Origin: Oceanobacillus senegalensis
GTDB lineage: Bacteria > Bacillota > Bacilli > Bacillales > Amphibacillaceae
DNA: 64,000 nucleotides
Direction of reading: 5' to 3'
Assembly (NCBI RefSeq): GCF_900176885.1
Contig: NZ_LT839648.1
Span: 1,821,533 to 1,885,532 of the forward strand
The translations under genes were made by a program, and so were the position numbers. The notes under the pieces are model-generated. The model was not told the DNA's origin and made no database searches. It saw only the letters and a list, made by a program, of their open reading frames with translations. Shown here one piece after another: positions 1-64,000 of the stretch (its first letter is position 1; every line of letters begins with the position of its first letter).

Positions 1-2
1 CT

Positions 3-137
3 TTTCTAACGAAGATGTCATGCTCACGAAGCCTTCCTTGTCCTGTGAATAGCACGTCGATGTATTTACGTATCGGTATTATTATACTATCTTGATTTTT
101 AGAGTTATTGCGCATCATCCTTCAACTACGAATAAAT
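3..137. repeat. Dispersed repeat, copy 1
   Basis: This segment matches 41885-42018 in the same orientation, and bases 15-107 are identical to 41896-41988. It contains no open reading frame of note and ends in an AT-rich stretch. It lies just beyond the fakA terminator, and the other copy lies just beyond the sigG terminator, so both sit at the 3' end of a minus-strand transcription unit. The repeat may extend to the left of the window. Confidence 0.85.
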
Positions 138-163
138 GACAAAAATCGAAAAGGGCTTTAAAC

Positions 164-200
164 AAAAAGAGCACTCCAACTCTAAGGTGATTGGAGTGCT
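164..200 (-). terminator. Terminator after fakA
   Basis: On the minus strand a 10-bp stem (AGCACTCCAA with TTGGAGTGCT) is followed by CTTTTTG. It lies about 50 bases after the fakA stop codon. The ileS terminator near 34330 has a similar stem. Confidence 0.8.
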
Positions 201-249
201 AACTATATATGTTTTCGTCTTTTACATCAAATTAAGAATCTAATGTTAA

Positions 250-1914
250 TTACTCTACAGAGAAAATGTAGGAATAAATAGGCTGGTTACCTGCGTGAAC
301 CTCTACTTCCATTTCCTCGTACGTTGATTCAATATAAGATACTAGCTCATCTACTTCATCTGATTCAATGCCTTCTCCGTATAGAATCGTTAATATTTCA
401 TCATCTTCTGTTATCATTTCATTTAATAGTAACTTAACGGCATCCATTTTTTCTGAGTGTGTTGATTTAATTTCACCATCTGCAATACCCATGAAATGTC
501 CTTTTTCAATTTTGGTACCCTCTATTTGTGTATCTCGAACCGCATAAGTAATTTGTCCTGTTTTCACCTGTTTTCTTGCTTCATCCATCGCTTCCTTATT
601 CGTGTCAAGTTCAGCTTCTGGATGGAATGCTAACATCGCACTAATCCCCTGTGGAATAGTTGTTGTAGGCACTACTTCCACACGTTCCTCTGCTAATTCT
701 GCAGCTTGATCTGCAGCCATACGAATATTTTTATTATTTGGTAGGATAATAACATTTTTAGCATGAGCTTCCTTAATAGCCTCTGCAATATCCTGTGTAC
801 TCGGATTCATAGTTTGTCCACCTTCAATAACGACAGATGCACCTAAACTCTCTAGAAGCTCTTTTATCCCTTTACCCATGGCAACCGTAACAACTGCATA
901 TTCTTTCTTTTCCTTAGGCTGTGGTCTTTCTGTTTTTTTACCAACAATTGCCGTATGCTGTTCACGCATATTTTCAATTTTCATATTGATAAGACTGCCA
1001 AAACGTTGACCTAATGTTAGACATGTTCCCGGTGTTTCTGAGTGAACGTGAACTTTAACAATGTCCTCATCCGATACAACCAACAAGGAATCACCTAATT
1101 CACTTAATTCGTTGCGAAACTCTTGTTCATTAAAAGGATTTTTAACAAGCTTGTCTTCCTCAAACTTCACCATAAACTCCGTACAATAGCCAAATTTAAT
1201 TTCTGAGGTATCCATAAAGTCTTGATTGGCTTTATGGTGTTCTGCATTCACCATCTCCTCCATATCAACTAGAGAAGCGTCTTCCTCAGGTAGTTCTTCA
1301 CCTTTTAATGCAGCCAAGAAACCTTCATAAATCGTAACTAGTCCCTGACCTCCAGAATCAACAACCCCTACTTCTTTAAGGACTGGTAGCAAATCAGGGG
1401 TACGTTTTAGGGATGCTTTAGCTTCTGCGAGAATCTGTTCCATTAAGCTAATTATATCATTATCAGTTTTTGCAACCTCTATTGCTTTATTTCCTGCGTC
1501 CTTTGCTACAGTTAAAATCGTGCCTTCTACTGGTTTCATTACTGCTTTATAAGCCGTATTCACACCTGATTCAACTGCAAAAGCAAAATCCTGGACTTTT
1601 AGAGATTCCCTTTTTTCCATCCCTTTTGCAAAACCGCGAAAAATTTGGGAAAGGATAACACCAGAATTTCCCCTGGCCCCCATTAAAAGACCTTTTGAAA
1701 AAGCATTTGCCACCTCAGATGCATGCTTACTATTTAGCTTTTTAACTTCATTAGCACCGGAGGTCATGGATAAATTCATATTTGTTCCAGTATCACCATC
1801 AGGTACTGGAAATACGTTTAAAGCATCGATTTTCTTAGCGTTATTTGTTAAATGGCGTGCACCAGCAAGAATCATCTGTGTTAAGATAACGCCATCTATT
1901 TTTTCAACCGTCAC
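250..1914 (-). CDS. fakA: Fatty acid kinase subunit FakA (YloV, DAK2 domain)
   Basis: FakA is the ATP-binding subunit of the two-part fatty acid kinase. It phosphorylates exogenous fatty acids carried by a FakB (DegV-type) partner, which is not in this window, for phospholipid synthesis. The N-terminal DAK2 domain shows the nucleotide/metal motif FPVPDGDTGTN at residues 35-45 and the following GARGNSGVILSQ motif; a middle and a C-terminal domain complete about 554 residues, normal for YloV. I chose GTG at 1914 because GGAGGA lies 6 bases upstream; the open frame begins 12 codons earlier. It follows the Asp23 gene by 44 bases, as yloU-yloV does in B. subtilis, and the two probably share a transcript ending at the hairpin near 180. 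Confidence 0.9.
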   Translation of the reverse strand: MTVEKIDGVILTQMILAGARHLTNNAKKIDALNVFPVPDGDTGTNMNLSMTSGANEVKKLNSKHASEVANAFSKGLLMGARGNSGVILSQIFRGFAKGMEKRESLKVQDFAFAVESGVNTAYKAVMKPVEGTILTVAKDAGNKAIEVAKTDNDIISLMEQILAEAKASLKRTPDLLPVLKEVGVVDSGGQGLVTIYEGFLAALKGEELPEEDASLVDMEEMVNAEHHKANQDFMDTSEIKFGYCTEFMVKFEEDKLVKNPFNEQEFRNELSELGDSLLVVSDEDIVKVHVHSETPGTCLTLGQRFGSLINMKIENMREQHTAIVGKKTERPQPKEKKEYAVVTVAMGKGIKELLESLGASVVIEGGQTMNPSTQDIAEAIKEAHAKNVIILPNNKNIRMAADQAAELAEERVEVVPTTTIPQGISAMLAFHPEAELDTNKEAMDEARKQVKTGQITYAVRDTQIEGTKIEKGHFMGIADGEIKSTHSEKMDAVKLLLNEMITEDDEILTILYGEGIESDEVDELVSYIESTYEEMEVEVHAGNQPIYSYIFSVE

Positions 1915-1958
1915 AATACTTCCTCCTCGAATCACGTAAAAATGAGTCAATGGTTAAC

Positions 1959-2321
1959 CTAATCCTTAGCAACCCTTACTCCCTGAATGTAAATATTAAC
2001 AGAGTTGATAGTTAATCCAAGTGATTGACTCAATGCATATTTTACTTGAGACTGTACATTACTAGCTACCTCAGAAATTTTCGTTCCATAGCTTACAATA
2101 ATATACATATCTATATGTAATTGATCATCTTCTTGTCGTACAATAATCCCACGGGAATAATTTTCTTTTCTAAGAATTTCTGCTATCCCATCTCTAATTT
2201 GACTTTTTGACGCCATCCCAACTATTCCATAGCACTCAACCGCAGACCCACCTGCTATGGTAGCAATGACATCGTTCGTAATGGTCACTTGACCATCTCT
2301 TGTATTTAATTCAATGGACAT
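1959..2321 (-). CDS. Asp23/Gls24 family envelope stress protein (YloU)
   Basis: This 120-residue protein belongs to the Asp23/Gls24 (DUF322) family, matching B. subtilis YloU in size and position. Family members are abundant, sometimes membrane-tethered, and linked to cell-envelope or alkaline stress; the molecular function is not established. The sequence covers the whole family domain, starting MSIELNTRDGQVTITNDV and ending with the ...VNIYIQGVRV motif. There is no signal peptide or membrane segment. A strong AAGGAGG lies upstream of the ATG. It is the first gene of a two-gene unit with fakA and is divergent from rpmB. Confidence 0.88.
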   Translation of the reverse strand: MSIELNTRDGQVTITNDVIATIAGGSAVECYGIVGMASKSQIRDGIAEILRKENYSRGIIVRQEDDQLHIDMYIIVSYGTKISEVASNVQSQVKYALSQSLGLTINSVNIYIQGVRVAKD

Positions 2322-2674
2322 AAAAATCCTCCTTAAACACCAACTAGTAATATAAGGAAATTATACTATACAGTACATATTTTTAAAAGTAACATCAACG
2401 GTTATCAGCCTATTAATTCACGAGCTGAAATCACTTCTAGTCATTAAAAGTGGTCAGAAGTACTACCGACCTATTTGTATAAATCCCTTTATTACAATGG
2501 ACGAAACAGCATAATCTGTCAAGTATTTATACTTTAACAAACATTAATGAATGTTACACCCCTATTTTTCCCCTAATTTGGTTTGTATATTAAAATATTC
2601 AATTGCAATCTTTCGTTACTTGTGATAAATTGTATTAGTAATAATGACAATTGGTAGAGTTAGGAGGGAATAAC
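2322..2674. promoter_or_regulatory. Divergent promoter region between Asp23 gene and rpmB
   Basis: This intergenic stretch holds no gene I can support. Toward rpmB there is a sigma-A-like promoter, TTGCAA at 2603-2608 and TAAATT at 2626-2631 with a 17-base spacer. Toward the Asp23 gene there is a perfect -10, TATAAT, at 2360-2365 on the minus strand, with only a weak -35. The remaining 200 bases are AT-rich and show nothing else. Confidence 0.45.
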
Positions 2675-2863
2675 ATGGCTAGAAAATGTGTTGTAACTGG
2701 ACGTAAAACTCGCAGTGGAAACCAACGTTCTCACGCTATGAATTCCAACAAGCGTAATTGGAAAGCTAATGTACAAAAAGTACGTATTATGGTAGATGGA
2801 AAACCTAAAAAAGTTTATGTATCTGCACGCGCACTTAAATCAGGGAAAGTGGAGCGCGTATAA
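2675..2863 (+). CDS. rpmB: 50S ribosomal protein L28 (bL28)
   Basis: L28 is a small basic protein of the large ribosomal subunit. The 62-residue product is nearly identical in layout to B. subtilis L28: it starts [21 protein letters not shown] and ends [15 protein letters not shown]. Only the first of the cysteines found in zinc-binding L28 paralogues is present, so this is the zinc-free form. I start at 2675 rather than the open frame's 2651 because AGGAGGG lies 8 bases before this ATG and the alignment begins here. It is one of only two clear plus-strand genes in the window, is monocistronic, and ends at a strong hairpin at 2891-2928. Confidence 0.97.
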
Positions 2864-2890
2864 TATACGTTTATATTAACATTAGTTAGA

Positions 2891-2930
2891 ACAAAAGCAC
2901 CCATTAAATAATAAATGGGTGCTTTTGTTG
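2891..2930 (+). terminator. Terminator after rpmB
   Basis: A perfect 15-bp stem (2891-2905 with 2914-2928) encloses an 8-base loop and ends in TTTTGTTG. Runs of A on the other side let it work on both strands, which could also stop transcripts leaving spoVM. Confidence 0.85.
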
Positions 2931-3143
2931 TATTTTCTTATCTTATTGAAAAACACGTAAAGAAATTTCTTTTAGAAAAACTCACATTCGCTTGTCCTTA
3001 AGGGTACGAATTAGTTTTCCTTATTTTAGAGTACAATTATTAAGTCAAGCTCTTCTTAGTTAAAATTTTATACATTCTTAACGTCTAAAAAAGAGGCTCT
3101 TGCCACATTAAAGACAAAAGCTTCATTCATACCTTACTTTTAT

Positions 3144-3224
3144 TTAATCCTTTTTAAAAATTCCAATGACTACTCTTACAAATCCACCTAAAAATTTCGG
3201 GAGTTTAATTGTATAAAATTTCAT
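3144..3224 (-). CDS. spoVM: Stage V sporulation protein M (26 residues)
   Basis: SpoVM is a tiny amphipathic peptide that recognises the convex surface of the forespore membrane and anchors SpoIVA to start coat assembly; it also inhibits FtsH in vitro. The 26-codon frame begins MKFYTIKLPKFLGGFVR and ends in FKKD, differing from B. subtilis SpoVM mainly in residues 18-23. The conserved Pro-9 and the basic/hydrophobic helix are present. GAGGAGGG lies 6 bases before the ATG. It sits between thiN and rpmB exactly as in B. subtilis, which supports the call despite its size. A sigma-E promoter would be expected within the end of thiN, but I cannot place one with confidence. Confidence 0.95.
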   Translation of the reverse strand: MKFYTIKLPKFLGGFVRVVIGIFKKD

Positions 3225-3254
3225 AAGTGCCCTCCTCATATAAGTAATTCCAAT

Positions 3255-3908
3255 TTATACGGGAATTACATTACGACTCTTTACAAATAATAATATGCCA
3301 CTTAGGTAGGAAAAAGTACCAAAATTTGAAATCAACTTATTAGAAATACAAAGAGTCGAGCCCCAACTAATGGTTTCATTTTGAAGAGGGTAATAAAAGT
3401 TAGTCAATGTTAAACCTTCTACTTCCATTGTCAATGGAATGAAGGAGATATATGGAAAGTTTTCATCATTAGAAATTCTATGTTTTCCGGGAAACGTTAT
3501 TTCCATCATATTCAAACAATCAACTAGAATACCACGTATCCCTTTTTTACGGATGGAGTACAGTAACTGAATATTAGCTAGTTCATGATCCAGTCTCCCA
3601 CCTGTTACACCAAATAAAAAAATTTCATTCGGATGAAGTTCGTAGGCCTTTTCCAAAGCCAATTCTAAATCCGTTTCATCCTTTTCTGCCAGATGTTCCT
3701 CGTAAAAATCTGCATGTCTTTTTATGATGGTTTTCTCATCGTTGTTTATCGAGTCAAAATCACCAATTGCATATTTTATCGATATATTTTTTTCCGCTAA
3801 ATAAAGTGCCCCACGATCCGCTCCAATCCATATATCTATTTTATCTTTATAATCATTAAAATTAGGATGGTTTTCAGCAGGACCATTTCCAACTATTCCA
3901 CACCTCAT
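3255..3908 (-). CDS. thiN: Thiamine diphosphokinase (YloS/ThiN)
   Basis: This enzyme transfers pyrophosphate from ATP to thiamine, making the cofactor thiamine diphosphate. The 217-residue sequence carries the family motifs in order: GADRGALYL near residue 29, GDFDSI near 49, the acidic EKDETDLELAL block near 76 and GVTGGRLDHELAN near 100, which bind metal and nucleotide. A smaller C-terminal beta domain binds thiamine. The start ATG follows GGAG and lies 7 bases after rpe. It ends the rsgA-rpe-thiN run, immediately before spoVM. Confidence 0.93.
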   Translation of the reverse strand: MRCGIVGNGPAENHPNFNDYKDKIDIWIGADRGALYLAEKNISIKYAIGDFDSINNDEKTIIKRHADFYEEHLAEKDETDLELALEKAYELHPNEIFLFGVTGGRLDHELANIQLLYSIRKKGIRGILVDCLNMMEITFPGKHRISNDENFPYISFIPLTMEVEGLTLTNFYYPLQNETISWGSTLCISNKLISNFGTFSYLSGILLFVKSRNVIPV

Positions 3909-3915
3909 TTAGAAT

Positions 3916-4572
3916 TTACTCCTTTGCAGCCTGAAGAATCTCTTTTATAGCTTCTGTTCTATTTTCACGATTAAAAATAGCACTTCCAGCAACAAGAACG
4001 TCTACTCCAGCATCTGTGCACTGCTTAGCCGTATCTTTATTAACACCGCCATCTACTTCGATTTCGAACTGTAGACCAAATTCCTGTCTCCATTCAGCAA
4101 GCTTTTTAACTTTAGTTAATGTATGTTGAATAAATTTCTGTCCACCAAATCCCGGATTTACTGTCATAATCAATACCATATCTACATCAGGCAATATTGG
4201 TAATAAGGATTCTGCTGGCGTTGCTGGATTGATGACTACACCAGCCTTCACACCATTATCTTTAATTAGTTGGACGGTACGATGTAAATGCACACAAGCT
4301 TCTTGATGTACCGTTATAATAGATGCACCGCTTTTTGCAAAAGACGGAATGTATGCATCAGGATTTTCAATCATTAAATGAACATCGAGCGGAAGATTTG
4401 TAACTGGGCGAATAGCATCAACTATTAAGGGACCAATGGTTATATTCGGAACAAAATGCCCATCCATTACATCCACATGAATATAATCTGCTCCCCCTTC
4501 TTCCACATCCTTAATCTCTGATCCTAATTTTGCAAAATCTGCTGACAATATTGATGGTGCTATTTTTGTCAT
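3916..4572 (-). CDS. rpe: Ribulose-phosphate 3-epimerase
   Basis: Rpe interconverts ribulose 5-phosphate and xylulose 5-phosphate in the pentose phosphate pathway. The 218-residue TIM barrel shows SILSADF at residues 7-13 (proton-transfer Asp-12), the metal ligands in [12 protein letters not shown] at 32-43, [10 protein letters not shown] near 138, and the phosphate-binding and catalytic DGGVN near 174. The length is standard. It begins 3 bases after rsgA and ends 7 bases before thiN, so these genes are almost certainly cotranscribed, as in other Bacillaceae. Confidence 0.96.
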
Positions 4573-4575
4573 ATT

Positions 4576-5457
4576 TTAATACCTCGGCTTTCTTGACTGT
4601 ATTTCTTCTAAGAAATGAATATAATGATCATATCTGAACGATTCCACTTCTCCATTTTCTACAGCTGATTTTACGGCACACTTCGGTTCTTTATAATGCA
4701 GGCAGCCCCTAAATTTACAACCCTCACGAAGTTCCAATAATTCAGGGAAATACTCTGTTAAATCCACTGCCTGAATACTACTAAAATCCAAAGCACTAAA
4801 CCCTGGTGTATCAGCTACTAATCCACCATAAACTTCAATAAGTTCCACATGTCTAGTCGTATGCTTCCCTCTTCCAAGACTGCTGGAAATTTCATTCGTT
4901 TCTAAAAAAAGCGAAGGCTTTATCGCGTTAATCAAAGAAGATTTACCAACACCCGATTGCCCGGCAATAACCGAAACCTTCCCCTCAAGATAATTACGTA
5001 AATCAGGAAAATCCCTAGCATCTTTTGTTGATAGTAGCTCTACTTTGTAGCCAATATTTTCGTAAATCCTTTGATAATCTTCCATTTTCGCTTTCTCTTT
5101 GTTAGACAATAAATCCATCTTGGTAATAAAAATAACTGGATCTATATTTTTTGATTCAATCAATACTAAGAAACGATCCAGTAAGATTGTACTGAAATCT
5201 GGCGAAATGGCAGAACCAACGATGATTGCTTGATTGATATTTGCAATCGGTGGACGCACTAGTTCATTTGTTCTAGGTTTGATTTTCATGATATACCCTT
5301 CATCCGGATCATTTATCTCAAATTCAACAAAATCACCTACTAGAGGGGTAATCTTTTTATTACGAAATACCCCTCGTCCTCTACATTGGTATACGCTGTC
5401 CTCTGATTTAACATAGTAAAATCCACTTAAAGCCTTGATTATTCTGCCTTCTGCCAT
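4576..5457 (-). CDS. rsgA: Ribosome small-subunit maturation GTPase RsgA (YloQ)
   Basis: RsgA is a circularly permuted GTPase that checks late 30S assembly. In order, an OB fold (about 1-65) precedes motif G4 (ITKMD near 110), then G1 (GQSGVGKSS near 165) and G3 (DTPGF near 212). A C-terminal zinc knuckle near 250-265 has the C-x4-C-x-H-x5-C pattern. The 293-residue length is normal. Its ATG immediately follows the TAA of prkC (TAAATG), and GAGGGTG inside the end of prkC serves as ribosome binding site. Translational coupling with the kinase is likely; in B. subtilis this GTPase is a PrkC substrate. Confidence 0.96.
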   Translation of the reverse strand: MAEGRIIKALSGFYYVKSEDSVYQCRGRGVFRNKKITPLVGDFVEFEINDPDEGYIMKIKPRTNELVRPPIANINQAIIVGSAISPDFSTILLDRFLVLIESKNIDPVIFITKMDLLSNKEKAKMEDYQRIYENIGYKVELLSTKDARDFPDLRNYLEGKVSVIAGQSGVGKSSLINAIKPSLFLETNEISSSLGRGKHTTRHVELIEVYGGLVADTPGFSALDFSSIQAVDLTEYFPELLELREGCKFRGCLHYKEPKCAVKSAVENGEVESFRYDHYIHFLEEIQSRKPRY

Positions 5458-7542
5458 TTATTCACCCTCTTCTTCATAATGTAATGTTTCACTCTTTATT
5501 TCCTCGTCATCTCGTAATACACGGTACTCTGCACTTCCACCTGGTTCAATCATAACCGTAAAAGTAATAACTTCATCCTCTGTAATTGCTCTGTCGATTT
5601 CTGGGACAGATGGGTCACTATCCATATCATCTATATATACTCTTATTCGCTGCTCAACTGGAGGTTCATTGCCAGGTTGTTCCGAATTGTCGTTCTGTTC
5701 TGCACCAGGTTGTTCTTGTGATTCTTTTGGTTCATAAGGCACTGACACTTCTATTTTTCGTGATTCTGGAGGCAATTCCTTAGGACCACGTGAAATATAA
5801 ACATTAACCGTTTCACCCGGTTCAACCTTCGACCCTACAGATGGTTCTTGGTTGATAACAGTTCCCTTTTCCTCTTCAGAATACTCTTTTATTGGATTCA
5901 TTTTTAATCCGTTTTTCTCTAAATAAGATTTTGCCTCGTCTTCTGTAAAATTCCTGAGATTCGTTAATATGATTGGTTCCGGTCCCAGACTCACTTCAAA
6001 AATTACCGTTGTTTCCTCCGGTACAACTTCACTACCAGGTACAGGAAAAATCTGAGCTGTTATTTCACCCTCTGGTTTATCAGAGTGTTTGTTAGTGGGA
6101 GAAAAATTTTTAAATCCTTCCAATTCTAGTTTTTTCTTAACGTCACTGTAATCTTGACCAACATAATCCTCTAATTCTACTTTTTCTTTACCCGAACTTA
6201 CATAAAGTGTAACTGTTGATTGTTCTTTAACCGTTCTACCAACGTTTGGATTAATTCGAACGACAAGTCCTTCTTTCACTTCCTCAGAAGGTACCATTTC
6301 CTCTTCCACCACTAGACCAAGTTCCTCTAACGTATCACTCGCATCATCTGCTTCCATTTCAAGAACATCTGGGATTACCACATCCTTGGGTTGGAAAATT
6401 CCAGGTATAACAAATAAGGCGATAATCCCCGATATAGCTAAGAGAAGAATGATTGACAGAACAATAGGCCATTTTCTTCTTTTCTTCTTTTGATTTTTAG
6501 GTTTCTTACCCTTCTTTTTCTTGTCATCGGAGCTAGCTTCTATATCAGTCGGTTCTAGATGACTCTTCTCACCTAGATGTTGCTTCGTTGTACCGTTTGT
6601 ATGATGAATAATCGTCTCCTGATCAAAGTTCTCCTCTAATTGATTATCGGTAATAATAGGAATAGCCTTTGTTTCTTCCCCTACTTCAGCTGGAGGAGAA
6701 TAGGGTGGCTCATGAAGCTTATCAGGATGAAGAGCTACATTAATCGCCTCTTCTAAATCATAAATTGTCTCATAACGATGGAATGGGTCCTTAGCTGTTG
6801 CCTTTAAAACAATGTTTTCTACACTTTGCGGTATATCCTGATTAAATCGTCTAACAGAAGGCGTATCGCTTTGTAAGTGCTTTAAGGCAATAGAAACTGG
6901 AGACTGTCCTGAAAAAGGTAACCTTCCCGTCAACATTTCAAAAAGCACGATACCAAGTGAATAAATATCTGATTTTTTAGTTGCCATTCCACCTCTTGCT
7001 TGTTCTGGTGATAAGTAATGAACAGACCCTAAAATCGAATTCGTCTGTGTTAAAGCCGTTGCACTTAATGCGATAGCAATCCCAAAATCAGTTACTTTTG
7101 CCTGACCAAAATTATCTATCAATATATTTTGTGGTTTTATGTCCCGGTGAACAATATCATTTGCATGGGCATGAGCTATCGCTGAGGTTATTTGCTTCAT
7201 AATATCCAATGCTTCTTCAACACCAATTGGTCCAAATCGTTGTATGTATTCCTTTAAAGTCATCCCATCCACATATTCCATAACCATATAAAGCAGATGT
7301 TCTTCTTCCCCTACATCATAAATACTAACAATGTTAGGGTGTGAGAGACTGGTGGCAGATTGGGCTTCGCGGTCAAATCGTGCAATAAATTCCTCATCAT
7401 TTGCATATTCCATACGAAGCGCTTTAACAGCAACATCACGTTCTAAAATAATGTCTCTTGCTAAAAAAACATCGGCCATTCCACCGCCGCCAATTTTAGC
7501 CTTAATTCTATAACGTTCATTCAAAAGGTGACCGCTGTTCAT
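5458..7542 (-). CDS. prkC: PASTA-domain Ser/Thr protein kinase PrkC
   Basis: PrkC is a membrane kinase that senses muropeptides or lipid II through outside PASTA domains and controls germination, cell-wall metabolism and translation factors. The N-terminal kinase domain (about 10-270) has the glycine loop GGGGMADVF, the ATP lysine in VAVKALR, the HRDIKPQN catalytic loop and DFG. A lysine-rich juxtamembrane stretch precedes one membrane helix at about 356-380. Three PASTA repeats follow (about 385-590), then a C-terminal Ig-like domain. The 694 residues exceed B. subtilis PrkC (about 648), mostly through a longer, Glu/Gln/Pro-rich linker near 595-625. Its ATG overlaps the prpC stop as ATGA, pairing kinase and phosphatase. 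Confidence 0.96.
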   Translation of the reverse strand: MNSGHLLNERYRIKAKIGGGGMADVFLARDIILERDVAVKALRMEYANDEEFIARFDREAQSATSLSHPNIVSIYDVGEEEHLLYMVMEYVDGMTLKEYIQRFGPIGVEEALDIMKQITSAIAHAHANDIVHRDIKPQNILIDNFGQAKVTDFGIAIALSATALTQTNSILGSVHYLSPEQARGGMATKKSDIYSLGIVLFEMLTGRLPFSGQSPVSIALKHLQSDTPSVRRFNQDIPQSVENIVLKATAKDPFHRYETIYDLEEAINVALHPDKLHEPPYSPPAEVGEETKAIPIITDNQLEENFDQETIIHHTNGTTKQHLGEKSHLEPTDIEASSDDKKKKGKKPKNQKKKRRKWPIVLSIILLLAISGIIALFVIPGIFQPKDVVIPDVLEMEADDASDTLEELGLVVEEEMVPSEEVKEGLVVRINPNVGRTVKEQSTVTLYVSSGKEKVELEDYVGQDYSDVKKKLELEGFKNFSPTNKHSDKPEGEITAQIFPVPGSEVVPEETTVIFEVSLGPEPIILTNLRNFTEDEAKSYLEKNGLKMNPIKEYSEEEKGTVINQEPSVGSKVEPGETVNVYISRGPKELPPESRKIEVSVPYEPKESQEQPGAEQNDNSEQPGNEPPVEQRIRVYIDDMDSDPSVPEIDRAITEDEVITFTVMIEPGGSAEYRVLRDDEEIKSETLHYEEEGE

Positions 7543-8297
7543 TCACGTACACCTTCTTCCACCAAGAAAGAATTGGACAGTAGAATAAGAGAAATATTAT
7601 CTTCTCCACCACGACTATTTGCAAGTTCAATCAATTGTTGACCTATTTGTTGAAGCTGATTCTGTGAATGAATGATTTCGAAAAGTTCATTATCCGAAAT
7701 TTTATCAGTCAGTCCATCTGAACAAAGTAAAAGTGTGTCATCCTCTTCAATCGTTATGGTTTTTATATCGGGATCAACCTTTGATTCCGAACCTAACGCT
7801 CGTAATACCACATTTTTTCTTGGATGGTGTTTTGCATCATCTTTTGTTATCTGTCCTGATTGGACCAAAGCATTGACTAAAGAATGATCCTCTGTTACTT
7901 GATTAAAACCTGTTTCATTTAATAGATAGCAACGACTGTCACCAATGTGGGCTACTGTAAGAAAGTCATCAACATGGACAACGATAACTAATGTCGTCCC
8001 CATACCCTCACACTCTGTATATTTTTGTGCATGTTGATAGATGGATTCATTAATTTTGTAAATTGTACGAAATAACCATTTCTCAACTTCGTCGGGTTTC
8101 TTAAACGTTTCACTACTTTCCCACTTTTCCTGGATGAAAGAAGTGGCCATTTGACTTGCAACATCACCCGCTTGATGGCCGCCCATTCCATCCGCAATAA
8201 TAGCTAACATCTGATTTTGAGAATTATAGTATATTCCACCAGAATCCTCATTAAGTGCCCTAACCTTACCTCGGTCTGTCAGGAATATTCCTTGCAT
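7539..8297 (-). CDS. prpC: PP2C-type protein phosphatase PrpC (Stp1)
   Basis: PrpC is the Mn2+-dependent PPM-family phosphatase that reverses PrkC phosphorylation. The metal-binding motifs are intact: the early RGKVRALNEDS, then ADGMGGHQAGDVAS, CSDGLTDKIS and GGEDNISLILL near the end. I start at 8297, where AAGGGGGG precedes ATG and the sequence MQGIFLTDRG aligns with the family; the open frame extends 16 codons further upstream without support. The product is about 252 residues. It overlaps prkC by 4 bases. In B. subtilis rlmN lies directly upstream; here rsmB does. Confidence 0.95.
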   Translation of the reverse strand: MQGIFLTDRGKVRALNEDSGGIYYNSQNQMLAIIADGMGGHQAGDVASQMATSFIQEKWESSETFKKPDEVEKWLFRTIYKINESIYQHAQKYTECEGMGTTLVIVVHVDDFLTVAHIGDSRCYLLNETGFNQVTEDHSLVNALVQSGQITKDDAKHHPRKNVVLRALGSESKVDPDIKTITIEEDDTLLLCSDGLTDKISDNELFEIIHSQNQLQQIGQQLIELANSRGGEDNISLILLSNSFLVEEGVRE

Positions 8298-8378
8298 CTT
8301 ATCCCCCCTTAGGCATTGCGTACAGAATACATGTTTCTTATCCAAGTATTACACAATTCCTCTGATTAAAGTACATGA

Positions 8379-9728
8379 TTAGTCAATTTTTTTAAATCTA
8401 GTAAGAAAAAATCCGTCTGTTTGGAAATCTTGGGGAAATAGTTGGAATCCAAACTCTGTTAAACCATTTGCTCGTCTCATATCTTCAGGTAGTTCCTCAA
8501 AAAATGATGGGTCCACTTTAAATTCATCATGATTTTCAAGAAATCTTTGTACAACCTGTTCATTTTCCACCCTATCCACTGTGCATGTACTATATATGAA
8601 CAAACCACCTTTTTTCAAAAGCGGTGCAACACTATCCAATATTTCTAATTGGATTGTTGAAAGAGTGGTAATATCTGATTCCTTTTTATTATATTTTATC
8701 TCTGGTTTACCTCGTATAACTCCTAAACCAGAACACGGAGCATCAACTAAAATACGATCGAACGTTTCTGGCTCATGTATAGATTGTAGTTTTCTTGCAT
8801 CCGATGGGTTGGCATGAATGATTTGCAATCCTAACTCATCTGCTTTATGGTTAATTAAGTTTACTTTCTTTTTGTGTAAATCATAAGCATAAACTGTTCC
8901 TTGATTCTCCATTTTTTCAGCTATATGTGTCGCTTTTCCACCAGGAGCACTACATGCATCAAGCACCTTCATATTCTGTTCTGCACGAAGCATCTCTCCA
9001 ACGAGCATAGAACTTTGGTCCTGAATGGTTACATATCCATTCCTAAATAAATCAGTGGACAGGATATTTCCCTTTTCGATAATAATTCCCTGATTAGAAA
9101 AAATGGACGGCTTGACTTCAAAGCCCTGTTCCGTCAAACTCTTCATCGCTTCATCAACAGTTGTTTTTAATGGTTGTACACGAATAGATTGATGTTTCTT
9201 AGAACTATTTGCTTCACACATTCGTTTAGTCGTTTCATAACCATACTCATCCACCCACCGTTTGACAAGCCATTCTGGATGACTGGTTTCAACAGATAGC
9301 CTTTTTAATTTATCCTTAATCTCGGAAGTATCTGGAACCCCTTTACGCTGGACATTTCGTAATACTCCGTTAACAAAGCCACTGATTCCTTTATGACCAC
9401 GTTTCTTAGCAATTTCTACCGCCTCATGTATGACAGCATGGTCTGGTACCTTATCCAGAAAAGCCATTTGATATAGGGACATCCGTAATAGTATCCTTAC
9501 CCATACATCCATTTTCTTCTTGGGACTAATAAATTGATTAATATAATAATCTAATGTTATTTTACGCTGTAATGTACCGTAAACAATTTCAGTTAGAAGC
9601 TTTTCATCTTTAGCATTAATCCTCTTAGATTTAATCTCGTGGTCGATTAAAAGGTGACTAAAACCTTGATCCTTTTCTATTCGGATGAGTAAATCTAATA
9701 TTGCGTTTCTTAATCCATATTCTTTCAT
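8379..9728 (-). CDS. rsmB: 16S rRNA m5C967 methyltransferase RsmB
   Basis: RsmB (Sun/Fmu) methylates cytosine 967 of 16S rRNA. An N-terminal NusB-like RNA-binding domain (about 1-140) is followed by a Rossmann methyltransferase domain with the SAM motif DACSAPGGKATHIAE near 255 and both catalytic-cycle cysteines, in DAPCSGLG and YSTCTVDRVENE. The length, about 449 residues, is normal. I chose ATG at 9728 because AGGTGG lies 5 bases upstream; a GTG at 9737 is also possible. It starts 1 base after fmt, so the two are coupled. The gap to prpC is only 81 bases, with no room for rlmN. Confidence 0.95.
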   Translation of the reverse strand: MKEYGLRNAILDLLIRIEKDQGFSHLLIDHEIKSKRINAKDEKLLTEIVYGTLQRKITLDYYINQFISPKKKMDVWVRILLRMSLYQMAFLDKVPDHAVIHEAVEIAKKRGHKGISGFVNGVLRNVQRKGVPDTSEIKDKLKRLSVETSHPEWLVKRWVDEYGYETTKRMCEANSSKKHQSIRVQPLKTTVDEAMKSLTEQGFEVKPSIFSNQGIIIEKGNILSTDLFRNGYVTIQDQSSMLVGEMLRAEQNMKVLDACSAPGGKATHIAEKMENQGTVYAYDLHKKKVNLINHKADELGLQIIHANPSDARKLQSIHEPETFDRILVDAPCSGLGVIRGKPEIKYNKKESDITTLSTIQLEILDSVAPLLKKGGLFIYSTCTVDRVENEQVVQRFLENHDEFKVDPSFFEELPEDMRRANGLTEFGFQLFPQDFQTDGFFLTRFKKID

Positions 9729-9729
9729 T

Positions 9730-10668
9730 TTAACCACCTAAAATAATACCTGTCTGAATTCGATTTCTAGCACCTCTCAAATAATCCTTAACAGGCATTC
9801 TTTTTTTTCCTGCAGGTTGTATCTCTGTAATATTAATACCACTGTGTTCACCACAGACTACAGTAAAGTAATCCTCTTCTACACGGACAATTTCACCAGG
9901 TTGTCCTTTGGTTTCAGATGCTGTCGGTACCCCCCACCAGATTTTCATATTCTTTCCTTCATATGTCGTTGCTGCGACCGGCCATGGATGTAATCCACGA
10001 ATTTGATTATATATTTCTATATTGGATTTGGTCCAATCAATTCTTTCTTGTTCTCGTTTGATATTAGATGCAAACGTTGCTTTACTATCATCCTGTTTAA
10101 TAGGGGTTATATTTCCACTAAAAAGCTTTGGTAACGTATCTAATAATAGTTCGGCACCTGCTTCAGACAATTTATCATGCAAAATACCTACATGATCTTC
10201 TCCTTCTATTGGAACCGTCACTTGTGAAAGAATATCACCTGCGTCTAATTTTTCTGCCATATACATTATCGTGATGCCTGTTTCATTTTTTCCTTGAATA
10301 ATGGAATAATGAATCGGTGCCCCGCCACGTAATTCTGGTAGTAATGAAGCATGAACATTAACACAGCCATATTTAGGTTTCTCTAGCAACTCCTTTGGTA
10401 ATATTTGACCATATGCTGCTGTAACAATAATATCTGGAGCATAAGACAATATTTTATTATATTCATCTCTTATTTTATCTGGTTGAAATACTGGTATACC
10501 ATGTTTTTCTGCTTCTACTTTAACTGGTGGTGGTGTGATGGCACGCTTTCTTCCTTTTGGTCGGTCTGGTTGAGTAACAACTAGTACCACTTCATATTCT
10601 GTTCCTATAAGTGCTTGCAATACTGGCACTGAAAAGTCAGGTGTCCCCATAAATACGATTCGTTTCAT
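9730..10668 (-). CDS. fmt: Methionyl-tRNA formyltransferase
   Basis: Fmt formylates initiator Met-tRNA using 10-formyltetrahydrofolate, so it is needed for normal translation initiation. The N-terminal domain carries the substrate-specific loop and the catalytic signature [15 protein letters not shown] (Asn-104 and His-106 region), with a downstream Asp in EKLDAGDIL; the C-terminal OB-like domain contacts tRNA. The 312-residue length is typical. AAGG is placed before the ATG. In B. subtilis def lies between priA and fmt; here a 123-base gap carrying a short repeat takes that place. Confidence 0.96.
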
Positions 10669-10690
10669 TGTCGTACCTTCTTTCTAAATA

Positions 10691-10763
10691 GGTTGTTCAA
10701 AAAGTTTAGTGTGAAGATGACACATCGAGTTTCTCGACCTTTTTATCCTCCTTTTTTGAACAC
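10691..10763. repeat. Short copy (A) of GTTCAAAAAG-ended dispersed repeat
   Basis: The segment begins GGTTGTTCAAAAAG and ends CTCCTTTTTTGAACAC, so its ends are imperfect inverted repeats. The ends match those of the longer copies at 15353-15632 and 19080-19297, but the middle is missing. It occupies the fmt-priA gap where def normally lies. It looks like an internally deleted MITE-like element. Confidence 0.6.
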
Positions 10764-10791
10764 ATACAATTACTACCATTTCCCATCATAC

Positions 10792-13197
10792 CTACATTAG
10801 ATGGTATGGTTGCATGTCAATCGAAATTATAAAATCTTCTTTCCGGACATCTTCAAATTGGGTTAAAATTTGATTTAAATTGGTTCGTAAATTTGGCTCA
10901 TTTCTATATTTTATCATGCATTGATACCTATATCTATCCTTTATTCGCGGGATTGGTGAAGGTGTTGGTCCTAGCACAATCGTTGTTGGATTAACTTTTT
11001 TCATTAATAGATGCACAAACCTTTGTGCATTTTGAACGACTTTTACCTTATTTTCATGTGAAAATGTGATAAGAACTAAAAAATAGTATGGCGGATACCG
11101 GAATTTTTTTCTCATTCCCATTTCTCTTTTATAAAAGTCTATAAAGTTATATTCACTAGCAAGTTTTATACTATAATGGTCAGGAGTATACGTTTGGACT
11201 AAAACTTCTCCTGTTAATTCATGTCTACCAGCTCGTCCACTAACTTGTGTTAGAAGCTGAAATGTTTTTTCACTAGAGCGGAAATCTGGCAAATGAAGCA
11301 TGGAATCAGCGGTTAAAACACCAACTAATGTAACATTTTCAAAATCTAATCCTTTTGCAATCATTTGTGTCCCTAGTAAGATATCAGCTTTATACTCACT
11401 GAACTGCCTTAATATCCTTTCATGGGACCCTTTCTTCCGAGTTGTATCCACATCCATCCTTAAAATTCTTGCCTGTGGAATAAGTTCGGTTAGTGCTTCC
11501 TCCACTCGCTGTGTTCCTGTCCCAAAATAACGGATTAAGTCACTACTACATTCCGGACAAATAGTTGGTACCATTTCTTCGTAGGAACAATAATGACATT
11601 TAAGTCTATTGCTATTTTTATGATAAGTTAATGCAATATCGCAATGTGGACATTCATTGACATGGCCACAATCCCTACACATTACAAAAGTAGAATACCC
11701 TCTGCGATTTAATAAAAGAACAATCTGTTCCTTATTCGCAATACATTTCTCCATTCTTTCTTTTAGCTTTCTTGAAAACATCGTCCGATTTCCTGCATGC
11801 AACTCAGCACGCATATCAATTATATCAACATGTGGCATTGGCTGATCATTTGTACGTTTACTTAAGGTTGCAAGCTTATAAACATCTTTTGCAGCCCGAG
11901 CATAAGACTCTAAAGTCGGTGTTGCACTACCTAATACAACGGGACAGTGATGGTGCTTCCCTCTGTAAATAGCAACGTCTCTTGCATGATACCGAGGATT
12001 ATCTTCTTGTTTATAGGTCGTCTCGTGTTCTTCATCGATTATGATGATGCCAATATTTTCAAAGGGTGCAAAAATGGCTGACCTTGCACCAACGACAACC
12101 TGTACCTCTTTACGCTGAATCCGTCTCCATTCATCGTATTTTTCACCTGCTGATAGGGCACTATGCATAACTGCTACATTTTTCCCGAATCTACCTTTAA
12201 ATCGGTTTACCATTTGCGGGGTTAGGGCAATTTCTGGTACCAGAACAATTGCTTCTGCGCCTTTATCTATCACTTGTTGAATGGCTTGAAGATAGACCTC
12301 CGTCTTTCCGCTCCCTGTAACACCATGCAATAATATGACATCATGATGATTCGTATGTATTGATTCCAAAATCGGTTCAATCGCATTCTTCTGTTCATCC
12401 GTCAACTCTAATGCAGTTGTTCTTTCAAATTGATGGTCATCATAAGGATTTCTTAATACTTCTTCCTTATAGGTTTCTAGCAATCCTTTATCAACCAAAT
12501 TTTTCACAGTTTGATTGGTTGTTTGAAAATTCTTCAGTAGTTCTTTCTGTGGTACAGGTTCAGTATTCTCGATAAAATACGAAAGCAATTGTTTCTGTTT
12601 TTTAGCGTTTTTCGGAATATCTATTATCGCTTCCTCAAGAAAATGAGATTCACGCGCAGGTTTAATCATTAAAACCTGCTTTTTGGTTATTCTTGATTGA
12701 ACAATATAGTCAATCGATATGTCACCTGATTGGATGGATTTCTGTAGTTGATAGTAGCTTATTTTTCGTTTTTCAAATTCTTCATACGACACCACGTATC
12801 GTCCAGCAAATAAATTCTCTAATTCGTCTGGTAACATGGCGTCAGTCATCCGAACAATTTCCTTTTTATATTTTGATTTAAGAACCTGTGGCAGCATCGC
12901 TTGAAGTGCTGTAATCGACAAACTCAGTGTTTCCTTCGCTACCCATTTCCCTAAATCTAATAATTCCTCTGTTAGAACAGGTATAACGTCTAGTACATCA
13001 ATTATATCTTTCAGCTTACTAAACGTTGATTCCGAAACCCTTTCCACTACAAAACCCATTATCTTTCTAGGGCCGAATGGGACAATAACTCGCATACCTG
13101 GCTTAAGCATATCCTGAAATTTTAGGGGAATGGAATAATCAAATGTTTGGTTAGTCGAGCTTGCAGGCACATCTACAATGACCTTTGCTATATTCAC
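10792..13197 (-). CDS. priA: Primosomal replication restart helicase PriA
   Basis: PriA binds stalled forks and D-loops and reloads the replicative helicase. The 801-residue protein has an N-terminal DNA-binding domain (about 1-110), a DEAH-type helicase core with GVTGSGKTEVYL (Walker A) and DEEH (Walker B), an eight-cysteine double zinc-binding insertion (CRDCGHVNECPHC then CHYC and CPEC), and a C-terminal domain. The start codon is GTG at 13197, overlapping the coaBC TAG by one base, with AAGGATG upstream. The gene follows coaBC and precedes fmt as in other Bacillaceae. Confidence 0.96.
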   Translation of the reverse strand: MNIAKVIVDVPASSTNQTFDYSIPLKFQDMLKPGMRVIVPFGPRKIMGFVVERVSESTFSKLKDIIDVLDVIPVLTEELLDLGKWVAKETLSLSITALQAMLPQVLKSKYKKEIVRMTDAMLPDELENLFAGRYVVSYEEFEKRKISYYQLQKSIQSGDISIDYIVQSRITKKQVLMIKPARESHFLEEAIIDIPKNAKKQKQLLSYFIENTEPVPQKELLKNFQTTNQTVKNLVDKGLLETYKEEVLRNPYDDHQFERTTALELTDEQKNAIEPILESIHTNHHDVILLHGVTGSGKTEVYLQAIQQVIDKGAEAIVLVPEIALTPQMVNRFKGRFGKNVAVMHSALSAGEKYDEWRRIQRKEVQVVVGARSAIFAPFENIGIIIIDEEHETTYKQEDNPRYHARDVAIYRGKHHHCPVVLGSATPTLESYARAAKDVYKLATLSKRTNDQPMPHVDIIDMRAELHAGNRTMFSRKLKERMEKCIANKEQIVLLLNRRGYSTFVMCRDCGHVNECPHCDIALTYHKNSNRLKCHYCSYEEMVPTICPECSSDLIRYFGTGTQRVEEALTELIPQARILRMDVDTTRKKGSHERILRQFSEYKADILLGTQMIAKGLDFENVTLVGVLTADSMLHLPDFRSSEKTFQLLTQVSGRAGRHELTGEVLVQTYTPDHYSIKLASEYNFIDFYKREMGMRKKFRYPPYYFLVLITFSHENKVKVVQNAQRFVHLLMKKVNPTTIVLGPTPSPIPRIKDRYRYQCMIKYRNEPNLRTNLNQILTQFEDVRKEDFIISIDMQPYHLM

Positions 13198-14402
13198 TAC
13201 TGATCATCCTTCATATCTTGATAAATCGAGTATAAAAGTTTTCTAGCCACTTCTTTTTTTGTTGCTCGAGCAAATCCTTTTTCATTTCCATCTTTATTTA
13301 TGTATGTGACTATATTCGTATCTACACCAAAACCAGCACCCTCTTGTGCAACGTTATTGATAACAATGGCATCTAGATTCTTTTTTTGTAACTTATTCAT
13401 ACCATACTCTATCGGATTTTTCGTTTCTGCAGCAAATCCTACTAAAAATTGATGTTTTTTTTCTTGTCCTAAAGAATGTAATATATCTTTTGTCCTTTCC
13501 ATTTCCAATTGCCAAATCCCATCCTGCTTTTTCATTTTGTGGTCAAAAACCATTTTAGGTCGATAATCGGCCACTGCTGCAGCTTTAATTACAATATCAT
13601 TTTCATGGAAAAACTCATGCATGGCGTTATACATATCATCAGCTGATTCGATATCGACTCTCTTTATATGCGAATCAGATACCTGCTGATTTGTCGGCCC
13701 TGTGACCAAAGTTACACGAGCACCCAATTCAGCTGCTACCTCTGCAATAGCAAATCCCATTTTACCTGAGGACCTATTTGTAAAAAATCGTACCGGATCA
13801 ACCTTTTCTCGTGTTGGGCCTGCAGATACTAAAAGTTTTTTTCCTTCTAAAAATGTATCAACTTTCTGATGTTCCTGAATGACATTAATAATTGTTTCTG
13901 GTTCCTCCAGCCTACCTTTTCCAACATAACCGCAAGCTAGATATCCCGCTCCAGGCTCAATAAAGTGGTATCCCCATTCTTCTAATTGTTTCATATTCTT
14001 GGTAACGGCTGGATGAGCATACATATGTACGTTCATAGCAGGTGCGATGTAGACGGTTGCTTCGGTTGCTAATATAGTAGTCGTAAGCATATCATCGGCC
14101 ATCCCATTTGCTAATTTACCAATAACATTTGCAGTAGCGGGGGCAATGATAACGAAATCTGCCCAGTCGGCTAAATCAATATGTGCAATTTTTTCTGGAT
14201 CTTTTTCATCAAATGTATCCGTGTACACAGGATTCCTTGATAGCGCCTGGAAAGTTAATGGTGATACAAATCCCATTGCATTCTCAGTCATAATCACTTT
14301 CACATTTGCACCCTTTTGTGTTAACTTACTGGTTAAGGCGCATGCCTTGTATGCTGCAATTCCCCCAGAAACACATAGTAAAATATTTTTTTGATAGACC
14401 AT
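13197..14402 (-). CDS. coaBC: Bifunctional CoaBC (phosphopantothenoylcysteine synthetase/decarboxylase)
   Basis: CoaBC carries out two steps of coenzyme A synthesis: CTP-dependent joining of cysteine to 4'-phosphopantothenate, then FMN-dependent decarboxylation. The N-terminal CoaC flavodoxin-like domain shows SGGIAAYKA near residue 12, the substrate motif PAMNVHM near 117 and the active cysteine in [10 protein letters not shown] near 155. The C-terminal CoaB domain begins near 190 with [25 protein letters not shown]-type sequence and includes the [10 protein letters not shown] motif. The 401-residue length is normal. It follows the rpoZ terminator by about 70 bases, so it may have its own promoter. 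Confidence 0.96.
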
Positions 14403-14473
14403 TTATATCGCCTCACAAACATTTCATCATATTCTAGTATATTTATATCATATTTAAAACGTCTATTAACAAT

Positions 14474-14504
14474 AAAAGCCCCCGTACTATCACGAGGGCC
14501 TTTT
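14474..14504 (-). terminator. Terminator after rpoZ
   Basis: On the minus strand AAAAGGCCCTCGT pairs with ACGGGGGCTTTT (with G-U pairs) around a 6-base loop, followed by T-rich sequence. It separates gmk-rpoZ from coaBC. Confidence 0.75.
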
Positions 14505-14509
14505 ATTAT

Positions 14510-15632
<1,123 letters not shown>

Positions 15633-15645
15633 TTACAAAAAGGAA

Positions 15646-15906
15646 TTATTCCTCTGTAATCTCATCATTACTTATGACACGCTGGCCGACCGTTTCAGGC
15701 TGAACCGCAGACAATACAACATGGTCACTATCTGTGATAATCACAGCTCTTGTTCTCCGACCGTATGTTGCATCTATTAATTTATTATTATCTCTTGCTA
15801 CATTTACAATTCGTTTTATCGGTGCTGACTCTGGTGAAACAATTGAGATAATCCGATTGGCAGAGACAACATTACCGAAACCAATATTTATTAAACTTAA
15901 ATTCAA
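15646..15906 (-). CDS. remA: Extracellular matrix regulator RemA (DUF370)
   Basis: RemA is a small DNA-binding protein that forms ring-like oligomers and activates biofilm-matrix and osmoprotection genes in B. subtilis. The 86-residue product covers the whole DUF370 domain, with [20 protein letters not shown] near the start and [11 protein letters not shown], the basic DNA-contact region, near residue 47. The start is TTG at 15906; its ribosome binding site is an unusual run of eight G (15914-15921) followed by AAG. Normally yloC lies directly upstream, but here the next upstream gene is the P-type ATPase beyond a terminator, so remA must have its own promoter. Confidence 0.93.
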
Positions 15907-16148
15907 ATTTCTTCCCCCCCCTATATCTACCGTTTATATGTAACCTAACCATTATTGTACAATAAAAAAGAAAAACATAGCAATTCAAGGGTTTGTACCG
16001 ATTTATTATACAATAAATAATCATGAAAAAGATAGTTCTTCTTAATATTTCTTTCTATGCTCCACTTTTCCATATAAATACAACATGATATATCGATGGT
16101 TTGAAATTACCAATACGCTTCATTCATTATACATAATTTTGATACAAC
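15907..16148 (-). promoter_or_regulatory. Leader region of remA
   Basis: This AT-rich stretch, between the ATPase terminator and remA, must hold the remA promoter because nothing upstream reads through the hairpin. Several AT-rich -10-like hexamers exist but I see no pair of -35 and -10 boxes good enough to name. No gene is visible in the wider 412-base gap; yloC, usual here, is absent. Confidence 0.35.
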
Positions 16149-16196
16149 AAAAAAGGAACAACCCGAAAAGATTCACCTGATCAGGTTTGTTCCTTT
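16149..16196 (-). terminator. Terminator after the P-type ATPase gene
   Basis: A 10-bp stem (16152-16161 with 16187-16196) followed on the minus strand by TTTTTTG. The 25-base loop contains a perfect 12-base palindrome, ACCTGATCAGGT, at 16175-16186. Confidence 0.75.
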
Positions 16197-16318
16197 ATTT
16201 TGGTATTTTTCTATATATTATTTTCATTTCATAGATTGCTGAAGCTGCTTCCTTGGAAAATGGTTGTATCAATGATATATATTTTTCGTCATAACAACAT
16301 GATAATTAGGTCATAGCA

Positions 16319-18970
16319 TTATTTTTTAAATCCAAATAACACTGTTGGTATTGCACTTAAAGCACCGATGAATAACCAATCTCTTAATGCTAAGCTTGTT
16401 GTATGGAAGATTGGTTGTAGTAGTGGCCAGTAAATGACAACAAGCAGTAATAGGATGGATGATATAACTGCCACGATAAGATACCAATTTCCAAAAGGGT
16501 TTCGATCAAAAATGGAATTCTCTGTACGACAATCAAATACATGAATTAATTGGGCCATGACCAATGTTGAGAATGCAACGGTTTGGGCATACACTAAATT
16601 ATCCGGATTGTTTTGATAAGTTAGCATAAAGGCAATTAAAGTCACTAATCCGATTAAAATCCCCCGACTAATAATCTTATATCCCAATCCTCTTGCAAAA
16701 ACTCCCTCTCTTGGATTACGAGGAGACCGCTTCATCACGTTATCTTCGGCCTTGTCAAGTCCCAATGCCATGGCTGGTAAACCATCTGTTACGAGGTTAA
16801 CCCATAGTATTTGGACAGGAACGAGAGGCAGTGGCATTGCTAGCAACATCGCAAATAGCATCACTAATATTTCCCCAACATTCGATGCCAATAAGTAGCG
16901 GACAAACTTCCTTATATTCTCGTAAATATTTCTGCCTTCCTGTATAGCAGACTTGATTGTTGCAAAATTATCATCCATTAATATAAGAGATGAAGCTTCT
17001 TTGGTTACGTCCGTACCACTAATTCCCATACTAATACCAATATCACTCGCTTTAATAGCTGGTGCATCGTTAACACCATCCCCAGTCATTGCTACAATAT
17101 GACCTTTTTCCTGAAATGCCTTCACAATTTTTAATTTATGTTCAGGTGTTACCCTTGCAAAAACATAAGTTTCTTCAATTACATCCTCTAATTCCTCAAC
17201 AGACATTTTATTTAATTGATGTCCTTCTAACACCATTCCATTTTCTGGCATTAAATTTAAATTTCTAGCAATGGCTTGTGCTGTATTTACGTGGTCTCCT
17301 GTAATCATCACCGTTTTTATACCGGCTTGTCTACATTCTTCTATTGCTGATTTAACTTCTTTTCTTGGTGGATCAATCATACCGAACAAACCAATAAAGG
17401 TTAGATCCTTTTCTAAAAATCCTTCATCTAATGATTGATTCTTTGTTAATGGCTTTACTCCAATCGCAATCGTTCGGAGGGCTTTATCAGCCATATCACT
17501 AATAGAGCGATTGATTCTTTGTTTATCTTCCTTTCGAAGAAGTGAACGTTCTTCCCCTTCTAAATAATAGGATGACCTAGGTAATAGCACATCTGGCGCA
17601 CCCTTTGTAATTAACAAACGGATTCCATTTTCATCTTCCACTACTACACTCATTCGTTTTCTATCCGAGTCGAATGGGATCTCTTTAATAATTTTAAATT
17701 TCTCTGCATCCACTTGTTTTAATCCTATTTTTCTTGATGCAACTAGGAGTGCACCGTCCGTTGGGTCTCCATCAATAAAGTACTTCCCTTTTTTCACTAC
17801 CAATGATGCATTGTTACAGAGCATTCCATACAAAAGCATTTTTTCTAAGTTCGGATAATTACCTTCAATTCTCGTCTTATCCAAGTAAAAATCGCCATGT
17901 ACATCATAACCATCCCCTGTAACATATAAATGCCTTCCATTTAAATATATTTCTTTTACAGTCATTTTATTTTCTGTCATGGTTCCTGTTTTATCTGAAC
18001 AAATAACAGATGCTGTTCCTAAGGTTTCTACAGCAGAAAGCTTTCTTACAATCGCCTTTTTTCGAATCATACGTTGAACACCTAAGGATAATGCGACAGT
18101 AACAATAGCTGGTAAACCTTCAGGAATCGCGGCAACTGCAAGGGATACGCCTGCCAGAAACATTTGATACATTGGATTCCCTTGGAAGATACCAAGTATA
18201 ACTACTAGTGCGGTCAATAATAATGCTACAATGATTAATATTTTCCCTAATTCAGCTAATCTTCTTTCAAGTGGTGTCATGGTTTTCTTCGTATTTACCA
18301 TTAAGGAAGCAATTTGTCCCATAACGGTATTCATCCCAGTGCCGACGACAATACCGATACCTGAACCTCTTGTTACTAGCGTTCCCATAAAACCCATATT
18401 TGCCTGATCCTGGGCTTCTAAATCTTCTTGATGTATGGCACTAGCATGTTTAACAACTGGCAAGGATTCACCAGTAAGAGCTGATTCCTCTGTTTCCATA
18501 CTATTTGATTTCGTTATACGAATATCTGCTGGAACCCTGTCACCACTATTAACCCGAATAACATCTCCAACAACTACATCCTTTGATAGGATTTTCTCCC
18601 ACTTTCCCTCTCTTAGCACATTTGCCATTGGTGCCGATAACTCTTTTAATTTTTCCAATGACTTTTCCGCTTTTTGTTCTTGGAAATAACCAATAAAACC
18701 ATTCACTAATACAATCCCCATAATGGCGATTGCATCGATGTATTCACCTAGAAGTCCTGCGATTAATGTTGCGGCTAATAAAACAATTACCATAAAATCC
18801 TGAAACTGTTTTAGAAATATTAGCCACTTCGGTGTATTTTTTTGTGATTCTAGCTGATTTAGTCCATACTGTTTCCGTCTTTCCTCGACCTGTTTTGAAC
18901 TCAGTCCTTTCGACGACAATACATACATTTTCTGCTCTACTTTTTCAACATCGAACTGATACCACTTCAT
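16319..18970 (-). CDS. Calcium-transporting P-type ATPase (YloB, P2A type)
   Basis: This is a SERCA-like P2A ATPase that uses ATP to move Ca2+ out of the cytoplasm; in B. subtilis YloB is linked to spore formation and germination. The sequence has an N-terminal cation ATPase domain, the actuator TGES motif, the phosphorylation motif CSDKTGTMT with its Asp, the nucleotide-binding KGAPD, the hinge GDGVND, and about ten membrane helices, including the ion-site helix VAAIPEGLPAIV. I start at 18970 because GGAGG lies 7 bases before this ATG; the open frame begins ten codons earlier. The length of about 883 residues is normal. A repeat element lies between it and the divergent rqcH gene. Confidence 0.93.
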   Translation of the reverse strand: MKWYQFDVEKVEQKMYVLSSKGLSSKQVEERRKQYGLNQLESQKNTPKWLIFLKQFQDFMVIVLLAATLIAGLLGEYIDAIAIMGIVLVNGFIGYFQEQKAEKSLEKLKELSAPMANVLREGKWEKILSKDVVVGDVIRVNSGDRVPADIRITKSNSMETEESALTGESLPVVKHASAIHQEDLEAQDQANMGFMGTLVTRGSGIGIVVGTGMNTVMGQIASLMVNTKKTMTPLERRLAELGKILIIVALLLTALVVILGIFQGNPMYQMFLAGVSLAVAAIPEGLPAIVTVALSLGVQRMIRKKAIVRKLSAVETLGTASVICSDKTGTMTENKMTVKEIYLNGRHLYVTGDGYDVHGDFYLDKTRIEGNYPNLEKMLLYGMLCNNASLVVKKGKYFIDGDPTDGALLVASRKIGLKQVDAEKFKIIKEIPFDSDRKRMSVVVEDENGIRLLITKGAPDVLLPRSSYYLEGEERSLLRKEDKQRINRSISDMADKALRTIAIGVKPLTKNQSLDEGFLEKDLTFIGLFGMIDPPRKEVKSAIEECRQAGIKTVMITGDHVNTAQAIARNLNLMPENGMVLEGHQLNKMSVEELEDVIEETYVFARVTPEHKLKIVKAFQEKGHIVAMTGDGVNDAPAIKASDIGISMGISGTDVTKEASSLILMDDNFATIKSAIQEGRNIYENIRKFVRYLLASNVGEILVMLFAMLLAMPLPLVPVQILWVNLVTDGLPAMALGLDKAEDNVMKRSPRNPREGVFARGLGYKIISRGILIGLVTLIAFMLTYQNNPDNLVYAQTVAFSTLVMAQLIHVFDCRTENSIFDRNPFGNWYLIVAVISSILLLLVVIYWPLLQPIFHTTSLALRDWLFIGALSAIPTVLFGFKK

Positions 18971-19079
18971 CTGCATTCCTCCGGGATATAGATAATACAT
19001 TCTTGTAGGGAAAAGCTTTCAGCCTCTATACGAGTAAAGCATAGAAAAAGCCGGACCCACTTTTCTCTATTTATTTCTT

Positions 19080-19297
19080 TGTCCAAAAAGGAGGTTAAAA
19101 AAGACAGGTCTGCTAGGTTCTCTTACTGTCCTTGGACTGCGGTTACTCGTACCACCGAAAACATTGTGGAGAGCACCAATACTAGCAAATCCTGTACGCC
19201 TCAAAGTTCAAGTGGCGTAACTTTGAACACAAGGGAAGCTCCTTAAACACCAACGAGAACCATGGACGTATATTTTTACCGTACTTTTTGAACAACC
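19080..19297. repeat. Long copy (C) of GTTCAAAAAG-ended dispersed repeat
   Basis: Read on the minus strand this matches 15353-15632, with ends GGTTGTTCAAAAAG and CCTCCTTTTTGGACA and a shared core at 19136-19178. It fills most of the 391-base gap between the ATPase gene and rqcH, which are divergent, and so sits among their promoters. The gap holds no gene. Bases 19298-19361 carry AT-rich sequence and the rqcH ribosome binding site. Confidence 0.75.
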
Positions 19298-19361
19298 TCT
19301 AATGGATATCTATGCATACTTGTCCGTAAAAATGCTATAATTACCGTTGGAGGTGATAGAA

Positions 19362-21068
19362 ATGCCATTTGATGGTATTGTCACTAGAGCAGTAACGGAA
19401 AAACTTAATGGAACACTTTCATCTGGAAGAATTACAAAAATTTATCAACCTACGGAAACAGAATTAGTTTTTACCGTTCGAAAGCAAGGTAAAAACCACA
19501 CATTACTATTATCGATTCACCCTACATATACACGTTTTCATTTAACAAATGATTCCTATAAAAATCCAAAGGAAGCTCCAATGTTCTGTATGATCCTTAG
19601 AAAACATTTATCAGGAGCAATGATAGAGGATATCAAGCAATATGGATTAGAGCGGATTGTTACATTTACAATTCGGTCTAGAAATGAAATCGGGGACATT
19701 AGTCAAAAACATCTAATCATTGAGCTGATGGGAAAGCATAGTAACATTATGCTCGTTGATGCAGATAAGGGACATATTATCGATAGCATGAAGCATATAA
19801 GCTTTTCCCAAAATCGCCACCGCACTATTTTACCTGGCCAGGAATACATCTTACCCCCTTCTCAAAATAAATTAAATCCACTTCATATAAGTGGGGAAGA
19901 TTTGATTAAAAGGCTTGATTTCAATGCGGGAAAAATGGAAATGCAGATTGTGCATACACTAGATGGTTTTTCACCCTTTATCGCAAAAGAACTTGTTAAC
20001 CGTACTCATTTAGGTTCTCAAGAGTTGTACGCCAAAGTATTTACTGAGATAAAAGAGCAGTTAATAGAAAATAAATATCATCCGGCTATTTACCATAATC
20101 AAAAGGAAGAGTTCCATGTTATCCCTATCCACTCCTTTAAAGGGGATAAAACAGATTTTGAAGATGTACATCATATGTTAGATGCCTTTTACTCCGGAAA
20201 AGCTGAACGTGACCGGGTTAAACAGCAAGCTAAAGACTTAGATCGTTTCATAAAAAATGAAAAAAACAAAAATGAACGTAAATTGAAAAAGCATCAAAAA
20301 ACAATGATGAAAGCTGAGAATGCAGACCAATATCAACGACTAGGTGAATTGCTTACAGCACATATGCATCTAGTTTCCCAAGGGGATAAAGAAGTTAAAG
20401 TTATTGATTACTATGATCCAGATCAGAAGGAAATCGTCATTTCTTTGAATCGAAATAAGACACCAAGTGAAAATGCACAAAGTTTCTTCAAAACCTACCA
20501 GAAACTTAAAACATCAAAACAAGTAGTAGAAAAAGAAATAGAAAAGACGAAAGATGAAATAAACTATTTCAAACAACTATTACAACAAATAGAAGTAGCA
20601 AGTGTGGATGATATTGAAGAAATACGGGATGAACTTCGAGATGAGGGCTATTTGAAAAAACAAAGAAAAGGAAAGAAAAACAAAAACAAACCAGCTAAAC
20701 CGGTTCCTGAAAAATATATTTCCTCTGATGGAACAGAAATATTAGTTGGGAAAAACAATAAGCAAAATGAACATTTGACAATGAAATTAGCACGACGGGA
20801 TGAAATATGGTTGCACACAAAGGATATCCCTGGCTCACATGTTGTTATTCGTAACCAGGAACCGAGTGAAACAACCTTAACAGAAGCTGCTCAAATAGCA
20901 GCGTACTTTAGTAAGTCACAAAACTCATCTACTGTTCCTGTAGACTATACAAAAGTACGGCATGTCAAAAAACCAAATGGGGCAAAACCGGGCTTTGTAA
21001 TTTACGAAAATCAAAAAACTGTCTTTGTAACACCTTCTAAGGATATTGTTGATAAATTGAAACAATAG
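19362..21068 (+). CDS. rqcH: Ribosome quality control protein RqcH (YloA, NFACT family)
   Basis: RqcH is the bacterial relative of eukaryotic NEMF/Rqc2. It binds peptidyl-tRNA on stalled 50S subunits and directs C-terminal alanine tailing, marking products for degradation. The 568-residue protein has an NFACT-N domain (about 1-180), HhH and coiled-coil parts (about 275-430, very rich in Lys/Glu), and a C-terminal NFACT-R domain with ARRDEIWLHTKDIPGSHVVI near 470-490. I start at 19362, after GGAGGTGATAGAA; the open frame begins 5 codons earlier. It is the longest plus-strand gene here, transcribed alone and convergent with the LysR gene. Confidence 0.94.
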   Translation: MPFDGIVTRAVTEKLNGTLSSGRITKIYQPTETELVFTVRKQGKNHTLLLSIHPTYTRFHLTNDSYKNPKEAPMFCMILRKHLSGAMIEDIKQYGLERIVTFTIRSRNEIGDISQKHLIIELMGKHSNIMLVDADKGHIIDSMKHISFSQNRHRTILPGQEYILPPSQNKLNPLHISGEDLIKRLDFNAGKMEMQIVHTLDGFSPFIAKELVNRTHLGSQELYAKVFTEIKEQLIENKYHPAIYHNQKEEFHVIPIHSFKGDKTDFEDVHHMLDAFYSGKAERDRVKQQAKDLDRFIKNEKNKNERKLKKHQKTMMKAENADQYQRLGELLTAHMHLVSQGDKEVKVIDYYDPDQKEIVISLNRNKTPSENAQSFFKTYQKLKTSKQVVEKEIEKTKDEINYFKQLLQQIEVASVDDIEEIRDELRDEGYLKKQRKGKKNKNKPAKPVPEKYISSDGTEILVGKNNKQNEHLTMKLARRDEIWLHTKDIPGSHVVIRNQEPSETTLTEAAQIAAYFSKSQNSSTVPVDYTKVRHVKKPNGAKPGFVIYENQKTVFVTPSKDIVDKLKQ

Positions 21069-21130
21069 GTTCTTTTATTTTTTTCCTCCATTTTTGAGGT
21101 GGGAGTATAAATGCTCCTTAACCTTCGAAA

Positions 21131-21172
21131 AAAAAGCGCAAGCATTCCTTCATAGATTGCTTGCGCTTAAAA
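21131..21172. terminator. Bidirectional terminator between rqcH and LysR gene
   Basis: An 11-bp stem (21134-21144 with 21158-21168) is flanked by a run of A on the left and TTAAAAT on the right. It can stop both convergent transcripts, with the stronger U-tract on the minus strand. Confidence 0.7.
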
Positions 21173-21262
21173 TCTATTTCCCTCTAAATTTGCTACAGAT
21201 TGAATGTTCGTACCACCTGACGAACAAACGTCATCTATTCATAGAAAATTGGAATGTGGACC

Positions 21263-22123
21263 TTACAAAAAAGTTGTATTCGTTAATAAGGAAATAAACT
21301 GAGCAACTTGTGGAAGATTTTGGACTCCTTCCTGGTAACATAGCCAAGTATCCCTAGTTACAACTTTACCATTTAATTTTAAAGGAACATTTGGGTATTC
21401 ATCCTTCATCCTATCTGAAACACTTTCAGGCAATACGGCCATCCCGATTCCTTGTTTCATAAATTGCTTACAAGTCTCAATTTGATCCACCGTCATCATT
21501 TTCAAAGCTTTGATTTTATCCTGATGATGAAACAACCAATTTTCGACCTGTTCATTCATACTATCATCGCTTTTGAACGAAATTAATGGTCGTTCCTTTA
21601 ATTTATTTTTTGGAAACTTTTCTGTATCAAAAATATATAACGGATCAGCAAATAAGCGAATACAATTGCCATCCTTAAGTGGTTCCCCACGAATAATGCT
21701 GACATGATAATTTTTGTAATCGCGTTGTATATCTTCACTAATTCCAGTTACAAGATCAATGGTAACCTTGGGATAGCTTGCTGTATACTCTCCAAGAATC
21801 GCCGGTAAAAATCGTTGACTAATTAAAGAGGAACAAGCAATGGATAACGTTCCTTGAATTTCAGTACTTGACTTAGCAAGTAAATTTTTTAACTCCTTTT
21901 CTTGTTCGACTATTCTCCTTGCGTAATCTAAAATAATTTCTCCACTCGGGGTCGGGATCAGCTGCTTCGTAGTCCGAATAAATATCTGTTCCCCAAAATA
22001 CTCCTCCATATATTTTAACCTTTGTGTCACAGCAGGTTGAGAAATTAGAATAATCTTCGCTGTACCACGAATCGTTCCAATTTCATGCAACTTTAAAAGT
22101 AACGCATAATCCTCTATTTTCAT
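21263..22123 (-). CDS. LysR-family transcriptional regulator
   Basis: This is a LysR-type regulator of unknown target. An N-terminal winged helix-turn-helix lies at about 1-60 (IGTIRGTAKIILISQPAVTQ is the recognition region), followed by a linker helix and a periplasmic-binding-like effector domain (about 88-286). I choose ATG at 22123 because GAGAGG precedes it and the family alignment starts there; the open frame extends 38 codons upstream without support. The product is 286 residues. It stands alone between the end of the pyr operon and rqcH, with no divergent partner gene. The ligand cannot be named from sequence. Confidence 0.88.
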   Translation of the reverse strand: MKIEDYALLLKLHEIGTIRGTAKIILISQPAVTQRLKYMEEYFGEQIFIRTTKQLIPTPSGEIILDYARRIVEQEKELKNLLAKSSTEIQGTLSIACSSLISQRFLPAILGEYTASYPKVTIDLVTGISEDIQRDYKNYHVSIIRGEPLKDGNCIRLFADPLYIFDTEKFPKNKLKERPLISFKSDDSMNEQVENWLFHHQDKIKALKMMTVDQIETCKQFMKQGIGMAVLPESVSDRMKDEYPNVPLKLNGKVVTRDTWLCYQEGVQNLPQVAQFISLLTNTTFL

Positions 22124-22288
22124 AATTATTTTCCTCTCATGGTTTAAAAGAGACGGTTCTCTCGTAACAATATTATCATAGGATTGTTTCCTATTGTTCA
22201 TTTTAGACTTTAGTCTTACCATCTGCTTCATCTTCATGGTTCTTTCAAATACGTATTAAAAACTATACGAAAAGTGCCAAGAATAAAG

Positions 22289-22319
22289 AAAAACACCGTA
22301 GAATCCATCCTCTACAGTG
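22289..22319 (-). terminator. Terminator of the pyr operon
   Basis: A 9-bp stem (22294-22302 with 22311-22319, one G-U pair) is followed on the minus strand by TTTTTCTTT. It lies 12 bases after the pyrE stop codon. Confidence 0.75.
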
Positions 22320-22330
22320 CCTCCAACTCT

Positions 22331-22944
22331 TTAAAGCTCATTTCTCCATTCTAGAAGTTCGTTTTTCTCTTGTTCATTTAATTCGCCATCTTCCACTAGT
22401 GCATCTACTAATTTATCAAAATTAGTAATTGTTTCATATGGTAGTTTTTCCTCTGCAAATTGATTAGCAGCTTTCTCCAGTCCATAGGTAAAAATAGCAT
22501 ATATACCTAATACGTCTGCACCAGCTTGTCTTAATGCATTTGCTGATTCGATTGAGGAACCACCAGTGGAAATTAGGTCTTCAATAACAAGTACTTTCTG
22601 GCCTTCCGATATTTCTCCTTCGATTTGATTTCCTTTTCCATGACCTTTTGGTTTGGAACGCACATAAACCATAGGGAGGTTTAATCTATCTGCAAGCCAT
22701 GCTGCATGTGGAATCCCTGCTGTAGCACATCCCGCAATCACATCTGGTTTTATTACCATCTTCTCCATTTTCTCAGCAAATGCTTCTACTATTTTCCTAC
22801 GAATTGCTGGATAAGACATCGTTAGGCGATTGTCACAATATATCGGTGACTTAATCCCTGATGTCCATGTGAAATATTGTTTTGCATTAATTTGTACTGC
22901 CTTTATTTTTAATAAATCTCGCACGATTTCATTCGTCACCGTCA

Positions 22945-22945
<1 letters not shown>
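22331..22945 (-). CDS. pyrE: Orotate phosphoribosyltransferase
   Basis: PyrE joins orotate to PRPP, giving OMP. The 204-residue protein has the type I phosphoribosyltransferase fold, with the PRPP-binding loop VLVIEDLISTGGSS near 117-130, the catalytic loop VRSKPKGHGKGNQIEG near 95-110, and an N-terminal hood containing FTWTSGIKSPIYCDNR. Its ATG overlaps the pyrF stop codon by one base (TAATG), with AAAGGAG upstream. It is the last gene of the pyr operon and is followed directly by the terminator hairpin. Confidence 0.97.
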
Positions 22946-25301
<2,356 letters not shown>

Positions 25302-25305
<4 letters not shown>

Positions 25306-28300
25306 AAGACCACAGCCTCTTTACTTGTCATCGGTTTGGCACTGAATGTTGTAGAATCAATAACATTTAAAATGGCATTTGCCGTATCTAAATTCGTTAA
25401 ACATGCGATTCCATGTTCAACTGCTTCCCTGCGAATTAAGAATCCATCTGAGCGAGGCTTCTTACCAGAATTCAATGTATTTACGACAAAATGAACATTT
25501 CCGCTTTCGATTGTGGAAAGAACATTTGGTTCCTCTGATCCTACTTTTTCTACTTTCACAACTGGTATTCCGAGCTGCTCAACATAATCTGCTGTTCCTT
25601 GTGTAGCAAACAACTCAAATCCAAGGTGATGGAATCTTTCAGCAATTATCCCAATCTCGGGTTTGTCCTTATCTGCAACGGTTAACAGAACTCCCCCTTC
25701 TTGTGGAATCTTAATTCCAGATGCAATTAAACCTTTGTATAGAGCTTTTTCCAATGTCTTGTCATAACCGATAGCTTCCCCAGTAGATTTCATCTCAGGT
25801 CCAAGAATTGTATCTACACTGCGCAACTTTTCAAAAGAAAATACTGGGATTTTTACAGACACTAGATCTTCCTCTGGTAAGATACCTGTTTCATAACCTA
25901 AATCAGCTAATTTTGTTCCTAGGATGCTTTGCGTTGCTATATTTGCCATTGTTACACCAGTGATTTTACTTAAAAACGGGATAGTTCTACTGGCTCTTGG
26001 ATTTACTTCTAAAATATAAACATCTTCATCGCGAATAATAAATTGAATATTGATAAGTCCCTTTACTTGAAGAGCTTCTGAAATCTTCTGTGCAGCATCC
26101 ATACACTTTTGTTTTACAGATTCACTAAGTCTTTGTGGAGGATAGACTGCCATGGAATCCCCAGAGTGAACACCAGCACGTTCGATATGTTCCATAATAC
26201 CTGGAACAATCGTAGTTTCCCCATCACTTATTGCATCCACTTCCACTTCAATACCTGTAATATACTTATCAATCAGAATAGGATGATCTGGGTCAATATT
26301 GTCTGATTTTGCTAGATACGTATGGAGTTCCTCATCACTATAGACAATCTCCATCTTACTTCCGCCTATTACATACGATGGCCTGACTAATACGGGATAT
26401 CCAATCATATTTGCCGTTTCGATTGCTTGATTTAATTTCCGTACGGCCTTACCTTTCGGGCGTAGTAAATCAAGTTCATCAAGTAGTTCTTCAAATTTAT
26501 CTCGATCCTCAGCGCGATCAATGGATTCCAGTGATGTTCCTAGAATTTTAACCCCTCTACGCTCAAGGCCTGCTGCAAGATTGATAGCTGTCTGTCCACC
26601 AAATTGGACAATAACTCCTTCAGGCTTCTCTAAATTGACAACGTGCATGACATCTTCTAATGTTAGTGGTTCAAAATACAGCTTGTCAGAAATACTGAAG
26701 TCAGTTGAAACCGTCTCTGGATTATTATTCATGATGATGGCTTCATAACCCATTTCCTTAATAGCAAGCACCGAATGAACCGTTGCATAATCAAATTCAA
26801 TTCCTTGGCCAATTCGAATCGGTCCAGAACCTAGTACTAGAATTTTTTTATGCTCAGATACGATTGATTCATTTTCATCTTCAAAGGTGCTATAAAAATA
26901 TGGTGTTTCTGATTCAAATTCTGCCGCGCATGTATCTACCATTTTATAAACTGGAGTGATTGCTTCTTGCATACGATAAGCATATATCTCTTCAACAGAA
27001 ACGTTCCATAATCTAGCAATCTGGGAATCAGAAATCCCTAATTCTTTAGCCTTTCTCATAACTTCTGCAGAAAATGGCTGTTTTGCAATTTCATTTTCTA
27101 GATAGACTAATCCTTGAATCTTATTTAAAAAGAATCGATCAATCTTAGTGATATCAAAGATTTCATCCACTGTCATTCCACGACGAAATGCCTCTGCTAA
27201 TACAAAAATCCTCTCATCATCTGCTATTTTCAGACGTTCCATCAATATTTCTTTTTCCTCGTTATCCAGGGCTTTTAACCAAAGATCCTCCGTACCACTT
27301 TCAAGTGAGCGAATTCCTTTAAGTAGGGATTCCTCAAAATTTCGGCCAATCGCCATTACCTCTCCTGTTGCTTTCATTTGTGTTCCTAGTTTTCTATCAC
27401 CCATTGTAAATTTATCAAATGGAAAACGTGGTAATTTAGAAACCACATAATCTAAGGAAGGTTCAAACATCGCATATGTTTTCCCTGTAATTGGATTAAC
27501 GATTTCATCCAAGGTATAGCCTACTGCTATTTTTGCTGCAACCTTTGCAATGGGATATCCGGTTGCTTTGGACGCTAGTGCTGACGATCTACTTACCCTT
27601 GGATTTACTTCAATAATATAGTAATCAAAACTATTTGGGTCTAATGCAAGCTGAACATTACATCCCCCCTCAATTTCAAGTGCACGAATAATCTTTAAGG
27701 ATGCATTTCTTAAGAGATGGTATTCTCTGTCACTTAACGTTTGTGAGGGTGCAACAACAATAGAATCCCCTGTATGGATACCTACTGGATCGACGTTTTC
27801 CATATTACATACAACAATGGCCTGATCATTTTTATCACGTATCACTTCGTACTCAATTTCTTTATACCCTGCAATATTTTTCTCAATCAAACATTGATTT
27901 ACAGGTGAAAGGGAAAGACCATTTCTTGTGATTTCTCTCAATTCTTCTTCGTTATAGCACATTCCTCCACCTGTTCCACCAAGTGTATATGCTGGTCTTA
28001 CAATTAACGGATAGCCTATTTCCTGAGCAAAATGAAGAGATTCATCCACCGAGTGTACAATCTGACTTTCTGGAACTGGTTCATTTAATTCTTGCATCAA
28101 TGAACGAAATCTCTCACGGTCCTCTGCCTTTTGAATTGCTTCTAATGAGGAACCTAGCAGTTCAACATTGTATTTTTCTAAAACTCCCGCTTCTTCTAGA
28201 GCCATCGCTAGGTTTAAACCAGTTTGTCCGCCCAATGTAGGTAGTAAAGCATCAGGCTGTTCGGTACGAATAATCTTCGTTAGAAAATCCATGGTCAACG

Positions 28301-28502
28301 GTTCCATATATACTTTATCCGCTACAGTATTATCAGTCATGATGGTTGCCGGATTAGAATTTGCTAAAATAACCGTATAGCCTTCTTCTTTCAAAGATTG
28401 GCATGCTTGTGTTCCAGAATAATCAAACTCAGCAGCCTGCCCAATAACAATTGGACCAGATCCAATGACTAGAATTTTTTCGATGGATGTATTTTTAGGC
28501 AT
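25302..28502 (-). CDS. carB: Carbamoyl-phosphate synthase large subunit (pyrimidine)
   Basis: PyrAB makes carbamoyl phosphate from bicarbonate, two ATP and ammonia delivered from the small subunit. The 1066-residue protein has the two homologous ATP-grasp halves: carboxyphosphate synthetase (about 1-400) and carbamate kinase (about 550-930). Both carry paired motifs, [20 protein letters not shown] in the first half and [15 protein letters not shown] in the second. An oligomerisation domain and a C-terminal MGS-like allosteric domain complete it, the latter being where UMP and PRPP act in B. subtilis. All key motifs look intact. It overlaps carA by 8 bases and pyrK by 4. The symbol pyrAB is also used. 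Confidence 0.96.
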
Positions 28503-29595
28503 TTACTTCAACCTCTTTCTTCGTTTGATTTTCTTTCATCATGTTTAAAAATTCATTAAATAAGTAGTTCGTATCTTCTGGTCCAGGTGATGCTTCTGGA
28601 TGATATTGAACAGAAAATGCAGGATATTTTGAATGGCGAACACCTTCTACTGTATTATCATTTAAAGCCACTTGCGTTAATTCTAATCCAGTTCCTTTTA
28701 AGGATTCTTTTCTTACTACATAGCTGTGGTTTTGTGCTGTTAGGAATGTCTTATTTAACATTAAGTCTTTGACTGGGTGCCCCGCTCCTCTATGACCAAA
28801 CTTCAGCTTTTCCGTATCTGCTCCATTCGCTAATGCTAATAGCTGATGGCCAAGAGAGATTCCAAAGATAGGGATATTTCCACTAATCTGTTTAATCATT
28901 TCAATCGCTTCTGGTACATCTTTTGGATTTCCAGGTCCATTTGTTAACATGATTCCATCTGGTTTTAACCGTAAAATATTTTCCGCACTATAGTTATATG
29001 GAACAACGGTAATATGGCAATCCCTTTTAGTTAACTCTCGTAATATACCATGCTTAGCACCAAAATCTACCATGACAATTCTCATTCCACGCCCTGGAAC
29101 TACATATGGCTTAATCGTAGAAGTTCGTTTAACCTGATCTGTTGGAAATACTGTTGCTTGTAATTTTACAACAACATTTTCAGCAGTTTGATTTACATCC
29201 GTAATCATAGCCTTCATCGTTCCATTATTACGAATAATTTTAGTTAATTTACGTGTATCAATTCCTGAAATACCAGGGATATCATGTACTTTTAAATAGT
29301 GATCCAAGCTCTCTTCACTGCGAAAATTAGAAGGTTGTGAGCTTACTTCCTTTGCAACCAAACCATGAATAAAAGGGGTTACCGTTTCAAAATCATCGCG
29401 ATTAATTCCATAATTTCCAATAAGCGGATAGGTCATCGTTACTATTTGACCACAATTGGATGGATTCGTAATAACCTCTTGATAACCTGTCATTCCTGTA
29501 TTAAAAACAATTTCTCCTGATTGGGAGCGTTCACTACCAAATGATTCCCCAATAAAAACTGTTCCATCCTCTAATACTAATTGTCTTTTAGCCAT
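28495..29595 (-). CDS. carA: Carbamoyl-phosphate synthase small subunit, catalytic Cys replaced by Ser
   Basis: PyrAA is the glutaminase subunit that normally releases ammonia from glutamine for PyrAB. An N-terminal CPSase_sm domain (about 1-150) precedes a class I glutamine amidotransferase domain (about 170-355). The nucleophile motif, normally GICLGHQ, reads GISLGHQ: residue 247 is Ser (codon TCT, 28855-28857). The partner His-332 and Glu-334 in [10 protein letters not shown] are kept, and the rest is well conserved over 366 residues. From family knowledge this change should abolish glutamine hydrolysis, leaving ammonia-dependent synthesis, unless it is a sequencing error. The start at 29595 follows GGAGG and overlaps pyrC by 8 bases. 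The symbol pyrAA is also used. Confidence 0.95.
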
Positions 29596-30877
29596 GTATA
29601 TCCTCCTCATCGATGTATACAGGTTTTCCTTCTACTATCGTTAACACTGGGCAAGCACTGACCTTCCAATTATGGAATGGTGTATTTTTTCCTTTTGAAT
29701 AAAAACTGTCCTTATTAATCGTTACTTCTTTATCTAAGTTAACAACTGTAATATCTGCTAATTTATCTTCTTCTAAATTTCCATATGGCAAGTTAAATAC
29801 GTTAGCAGGCTTAATCGTTAACCATCCAACAAGCTGTTCTAATGTGACTTTTTCTGTTTTTACTAGATTCGTATATAACAAGCTAAATGCTGTTTCAAGT
29901 CCTACAATACCAAAAGGTGCTTCAAGCATTCCCTTTGCTTTTTCCTCTTCGGCATGTGGAGCATGGTCTGTTGCAATGAAATCAATGGTCCCATCCATTA
30001 ATCCTTCTAGTAGTGCCTCTTGATCCTCTTTTGAACGTAGAGGTGGGTTCATTTTAAAATTAGTAGAAGTTTCGCTGATGTCTTCTTCATTTAACAATAA
30101 GTGATGTGGTGTGACCTCTGCTGTAACCGGAATCCCCGCTTTTTTAGCATCACGAATAACTCGAACCGATTCCTTTGTACTCACATGACATACATGGTAA
30201 TGGCAACCTGTCGCTTCAGAAAGCAATACGTCCCTGGCAATTTGAACCGATTCACTTATAGAAGGAATTCCTGGTAAATCAAATTTCTCACTCACTTTCC
30301 CATCATGTACAACCCCGCCATACACTATCGAATTATCCTCACAGTGCGCCACAATCGAAGCACCTTTAGCTTTTGCCCGTTTCATCGCCCTTAGCATGGA
30401 ATTAGCTGTCTGTATACCAACACCATCATCTGTAAAAGCAAATACTCCCATTTCAGCAAGTTCTTCAATATTGGTTAATTCTTCCCCTTTAAGACCTTTC
30501 GTTATGGATGCATATGGTAAAACACGTACTTGAGCATCCTTATTAATTTTTTCAAATAAGGCATCTACGGATTCTTTACTATCTGGAACAGGATTTGTGT
30601 TAGGCATCGCACACACCGTTGTAAACCCTCCTCGAGCAGCAGCTTTCGTTCCTGTAAGGATGGTTTCCTTATGTTCACCACCTGGTTCCCTTAAGTGAAT
30701 ATGGACATCAATAAATCCTGGTAAAATGAGGTTTCCTTTTAAATCTATTACATTATCTACTTCATCTTTTATTACGGAATTAATTTCCTTAATATATTTA
30801 TCCTCGATTAGCACTTCACAAGCTTCTAGTTTATTTGACGGCAGCAAACGTTTTGCGTTCTTTAAAATTGTTTTCAT
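29588..30877 (-). CDS. pyrC: Dihydroorotase
   Basis: PyrC cyclises carbamoyl aspartate to dihydroorotate. The 429-residue amidohydrolase barrel has the zinc ligands HIHLREPG near residue 60, further His in HCHVST-type and CHVSTKES sequence near 225-235, AMPNTNP near 92, and the catalytic Asp in ATDHAPH near 304. This is the class I, Bacillus-type dihydroorotase. GGGGGA precedes the ATG. It overlaps the end of pyrB by 47 bases in another frame and carA by 8 bases. Confidence 0.97.
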   Translation of the reverse strand: MKTILKNAKRLLPSNKLEACEVLIEDKYIKEINSVIKDEVDNVIDLKGNLILPGFIDVHIHLREPGGEHKETILTGTKAAARGGFTTVCAMPNTNPVPDSKESVDALFEKINKDAQVRVLPYASITKGLKGEELTNIEELAEMGVFAFTDDGVGIQTANSMLRAMKRAKAKGASIVAHCEDNSIVYGGVVHDGKVSEKFDLPGIPSISESVQIARDVLLSEATGCHYHVCHVSTKESVRVIRDAKKAGIPVTAEVTPHHLLLNEEDISETSTNFKMNPPLRSKEDQEALLEGLMDGTIDFIATDHAPHAEEEKAKGMLEAPFGIVGLETAFSLLYTNLVKTEKVTLEQLVGWLTIKPANVFNLPYGNLEEDKLADITVVNLDKEVTINKDSFYSKGKNTPFHNWKVSACPVLTIVEGKPVYIDEEDIHG

Positions 30878-31757
30878 TTAAAATCCCCCAGTCTTCAAGT
30901 AATTGCATCATAATTGCCATTCTGATATACACTCCATTAGACATCTGCCTGAATATTCTTGATTTTGAACATTCTACTAAGTCTGAGTCAATTTCAACAC
31001 CACGATTTACTGGTGCCGGATGCATAATAATAGCATTTTTTTTCATTTGTTTTTCTCTAGCTTTCGTTAACCCATATTGTTCTAAATAATTCATTGTTTC
31101 TGTATGTTGTTGATGCCTTTCATACTGAATTCGTAATAACATCAAAACATCACAATTTTGTACAGCCTCATCAATCGATATATAAGGCACTTCCAAGTCA
31201 TCATCTTCAAACCCAGATGCTGCACACAGACATACCTCTGCACCTAATCTTTGAAGTGCTGATACATTGGATCTTGCAACTCGACTATGTTTGATGTCAC
31301 CAACAATAGCTACTTTTATTCCTTGAAATCCGCCAAACTCTTGAAAAATGGTTAATAAATCTAACATACATTGGGTAGGATGCTCAGCCTTTCCCGCTCC
31401 AGCATTAATTATTGGTATGGAGAGCTTATTTTCCAACTGATAGAACCAATCATCCGCTTCATGCCGAATAACCAGCATATTTGCTCCAATTGATTCAAAT
31501 GTTTTAGCTGTATCATATAAACTTTCACCTTTTAATACACTGGACGTTTCAGAATGAAAGTCTAAAACCTCTAATCCTAACTTTCTCTGTCCTACCGTAA
31601 AACTTGTTTTTGTTCGCGTGCTAGGTTCAAAAAAAAGATTCGCCACAAATAACTGGTGATCCACTTGGAAATCCTTCAAACGATAATATTCAGCTTTCTT
31701 TAAAACGCTATATATTTCTTTATTTGATAATTGGTCAACCGAAATAAAGTTTCTCAT
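30831..31757 (-). CDS. pyrB: Aspartate carbamoyltransferase catalytic subunit
   Basis: PyrB condenses carbamoyl phosphate with aspartate, the committed step of pyrimidine synthesis. The 308-residue protein shows the carbamoyl-phosphate site FEPSTRTKTSF near 44, AEHPTQCMLDL near 127, and the aspartate-domain motif HPAPVNRGVE near 263. No regulatory pyrI follows, as expected in Bacilli, where control is by PyrR. A strong GAAGGAGG precedes the ATG. An attenuator lies in the 164 bases upstream, between pyrR and pyrB. Confidence 0.97.
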   Translation of the reverse strand: MRNFISVDQLSNKEIYSVLKKAEYYRLKDFQVDHQLFVANLFFEPSTRTKTSFTVGQRKLGLEVLDFHSETSSVLKGESLYDTAKTFESIGANMLVIRHEADDWFYQLENKLSIPIINAGAGKAEHPTQCMLDLLTIFQEFGGFQGIKVAIVGDIKHSRVARSNVSALQRLGAEVCLCAASGFEDDDLEVPYISIDEAVQNCDVLMLLRIQYERHQQHTETMNYLEQYGLTKAREKQMKKNAIIMHPAPVNRGVEIDSDLVECSKSRIFRQMSNGVYIRMAIMMQLLEDWGILNENNFKERKTFAAVK

Positions 31758-31800
31758 AGCTCCTCCTTCAAAATCTTTTTATCGTCTATTTTTAGGCATT

Positions 31801-31899
31801 AAAAAACCTCTTTGCATAAAAGGTTGCAAAGAGGTATACGTGTAGTATATATTTGTGGCTACACGCTCCTTAAACAACCTTTTAAATCTCTCGGGATTT
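31801..31899 (-). promoter_or_regulatory. PyrR-controlled attenuator between pyrR and pyrB
   Basis: In transcript order the PyrR-binding loop is 31899-31884 (AAAUCCCGAGAGAUUU, with the conserved UCCnGnGAG core). A terminator follows at 31835-31801: ACCTCTTTGCA pairs with TGCAAAGAGGT, then TTTTT. In the known mechanism PyrR bound to UMP stabilises the anti-antiterminator so that transcription stops before pyrB. Confidence 0.85.
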
Positions 31900-31921
31900 A
31901 ATTAAAAGTTGATGATATGAT

Positions 31922-32464
<543 letters not shown>

Positions 32465-32504
32465 CTATAGTGCACTCCTAACTGTCTGTCAAAATCAGTA
32501 TGAT

Positions 32505-32590
32505 ACTAAAAACCCCTTCTTCCATGAGAAAAAGGGGTTTTTAGTATATCTTCACATATACATCCGATTCCTTTTTAGCCTCACGGGACT
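32505..32590 (-). promoter_or_regulatory. PyrR-controlled attenuator upstream of pyrR
   Basis: The PyrR-binding loop at 32590-32577 reads AGUCCCGUGAGGCU, an excellent match to the ARUCCnGnGAGGYU consensus. A 14-bp terminator stem follows (32545-32532 with 32518-32505) with a U-rich end. This gives autoregulation of pyrR and the whole operon by UMP. Confidence 0.9.
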
Positions 32591-32621
32591 ATTATTAAAA
32601 GGGCTTTATTTAACTAGAACT

Positions 32622-32650
32622 ATTATTTCAAATAATACACGTTGTGTCAA
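32622..32650 (-). promoter_or_regulatory. Sigma-A promoter of the pyr operon
   Basis: On the minus strand TTGACA (32650-32645), a 17-base spacer and AATAAT (32627-32622). The -35 box overlaps the stop codon of the upstream pseudouridine synthase gene, and the attenuator leader starts just downstream. Confidence 0.75.
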
Positions 32651-33558
32651 TACATTTTTTCAATATAATGAAGAACTTCCTTAAATTCTTTAGGTGGCTC
32701 TACTTCAAATTCCATCCATTCATTTTTTTTAGGATGGATAAATCCTAATTGTTTTGCATGTAGAACCTGTCCATTTGTATCAATCGTTTTCCTCGGACCA
32801 TATTTGGGATCACCAACAAGCGGATAACCAATATATTTCATATGGACACGTATTTGGTGGGTCCTACCTGTTTCTAGCTGACATTCAATATGTGTATAAT
32901 CTGAAAAAGCTTTTAGAACTCGAAAATGTGTAATGGCATGTTTCCCCTGATCAACCACACCCATTTTTTGTCTATCTTTCGTATCCCTCCCAATCGGGGC
33001 GTCAATCATACCTGTCTCATGCGGTATTTCACCATGAACAACCGCTTCATATTTACGTTTCATTTCTTTAGCTGCTAGCTGTTCAGACAATTGTGTATGC
33101 GTATAATCATTCTTTGCCACTACTAATAAACCACTTGTATCCTTATCGATTCGGTGTACGATACCAGGACGTTCTATCCCATTAATGCCAGACAAATCGT
33201 TGCAATGATATAGTAGTGCATTCACTAAAGTACCACTTCCATGTCCTGCAGATGGATGAACAACCATTCCTTTAGGCTTGTTAACAACTAATAAGTCGCT
33301 GTCCTCATACGCAATTTCCAATGGGATATTTTCCGGTGTTAATTCAAGTGGTTCCGTTTCCGGAATTTCCCACTCAATGATATCCCCACTTTGACATTTG
33401 TAGTTTGATTTTATATCCTCTCCGTTAACCTTAACATGGTTCTTAGATATCCATGTTTGAATTTGTGAACGAGAGTTTTCTGTATTTAGGTCAGATAATA
33501 TTTTATCAATTCTTTTCTTAGCTTGCTCTTCTGTTACAATATGACTAAAAGAACTCAT
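32647..33558 (-). CDS. RluD-type 23S rRNA pseudouridine synthase (YlyB)
   Basis: This is an RluA/RluD-family pseudouridine synthase, expected to modify 23S rRNA uridines. An N-terminal S4 RNA-binding domain (about 12-70) precedes the catalytic domain, with the active-site Asp in [18 protein letters not shown] near 131-148 and the conserved RTHQIRVHM near 233. The 303-residue length matches B. subtilis YlyB. Its ATG overlaps the lspA stop by 4 bases, so it is translated with lspA. The exact target uridines cannot be told from sequence. Confidence 0.92.
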
Positions 33559-34025
33559 GATTTATTTTTTCCTTTCTGTACTTCGTCTAGAATAGTTGCT
33601 AAAATAACGAATATCACCCCAACTGTTAAAGCTGAATCCGCTATGTTAAAGATTGGAAAATTATAAGTAACTATGTAAAAATCAAAAAAGTCGACTACTT
33701 CTTGTCGAAATAAACGATCAATAAAATTACCAATTGCCCCTCCTAATATTAAGCCTAACCCTAATGCCAGCCATTTATCACTTTTAGCATATTTCTGCAT
33801 GTAATAAATAACACCGATAACCACAATAACTGTTACCACATAGAAGAAGCCCATCTGACCTTGTAATATCCCCCATGCAGCACCTTGATTTCTGTGAGAT
33901 GTTAAATAGAAAAATCCATCTATTATAGGTAAGCTTTCTCCAATTTCCATTGAAGTGACAACTATCCATTTGGTCCATTGATCAATTCCAATAATAATAA
34001 GAGCGATGATATAATACCAAAACAT
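33555..34025 (-). CDS. lspA: Lipoprotein signal peptidase II
   Basis: LspA cleaves the signal peptide of prolipoproteins after lipid attachment to the +1 cysteine. The 156-residue membrane protein has four helices and the two catalytic Asp regions: [12 protein letters not shown] near 112 and [11 protein letters not shown] near 134, with the conserved NxGxAWG-type motif [11 protein letters not shown] near 47. It starts after GGGGGA and overlaps the next gene by 4 bases. A sigma-A-like promoter lies about 75 bases upstream. Confidence 0.96.
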
Positions 34026-34314
34026 CTATTTTCCCCCGATTCTTCATTTCCTTATCATTGAACTTCCTATTCTAATATATAGGGATTATGTCTTTTTCAT
34101 CTTATATGTTAAATTGATTATTTTCAAGAAGAAAAGCGGACAACGATACCTTCCTTGGCCTATTCTCGATGATTACTCTCCATTCTATTAAGAAGCTGTG
34201 ATATATAAGATTGAGTGTATGACACACTTTACATTTTATACGCAGTAAAATATTCCTACAGAAATACACTTGCCGGTTTGGTGTAATACAAACATATATC
34301 CTATTTCCCACAGC
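34026..34314 (-). promoter_or_regulatory. lspA promoter region
   Basis: The gap between ileS and lspA carries a sigma-A-like promoter on the minus strand: TTGAAA (34127-34122), a 17-base spacer and TAAGAT (34104-34099). B. subtilis has the DksA-like gene ylyA here; no such frame is present. A 75-codon open frame at 34102-34329 shows no family resemblance and overlaps the promoter, so I do not call it. Confidence 0.6.
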
Positions 34315-34348
34315 AAAAAAGCACCCCAACCTTGTTGATTGGAGTGCT
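34315..34348 (-). terminator. Terminator after ileS
   Basis: On the minus strand AGCACTCCAATC pairs with GGTTGGGGTGCT (with G-U pairs), followed by TTTTTT. It lies 25 bases after the ileS stop codon. Confidence 0.75.
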
Positions 34349-34373
34349 AGTTTATTTAGGTTTTATGCACAAG

Positions 34374-37127
34374 TTATTGAGCACTATAGTTTTCTTTTAC
34401 TATACTTGCGCAACGTGTGCACAATTCTGGGTGATCGTGATCCTCACCAACTGTTTCAGATGATACCCAGCAACGTTCACATTTTTCACCTGGATGATTT
34501 TCAACAGCTACATCAACATATCTGTATTCTTTTGCATCAACAAAGTTGTTTGTTACAACTGTCTCAGAAACAATTAACAATTGATGTAGATGTTCCATTG
34601 ACTCTAATACTTCTTTTGTTTCAGCATCTTTCGGTACAATGGTAACTTTAGCTTCTAAAGATTTTCCAATTACTTTATTGTTTCTAGCCTCTTCTAGTGC
34701 TTTAAGTACATCATCACGAACTTTCATAAAGTGATTCCATTTATCCTCATTCAAGTTAATCATTTCTCTCGGTTCTGGCATATCTGTTAACTGTACACTT
34801 TCCGCTTCCACACCAGGAATAAATTCCCATATTTCGTCTGCTGTATGTGGAATAATTGGTGATAATAATTGAACCAATGTTGTTAGAATTTCATAATAAC
34901 CTGTTTGTAGACTTCGGCGGCGTTTATTATCAGATGCTTCGATATATAGAATATCTTTCGCAAAATCCAAATAGAACGAACTTAAATCTACTGCACAGAA
35001 ATTATGAATAGCGTGATAGATTGGTGAAAACTCGAACTTGTCATAGCTTTCACGAACTGTTTTAACTAGCTGTTGTAGTCGATGTAGCATAAATCGATCC
35101 ACATCCTCTAGTTCAGCATCTGAAACACGGTCTGTCTTAGGATCAAAATCCGCTAAATTACCAAGCATAAAGCGGACCGTATTACGGATTTTACGGTAAC
35201 TTTCCGAAATTTGTTTTAGAATATCATCTGAGATACGTACATCGGCTTGATAGTCTACAGAAGCTACCCAAAGACGTAAAATATCAGCTCCATATTGTTT
35301 TAAAACCTTAGATGGGAATACAACATTGCCTAATGATTTACTCATCTTGCGTCCGTCTCCATCTAAAACAAAACCATGACTGATAATATTCTTATAAGGT
35401 GCTTTTCCAGTTACTGCTACCGCAGTTGAAATAGATGAATTAAACCATCCACGATACTGGTCACTACCTTCTAGATAAACATCTGCAGGCCTTTGATGTC
35501 CCGCGCGTGTAAGTAGTACTGCCTGGTGAGATGACCCAGAATCAAACCATACATCCATGATATCTGCTTCTTTTGTAAATATACCATTTGGACTATGTTC
35601 GGATGTAAATCCTTCAGGAAGTAAATCCTTTGCTTCTCTTTCAAACCATACATTTGATCCATGTTCAGCGAAGAGATTGGAAACATGCTCAATTGTTTCA
35701 TCGGTGATAATAGGTGTACCATCTTCCCCGTAAAATACTGGAATCGGAACTCCCCATGTACGTTGACGAGAAATACACCAATCCTCACGATCACGTACCA
35801 TATTATATAGTCTAGTTTCACCCCAATTAGGGTACCAGTTGATTTCCTTAATTTCGTCTAAAATATCTTGACGGAAATCTTTGATGGATGCAAACCATTG
35901 TGATGTTGCACGGAAAATAGTTGGCTTTTTCGTACGCCAGTCATGAGGATAGGAGTGTGTGATAAATGATAGTTTTAACAACGCTCCGTTCTCTTCTAAT
36001 TTCTCTGTTACTACTTTATTTCCATCATCATAGAATAAGCCCTCAAAACCAGGAGCTTCTTTTGTAAATACTCCTTTATCATCAAGTGGGGATAAAGCTT
36101 CTAAACCATAGGATTTCCCTACATAAAAGTCATCTTCCCCGTGTCCAGGTGCTGTATGAACACAGCCCGTACCTGCGTCTGTTGTAACATGTTCACCTAA
36201 CATAACGATAGAATCACGGTCATAGAATGGATGCTTAGCAATTACTTTATCTATATCTTTTCCTTTAAAGGTCTTAACAACTTCTGGATGTTCCCAGCTT
36301 AATTCTTCAGCAACTGTTTCAAGTAATTCATGCGCTACAATGAAACGATCCTCTCCAACTTTTGCGACCACATATTCTAAATCTGGATGTACGCTAATAC
36401 CTAAATTTGCGGGAATTGTCCAAGGTGTTGTCGTCCAGATAACGATTTTATCACCTTCATTTAATACCCCTTTACCGTCTGCTACATCGAAAGCCACATA
36501 GATGGAAGGAGAACGCTTATCATGGTATTCAATTTCTGCTTCAGCTAATGCAGATTCTGATGAAGGAGACCAATAAACAGGTTTTAAGCCTTTATAAATA
36601 TAACCTTTCTTAGCCATTTCACCAAACACTTTAATTTGAGCTGCTTCGAAATCTTTCGTTAAAGTTAAATAAGGATTTTCCCAATCACCGCGCACGCCTA
36701 ATTGCTTAAATTGTGTACGTTGACCGTCTACTTGACCTAATGCATATTCAGCACATTTTTGTCTAAATTCTGTAATACTCATTTTTTTACGGTCTACCTT
36801 TTTGTTTTTACTTAACGCTGTTTCAATTGGTAAACCATGTGTATCCCATCCTGGAATATATGGTGCGTGATATCCTGTCATTGATTTATGACGAACAATA
36901 ATATCCTTTAAAATTTTATTTAATGCATGTCCGATATGAAGATTACCATTTGCATATGGGGGTCCATCATGCAAGACAAAAGATGGTCTGCCCTTTGTTC
37001 GATCCTGAACCTTTTCATAAATGTTGTTCTCATCCCAATGTTCTTGCCTTTTTGGTTCTTTATTTGGTAGATTTCCACGCATTTTAAACTTTGTTTTAGG
37101 CATTAATAGCGTGTCTTTGTATTCCAT
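34374..37127 (-). CDS. ileS: Isoleucyl-tRNA synthetase
   Basis: IleS charges tRNA-Ile and edits mischarged valine. The 917-residue class I synthetase has the HIGH-type motif [11 protein letters not shown] near 60, the KMSKS motif RKMSKSLGN near 595, a CP1 editing domain between them with the [19 protein letters not shown]-type motif near 320, a conserved [12 protein letters not shown], an anticodon-binding domain, and a C-terminal zinc finger (CERCW and CTRC). The bacterial type with this zinc finger is mupirocin-sensitive in general. Expression is governed by the T-box leader upstream. Confidence 0.97.
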
Positions 37128-37230
37128 ATTACTTCCTCCTTATGGTTAATGAATGATGTAAAGTAGTTTTCATCTCGTTTATATCATCGAATGGATTAAC
37201 AAGCTTTTGAAATCTTTATATAAGTAAGTA

Positions 37231-37496
37231 TGTAAAAAAGCCTTCTCAATTCCCCAGAAGGGACGAGAAGACTCGCGGTACCACCCTTATAAATTTAAAA
37301 CACATGATTTTAAATCCACTTTAAATCCGTAACGAGGATGAATCGTCCACTATTACTTTATTTCACAGTAGATACTATGGAGTGATTTTCTAAAAGCATA
37401 CTGCATCAGGCTCACACCATACCCTGATTCGCTTAAACAGTAATGTTCGCTTCTATACTGTCTCCATCAACGTATTTCGACTTATTTTATCCTTGT
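37231..37496 (-). promoter_or_regulatory. T-box riboswitch (isoleucine) of ileS
   Basis: The leader shows the T-box antiterminator signature AGGGUGGUACCGCG at 37287-37274. A terminator follows at 37273-37234 (AGTCTTCTC with GAGAAGGCT, then TTTTT). In stem I a GAAAAUCACUCC loop carries the specifier AUC at 37386-37384, which reads isoleucine. Uncharged tRNA-Ile would stabilise the antiterminator and allow ileS transcription. Confidence 0.93.
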
Positions 37497-37502
37497 GTAT
37501 GA

Positions 37503-37531
37503 ATTATATGTAAAATCTTGCATTTCGTCAA
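37503..37531 (-). promoter_or_regulatory. Sigma-A promoter of the ileS T-box transcript
   Basis: On the minus strand TTGACG (37531-37526), a 17-base spacer and a perfect TATAAT (37508-37503), only a few bases after the divIVA stop codon. Confidence 0.88.
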
Positions 37532-37534
37532 GAT

Positions 37535-38047
37535 TTAAGATTCATTTTCAATTAACTCCAGTTCATTACTCATATCCGTATCAAACAGATCTTCCCAATC
37601 ATTGGTATCTATCATTTCTAATTGAGCTTCTACAAGCATTTTTAATCGCGTACGAAATACCTTCGCCTGTTTCTTTAAATCCTCGACTTCAATAGAGATA
37701 CGACGGGACTTATTTAATGCTTCATTAATAATCCGGTCTGCATTCTTTTCAGCTTCCTTGATAATCAACTTCGATTCTTTTGTTGCACTGCTTTTCACTT
37801 CTTCCGCTGTTTCTTGTGCAACTAGAATAGATTTATTTAATGTTTCTTCAATATTCGTAAAGTGTCCTAGTTTCTCATCTAGTTGATCCAACTTTTCTTG
37901 CAGATTTTTCTTCTCTCTTATCACCATTTCATAATCTTTAATCACTTGATCTAAAAATTCGTTTACCTCATCTTCATCATAACCACGAAAACTTTTTGTA
38001 AACTCTTTATTATGAATATCCAACGGTGTTAATGGCACATTGGCCAC
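37535..38047 (-). CDS. divIVA: Cell-division and pole protein DivIVA
   Basis: DivIVA binds negatively curved membrane at poles and septa; it recruits MinCD through MinJ, and RacA during sporulation. The 170-residue protein has the conserved N-terminal membrane-binding motif (PLTPLDIHNKEFTKSFRGYDEDEVNEF-type, residues 6-32), a long coiled coil through residue 140, and an acidic C-terminal tail. A strong AAGGAGGT precedes the ATG. It follows ylmH with its own short upstream region, and no clear terminator separates it from the ileS promoter. Confidence 0.95.
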   Translation of the reverse strand: MANVPLTPLDIHNKEFTKSFRGYDEDEVNEFLDQVIKDYEMVIREKKNLQEKLDQLDEKLGHFTNIEETLNKSILVAQETAEEVKSSATKESKLIIKEAEKNADRIINEALNKSRRISIEVEDLKKQAKVFRTRLKMLVEAQLEMIDTNDWEDLFDTDMSNELELIENES

Positions 38048-38165
38048 CTCCTTATAAAATTATCGTCCCATAGTTACACAAATTATTATTAAATGTATTA
38101 ATTCGACAAAAAATCATTGAATCCTGTATTTTTTTACAATTTTATTCGTGTATCATTAGAAAAAA

Positions 38166-38942
38166 TTATTTTAAAATTGCCGTTGTAATTTTCCATTTTT
38201 CTTTTTTGGATTGTCCATTTATCGTGACTAATTTACTTCTTCCTTTTCCTCTTACAGAAAATAAGTCACCCTCCTGGACTTGAAATTTTGTATCCTCGAC
38301 AATTTTATAATTCACCTTAACTAACTGCTTGTATATATATTTTGCAGCATCTTTCCTGGAAATATTATAAATCTCTTTAAGAACAGCATCCAACCGCAAT
38401 GATGATACCGTTTGTTCAGATTCTATCCAGTTTTTTTCAATCTCTATCAGTTGACTTAAAGGAACCTCTCTGAAAGAAATAGACGCCTTTTTTATTGACG
38501 TAAGATTTAATTGGACAAATGGAGCTATTTCTCCCGTTGTTACAATTTGAATAATTCCGTTACCTACAAAAATATCGCCTAATTTTTTACGCTTGATTCC
38601 CAATGACAAAAAAGCACCCATAACATCACGATGCTCTATTTTAATAAACTTATCCTGATAAGTAGCTTGGAGCAAGCAAAGCATATATGTATCTTCTGTT
38701 ATTTCTTCATACAGCGGGGCAATAACAGCACGTTCACGTTCACTGTACATTCCACCGCCATTAGTAGTTATCTTTAAATCGTCATGGTTTGTACCAACTA
38801 ACATACGAACAATTTGCTGTTCTCTTGGATCTAAAAAATCAGTTAACTTCGGAACAAAAGTCCTTTCAACTTGTTCTTTCCATGAAAGGACTTGGTCTAT
38901 AAATGGTTGTTCATCTTTTCGAAAATGCTGATAAATATCCAT
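38166..38942 (-). CDS. S4-domain RNA-binding protein YlmH
   Basis: YlmH is an S4-domain protein found next to division genes in Firmicutes; in B. subtilis it has been tied to peptidyl-tRNA on stalled 50S subunits, an alternative ribosome-rescue route. The 258-residue sequence has an N-terminal family domain (about 1-80), a middle domain, and a C-terminal S4 RNA-binding motif at about 180-240 (RLDAVLKEIYNISRKDAAKYI region). The start follows TAGGAG. It lies 12 bases after ylmG in the ylmC-to-ylmH run. Confidence 0.9.
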   Translation of the reverse strand: MDIYQHFRKDEQPFIDQVLSWKEQVERTFVPKLTDFLDPREQQIVRMLVGTNHDDLKITTNGGGMYSERERAVIAPLYEEITEDTYMLCLLQATYQDKFIKIEHRDVMGAFLSLGIKRKKLGDIFVGNGIIQIVTTGEIAPFVQLNLTSIKKASISFREVPLSQLIEIEKNWIESEQTVSSLRLDAVLKEIYNISRKDAAKYIYKQLVKVNYKIVEDTKFQVQEGDLFSVRGKGRSKLVTINGQSKKEKWKITTAILK

Positions 38943-38954
38943 AATTTCTCCTAA

Positions 38955-39221
38955 TTAAAATAAGAACATTCTAAAAAATTCTAGCAATCCAATTCTAGCA
39001 AGATATAATACGAATATAGCTACAATAGGTGATAAATCAATCATTCCTAATGGTGGTATAAATCTACGGAAGATTTCCAAGTAAGGCTCGACAATTCTTC
39101 CGAGCATTTCACCAAATGATGATTCACGTGCTCCGGGAAACCATGACATAAAAATATAAATAATAATTGCCCAACTATATAAATTAAGTGCTAGGCTTAA
39201 AATTGAATACAATTGACCCAT
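38955..39221 (-). CDS. YggT-family membrane protein YlmG
   Basis: YlmG is a small YggT-family integral membrane protein whose gene lies next to sepF in most Firmicutes; its function is not firmly known, though plant and cyanobacterial relatives affect division or plastid nucleoids. The 88-residue product has two hydrophobic helices (about 3-26 and 60-85) around a conserved amphipathic loop with MSWFPGARES and GRIVEPYLEIFRRFIPP. It starts after AAAGGATGG and sits between sepF and ylmH. Confidence 0.9.
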   Translation of the reverse strand: MGQLYSILSLALNLYSWAIIIYIFMSWFPGARESSFGEMLGRIVEPYLEIFRRFIPPLGMIDLSPIVAIFVLYLARIGLLEFFRMFLF

Positions 39222-39227
39222 ATACTA

Positions 39228-39656
39228 CTACCATCCTTTATTTAAATCATCTTCATTCATAAAGTTCTCGGTTATCGAACCAGAAACATCTATATTTTCT
39301 GGGGTGCAAAGAAATGTTTCAGCACCGAGCTTTTGTATATCTCCATTTACCGCATAAACCGTTCCACTAAGAAAATCCACGATCCGTTTAGCTTGATTCC
39401 TGTCAATTCGCTGGAGATTAATCACAACGGCTCTTTTATTTACTATGTTATCCGCTATCTCTTGCGCCTCACTGTACGTCCTTGGCTCACATAAAACAAC
39501 TTTGGAGTTAGGTTGTTGAACACTTGTTAAACTAACAACATTATTCTTATGTTTCACCGTTTGAGTAGGTTGTTCAGGTATCTGGTCTTCCTCTACATAT
39601 TCATACTCATATTCCTCGTCAATAAAGAAATTTTTAATCTTATTTTTAATACTCAT
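39228..39656 (-). CDS. sepF: Cell-division protein SepF
   Basis: SepF anchors FtsZ to the membrane and forms arcs at the septum. The 142-residue protein has the N-terminal amphipathic membrane-targeting helix ([15 protein letters not shown]), an acidic Tyr/Glu-rich linker (about 14-50), and the globular domain from about 55 to 135 with [23 protein letters not shown]-type sequence that binds the FtsZ tail. It follows ylmE by 34 bases, as in B. subtilis. Confidence 0.95.
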
Positions 39657-39690
39657 TCATCTCACCTCATTAAATTATTTAGTAGCTCTT

Positions 39691-40362
39691 CTAATTCCCT
39701 ACTAATTTAGAACCAATACGAATATGCGTTGCACCCTCTTCTATAGCAATAGAATAATCATTACTCATTCCCATTGATAAGTACTCACATGGTGCATGTT
39801 TATATTGCTTCTCTTTGATTTGATTTCTTAGGTGAGCTAAATCTTTAAAATTCTCTCTAATTCTTTCCTTATCATCAATATGTGGAGCCATAGTCATTAA
39901 TCCAACAATATGGACATTCGGATATTGCTCCATCTCCTCAATGAACGGAATAACGTTCTCGGGAGCTAGTCCATGTTTTGATTCCTCTCCACTAACATTT
40001 ACCTGAACAAAACAGTCCACAGGCTTCGAAGCCCGTTTATTAACCTCTTTCGCTAATGATTTTCTATCAAGTGAATGAAGAAAATCCACTTTATCAATAA
40101 TATCTTTTACCTTACGTGACTGGAGTGTGCCAATAAAATGCCAGTTCACCTTTTCCCCTATAGCTTGATATTTTTCGAGAAATCCTTCATTACGATTTTC
40201 GCCAAGATTTTTAATTCCTGCTTCAATTGCCTCTTCTGCTCGTTCTATTGTAACATATTTCGATACTCCGATAACCGTTATTTCACTCATATTTCGATTA
40301 CTTTTTTCACATGCCTCTTTAATGTTATTTTCAATATTTTTTAAATTTGTTACAACATCCAT
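39691..40362 (-). CDS. YggS-family pyridoxal-phosphate homeostasis protein (YlmE)
   Basis: YlmE belongs to the PLPBP/YggS family, single-domain PLP proteins that buffer pyridoxal phosphate rather than catalyse a known reaction. The PLP-binding lysine lies in VIGVSKYVTIERAEEAI near residue 36. The phosphate-binding C-terminal motif SMGMSNDYSIAIEEGATHIRIGS is near 195. The 223-residue length is normal. It lies between pgeF and sepF; in B. subtilis this gene has been linked to the neighbouring ribosome-rescue and division genes, but the connection is not resolved. Confidence 0.93.
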   Translation of the reverse strand: MDVVTNLKNIENNIKEACEKSNRNMSEITVIGVSKYVTIERAEEAIEAGIKNLGENRNEGFLEKYQAIGEKVNWHFIGTLQSRKVKDIIDKVDFLHSLDRKSLAKEVNKRASKPVDCFVQVNVSGEESKHGLAPENVIPFIEEMEQYPNVHIVGLMTMAPHIDDKERIRENFKDLAHLRNQIKEKQYKHAPCEYLSMGMSNDYSIAIEEGATHIRIGSKLVGN

Positions 40363-40389
40363 TATAGTTTATTCTCCTCCCTAGTATAA

Positions 40390-41199
40390 TTAAGGTAAAT
40401 ATCCTAGGAACGCAAGCATTCTTCCTGTTTTTCCTTTATCTCTTCGGTGCGAGAAAAATAATGCATCGTCCTTGAATGTGCAATATTTTGTCACATCTAT
40501 ATTATGACGTAATATTCCAGAAAGTAAAAGGATTTCTACATTTAATTGTTTTAAATCTAACAAAAATCGATTATTTTCTTTTTGAATAATCGTTTTATCT
40601 TTGTATCGATGATCAATATGCTGTATAACATGAAGGTCCACTTCATACATATCTTGTGATATACAAGGCCCAATCACTACCTGAATATTATGAGCTTGAG
40701 CTCCTTTCTCAGTTAAGGATTGTACCATCTTTTCTGCCATCCCATTAACGGTACCCTTCCATCCGGCATGCGCGATCCCGATGTATTCTGTCACTGGATC
40801 AAAAAAATATAGTGGTACACAATCCGCAAAAAAGGCTGTACAAACTATTCCTTTTTTATTTGTAATTAACCCATCTATTCCTTTCAAGGAGGAATCAAGA
40901 GACGTAGCTCCCTTCCCTTTATCCTCCTCCGTAACATGATAAAGGTTTGTACCATGTACTTGTTCACCTGAAACCCAATTTTCAATACTAATTTGAAGTC
41001 TTTCAGCTAATCGTTCTCGGTTCTTTAGGACATCATCCAACCGATCCTGTACATGCAACCCCATATTTAACGAATGGAATGGAGAGCTACTATTACCCCC
41101 ATTTCTAGTAGTAAATCCTGCTATTAATTTAGGATGTAATTGCTGCCATTTTTCGATATGTAAATAGGATGTATCGTTTTGACGAAAAATATCGCTCAT
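40390..41199 (-). CDS. pgeF: Peptidoglycan editing factor PgeF (YlmD, laccase-like)
   Basis: PgeF (YfiH/DUF152 family) is a small copper/zinc-type oxidoreductase-like protein. In E. coli it removes L-Ser misincorporated at position 1 of the peptidoglycan stem; earlier names call it polyphenol oxidase. The metal-ligand pattern is intact over 269 residues: EQVHGTNLYHV near 80, a Cys in FFADCVPLYFFDP near 126, and IAHAGWKGTVNGM near 144. GGAGGA precedes the ATG. It is 55 bases after ylmC. Confidence 0.9.
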   Translation of the reverse strand: MSDIFRQNDTSYLHIEKWQQLHPKLIAGFTTRNGGNSSSPFHSLNMGLHVQDRLDDVLKNRERLAERLQISIENWVSGEQVHGTNLYHVTEEDKGKGATSLDSSLKGIDGLITNKKGIVCTAFFADCVPLYFFDPVTEYIGIAHAGWKGTVNGMAEKMVQSLTEKGAQAHNIQVVIGPCISQDMYEVDLHVIQHIDHRYKDKTIIQKENNRFLLDLKQLNVEILLLSGILRHNIDVTKYCTFKDDALFFSHRRDKGKTGRMLAFLGYLP

Positions 41200-41254
41200 T
41201 CGTAGTCCTCCTGCATCTATTTGTTTTATTTTATCATATATTGTGCTCTAATTC

Positions 41255-41527
41255 TTATTTATGTGTAGCTGATTGTGTTAGAAGTAAGGGACCCTTTGCC
41301 TCTCTAACTAAAATAACATCTGAACCAATTCGAACAATTTGATCCCAGCTAATAACTAATTCATCCGTTTTTGTGAATAAATTCCCTTTTTTATCTCTTA
41401 CCAAAAGAATAAGCGCTTCAATCATTCCAGTATCAGGATTAATGTCTAAATCCGAGATATTCCCTAATCTGCGACCGTCCTCAATAAGAATAACATCCTT
41501 TAATTGCAATTCCGATAATGTAACCAT
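41255..41527 (-). CDS. PRC-barrel protein, YlmC/YmxH sporulation family
   Basis: This 90-residue protein is a PRC-barrel domain of the YlmC/YmxH family, conserved in spore formers and often under sigma-E or sigma-G control, with no known biochemical role. The barrel pattern LKDVILIEDGRRLGNISDLDINPDTG is visible at 10-35, followed by a strand-rich C-terminal half ending VILVREAKGP. I choose ATG at 41527, with AGGTAGGTG upstream; a GTG three codons earlier is the alternative. In B. subtilis an ABC-ATPase gene (ylmA) lies between sigG and ylmC; here a repeat-filled gap does. Confidence 0.85.
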   Translation of the reverse strand: MVTLSELQLKDVILIEDGRRLGNISDLDINPDTGMIEALILLVRDKKGNLFTKTDELVISWDQIVRIGSDVILVREAKGPLLLTQSATHK

Positions 41528-41649
41528 GTTGTTCACCTACCTTACTAACACTATATGCAAGGATGTACAATAATTTCATATAGATTTTTGGAAAATACAC
41601 ACACAATTCATTTAGATTACTGTGCGCAGTAACTTCACCTGAAATCTGG

Positions 41650-41803
41650 AGCTTAAATACCGCTGCGGAAATACACTACGCTTTCCGTGGGAGCTGCTGA
41701 GCCTCCTCCGAGCTAATGCTCTCCGTAGTCTCACCTAGGCTTTTCATCCCACTGGAGTCTTCGTGTATTCCTTCGCTGGTTGGTGCTAACCATCACACAC
41801 CTT
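41650..41803. repeat. Palindromic Bacillaceae-type intergenic repeat
   Basis: The segment starts GCTGCGGAAATACACTACGC and ends CGTGTATTCCTTCGC, so its ends are imperfect inverted repeats. Inside, GTGGGA (41698 area) and TCCCAC (41747 area) pair again, giving a long folded structure. I recall closely similar sequences from many Bacillaceae intergenic regions, but no search was run. It lies in the sigG-ylmC gap. Confidence 0.6.
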
Positions 41804-41884
41804 CTATTTATGTCAAAAATTTATTCACATATTGAATTGTGAATTGGAATGGATTGCAGTTGCCTCCTTGAAAATACTATCCGA

Positions 41885-42018
41885 TTTTCTAACGAATGTC
41901 ATGCTCACGAAGCCTTCCTTGTCCTGTGAATAGCACGTCGATGTATTTACGTATCGGTATTATTATACTATCTTGATTTTTAGAGTTACTGCGTATCATC
42001 CTTCAACTATGTATAAAT
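41885..42018. repeat. Dispersed repeat, copy 2
   Basis: It matches 3-137 in the same orientation, with 93 identical consecutive bases (41896-41988). Together with the palindromic repeat at 41650-41803 it fills the 587-base gap between ylmC and sigG, which holds no gene. It lies just beyond the sigG terminator. Confidence 0.85.
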
Positions 42019-42045
42019 CTAAATTCTTTGTTTATATTTGGACAA

Positions 42046-42080
42046 AATAAAAAGGAAGGGGGAGTTTTTCCCTCTTCCTT
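42046..42080 (-). terminator. Terminator after sigG
   Basis: On the minus strand AAGGAAGAGGG pairs with CTCCCCCTTCCTT around an AAAAA loop, followed by TTTTATTTT. Confidence 0.8.
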
Positions 42081-42114
42081 GTACATATAATGCCTATAAC
42101 ATTTTGTTATGTTT

Positions 42115-42900
42115 TCAACCCTCAAACATTTGTTTATTCATTTGACTTATAGCTGCTTTCTCTAAGCGTGATACCTGGGCTTGTGAAATTCCAATTTCAT
42201 CAGCTACTTCCATTTGTGTCTTACCTTGGAAAAAGCGTTTATTAAGTATCATCTTTTCTCTATCATTAAGCTTGTACATTCCTTCTTTTAAAGATAACTT
42301 ATCTACCCACGAGGAATCCTTATCTTTATCATCACTAATTTGATCCATCACAAAAATCGGATCTCCACCGTCATTATAAATTGGCTCAAATAAGGATACG
42401 GGGTCCTGAATCGCATCCATTGCAAATACGATATCATGATGAGGAATTCCCATTTCTTCAGCAATTTCTGCTGGAGTTGGTTCTTTCGATGTCTTGTTAA
42501 TTAATTTTTCTCTGACTTGTAATGCCTTATACGCAATATCTCGTAGTGATCTAGAAACTCTAATCGGGTTATTATCTCGGAGATATCTTCTAATTTCTCC
42601 TATAATCATCGGAACAGCATACGTGGAAAATCTTACATTATGTCCTAAGTCAAAATTATCAATGGATTTCATTAAACCTATGCAACCTACTTGGAACAGG
42701 TCATCTACATATTCGCCACGATTATTAAATCGTTGTATAACGCTTAGTACCAGTCGAAGATTCCCATTCACTAATTCTTCGCGCGCACTTATATCCCCTT
42801 CTTGCTGCATTCTAATGAATAATTCTTTCATTTCTTCATTGCTGAGTACTGGTAGCTTTGATGTATCAACACCACATATCTCAACTTTATGTCTAGTCAT
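42115..42900 (-). CDS. sigG: RNA polymerase sigma-G (forespore)
   Basis: Sigma-G directs late forespore gene expression after engulfment. The 261-residue protein has region 2 with DDLFQVGCIGLMKSIDNFD near 66-84 and FSTYAVPMIIGEIRRYLRDN near 92-111, region 3, and region 4 with the helix-turn-helix MEVADEIGISQAQVSRLEK near 230-250. It is not sigma-F, being longer, and its N-terminus (TRHKVEICGVDTSKLPVL) is typical of sigma-G. It follows sigE as in B. subtilis. Its ribosome binding site (GGGAGGG) is buried in a long leader hairpin in read-through transcripts, described separately. Confidence 0.96.
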   Translation of the reverse strand: MTRHKVEICGVDTSKLPVLSNEEMKELFIRMQQEGDISAREELVNGNLRLVLSVIQRFNNRGEYVDDLFQVGCIGLMKSIDNFDLGHNVRFSTYAVPMIIGEIRRYLRDNNPIRVSRSLRDIAYKALQVREKLINKTSKEPTPAEIAEEMGIPHHDIVFAMDAIQDPVSLFEPIYNDGGDPIFVMDQISDDKDKDSSWVDKLSLKEGMYKLNDREKMILNKRFFQGKTQMEVADEIGISQAQVSRLEKAAISQMNKQMFEG

Positions 42901-42905
42901 ATGTT

Positions 42906-42966
42906 AACCCTCCCAGATGGTGATGCTGTTCATGGACAGTATCTCCTTCGGGGAGGGTTTTTATGC
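42906..42966 (-). promoter_or_regulatory. sigG promoter and RBS-hiding leader hairpin
   Basis: On the minus strand AACCCTCCC (42959-42951, read down) pairs perfectly with GGGAGGGTT (42914-42906), which contains the sigG ribosome binding site; the loop holds an inner stem CTGT/ACAG. A sigma-F/G-type promoter, GCATA (42966-42962), 18 bases, GATACTG (42943-42937), lies so that its transcript would start inside the loop and lack the left arm. Only read-through RNA from sigE would then be blocked. Confidence 0.7.
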
Positions 42967-43022
42967 AATACTAGGTACTTGAAAAAAGTACCACAAGTTG
43001 TCTCAAGCCATATCTGATAAGG

Positions 43023-43748
43023 CTAAACCATTTTATTAAATTCTTTTTTTAATCGTCTTATAATCTTTTTTTCTAAACGAGAGATATAGGATTGAGAAAT
43101 CCCCAACATATCAGCAACATCCTTTTGTGTTTTCTCCTCTTGTCCTATTAACCCAAACCTTAATTCCATAATCTGCTTTTCCCTATCATTTAGTTTGGAT
43201 AGAGCTGCCTTTAATAGGCTCTTATCCACATCAGACTCAAGTCCCTTTGTTATTATATCATCATCCGTACCTAGTACATCAGACAATAACAATTCATTGC
43301 CATCCCAATCAATATTCAATGGCTCATCAAATGATACTTCGGACTTTAATTTATTATTTCTTCGTAAGTACATTAATATTTCATTTTCTATACACCTAGA
43401 GGCATAGGTAGCTAATTTTATCTTTTTCTCAGGATTAAAAGTATTTACTGCTTTGATTAGACCAATGGTACCAATACTTATCAAATCTTCAATATTTATA
43501 CCTGTATTTTCAAATTTACGGGCAATATACACAACCAGACGTAAATTACGCTCAATTAATATCGATCTAGCCGTTTTATCTCCTTTTGGCAGCAATACTA
43601 ATAATTCCTGTTCTTCCTGCTTAGTTAGTGGTGGCGGAAGTGCCTCACTCCCCCCAATATAGTAAATTTCATCTGATTTCAAACCCAATTTCATGAGTAA
43701 TTTATACCACTTTAACCTGAGACGTAGACGCATTTTCCACAATTTCAT
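43023..43748 (-). CDS. sigE: RNA polymerase sigma-E precursor (mother cell)
   Basis: Pro-sigma-E is made before polar division and activated in the mother cell when SpoIIGA removes its N-terminal membrane-associated prosequence. The prosequence is clear: a basic amphipathic stretch ([20 protein letters not shown]) followed by the conserved DEIYYIGG cleavage region near residues 25-33. Regions 2 to 4 are complete, with [19 protein letters not shown] near 115 and the region-4 helix-turn-helix [19 protein letters not shown] near 210. The 241 residues match B. subtilis with a two-residue longer prosequence. Confidence 0.97.
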
Positions 43749-43763
43749 TTTTCATCTCCCTTT

Positions 43764-44684
43764 CTATGCTGAATGGATTGTAGCTAATTGAATAATTTGT
43801 GGATGTAGTAAGCAATGATAGCTATTATCCTTGGTCAGTCCTGCAAACTGAATCCCTATTAAGAGCTTTCGGCTTTTAATGGTCTGTTCTCCATAATTCA
43901 CAATTATATAATCCGGCCTAATGGCTAATAAGAACATACTACTTCCTTGTACTCCTTGATAGGGAACAACTTGGATAAAATTTTCCCACTCTTTTGGTAA
44001 TCGTTCAATATCTAGACTATCATTTGCTATTTTTAAACATTGCCAATCTTCATCGGTAAACCATTGCTTTAGAAATATTTCATCACAAATAATGACAGGC
44101 TTTTTAGTTAACGGATCTACTAGCTGGTTACCACTATCAATGTAACCCGTTGTTGAGAATGCTTTATCTCTTATTTTAATGGTTACTGTATATAGCTGAT
44201 TATAGCGAATTTTTTCTTTTGCATGCTTGTCCATACGGCTCTTCGTAAAAATCCAAACCAATGGAAATCCAATGATCACAAATAACCAACTTACAGGATC
44301 ACCATATCCCTTATTGAAAGTAACCAACCCACTCGTTGTTACGGTGATTGGACTCGAAAAAAGAAAATGCAATGCGACTAGTCCACCCCCTATAGCAAAA
44401 GTAGTAAAATAGAATAATAAAAATAACTTCAAATATCGATAAATCGTTATAAAACCAAAAGAACTTAATATAATAAAAAGAGAATATAGTACTTTACCGG
44501 TAACACTAGAAAAAAATGAATCTGGATAAATTAGAGTAATGGGAACAATACAGGAAGCAAAAAATGCACCAATTGCTATCCTAATTATTTTTGTATGGTC
44601 TCTTGCTAAGGCTTTTGTTAATAAAAGAAGCATAAAGTCTAGGAAAAAGTTAAGAGCCCAGACGGCATCAAGATAAACTGTCAT
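43764..44684 (-). CDS. spoIIGA: Sporulation sigma-E processing peptidase SpoIIGA
   Basis: SpoIIGA is the membrane aspartic protease that cleaves pro-sigma-E in response to SpoIIR from the forespore. Five hydrophobic helices fill the N-terminal half (about 1-150). The soluble half carries the aspartic protease motif TTGYIDSGNQLVDPLT near 175-190, with the catalytic Asp. The 306-residue length is normal. It lies 15 bases before sigE, giving the spoIIG operon. Expression needs Spo0A~P in B. subtilis; I could not place a convincing 22-base-spaced promoter here. Confidence 0.95.
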   Translation of the reverse strand: MTVYLDAVWALNFFLDFMLLLLTKALARDHTKIIRIAIGAFFASCIVPITLIYPDSFFSSVTGKVLYSLFIILSSFGFITIYRYLKLFLLFYFTTFAIGGGLVALHFLFSSPITVTTSGLVTFNKGYGDPVSWLFVIIGFPLVWIFTKSRMDKHAKEKIRYNQLYTVTIKIRDKAFSTTGYIDSGNQLVDPLTKKPVIICDEIFLKQWFTDEDWQCLKIANDSLDIERLPKEWENFIQVVPYQGVQGSSMFLLAIRPDYIIVNYGEQTIKSRKLLIGIQFAGLTKDNSYHCLLHPQIIQLATIHSA

Positions 44685-45197
44685 CCATACCTTTCCTCTC
44701 TCAAAAGGTACTATTTTTAAATGTTCCTAATGGTTTGTTTATATTTAATGTGAAGTATATCCAATATAAAAAGAAAAGTCTGTCATTTCTTGTATGCAGA
44801 AATAGGCTATTTTTAACTAGTTATTGAAAAGTTTGTCGGGATAAATTTATAAAAAAGGTTAGATGTGCTAGAGTGCAGCATATATCCATGTCGAAATATT
44901 AGATATAAATTCTTAAGGATGGAAAACCTTTTTGAAAGGCTGTTTTCTAAAAGATTGTTACTCTAGTCACATGCTATCCCTATTCAAAGGCGACAACTAT
45001 CCGATTCAATCAATTATCTTATATGCGGAAATTATTTGGCATTACTATCTAAAGAAAAAAACAGCGAAGGAAATACATAGTAACCAAGAAAGGCATCGTA
45101 ATGGTAATGATCTTACTAATATTCGTGGTTTTCTGAGTATAATCATTCCTTTGTGAAGTTTAAAAAGTCAAAAATGAAGAAAAAAGAATCAACATAC
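44685..45197. other. Intergenic region between ftsZ and spoIIGA
   Basis: No gene can be supported in this AT-rich gap. It must hold the spoIIG promoter; one TATAAA lies at about 44740 on the minus strand but without a good -35. A 74-codon plus-strand frame (TTG at 44932, internal ATG at 44971, to 45156) has FKGDNYPIQSIILYAE, faintly like the N-terminus of IS6-family transposases, so it may be a mobile-element remnant. The protease gene bpr found here in B. subtilis is absent. Confidence 0.4.
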
Positions 45198-45236
45198 AAA
45201 AAAGCAAACGAGAGAATCATTCATCTACTCGTTTGC
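45198..45236 (-). terminator. Terminator after ftsZ
   Basis: A perfect 9-bp stem (45204-45212 with 45228-45236) is followed on the minus strand by TTTTTTGT, 20 bases after the ftsZ stop codon. Confidence 0.85.
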
Positions 45237-45256
45237 CTATGATATAGTTATTCAAA

Positions 45257-46432
45257 TTATCTTCTGTTCCGATTACGGTTTCTTAAGAATGTTGGAATAT
45301 CTAATTCTTCCTCTTCCGGTCTAGGCCGTGGAGCTGGTTGTTCACGTTTTACTGGTTGTGTTGGTTCTTCTTTCGTTGCTGCATGTTGATTATGACTAAT
45401 AGTTTGACGTTGTTGTTGTACTGGACGCTGTTGCTGTACTGGACGCTGATGTCTAGTTTGTGGTTCTGGTTTATTATTTAATTCGTCAAAACCAGTAGCG
45501 ATAACCGTTACAACAATTTCATCATTTAAGTTTTCATTAATAACTGAACCAAAGATGACGTTCACTTCTTTATCAGCAGCAGAAGTGACTAAATCAGCTG
45601 CTTCTTGTACTTCATAAAGACTTAGGTTAGTTCCACCGGTAATGTTCATCAGAATACCATGAGCACCATCAATAGAAGTTTCAAGAAGTGGTGAGGATAT
45701 AGCCTTTTTAGCTGCTTCCGTTGCGCGAGTCTCTCCTGTTGCAATACCAATTCCCATTAATGCGGAACCCTTGTCAATCATTATTGTCTTCACGTCGGCA
45801 AAGTCCACGTTAATTAATCCGGGTTTTGCAATTAAATCTGAAATACCTTGTACACCCTGTCTAAGGACGTTATCCGCTTCACGGAACGCATCAAGCATTG
45901 GAGTATTTTTATCGACAATTTCTAGTAATCGGTCATTTGGAATTACAATCAGTGTATCTACACTATCTTTCAGTTCTCCTATTCCAGAAATTGCTTGAGT
46001 GGATCGTTTTCTACCTTCAAAGGAGAATGGTCTAGTTACAACACCAACTGTTAGAGCACCTAAGTCTTTTGCAACTTGAGCAATAACAGGAGCAGCACCT
46101 GTACCAGTTCCACCACCCATACCAGCAGTAACGAATACCATATCAGCACCTTGCAATACTTCTTCAATCTGCTCTTTACTTTCTTCAGCAGCTTTCTTTC
46201 CCACTTCTGGATTTGCACCTGCACCTAAACCTCTAGTTAACTTTCCACCAATTTGAATCTTTAACTCTGCTTTTGATAGATTTAGAGCTTGTGCATCCGT
46301 ATTAACTGCAATAAATTCTACACCTTCTACCCCATGTTCAATCATTCGGTTGACAGCGTTATTACCACCACCACCAACACCGATAACCTTTATCGTTGCT
46401 AATTCATCCATATTTGTATCAAACTCTAACAT
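45257..46432 (-). CDS. ftsZ: Cell-division GTPase FtsZ
   Basis: FtsZ is the tubulin homologue that forms the Z ring. The 391-residue protein has [13 protein letters not shown] near 18-30, the tubulin signature [10 protein letters not shown] near 104, the T7 loop [11 protein letters not shown] near 208-218, a variable linker rich in Gln/Arg/Pro (about 318-375), and the conserved C-terminal peptide DIPTFLRNR followed by basic residues, which binds FtsA and SepF. GGAGGA precedes the ATG, 53 bases after ftsA. Confidence 0.98.
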
Positions 46433-46485
46433 TATTCGTTCCTCCTAATTTCTACGCAAAATCACACGAGTTTATAGATTACTTC

Positions 46486-47769
46486 CTAGTCAAAGAACCA
46501 CTTAAACAGATTTCCAACCTTACTAGGCTCTTTTTTCTTTTTCTCTTTAGGTTCTTCTATGTTTTCTTGTTTTGGATTTCGTTTAGGTTGCGATTCGCTT
46601 TGAGTATTTCTTACAGCTGGATATAAATCTTTTCCTTGTATTTTCGCATTATGGTAAGCAAATTGTAGAATGCCTACTCCAGCAGTAAATTGTGGCTCCC
46701 GTACCCCTATATAATCTGGTATCGCAATTCGAACATTGGAATGGAATAGATCCTGTGCAAGCTCTAATACACCAGGCATTTTCATAGTTCCACCCGTTAA
46801 TACATAACCACCAGGAATCTCTCTATATCCCATTTTACGAATTTCTCTTTCTGCAAACGCATATACTTCCTCTAATCTTGCTTCTATCATATCAGAAATT
46901 TCAAGTTGATTATATGTTTCTCGGTTATTACTTCCAATAATAGAAACTTCAAAGATGTCATCTTCCTGTGCATCATCATAGAAGGCATGTCCATGATTTA
47001 ATTTAACATCTTCAGCCTCCTCAGTTGATGTACGTAATCCAATGGAAATATCCTTTGTAATATTATTTCCACCTAAACTAATAACACTTGTTCCCTGCAA
47101 GTGATCATTTTCAAAAACAGAGACCGTGGTACAGCCACCACCAATTTCTATTAATGCAACACCCATATTTTTTTCATCTTTTGATAATGCAATCGTACCA
47201 GCAGCAAGTGGTTGTAAGCAAATATCTGCTATTTCCAAATTAGCACGCTCTACACATTTCAAAATATTATGTAAAACGGTTTTGGAACAAGTAATGATGG
47301 TTCCTTCCATTTCTAATCGTACACCAATCATACCTCTGGGATCTGTTATTTCATCTAAGCCATCAACAATAAATTGTTTGGGAATAACATCAATAATTTC
47401 CCTTTCAGGTGGAATGGAAACAACTTGAGCACCATCTATTACTCTTCTAATGTCTTCATCAGCGATTTCACGATTTTCACTTTGTACAGCTACTATACCG
47501 TGACATGGTTGAAGCTCAATGTGACTACCATTAATTCCAACCACTACCCGTTCAATTTTCATTCCCACCATTCGTTCTGCTTGTTCAACTGCACTTCTAA
47601 TGGATTGCACGGTTTGATCAATATCAACGATTGCCCCTTTTTTCATTCCATTGGACTTTGCAGTACCTACTCCAATAATGTTTAATGAATCGTTTAATAC
47701 TTCACCAATTATTACTTTTATTTTTGATGTTCCTATATCAAGACTTACTAAAATTTCACTGTTATTCAA
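46486..47769 (-). CDS. ftsA: Cell-division protein FtsA
   Basis: FtsA is the actin-like protein that tethers FtsZ to the membrane. The 427-residue sequence shows the ATPase motifs SLDIGTSKIKVIIGE near 9-23, the phosphate-2 loop IEIGGGCTTVSVF near 205, and GGYVLTGGTMKMPG near 335. The C-terminal amphipathic membrane helix (NLFKWFFD) follows a charged linker. The start codon is TTG at 47769 with GGAGGTG upstream. A candidate sigma-H promoter lies about 130 bases upstream. No ylxW, ylxX or sbp genes precede it, unlike in B. subtilis. Confidence 0.96.
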   Translation of the reverse strand: MNNSEILVSLDIGTSKIKVIIGEVLNDSLNIIGVGTAKSNGMKKGAIVDIDQTVQSIRSAVEQAERMVGMKIERVVVGINGSHIELQPCHGIVAVQSENREIADEDIRRVIDGAQVVSIPPEREIIDVIPKQFIVDGLDEITDPRGMIGVRLEMEGTIITCSKTVLHNILKCVERANLEIADICLQPLAAGTIALSKDEKNMGVALIEIGGGCTTVSVFENDHLQGTSVISLGGNNITKDISIGLRTSTEEAEDVKLNHGHAFYDDAQEDDIFEVSIIGSNNRETYNQLEISDMIEARLEEVYAFAEREIRKMGYREIPGGYVLTGGTMKMPGVLELAQDLFHSNVRIAIPDYIGVREPQFTAGVGILQFAYHNAKIQGKDLYPAVRNTQSESQPKRNPKQENIEEPKEKKKKEPSKVGNLFKWFFD

Positions 47770-47896
47770 AGAAAGGCACCTCCAAATTCAAAACGACCAT
47801 ACCTTGTTCAATTTAACAATCAATACTTTTTTTCGTCATTTATCTTCTAAATCTATAAGAAATTGAGAAATTTACAGAAAAGGAAATATATATAGG

Positions 47897-47925
47897 TATT
47901 TCCACAAAAAAAAGCGTATTCCTTT
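47897..47925 (-). promoter_or_regulatory. Candidate sigma-H promoter of ftsA-ftsZ
   Basis: On the minus strand AAAGGAATA (47925-47917) and GTGGAAATA (47905-47897) fit the sigma-H boxes RnAGGAwww and RnnGAATww with one mismatch and 11 bases between them. B. subtilis ftsAZ is known to have a sigma-H promoter used at sporulation onset. A sigma-A-like TTGATT/TATGGT pair lies closer to ftsA. Confidence 0.5.
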
Positions 47926-48022
47926 AATTTTTTAAAAATCTTTTCTCATTTTCTAAAGACTTAATTTTGTTCAATCATATATATTCGATTATTTCACGAA
48001 TTTATTATGGGTTATTTAATTA

Positions 48023-48826
48023 CTAATCTATTTCTCCCGGTAATTCTTCTAACCCATCATCCTCCGTTTCTTCAGAATCGAATGATTCAAAATATACTCC
48101 AACACCAATATGTATGATTCCCTTTGATCCCGGTTCTAATTGTGAAACAATAGAAGGATATACTTCCATTTTATCAGCAAAATTTCGGATTGTACCATCA
48201 ACTATATATCCATCATTCATATATAAGAGAATTTTATTTTTATTATCCTCCGTCGGCTGCCAATGTATTTCCGAAATAAGATTTGCCACACTTTCCGGGA
48301 GTGCATTTAATTCTTTGGCCATTTGGATTAAATAATCATCTTTTGAAAAACCAATTAACATTGGGGAGTTCCCATTATAGGTTGGTTGACCTAACTGATT
48401 GATGGTTACACCGTTTGAAAGAACTGGAATATAATTTCTTTCTTTCTTCACATAACCCACCACATTATGTTCAGTGATGTTCATATTTACCGTCCATGGC
48501 CATTCCTTTGTAACTTCTACAGTATCAATAATCGGATTGGACTGAATAAGTTTTTCCGTATGTTCAATATCAATCATCCATATATTTTGATCTGTAGTTA
48601 ACTGACTCAAATCAATTATTTCTTCTTCTGAAGTATGTATATTACCCTCAATAGAAAAGGATCTAATATGACTCAATGGTGATTGTAAATAAACAATAAT
48701 AGAAATTAAGAAGAAAAAGATTGATAGATAAAAAATCAAACGACGATTTGCTTTTTTTTTGCGGGCTTGTTTTAATTTAGGAATTCGCTCCTCAATTGAA
48801 ACAATATTCTTTTTACTCATCTCCAT
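48023..48826 (-). CDS. divIB: Division-initiation protein DivIB (FtsQ)
   Basis: DivIB is a bitopic septal protein that works with FtsL and DivIC. The 267 residues comprise a basic cytoplasmic tail (1-27), one membrane helix (about 28-47), a POTRA domain (about 50-120, with IRSFSIEGNIHTSEEEII), a beta domain, and a short acidic C-terminal tail. It follows spoVE directly; murG and murB, which usually lie between, are missing. The ATG is 24 bases after a terminator-like leader hairpin and has AAGGAAG as ribosome binding site. Confidence 0.93.
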   Translation of the reverse strand: MEMSKKNIVSIEERIPKLKQARKKKANRRLIFYLSIFFFLISIIVYLQSPLSHIRSFSIEGNIHTSEEEIIDLSQLTTDQNIWMIDIEHTEKLIQSNPIIDTVEVTKEWPWTVNMNITEHNVVGYVKKERNYIPVLSNGVTINQLGQPTYNGNSPMLIGFSKDDYLIQMAKELNALPESVANLISEIHWQPTEDNKNKILLYMNDGYIVDGTIRNFADKMEVYPSIVSQLEPGSKGIIHIGVGVYFESFDSEETEDDGLEELPGEID

Positions 48827-48850
48827 TTCTTCCTTTTTAAAAAATTAAAA

Positions 48851-48902
48851 GAATAAACGGCATAAATTATGCCGCTATTATTCAGTTACAGAAATTATAT
48901 CA
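48851..48902 (-). promoter_or_regulatory. divIB promoter with leader hairpin
   Basis: An extended -10 box, TGATATAAT (48902-48894 on the minus strand), lies about 10 bases before a hairpin at 48883-48851 (GCGGCAT with ATGCCG, extended by A-U pairs) that ends in TTCTTTTAATTTT. The hairpin could end spoVE transcripts or act as a 5' leader or attenuator for divIB. Confidence 0.5.
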
Positions 48903-48996
48903 TAAATTGTAGGTAAACATATAGTGTGCAACCGTTAGTTTATCAAGTTTTTTGTCGAGAAAGGACTTCCAAATTTTTCCGCCTCCTCTCTAAATG

Positions 48997-50109
48997 TTAA
49001 ATTTTGGAATAAATACTAATATTTAACAAGATTCCTACCGAGCAAAGTGTTAAGGTTAAGGAGGAGCCACCATAGCTGAGAAACGGGAGTGTAATACCTG
49101 TGACTGGTATTAAACCAATGACAACACTAATATTAATCATCGCTTGAACCGCTAACATGGAGACAATACCTAATGCCAATAAACGCGCAAACAGATCTGG
49201 AGCTTCAAGAGCTACTTTTGTTCCACGCCATAGCAATAACAGAAACAGAATAATGACAAAGGTGCCACCGATAAATCCTAACTCCTCGCCAATAATAGCA
49301 AAGATAAAATCGTTTTGTGGTTCCGGTAAGTAAAAATACTTTTGTAAACTATTCCCTAAACCTAAGCCCATTAAACCTCCTGGGCCAATTGCATATAACG
49401 ATTGAATGATTTGAAATCCATCTCCCAAAGGATCTTCCCAAGGATTTAGGAATGCTGTAATACGATCGATTCGATAAGGTGCCGAAGCGATTAATCCTAC
49501 TAAACCTAAAACCCCAAGTAGTGCTAGTCCAATAAAATGCGACAAACGTGCACCTGCAACAAAAATCATAATCATACATGTAAGAACAAGAACCATCCCT
49601 GTCCCTAAATCAGGTTGTAACATAATTAGTCCAAAAGCTGTAAAAACTAGTAGTAAGCATGGCAGGAATCCTTTTTTAAATGACGTAATGTACTTTTGTC
49701 CTACTGCTAGTAAATTTGCTAAAAAAATTATTAAACCTAGTTTCATAAATTCAGAGGGTTGGATACTAAATGCTCCAACACCAATCCAACTTTGTGCTCC
49801 ACCACGTACCATCCCTATTCCTGGAATTAGAACAGCAACCAATAGAACAAAACAAACGATTAAAATTATTTTTGAATATTTTTTCCAAGTGTTGTATGGG
49901 ATGAACATAACGAAAAACATGGCGATAACCCCCACCCCAGCAAACAATAATTGACGCTTTAAGTAATAAAATTGATCCCCAAACTTATATTCTGACCAAA
50001 CATATGAAGAACTATAGACCATTACTACTCCTACAAGTAAAAGTCCTAAGATTACTAATAATAGAAAGTAATCTGGTTTACTTTGATCACTTCGACGTTT
50101 TTTAAACAA
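48997..50109 (-). CDS. spoVE: SEDS peptidoglycan polymerase SpoVE (FtsW/RodA family)
   Basis: This is a SEDS glycosyltransferase that polymerises lipid II into glycan strands. Its place in the dcw cluster next to murD is that of SpoVE, needed for spore cortex with partner SpoVD, also in this window. The 370-residue protein has about ten membrane helices and the family motifs GAQSWIGVGAFSIQPSEFMKL near 105 and PQNDFIFAIIGEELGFIGG near 258, plus the C-terminal SYGGSSL. The start is TTG at 50109 with AAAGGGGTG upstream. FtsW for vegetative division would be encoded elsewhere; I cannot exclude that this copy serves both. Confidence 0.9.
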   Translation of the reverse strand: MFKKRRSDQSKPDYFLLLVILGLLLVGVVMVYSSSYVWSEYKFGDQFYYLKRQLLFAGVGVIAMFFVMFIPYNTWKKYSKIILIVCFVLLVAVLIPGIGMVRGGAQSWIGVGAFSIQPSEFMKLGLIIFLANLLAVGQKYITSFKKGFLPCLLLVFTAFGLIMLQPDLGTGMVLVLTCMIMIFVAGARLSHFIGLALLGVLGLVGLIASAPYRIDRITAFLNPWEDPLGDGFQIIQSLYAIGPGGLMGLGLGNSLQKYFYLPEPQNDFIFAIIGEELGFIGGTFVIILFLLLLWRGTKVALEAPDLFARLLALGIVSMLAVQAMINISVVIGLIPVTGITLPFLSYGGSSLTLTLCSVGILLNISIYSKI

Positions 50110-50225
50110 AAAAACACCCCTTTACCTAATAATAGATACGGGGCATTATGAAAAGAATGTTCAAAAGCTAGTCCACTTATTGAACACTAAACAATCTAAT
50201 TGTAGCGAACATCCTATACAAGCCC

Positions 50226-51581
50226 CTATACAAGTTTATGCACGGCTCGTATAAACATGTCACCTCTTTCTTCAAATGTACGGTATTGATCCCAACTTGC
50301 ACAAGCAGGTGAAAGAAGGACAACATCCCCTTCATTTGATATACTAAATGCTTTTTCTACAGCTTGTTCAACATTAGCTGCTACCACAATTTCTTGTATT
50401 CCTACTTGTTGACCCATTTCTTTTAACTTACCCTTCGTTTCACCAAATACAACCATTGCTTTTACATGTCCTAAGTAGGGAGCTAAGTCATCAAAGTCGT
50501 TTCCCCTATCTAGACCACCGGCTAACAGTATTACTGGTTTTTGAAAGGAAGAAAGTGCTTTTTGTGTAGCTAAAATATTGGTTGCCTTTGAATCATTGTA
50601 AAATAGGCGATTTTGGACATCATCAACAAATTGCAGCCTGTGCTTGACACCTTTAAATGTTGTTAGAACTTTTCTAATCCCTTCATTCGTAGCGCCATTC
50701 AATTTTGCTGCTGAAATTGCTGCAAGAATATTTTCTAGGTTGTGATTTCCAACCAAGACAATTGCATTACGATCTATAATTTTTTCATTTTTAAAATATA
50801 TGCTTCTTTGATCAATCCATGCGCCCTCATCTAGCTGCTGATTAACCGAGAAAGGAACTAATGTTGCATCAACGCTTTCTTCCTGAATCGTATTTACAAT
50901 AGTTAAATCATCTGCATTATATACCAGAAAGTCATCACTAGTTTGGTTTCTAAAAATATTACATTTTGCATGTTTATAATTCTCAAAGGTTTTATGGTAA
51001 TCCAGATGAGCCTCAAAAATATTTAACAATACTGCAGTATGTGGCTTGAATTCTATAATTCCCTGAAGTTGAAAAGAGGACAGTTCTAATACTAATGTCT
51101 CATCTTTTTCAAGGTTTTCCGCTACCTCAGTAGCTACAATACCGATATTACCAGCTACCTTCACTGGCTTCTCACTTTCTTCTATCATTGCAGTTATTAA
51201 TGTAGTTGTTGTCGTCTTGCCATTCGACCCGGTTATTCCTATGATAGAATCTCCCGCTAGCTTAGCTGCTAGTTCTACTTCTGTAATTATTGGAATAAAA
51301 CGATTTTGAGCCTCTATAACAATTGGATTTTCATATGGAATCCCCGGATTCTTTATAAGTAATTTTACATCATCCAATACAGTGATAGGGTGTGATCCAG
51401 TTATCACTTCAGCACCTAACTCTCTAAGTTCTTGAACCACTGGGTCATTTTCACTTGCTTTTATGTCATTAATTCGTACATTCACACCACTAGATATTAG
51501 CAATTTCGCAGCTGCTGTACCGCTCTTTGCTAATCCTAAAACCAATACATCAGAATATGGAAAATCATATAATTTTCTCAA
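50226..51581 (-). CDS. murD: UDP-N-acetylmuramoylalanine--D-glutamate ligase
   Basis: MurD adds D-glutamate to UDP-MurNAc-L-Ala. The 451-residue ligase shows the ATP-binding [15 protein letters not shown] near 115, the middle-domain ELSSFQL and the [11 protein letters not shown] motif near 190-200, the carbamoyl-lysine-region residues, and the C-terminal YNDSKATN and [20 protein letters not shown]. The start is TTG at 51581, overlapping the mraY stop codon (TTGA), with GGTGGG upstream. It lies 116 bases before spoVE in the transcript. Confidence 0.96.
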
Positions 51582-52564
51582 TTTAAGCCCACCTCAATAT
51601 ATATACCAAGAACTGCAAAAATCAATCCAATCAACCAAAATGTTGTGACAACTCTCCATTCAGACCAACCTAATAATTCATAATGATGATGCAACGGGCT
51701 CATCTTAAATACTCTTTTACCTGTCGTTTTAAAAGAAATAACCTGAATAATGACAGACAGTGTCTCGAGGACAAATACTCCTCCAATGATGATAAGCAAT
51801 ATTTCTGTTTTTGTTAAAATAGCCACAGCCGCAATTGCCCCACCTAATGCCAAGGAACCAGTGTCACCCATAAAGACTTTAGCTGGATGTGCATTAAAAA
51901 CTAAGAATCCTAAAAGTGCACCAACGACAGCTAAGGAAAAAATAACTACTTCTGAATGACCTCCTACAAATAAAGATAAAATAGCATAAGCTCCAAATGC
52001 AATCGCAGCTGTACCAGCCAATAAACCATCCAATCCATCTGTTAAATTAACAGCATTGGATGATCCAACTAACATAATGATTATTAGTACAGCATAAAAC
52101 CACCCTAGGTCCCACTCCATATTTGTACCGGGAATAGTTATATATGTAGAAAAGCCTTCTCTATTAAGAATAAAGTAGAAAATAAGTGCGATGATAATCT
52201 GACCAATCATTTTCTGTCTTGATGTTAATCCTAAATTACGTTTCATAGCAACTTTTATATAATCATCTAAAAAGCCTAGTAACCCATAACCAAATAAAAC
52301 AAAATTCAATAACCAAAATTCGTAACTGACATCATTTCCTAAAACCTTGTATACCATGATTATGGATGTAATAATAATACTTAAAACAATCATGATCCCC
52401 CCCATTGTCGGGGTACCTGTTTTCTTTAAGTGCGATTTTGGTCCTTCTTCTCGTATACTTTGACCAAATTTCAATCTTCTTAATAAGGGAATGAAAATGG
52501 GAGACAAAAGGACGGTAATTAGAAATCCTATTGCAATGGTTACTAAAATTACGGTTATATCCAT
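51578..52564 (-). CDS. mraY: Phospho-MurNAc-pentapeptide transferase MraY
   Basis: MraY moves phospho-MurNAc-pentapeptide from UDP to undecaprenyl phosphate, making lipid I. The 328-residue protein has ten membrane helices and the catalytic motifs [16 protein letters not shown] near 42, GFLDDYIKV near 98, [10 protein letters not shown] near 172, and the histidine-rich [18 protein letters not shown] near 290. It begins after GAGGA and follows murF by 38 bases. Confidence 0.97.
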
Positions 52565-52602
52565 TATTATTCCTCCTCTTACCTTAACCGTCCATTAAAT
52601 GG

Positions 52603-53964
52603 CTAATTCAATATTTGTTCGATCATTGTTTCAAACTTCAATCCACGTGAAGCCTTAAACAAAATAATAGTATTTTTATTAAAATAACTTTCTAGGGCCT
52701 TAAGTAATTCCTGTTTATCAGTAAAGTGCCTACAAATAACGGAATGATTCTTTTTCTCAGCTGTCTCGGAAATAAATTTTGCGTTCTTACCATATGTAAA
52801 TAGCACAGATATAGAATTATCTACCACATCAGCTATAGAGCGATGTAACGTTTCAGCAAAATCACCAAGCTCTAAAATATCCCCAAGCACAAGAACTCGA
52901 TGCGTAAATCCTTGCATTTCCTTTATTACTTCGATAGCCGCCTTCATTGATGTTGGTGAAGCATTATAAGCATCATTTATTATGGATACATCATTTAAAC
53001 CACGAATTAGTTCAAAACGCATAGATGTCTTTTTTAAGGTTAACAATGCTTGTTTTCTCTTTTCTGTCGGAATTCCTAATTTCATACCAACAGCAATTGC
53101 GAAAGCCGCATTTTTTGCATGATGTTTACCGATTAAAGGAACACTATAGGTAGCACCATCTGAAAGGGAGAAGGTAGTTTCAGTTGATGTCATTTTCACA
53201 TTCTCTATCAATAATCCGTTCTCTTTGCCGAATCCACAACGAATAGTATTGCGCTGGTTATGAAGCTCATTTAAAAGTTCTTCATCACCATCAATTATAA
53301 CGGAACCATTTTCTTTTAATCCGTTAAGTATCTCAAGCTTAGCCTTTGCTATTCCCTCTCTAGAACCTAGAAATTCAATATGAGACTCACCTATATTCGT
53401 AATGATGGCATAATCTGGCTTAGCGATTTGTGATAGTAAATCAATCTCCCCAAAGTCACTCATCCCCATTTCTAAGACAAGTACATCTGTATTTGGAGAC
53501 ATTGAAAGAATGGTTAAAGGTAGCCCAATATGATTATTAAAGTTCCCTTTTGTATAATGCGTTTGATAAATAGAACTTACCATGGAGGCTACTAAATCCT
53601 TTGTTGTCGTCTTCCCATTCGAACCCGTAATACCTATAACTGTGGGATTAATTTTATCACGATAAGTACTCGCAAGCTCTTGTAAAGCAATTAACGTATC
53701 CTCCACAAAAAAGATGGGGAAGTGGCTTGGTATGGACTCTGGTAATTCACGATCCTTTTGCCACAAAGCACAAACTGCACCATTATCAATAGCCTGTGGT
53801 AAAAATTGATGCCCATCGAAATTATCCCCTACGATTGGTACAAATAACGAATGGCTCGTATTAACTCGACTATCCGTTATTACTTCTTTTATGTTTATTG
53901 GTTCTTTTAAGTTTCCCTGGCCATTAGTAAATATATCGGATATCCACTTAACTGTAAATAACAT
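52603..53964 (-). CDS. murF: UDP-MurNAc-tripeptide--D-Ala-D-Ala ligase MurF
   Basis: MurF adds D-Ala-D-Ala to UDP-MurNAc-tripeptide, finishing the pentapeptide. The sequence has an N-terminal uridine-binding domain with DSRVNTSHSLFVPIVGDNFDG near 32-52, [14 protein letters not shown] near 112, and the C-terminal NDAYNASPTSMKAA and LGDILELGDF motifs. About 453 residues is normal. Two ATG codons compete; I prefer 53964 because AAGGGG lies 8 bases away, while 53970 would leave only 2 bases. In B. subtilis murF sits with ddl elsewhere; here it lies between murE and mraY, as in E. coli. Confidence 0.94.
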   Translation of the reverse strand: MLFTVKWISDIFTNGQGNLKEPINIKEVITDSRVNTSHSLFVPIVGDNFDGHQFLPQAIDNGAVCALWQKDRELPESIPSHFPIFFVEDTLIALQELASTYRDKINPTVIGITGSNGKTTTKDLVASMVSSIYQTHYTKGNFNNHIGLPLTILSMSPNTDVLVLEMGMSDFGEIDLLSQIAKPDYAIITNIGESHIEFLGSREGIAKAKLEILNGLKENGSVIIDGDEELLNELHNQRNTIRCGFGKENGLLIENVKMTSTETTFSLSDGATYSVPLIGKHHAKNAAFAIAVGMKLGIPTEKRKQALLTLKKTSMRFELIRGLNDVSIINDAYNASPTSMKAAIEVIKEMQGFTHRVLVLGDILELGDFAETLHRSIADVVDNSISVLFTYGKNAKFISETAEKKNHSVICRHFTDKQELLKALESYFNKNTIILFKASRGLKFETMIEQILN

Positions 53965-53969
53965 TTTCA

Positions 53970-55442
53970 TTACCCCTTAGAAATAATCGCATCTTTAGCT
54001 ACTTCACGGTCATCAAAATCGTATTTAGTATGACCTATTATCTGATAGGTTTCATGCCCTTTTCCTGCAATTAAAATGATATCATCAACTTTCGCATAAT
54101 TTACAGCTTTTTTGATTGCTTCCTTTCGATCTGCAATAACTTCATACCCGTCTTCCGTTTCAACCCCTGCTGTCATATCATTTAAGATTGCATGTGGATC
54201 CTCGGTCCTAGGATTATCTGAAGTAAATATAGCATAATCCGCATACTTTGCTGCGATATTGGCCATTAGTGGACGTTTCGAACGGTCACGATCCCCACCA
54301 CAACCAACCACCACATATATGCGATTAGTTGCAAACTCCGTAATCGTTTGTAGAACATTTTCCAATGAATCTGGTGTATGGGCATAATCAACAATAACTG
54401 TAAAATCTTGTCCTTTGTCCACTACCTCAAAACGGCCATTTACTCCATCTATATTTTCCAATGCTTGTTTTATCACTTCTAAAGGGACATTTTGGGCTAT
54501 TGCGGCAGCAGACGCAGCCAACATATTGTACACATTAAACATGCCAATTAATTTACTCTCTATGGAAACTTCCCCAATTGGTGTTATAAGAGTATATTTA
54601 GTTCCTGAAGCGCCCAAAATAATATCTTTTGCTAAAACATCCGCGTCATTTTCACAACCATAGGTTAATACATGCTGTGCAGTGCTGCGTAATAGCAGAT
54701 CACACGAAGAATCATCTACATTGATAATAGCAAATTTTCTTTTTTCTTGATTATAATTATTTCCTAATTGACTGAACAACAGACTTTTTGCTCGCAAGTA
54801 ATCATCTAAATCCTTATGATAGTCAAGATGGTCTTGAGATAAATTTGTAAATATTGCCACATCATAATCGCATCCATACACCCTCCCCAAATCCAAGGCA
54901 TGGGAAGATACCTCCATAATCGCTTGCCCAACATTCTCTTCTTTCATTTTTCTAAAAAAGCGTTGAAGCTCCAAAGCATTAGGAGTGGTATTTGCTGATG
55001 AATATGGTTCATCACCTATTTTCATTTGAATCGTACCAATTAAGCCAACTTTTTTATGATGTAAGCGAAATATTTGTTCTAATAAATAAGTAGTCGTCGT
55101 TTTTCCGTTTGTACCTGTAACACCTATAAGTGGAAGCTTACTTGTTGGATAGTCATAGAACTTAACCGCTAGCATTGCTAATACGCGAGACGAATCATTT
55201 ACCTTTATTGTAGGAACATTGGATGCTTCTACATCCTTCTCCACGATAACTGCTATGGCTCCGTTCCTTATGGCATCATCGATAAAATTGTGTCCATCTA
55301 CCGTAAATCCCTCTATACATACAAATAATGATCCAGGCTTCACTTTCCTCGAATCCATTTCAATCTCTACAATCTCTATATCATCCGTTATAGAGTTAGC
55401 TTGATAAAAAGGAATTACAGATAATAAATCTTTTAATTTCAT
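53970..55442 (-). CDS. murE: UDP-MurNAc-tripeptide synthetase MurE (meso-diaminopimelate)
   Basis: MurE adds the third stem-peptide residue. The 490-residue protein shows GVTGTNGKTTTTYLL near 108, SSHALDLGRV near 180 and, decisively, the amino-acid-specificity motif DNPR (in TSDNPRTEDPHAIL near 407), which marks meso-diaminopimelate rather than lysine. The uridine-binding N-terminal domain includes DSRKVKPGSLFVCIEGFTVDGH. It stops one base into murF. A perfect terminator separates it from spoVD, so it needs a promoter of its own or read-through. Confidence 0.96.
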   Translation of the reverse strand: MKLKDLLSVIPFYQANSITDDIEIVEIEMDSRKVKPGSLFVCIEGFTVDGHNFIDDAIRNGAIAVIVEKDVEASNVPTIKVNDSSRVLAMLAVKFYDYPTSKLPLIGVTGTNGKTTTTYLLEQIFRLHHKKVGLIGTIQMKIGDEPYSSANTTPNALELQRFFRKMKEENVGQAIMEVSSHALDLGRVYGCDYDVAIFTNLSQDHLDYHKDLDDYLRAKSLLFSQLGNNYNQEKRKFAIINVDDSSCDLLLRSTAQHVLTYGCENDADVLAKDIILGASGTKYTLITPIGEVSIESKLIGMFNVYNMLAASAAAIAQNVPLEVIKQALENIDGVNGRFEVVDKGQDFTVIVDYAHTPDSLENVLQTITEFATNRIYVVVGCGGDRDRSKRPLMANIAAKYADYAIFTSDNPRTEDPHAILNDMTAGVETEDGYEVIADRKEAIKKAVNYAKVDDIILIAGKGHETYQIIGHTKYDFDDREVAKDAIISKG

Positions 55443-55535
55443 AAAACATACATCCTTTAATTTTTTCTCTGGAAATGGTATCCATCGTATATGTAAATTA
55501 TCATTTCCACATATAAGTATTCTTCTTATACCTTA

Positions 55536-55571
55536 TTTTTTAGAGGGTGGTGGATACCACCCTCTAAAAAA
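55536..55571 (-). terminator. Perfect terminator between spoVD and murE
   Basis: A 16-bp perfect inverted repeat (55536-55551 with 55556-55571) closes a 4-base loop; six A/T pairs at its base give U-tracts on both strands. It lies 43 bases after the spoVD stop codon and 93 before the murE start. Confidence 0.9.
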
Positions 55572-55614
55572 TACCTATATTTGCTATATGTCAATTTATA
55601 CATTATAGCAAACT

Positions 55615-57564
55615 TTACTCTTCTTCACGATTATTTTTTTCCATTTCACTTAAATAAATACGAATCGTTGACCCTGGTTCTAATTTTGTTCCTGGGCTAG
55701 GTGCCTGGTCTATGATATGCTCACCAGATCCACTTGTTTCAATGGATAAATTGGAAAGCATTTCAGCTAAATCACCTGTTTCTTTACCGATTAAATCTGG
55801 GACTTCTACAGCAGGTTCCTCTGGCCATTGATACTCCTTTGACAATCCGCCTGTCCTAGGTTCTACTCCTAGCGCACGTAAACTGTCCCCGATTATAGTT
55901 CCGACAATTGGTGCTGCTACTACACCACCAAATTGGACAGTATTCTTAGGATTATCAACTGCAACATAAACGACTATTTCTGGATTATCGGCTGGGGCAA
56001 AGCCAATAAACGAAACGATGTAGTTATTTTCAAGATAACCACCATTTGGGCCAACCTTTTGTGCAGTACCTGTCTTCCCCCCCACTCGATATCCTTCCAC
56101 ATAAGCTGGACGACCTGTACCTTTTGCAACAACACTCTCCAATGCATGTCGCAATTCTTTCGACGTTTCCTTAGAGATTACCCTCTCTTTCATATTTGGT
56201 TCTTTCTTGTCTACAACTTCTCCTGTTTGGGGGTCAAGCCACTCTTCTGCAATATACGGTTCATATAGGTATCCCCCATTTACCGCTGCGGCAACAGCCA
56301 TTACCTGCTGAATGGGAGTAACGGAAACCCCTTGGCCAAAAGAAGTGGTCGCTAGCTCTACAGGACCAACATTTTCAGGATTAAATAAAATCCCATTTGC
56401 CTCACCTTGTAAATCAATTCCCGTCTTGGTCCCAAAACCAAATGCTTCGATATAGGAGAAAAGTTTTTCTGTACCTAGTTTTTGTCCCAAATCTACAAAA
56501 CCCGGGTTACAAGAATTCTGGACAACCTCCAAAAAGGATTGGTGTCCATGCCCCCCACTTTTCCAGCAATGAATATTGGCTCCTCCCACTTCAATGGAAC
56601 CATCATCATGGAACTCATCTTCTTGAAGATCAACTACTTCCTCCTGAAGAGCAGCAGCTAACGTAATTATTTTAAATGTAGAACCCGGTTCATACGTACT
56701 CCAAATAGGCAAATTACGGTTAAATATAGACTGGTCTACATCCATATAATTTTCTGGATGGAAGTTTGGCCTTGTCGACATTCCTAAAACTCCACCGGTT
56801 TTTGGATCGACTGCAATAGCTAAAGCTGAGTCAGGATTGTACTTCGATTCGGCTAAATCTAATTCCCTCTCAATAATGGTTTGTACTTTCGAATTAATTG
56901 TTGTTTTTAAATGCAAACCATCTGTCGGAGGATTATAAATGTCTGCTAATGTCTCTAACCTTCTTCCTTTAGCATCAGAATAGAAGGCTAAACTCCCTGG
57001 TTCACCACTTAGTTTTTCATCATAATATAGTTCAAGCCCCATTAAACCTTGATTATCAATTCCAGCAAAACCTAATACATGTGAAAGGTCATCACCTAGT
57101 GGATAATGTCTTTTTGAATCCTTTGAAAGATATACCCCACTCAGATTTAATCCACGAATTGCCTTTTCTTGTTCTTCCGATATCTTTATTCCTTCTGGCC
57201 TTAAATTCACGCTTGAAGCATTCTTTGTTATATTTTCTAACACTTCATCCTTAGACATTCCTAAAATATTGGATAGCTTCAATGCTGTGTCCTCTGGATT
57301 TTGAATTTGTCTTGGAACAACAACAATGGATGGGGCGGTAACATTCTCAGCAAGCACCTCCCCTTCCGCATCCAAGATGAGACCTCTTTCCGGTTCAAAC
57401 ACAATATCCCTTGTCCATAAATCAGTGGCTTGTCCCACCAATTCATCCCCTAAGAAAAATTGGACATAACCTAATCGAAAGGCAATGATGGAAAAGATTA
57501 CAATTCCAAAAAGAAAAACAGTAACTATTCGTTTTCTGACGGTTACAGTAGATACACGTTTCAT
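55615..57564 (-). CDS. spoVD: Sporulation-specific penicillin-binding protein SpoVD
   Basis: SpoVD is a class B transpeptidase working with SpoVE to build the spore cortex. A short cytoplasmic tail and one membrane helix (about 11-32) precede the dimerisation domain and the transpeptidase domain, with the active-site motifs STFK (in EPGSTFKIIT near 297), SCN near 350 and KTGTA near 495. One PASTA domain closes the protein (about 590-640). The single PASTA repeat and gene order fit SpoVD. No redox-active pair of cysteines outside the active site was obvious in this reading, though SpoVD in B. subtilis is redox-regulated through StoA. Confidence 0.94.
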   Translation of the reverse strand: MKRVSTVTVRKRIVTVFLFGIVIFSIIAFRLGYVQFFLGDELVGQATDLWTRDIVFEPERGLILDAEGEVLAENVTAPSIVVVPRQIQNPEDTALKLSNILGMSKDEVLENITKNASSVNLRPEGIKISEEQEKAIRGLNLSGVYLSKDSKRHYPLGDDLSHVLGFAGIDNQGLMGLELYYDEKLSGEPGSLAFYSDAKGRRLETLADIYNPPTDGLHLKTTINSKVQTIIERELDLAESKYNPDSALAIAVDPKTGGVLGMSTRPNFHPENYMDVDQSIFNRNLPIWSTYEPGSTFKIITLAAALQEEVVDLQEDEFHDDGSIEVGGANIHCWKSGGHGHQSFLEVVQNSCNPGFVDLGQKLGTEKLFSYIEAFGFGTKTGIDLQGEANGILFNPENVGPVELATTSFGQGVSVTPIQQVMAVAAAVNGGYLYEPYIAEEWLDPQTGEVVDKKEPNMKERVISKETSKELRHALESVVAKGTGRPAYVEGYRVGGKTGTAQKVGPNGGYLENNYIVSFIGFAPADNPEIVVYVAVDNPKNTVQFGGVVAAPIVGTIIGDSLRALGVEPRTGGLSKEYQWPEEPAVEVPDLIGKETGDLAEMLSNLSIETSGSGEHIIDQAPSPGTKLEPGSTIRIYLSEMEKNNREEE

Positions 57565-57673
57565 TTTCTAAATCCCCTTTTCATAGGTAGGCTTGTATCA
57601 ACTATATGACGTTTCCATTACGAATAGAACACTGTTCATTCTCTAATAATTCATATATTTTATTATCTTAAGG

Positions 57674-59902
57674 TCACTCATTTCTGAAGGTTGTTTCACT
57701 TGTCTCTTCTTCCGCTTCTTCTTCTGCTGCTTCACCTGGAACTTTGAATTCCACAGCTAGGTATTCCTCGCCTTGGATTGGTGTGCCTTCTTTGATATTT
57801 TGGATGACTGCATATCCATTTCCAAAGGTTTCAATCTTTAAGTCTAGTAAATTGGAAAGTTGAAGAACTTCTCTGATAGACCACCCTATAACACTAGGCA
57901 TGGTTGGTTCATTTGTTACTAAAATAATTCTTTCCTGTGGAATAACTTGATCCCCTTCATTTACATTAGCTTTAACAATTCTATCCCCAGAACCAATTAC
58001 AGTAATTGACAAACCTTGTTCCTTTAACTCTGTAGTAACTTCATCCGTTTTTCTATCAACTAACTTTGGTACCTCCAAGCTATTTGACGAATATTCCTTT
58101 TGTTTATCTGGATCAATATTCAAATAATGTAAACTATTCTCCATCACATTTCGATATATAAAAGATACAGGATCTGAACCAACTTCATGGGGTTCAAGTT
58201 CAGGTTGTTTAACAGCTACATACATAATAAGTTGTGGGTTCTCGATTGGTGCTGCTCCTAGAAAAGAAAACACATAATTATCTCTTCCTACTAAATATCC
58301 ACTACCATTTGGATTAGGGATCTCTGCCGTTCCAGTTTTCCCACCTGTTGAATAGCTTTCTAAAGCAAATTCTTCACCAGTTCCATGCTCACTGGTAACA
58401 ACAGATTCCATTAAACTTAATACTTGATCTGCTGTTTCTTTTGAAATTGGTTGACCATCAACGTTTGGCGATTTTTCCTCTAGGATTTCTCCCTTAACAG
58501 GATCTACAATTTTTTGAATAACATATGGTCGCATCATCTTTCCGTCATTTGCTATTGCGGAAAGTGCTTTAACTTGCTGAATAGGAGTCATGGTTGAACC
58601 TTGACCAAATGCAGTTGTTATTTTCTCTAAAGGCCAATTATATAGGATCTGTCCTGCTACCTCACCAGGTAAATCAATGCCTGTTTTTTTATCATAACCA
58701 AACTTCTTCATATATTCTAAAAATGTTTCCGTACCTATTTTTTCCCAAACCAATTTTGCAGCAGCAACATTGGATGAACGAGCAAACCCTTCATCATAGG
58801 AAATAGTTCCCCAGCCTCTTCCACCATTATGATCATGAATAGGTCTAATCTTTGGATTTATTTGGTAGCTTCCAGATGAATAACCTTCATCGCCATTGTA
58901 AACTCCTTCTTCAATCGCTGCAGCCCAAGTGAATATTTTCGTGGTTGAACCGGGCTCAAAAGGAGTAGATATCACATCATTATACCAATTCTCTACATTT
59001 GCTGGATTATTTGGGTTATAGCTTGGACGATTCCCCATCGCTAGGATTTCACCTGTCTTAGGGTCCATGACAACAGCAGTAATTCTTTCCGGATTATATT
59101 CCTCCTCAACCTGAGTAAGTACGTCTTCCACTAACGTCTGAATTTTTTGATCAATCGTCAGGTAAACATTTGCACCATCTTCAGGCTTACGAATTACTTC
59201 ATCTGGCTTTAATAACTTATTATTATATTGATCACGCTTATAAGAAATATAGCCAGCCTTCCCTTTCAATAAATCATTCATTTCTTTTTCAATTCCAGCA
59301 ATCCCAGTTATCTCATTAACTACTTCTTCATCTTTCTCTATTTCTTCTTCTCGAGCAAATCCAATAATATGGGAAGCAAATGTGCCATTTGGATAATAGC
59401 GTAACGTTTCCTCTTGAAAATTGATTCCTGGTAGTTCAAGCTCTTCTATTTTTTCTTTTGTTTGTTGGGATAATTCCTTACCGACGTTACCAAATTCCAC
59501 TTGGAACCTATCATTTTCTATTCCGTTAAGAATGGGATCAAGTATAGCACTCTTCTCAACATCAAGTATAGGTGCTAAAATTTCGGCAGTCTTTTCGGGA
59601 TCAACAACATGCTTTGGTTCCTCAAGGTTTTCTGAGTAAGTTTCGCTGACAATAGCATATAATCGGTAGACTGGCATATCATATGCCAAAGTCATTCCAT
59701 TATTATCATAAATCTTTCCTCTCTCTGCACTTAAAGTATAGGATGTGGTTCGTTTATTCTCGGCGAATTCCTTCAACGAAACGCCGTCTATTTCACCAGT
59801 GGCTTGAATATACATAAATCTACCAGCCAATACAATAAAAAGTGTAGCAAAAAGAATAATTAAAATCGCTGACATGAAATGAGTCGTTTTGTTTTTTTTC
59901 AT
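57674..59902 (-). CDS. pbpB: Division transpeptidase PBP 2B (FtsI)
   Basis: PbpB is the septal class B penicillin-binding protein. After a short tail and one membrane helix (about 10-30), the dimerisation domain precedes the transpeptidase core with STTK (in FEPGSTTKIF near 316), SSN (in ARSSNVAAAK near 370) and KTGTA near 525. Two PASTA repeats follow (about 595-720), then a Glu-rich tail. The 742-residue length is near that of B. subtilis Pbp2B (716). It lies 15 bases after ftsL and 109 before spoVD; the paralogous neighbours suggest an old tandem duplication. Confidence 0.95.
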   Translation of the reverse strand: MKKNKTTHFMSAILIILFATLFIVLAGRFMYIQATGEIDGVSLKEFAENKRTTSYTLSAERGKIYDNNGMTLAYDMPVYRLYAIVSETYSENLEEPKHVVDPEKTAEILAPILDVEKSAILDPILNGIENDRFQVEFGNVGKELSQQTKEKIEELELPGINFQEETLRYYPNGTFASHIIGFAREEEIEKDEEVVNEITGIAGIEKEMNDLLKGKAGYISYKRDQYNNKLLKPDEVIRKPEDGANVYLTIDQKIQTLVEDVLTQVEEEYNPERITAVVMDPKTGEILAMGNRPSYNPNNPANVENWYNDVISTPFEPGSTTKIFTWAAAIEEGVYNGDEGYSSGSYQINPKIRPIHDHNGGRGWGTISYDEGFARSSNVAAAKLVWEKIGTETFLEYMKKFGYDKKTGIDLPGEVAGQILYNWPLEKITTAFGQGSTMTPIQQVKALSAIANDGKMMRPYVIQKIVDPVKGEILEEKSPNVDGQPISKETADQVLSLMESVVTSEHGTGEEFALESYSTGGKTGTAEIPNPNGSGYLVGRDNYVFSFLGAAPIENPQLIMYVAVKQPELEPHEVGSDPVSFIYRNVMENSLHYLNIDPDKQKEYSSNSLEVPKLVDRKTDEVTTELKEQGLSITVIGSGDRIVKANVNEGDQVIPQERIILVTNEPTMPSVIGWSIREVLQLSNLLDLKIETFGNGYAVIQNIKEGTPIQGEEYLAVEFKVPGEAAEEEAEEETSETTFRNE

Positions 59903-59917
59903 ACAAAATCACCTTAT

Positions 59918-60292
59918 CTAGTTGTTAAATACTTGTGCTTGTCTCACTTCAGCTTCTTGGATTTTTAATCCCCTTTCTTTCGCGATCTCAAGGATTCTTT
60001 CTGGACGGCTAAGTTCTTTCTTTTCTAAAGCCAAGCCTTCATTTGTAATCCGTTGATGTTTTACCGTCTGCTCGAGTGATTGTAATTCTCTATTGAGGGT
60101 ATCTGTCGATGAGGAGTAAGAAACTAAGAACATCCCTGCTACAATTAAGGATAGAAAAACTGTGGAATAGATTACTTTTTCACCTTTCGTTATCCATCCT
60201 TGCTTTTGTGCCTTTCCACTAACCTTTTGTTCTTTTTCCGGCGTTTGCTGGGGATTAATTTGTTGCCAGCTACGAGCGTGATTTGTACTCAT
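59918..60292 (-). CDS. ftsL: Cell-division protein FtsL
   Basis: FtsL is a small bitopic protein that forms a complex with DivIC and DivIB and activates septal synthesis. The product of about 124 residues has a charged cytoplasmic tail (1-40), one membrane helix (about 42-63) and an extracellular leucine-zipper coiled coil (about 65-115). I start at ATG 60292, which overlaps the rsmH stop as ATGA and has GGTGG upstream; a GTG at 60304 is less well spaced. Identification rests on position and layout, since FtsL diverges fast. Confidence 0.92.
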
Positions 60293-61269
60293 TTTTTCTT
60301 CCACCCTTCCTCATAAGTAAATTCTTCATTCCATGGATTAACCTTCTCAACAATACGCAGCTTTGCTGAGCGTGATCTCCGGTTTTCCTCTAATTCCTCG
60401 TCCCCCGCAATTATAGGCTTTCTAGTAATAAGCTTAAATGGAGCTTCAAACTCTTTGGGTATAATTGGTAGGTTTTTTGGTGTTTCCTTTGGTGTGCTCC
60501 ATTTTTTGAACGCCTGCTTACATATTCTATCTTCTAATGAGTGAAACGTGATAACTGCAATTCTCCCATCAACATCGAGAGTCCTTGCAGCTTGATGTAA
60601 AGCATCATTAAACGCTTCCAACTCATCATTAACCGCAATTCGAATGGCTTGAAATATTCTTTTAGCAGGATGCCCTCCCTTCCTTCTTGCTGGTGCAGGT
60701 ATCGCATCCTTAATAATTCCAACCAATTCTGAAGTCGTTTCAATCGCTTTAGATTTTCGATAATCTTCAATTTTTCTTGCTATTTGCTTCGAAAATTTCT
60801 CTTCACCATAACGGAAAAATATGGATACTAAATGGTTGTATGACCAACTATTCACAACATCAAAAGCTGTTAATTCTGCAGTCTGATCCATTCTCATATC
60901 CAGTCTTGCATCCTGATGATAACTAAACCCCCTATCCCCTCTATCTAACTGGGGAGAGGAAACCCCTAAATCAAACAGTATTCCATCAATATGTTCAATA
61001 TCATGCTCTTTTAACTTTTGTTCCATTTCTCTAAAATTAGCATGAATAAAGAGAATCCTATCTTTAAAAGGGGCTAGTCGTTCTTTCGCTGCTTCTAACG
61101 CATCTAAATCCTGATCAAACGCAATTAATAACCCAGCATTGGAAAGTCTTGAGACAATCTCCTTGGAATGGCCACCACCACCAAGCGTACAATCAACATA
61201 TGTGCCATTTTCTTTAATATTTAAACCTTTGATGGTTTCATCTTTTAATACACTAAAATGTTCAAACAT
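60289..61269 (-). CDS. rsmH: 16S rRNA N4-methylcytidine-1402 methyltransferase RsmH (MraW)
   Basis: RsmH methylates N4 of C1402 in the 16S rRNA decoding centre. The sequence begins [13 protein letters not shown] and carries the SAM motif [13 protein letters not shown] near 27-39, [12 protein letters not shown] near 100-111, the inserted sterile-alpha-like domain, and [12 protein letters not shown] near 240. It is about 326 residues. I start at 61269 by alignment; an in-frame GTG at 61281 exists upstream but would place the ribosome binding site inside the coding sequence. It follows mraZ by 35 bases. Confidence 0.96.
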
Positions 61270-61304
61270 CTTTACACCCACTTTTTTTCATTTCTAGAGC
61301 TAAC

Positions 61305-61736
61305 TTAAATATCAAAGTCCATTAGATTTTCTGCAATTTCTGCAAATGATTCTTCGGATTCCGATACATATTCTTCCCAATTATCATTTGCCCAAAACTC
61401 AATTCGATTGGACACACCTATCACTACACATTCTTTTTCAAGTCCAGCATATTTGCGTAATGTTTGCGGAATGTTTATTCTTCCCTGTTTATCAATTTCG
61501 CATTCGACAGCACCTGAAAAGAAAAATCGAGTAAACGCTCTAGCATCTTTTTTAGTTAGTGGGAGTTTCTTTAGTTTATGTTCTAGTATTTTCCACTCTT
61601 CCATTGGATAGGCGAATAAACATTTATCAAGCCCACGGGTGACAACAAACATTTCTCCAAGATCATCGCGAAACTTGGAGGGGACAATAATTCTACCTTT
61701 AGAATCCAAGTTATGTTGGAATTCACCCATGAACAT
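61305..61736 (-). CDS. mraZ: Transcriptional regulator MraZ
   Basis: MraZ is an AbrB-fold protein that binds direct repeats upstream of its own gene and represses the dcw cluster. The 143-residue product contains the two SpoVT/AbrB-like motifs, [20 protein letters not shown] (residues 7-26) and [20 protein letters not shown] (near 75-94), and the typical FTRFFFSGA and SFAEIAENL stretches. It is nearly colinear with B. subtilis MraZ. Three GTGGT repeats at 10-base spacing lie over its promoter, consistent with autorepression. Confidence 0.96.
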
Positions 61737-61762
61737 ATAATACGCCCCACTTTCATATTTTT

Positions 61763-61792
61763 ATATTACCACATCCTACCACTCTTCACCAC
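61763..61792 (-). promoter_or_regulatory. mraZ promoter with MraZ-type repeat operator
   Basis: On the minus strand three GTGGT units are spaced exactly 10 bases apart (61792-61788, 61782-61778, 61772-61768). The last overlaps a -10-like TAATAT (61768-61763). MraZ is known from E. coli and other bacteria to bind TGGGN-like direct repeats separated by five bases at its own promoter. Confidence 0.6.
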
Positions 61793-61854
61793 ATTTAACC
61801 CCAAAAAAATTAATTTCTGTAAAATCAACTAACATTCCATTTTTTTAGAGCATT

Positions 61855-61892
61855 AAAAAAAGCTGTATCCTCAATGGGATAACAGCTTTTTT
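61855..61892 (-). terminator. Terminator after bshC
   Basis: On the minus strand AAAAAAGCTGT(T)ATCCC pairs with GGATACAGCTTTTTT, with one bulged base, followed by TTTTAATG. It separates bshC from the mraZ promoter. Confidence 0.8.
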
Positions 61893-61944
61893 AATCATGT
61901 AAATGATAATGTGGTGGAGAGTGGGGAAACTTTCCCAAATTCAC

Positions 61945-63561
61945 CTACAAAAATACGAGATAATGATCTTTTTCAAAAGAACAGGGCTCCTTCATTAATT
62001 CTCGAATAGTGTGAAAACCATATTTATTAATAAATGGTAGTGGATTCCACACCCGCTCCTGAAGTCCTTCTGGATGAAGACAAATACCAATATTCTCTAA
62101 ATCCGATAATTCTTTCTCATGCTTTTCTTGAACTGCTTTTATCATCCTTTTCTCTAAAAAATCCACATGTTTATGTAAATAAAATAGATTTTTATTGGCT
62201 AATTCTCCTATATCTGAACGAATGGTTTTCGCAAGACCTTCTACAGGCTTGTGCGCCTCTTTAATTGTTTGTTTCAATTCTATAATTAATTCATGAATAG
62301 ATGGTTCTGTTTTAGAGTCGAACCATTCTTCCCGAAATAAATCCACCCCATTATTCACAATAAATTCTGCCGTAAGATCAAATTGATTTAAAGACTTACT
62401 GACTTTACGATCAATGTAGGTAAAAGACAGACGCGGAACAACTGGTGGCATTTTTATATCAACGTTTTTAAATACAGGTTTTAAAGCAGCCCAATAGCTT
62501 ATTTCCCCTGGACCAGCAATAAATGCCAAGGTAGGAAATAATAACTCCTGCATTAATGGACGAGTTACTACGTTATTACTTAATCGCTCTGGACTTTCCT
62601 CTGCAATTTGTAATAATTCTTTAGTAGAAAAAACTACCTCATTGTTTTTACCAACCCAACTTCCATCACTATTGCGTATAAGTAAGATTCGTTCATCACC
62701 ATTTTGATAAAAAAGATGGGCATCATCACCACTAGCTTCCAATGATATGTCATAACCTTCTTTAGCAAGTCCATCTAATTGATTGGAAACCCCCATACTA
62801 ATCTCATGCTGTTTATCTATAATTTCTGCAAAGTGAGAGCTCTCTAGTTTCCTAACCTCACGATGTGCTGAATCAATTAATACTAAACCTTCTTGAGGGA
62901 ATAACTTGAACAGAAGATGCGCAAAAAAATCAGTATATGTTCTTGATTTCGCCAAACTATCTTTAATGGAGGTATATAGCTCCCTCGTAATATTTGTTTC
63001 TTCTAATTCCTTAAATAGAAGGTTAAGCCAATGAACAGCTTCTTCATCATTTAACTCAATATTAGATACAGAATTTTTCACTGTAACCTGTTGTCCAATT
63101 TTATATTTCTTCATACGCGACTTTGCTCTTAGAAAGATATGATTTATTTCATCAAAATCATGATCCTCCCCAGCAATCCAGAATACAGGGATAACCGGTA
63201 TACCAAGTTCAGATTCCTGTTGCTTAGCTAACTTTACAATGGAAATAACTTTATTTATAGTATATAACGGACCAGTTAACAGGCCTGCCTGCTGACCGCC
63301 TATTACAACCACACTGTCCTTATTTTTTAACCGTTCTATATTATGAATCGTTTCATCGGGAGCATTCCATTCATTATTCATTTCTTCTAAAACATTCGTT
63401 AATTGGAACCGATTAAAAGTCCGTTCTTGTAAATCTTTCATCCTATCTTTAAATTGTCCAAAAGGTTTATAATCAAAATATTTTATTATGTTTTCTTTCA
63501 TTAACCGATAATCCTTCACAAGTTGTGTTTGATTATGTAACGGTATAGGTTCGATCCGCAT
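61945..63561 (-). CDS. bshC: Bacillithiol cysteine-adding enzyme BshC (YllA)
   Basis: BshC is thought to add cysteine to GlcN-malate in the last step of bacillithiol synthesis, the main low-molecular-weight thiol of Bacillaceae. The 538-residue protein has the Rossmann-like core with GGQQAGLLTGPLYTINKVIS near 88-107, IAGEDHDFDEINH near 128-140, and a C-terminal coiled coil (about 400-480). The full family length is present with normal start and stop. It lies upstream of mraZ, as in B. subtilis, and ends at its own terminator. Confidence 0.95.
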   Translation of the reverse strand: MRIEPIPLHNQTQLVKDYRLMKENIIKYFDYKPFGQFKDRMKDLQERTFNRFQLTNVLEEMNNEWNAPDETIHNIERLKNKDSVVVIGGQQAGLLTGPLYTINKVISIVKLAKQQESELGIPVIPVFWIAGEDHDFDEINHIFLRAKSRMKKYKIGQQVTVKNSVSNIELNDEEAVHWLNLLFKELEETNITRELYTSIKDSLAKSRTYTDFFAHLLFKLFPQEGLVLIDSAHREVRKLESSHFAEIIDKQHEISMGVSNQLDGLAKEGYDISLEASGDDAHLFYQNGDERILLIRNSDGSWVGKNNEVVFSTKELLQIAEESPERLSNNVVTRPLMQELLFPTLAFIAGPGEISYWAALKPVFKNVDIKMPPVVPRLSFTYIDRKVSKSLNQFDLTAEFIVNNGVDLFREEWFDSKTEPSIHELIIELKQTIKEAHKPVEGLAKTIRSDIGELANKNLFYLHKHVDFLEKRMIKAVQEKHEKELSDLENIGICLHPEGLQERVWNPLPFINKYGFHTIRELMKEPCSFEKDHYLVFL

Positions 63562-63671
63562 TTTTTATTCATGCCCCTTTTACTTTAGTAGTCCATATAA
63601 CATTTTACATAAAAGCATCCGCAATTTCATTTATTCTGTTTGGGTTTAAAAAGAAATAGATTTCTATTTTT

Positions 63672-64000
63672 TTACGATACTATCTGCATAATTAGTCCAA
63701 AGATTAACAAGGAGAGGTACAAAAATAAAAATAGTAAAAAGCATACACGCCATAGTAATCGAAATGCTTTTTTAAATTCAATTTCTGTATTTTTCTTCCA
63801 TTGCGCCAAGATGATAATGGTTAAAATAGTAAGCAGTACTACCAATATATAACCAAATGAGTCTATTTGGAAAATAACCTGGATAAGAATCATCACCGCT
63901 ATAATATAAAATATAATTGTCCAATTGATACTTTTATGTAGAGCCCTTTTCTTGGAGCGACATAACTTCAAAAATAAAATAAACGTAAATATCGTTGCAA
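63672..64000 (-). CDS. DUF3397 family membrane protein (5' end outside window)
   Basis: The frame is open to the window edge, so the N-terminus is missing. The visible part of about 108 residues begins with the end of a hydrophobic helix (TIFTFILFLKL), then a basic turn, two further helices (around INWTIIFYIIAVMILIQVIF and FGYILVVLLTILTIIIL), the conserved motif QWKKNTEIEFKKAFRLLWR and a last helix. This pattern is that of DUF3397 proteins, small four-helix membrane proteins of Bacilli encoded before bshC. Function unknown. Confidence 0.7.
   Translation of the reverse strand, partial: ATIFTFILFLKLCRSKKRALHKSINWTIIFYIIAVMILIQVIFQIDSFGYILVVLLTILTIIILAQWKKNTEIEFKKAFRLLWRVCFLLFLFLYLSLLIFGLIMQIVS

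Follow-up and report, generated by a model that had tools for sequence, protein, structure and literature searches.

The sigG gene of Oceanobacillus senegalensis follows sigE directly on the same strand, at a distance of 122 bp, within the window considered here (the whole stretch analysed, 64,000 nucleotides of contig NZ_LT839648.1, positions 1,821,533 to 1,885,532); the question raised by this locus is whether an inverted repeat, which joins the sigG promoter to the sigG ribosome binding site (RBS), could keep sigma-G from being made on RNA that runs on from the sigE operon. In Bacillus subtilis, for which Mearls et al. 2018 (PMC5942855) is cited throughout from the portions of the article available to us, sigG (spoIIIG) likewise lies downstream of spoIIGA-sigE, and the legend of Figure 1 in that paper, with reference to Masuda 1988, describes complementary sequences predicted to form a hairpin that would keep read-through RNA from PspoIIG from being translated; as predicted for the present locus, the hairpin belongs to the read-through RNA and cannot form in PsigG transcripts. 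This large hairpin is there called a "proposed" read-through block, with Masuda 1988 and Sun 1991 as the cited sources. The sequence-only reading of the window, which had pointed to a comparable leader stem-loop for B. subtilis spoIIIG, was therefore right on this point, and the mechanism is not new, being already in print for B. subtilis sigG. "Oceanobacillus" does not appear in the main text of the same article, where the species list is given in a figure. The features of the locus are collected in Table 1.

Table 1. Features of the sigE-sigG region of O. senegalensis, in the numbering of the window.
Feature	Position	Strand	Remark
sigE	43023..43748	-	ORF of 241 aa; upstream gene, whose operon would be the source of read-through RNA
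-35 element GCATA of the sigG promoter	42962..42966	-	from the sequence
Promoter spacer, 15 nt	42961-42947	-	holds the left arm
Left (anti-RBS) arm AACCCTCCC	42951..42959	-	perfect complement of 42906-42914
-10 element GGAGATACTG	42937..42946	-	from the sequence
Inferred sigG transcription start (+1)	42930	-	7th base past the -10 element, by the B. subtilis +1/RBS numbering (PMC5942855)
Right arm GGGAGGGTT	42906..42914	-	contains the sigG Shine-Dalgarno sequence GGGAGGG (42914-42908)
sigG, ATG start at 42900	42115..42900	-	ORF of 261 aa

The perfect pairing of the upstream AACCCTCCC with the sigG RBS, GGGAGGGTT, was confirmed in the minus-strand sequence (42959-42951 with 42914-42906), and the promoter motif is present as had been described, with the right spacing: GCATA (42966-42962), 18 nt and GATACTG (42943-42937) are the same as GCATA, 15 nt and GGAGATACTG in the counting of Mearls et al. 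The sequence and the helix search place the promoter in the 5' strand of the RBS hairpin or next to it; the nine-nucleotide left arm ends 20 nt before the putative +1, while the longer helix, reaching 42948, ends 17 nt before it. The fold of the 143 nt from 43022 to 42880 has an energy of -42.8 kcal/mol (z = -4.06) and the spacer/RBS duplex one of -18.0 kcal/mol, as compared with a mean of -8.1 for shuffled spacers; in each case none of 200 shuffles was as good. Upstream complementarity to the RBS was also ranked over 145 ORFs bearing a Shine-Dalgarno (SD) sequence, of at least 150 aa, sigG included, with the complement sought within 60 nt upstream (mechanical, not curated, ORFs from the window and 400 kb of the same genome); sigG ranks first, with a score of 26, followed by 25, the median being 13. 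Fairly strong anti-RBS stretches occur at three other ORFs (L216, L225 and L213). The strict promoter motif proves nothing by itself, since it has four matches in this genome and six in the reversed control, i.e., it is not rarer; the putative sigma-F/sigma-G promoter is supported by its conserved position in the sequences of relatives, and not by the rarity of its motif. Assignment to a known RNA family was rejected, as Rfam returned only two chance-level matches to MIR821 (E 0.19 and 0.32).

Three further features were observed around sigG. A second inverted repeat, GGTACTT TTTTC AAGTACC (42992-42974, minus strand), lies between sigE and the sigG promoter, with no U run after it. A short reading frame, ATG...GGT TAA (42933-42904, minus strand), crosses the sigG leader and the RBS; it is probably due to chance, since in some relatives the ATG is replaced by TTG or the stop is missing. 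Downstream of sigG, positions 41676-41694 of the plus strand contain CTACGCTTTCCGTGGGAGC, which has four copies in the genome versus none for the reversed control and is perhaps an interspersed repeat.

Folding of both transcripts, a check proposed in the sequence-only reading, gave the expected difference: the RBS is hidden in the read-through fold and freer in that of the promoter RNA. With 30 nt of coding sequence in each, the predicted probability that the SD is unpaired is 0.0003 in the read-through RNA versus 0.38 in the promoter RNA, and it is 0.59 in the latter with 40 nt of coding sequence. In these models the RBS of the promoter RNA is freer, not simply free; the earlier statement that this transcript leaves the site free thus stands in comparison with the read-through RNA, but not at face value, the SD being only 0.38-0.59 unpaired. 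In the predicted folds the hairpin cannot form in RNA from the putative promoter start, where it lacks the left arm. This conclusion does not depend on the exact start, because 5' ends placed between 20 nt before the putative +1 and 4 nt after it give a predicted SD access of 0.56-0.71; at 25 nt upstream, with part of the left arm back, access is 0.195. The read-through RNA had also been called untranslatable; its RBS is indeed hidden in the predicted folds, but the term is overstated for a block that we infer from them and that, in B. subtilis as well, is given as "proposed" (PMC5942855).

Relatives were taken from at least 80 named loci, from 28 genus genomes and from 101 genomes sampled from the order. 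A sigG match is found in 28/28 genus genomes (E <= 1e-100) and in 100 of the 101 order-sample genomes (E <= 1e-90), the genome of the window included; among the matches listed, from which very near genomes may be missing, the nearest named loci belong to Oceanobacillus, Ornithinibacillus and Virgibacillus, with 93% protein identity. Two loci of the genus group share their upstream stretch with the named Oceanobacillus bengalensis and O. oncorhynchi (L098/L003 and L106/L007), hence the label "Oceanobacillus-like genus". Pooling gave 207 loci, of which 197 differ in upstream sequence; of the 28 from the genus, four were dropped as duplicates, three of these duplicating named loci, and 24 distinct genus leaders remained. 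A sigE-like ORF precedes sigG in 194 of the 197 distinct loci, at 250 nt or less in 175/194. In one locus, L114, the two genes are 982 nt apart, and something may have been inserted there. The -35/-10 motif, at a spacing of 14 or 15 nt, is found in 185 of the 197, the 12 loci without it being dropped (L072, L073, L075, L082, L112, L113, L124, L129, L152, L206, L207 and L209). Two of the latter, L112 and L113, retain a C/T-rich arm after GCATA though the -10 no longer fits the motif; to judge from the letters, the arm may have been kept there apart from the promoter. The -10 element is invariant in the 24 genus leaders except for position 3 (A to T, 3/24) and position 8 (C to A, 3/24). L089, L096 and L099 have GGTGATAATG as the -10 and ATCACC in the leader; GGTGAT thus finds its full complement in ATCACC, and the mismatch present in the window is missing.

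The overlap of the promoter and the left arm had been regarded as special to this genome, and this claim failed. In an unrestricted search reaching up to 200 nt upstream, of which the segment from -35 to -10 makes up 16%, the best partner of the SD falls in that segment in 21/24 genus leaders and in 117 of the 136 further loci of the GCATA type, as against 3 of the 25 loci of the GAATA type that lie outside the genus. Bacillus mojavensis (L018), a close relative of B. subtilis, also has its left arm in the promoter spacer, where TTTTTCCCACCC pairs with GGGAGGGAAAAA; the letters of the arms differ from the AACCCTCCC/GGGAGGGTT of the window. Across the sequences compared, the overlap is the common state of GCATA-type loci and is weak or absent in Paenibacillus-type ones. 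The GAATA type comprises 27 loci, two within the genus and 18 named Paenibacillus; its median spacer pairing is -8.3 versus -14.7 kcal/mol, 16/27 still beat shuffled spacers at the 5% level, and a promoter-only search finds an SD-covering helix in 18 of the 27.

The difference between the two folds is likewise widespread: predicted SD access is lower in the read-through RNA in 24/24 genus leaders and in 154 of the 185 loci overall, and it is not lower in 31. Median access in the genus is 0.00 for the read-through and 0.57 for the promoter RNA, and for the 128 other GCATA-type loci, from which nine near relatives were set apart, 0.16 and 0.32. A clean contrast (<0.3 vs >0.5) is seen in 48/185 loci overall, in 19/24 of the genus and in 23/128 of the other GCATA-type loci; by folding alone, the switch therefore looks sharper in the genus than elsewhere.

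Two alignments were used to examine whether the helix is kept as pairing: A1, comprising the genus, and A2, for which 30 loci were picked by hand from among the 136 other GCATA-type ones. In each of them, independently, the arm-RBS helix is predicted by RNAalifold. The genus arm is variable, almost solely by exchange of C and T: arm columns 14-19 hold a pyrimidine in 138/144 cells versus 19/92 in the rest of the spacer, and in A2 the corresponding figures are 145/150 and 31/90. In the genus the named helix has 92.9% of its cells paired, as compared with 40-79.3% when it is slid, and the own spacer forms a better duplex than 95% of composition shuffles in 143/185 loci (22/24 in the genus). Exchange of arms between the genus and the other loci favours the own arm in 0.90 of 960 trials and in 0.85 of 3264; for swaps within the genus this holds in only 0.59 of 552.

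Covariation adds little to this picture. In A1 one of the eight pairs of the named helix changed on both sides, not beyond shuffles (the covariation score was reached by 42/500 shuffles and the paired percentage by 108/500), and in A2 none of 13 pairs did so. The changes are mostly one-sided because the RBS hardly varies, and with a near-invariant RBS covariation cannot prove the helix. The pair at the stem base is formed in 127/147 loci (U-A in 89, A-U in 24), a value reached by none of 2000 permutations, after 35 loci without GGAGGG and three with a poor core were left out of the 185; however, on the tree the U-A/A-U swap occurs just once, and the permutation result is thus not repeated evidence. 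In four supported independent pairs differing on the left side, the right side follows in 0.1 on average, and the next pair out from the stem base gives no signal within groups (1488/2000 permutations reach it). Covariation was accordingly ruled out as proof of the helix, with one event on the tree and sides that do not move together in independent pairs.

The best explanation, to which we assign a probability of about 0.83, is that this element is the copy, at the sigG orthologue, of the read-through block proposed for B. subtilis. Three other explanations were considered. The pyrimidine-rich spacer might be kept for the RNA polymerase carrying sigma-F or sigma-G, or for tuning of the promoter, with the pairing to the purine-rich RBS as a by-product. 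The scarcity of two-sided covariation fits this view, as does the location of the arm within the spacer, whose length is itself functional in B. subtilis (PMC5942855, section 9), and the constraints on promoter and RNA are inseparable by position because the arm sits there. Yet the pairing becomes weaker in most loci when the spacer is shuffled with its composition kept, GAATA-type loci pair much more weakly while having the same kind of promoter, and arms exchanged between the genus and the other loci mostly pair worse than the native ones; with these three results against it, we regard a pure promoter preference as unlikely. That RBS pairing in the promoter RNA itself, and not read-through, is what counts, with the leader as a general damper or sensor of the kind of the small B. 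subtilis RBS hairpin, seems very improbable. A 5-bp hairpin in the promoter RNA of B. subtilis does damp expression 2-4-fold, RBS hairpins of -6.0 to -8.9 kcal/mol are reported in 15/15 Bacilli (PMC5942855), and the SD of the window is still partly paired in the promoter RNA; but the left arm lies upstream of the putative +1, and in the genus the leader from +1 to the SD has a median fold of -1.4 kcal/mol, compared with -5.4 elsewhere, with 0/24 at -3 kcal/mol or better versus 117/136, and no CTCC-type leader element (0/24 versus 110/136).

The inverted repeat could also act mainly as an intrinsic terminator, ending spoIIG transcripts on the minus strand and stopping antisense RNA from sigG on the plus strand. 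A terminator is predicted between sigE and sigG in B. mycoides (PMC3762067, as far as the text was available), and by a simple rule sense-strand terminator-like sites occur between the two genes in 17/134 other loci, versus about 0.02 per shuffle, and in 2/27 GAATA-type loci; moreover, positions 42942-42957 of the plus strand form a short terminator-like stem followed by a T run, antisense to the sigG leader. On the minus strand of the window, however, the right arm is followed by AACAT and not by a U run, and the same rule, applied to the last 200 nt between sigE and the promoter, gives no sense-strand site in the genus (0/24). The plus-strand stem reaches -5 kcal/mol or better in only 6/24 genus loci, so that stem and T run may have arisen incidentally from the A-rich flank of the -35 and from GGAG in the -10 element, and a T run of at least four is present at that site in only 28/136 other GCATA-type loci. 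Lacking a site on the minus strand and with a stem so little conserved on the other, the terminator reading was rejected as having hardly any likelihood.

The hairpin is a real, conserved element, functionally plausible as a read-through block; its anatomy, its conservation and its predicted folds are documented above. According to the block proposed for B. subtilis, RNA begun at the spoIIG promoter would run past sigE and carry the sigG promoter as RNA; in it, the spacer, AACCCUCCC, would pair with the sigG RBS, and the leader with part of the -10 element (GG, GAU and CUGU). With the RBS hidden, ribosomes would be unable to load and no sigma-G would arise from this RNA. The RNA made by sigma-F or sigma-G from the sigG promoter would start about 20 nt past the left arm, hence without it, and would be translatable in the forespore. 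That read-through occurs in this organism, where the promoter RNA starts, which sigma factor is used and how large the block is are parts of this account that we infer. The explanation given in the sequence-only reading is right in outline: it fits the folds of both transcripts and the explanation offered for B. subtilis (PMC5942855), but it was overstated in presenting the overlap as special, the RBS as free and the read-through RNA as untranslatable. The available portions of a Rho study and of a B. anthracis screen contain nothing on a sigG read-through hairpin.

A similar arrangement is found in bacteriophage T4, where the RBS of gene e (lysozyme) is hidden in longer early transcripts, and late promoters, which adjoin the 5' strand of the structure or lie in it, give rise to translated RNA without its 5' part (PMC3014915, in the sections available). 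The structure lowers lysozyme synthesis 100-fold (PMC3014915), and similar control is described for soc, 49 and I-TevI (PMC3014915, PMC2988022, likewise seen in part). The setting differs, phage timing there and cell-type sigma factors here, and by analogy the control of gene e would be convergent with the sigG hairpin, not homologous to it. The transposases of IS10 and IS50 are protected from outside transcription in a related manner, read-through RNA hiding the start region of the gene; unlike sigG, these are ends of mobile elements, without a developmental promoter. The available part of an IS10 paper (PMC5006887) does not describe protection from read-through.

Apart from the letters of the arms, the locus differs from that of B. 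subtilis in three respects: the promoter spacing is 15 nt and not 14, the start codon is ATG and not GTG, and the small RBS hairpin of the promoter RNA is weak. Mearls et al. list, for 15 Bacilli, a 14-nt spacing in 14 and a non-ATG start in 11 (PMC5942855). In the genus, 20/24 leaders have the 15-nt spacing, while 119/128 other GCATA-type loci have 14 nt, and ATG is the start in 23/24 versus 36/128. A small RBS-sequestering hairpin of the type of Mearls et al. was not found in the genus, where the energy program and the stretch folded differ from theirs; the parallel with B. subtilis drawn in the sequence-only reading thus holds for the read-through hairpin, but it left unmentioned the small hairpin of the promoter RNA, which is weak in this genus (24/24). 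The 15-nt spacing is found also in Virgibacillus, Lentibacillus, Terribacillus and some others, with six changes on the tree; these are therefore clade traits with few independent origins. For a linked evolution of the 15-nt spacing, the ATG start and the weak small hairpin, only 4, 4 and 8 independent pairs were available, with a median sign-test p of 1, and the three may represent one event in one clade.

From these sequences and modelled folds, the other brakes on sigG of B. subtilis look relaxed in the Oceanobacillus-like genus, with the read-through hairpin kept; in our reading, this hairpin would be the chief cis brake left there on the translation of sigG. One may speculate, and this is a tentative view that we consider rather doubtful, that the genus shifted from graded damping by short spacing, non-ATG start and small hairpin to an all-or-none gate, in which a better-spaced promoter would give readily translated RNA and the read-through hairpin would remain as the chief brake on premature sigma-G, acting in cis on translation.

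As a mechanism, the sigG read-through block is no surprise; its value lies in the breadth of its conservation and in the difference between lineages. To judge by the former, a safety catch that was proposed for a single model species is retained widely at the sigG locus, where the promoter itself encodes it. The latter offers a natural comparison, with a lineage in which the read-through block is kept, while the brakes that guard B. subtilis against premature or vegetative activity of sigma-G seem to be relaxed, and by which the question of which layer of control matters becomes testable.
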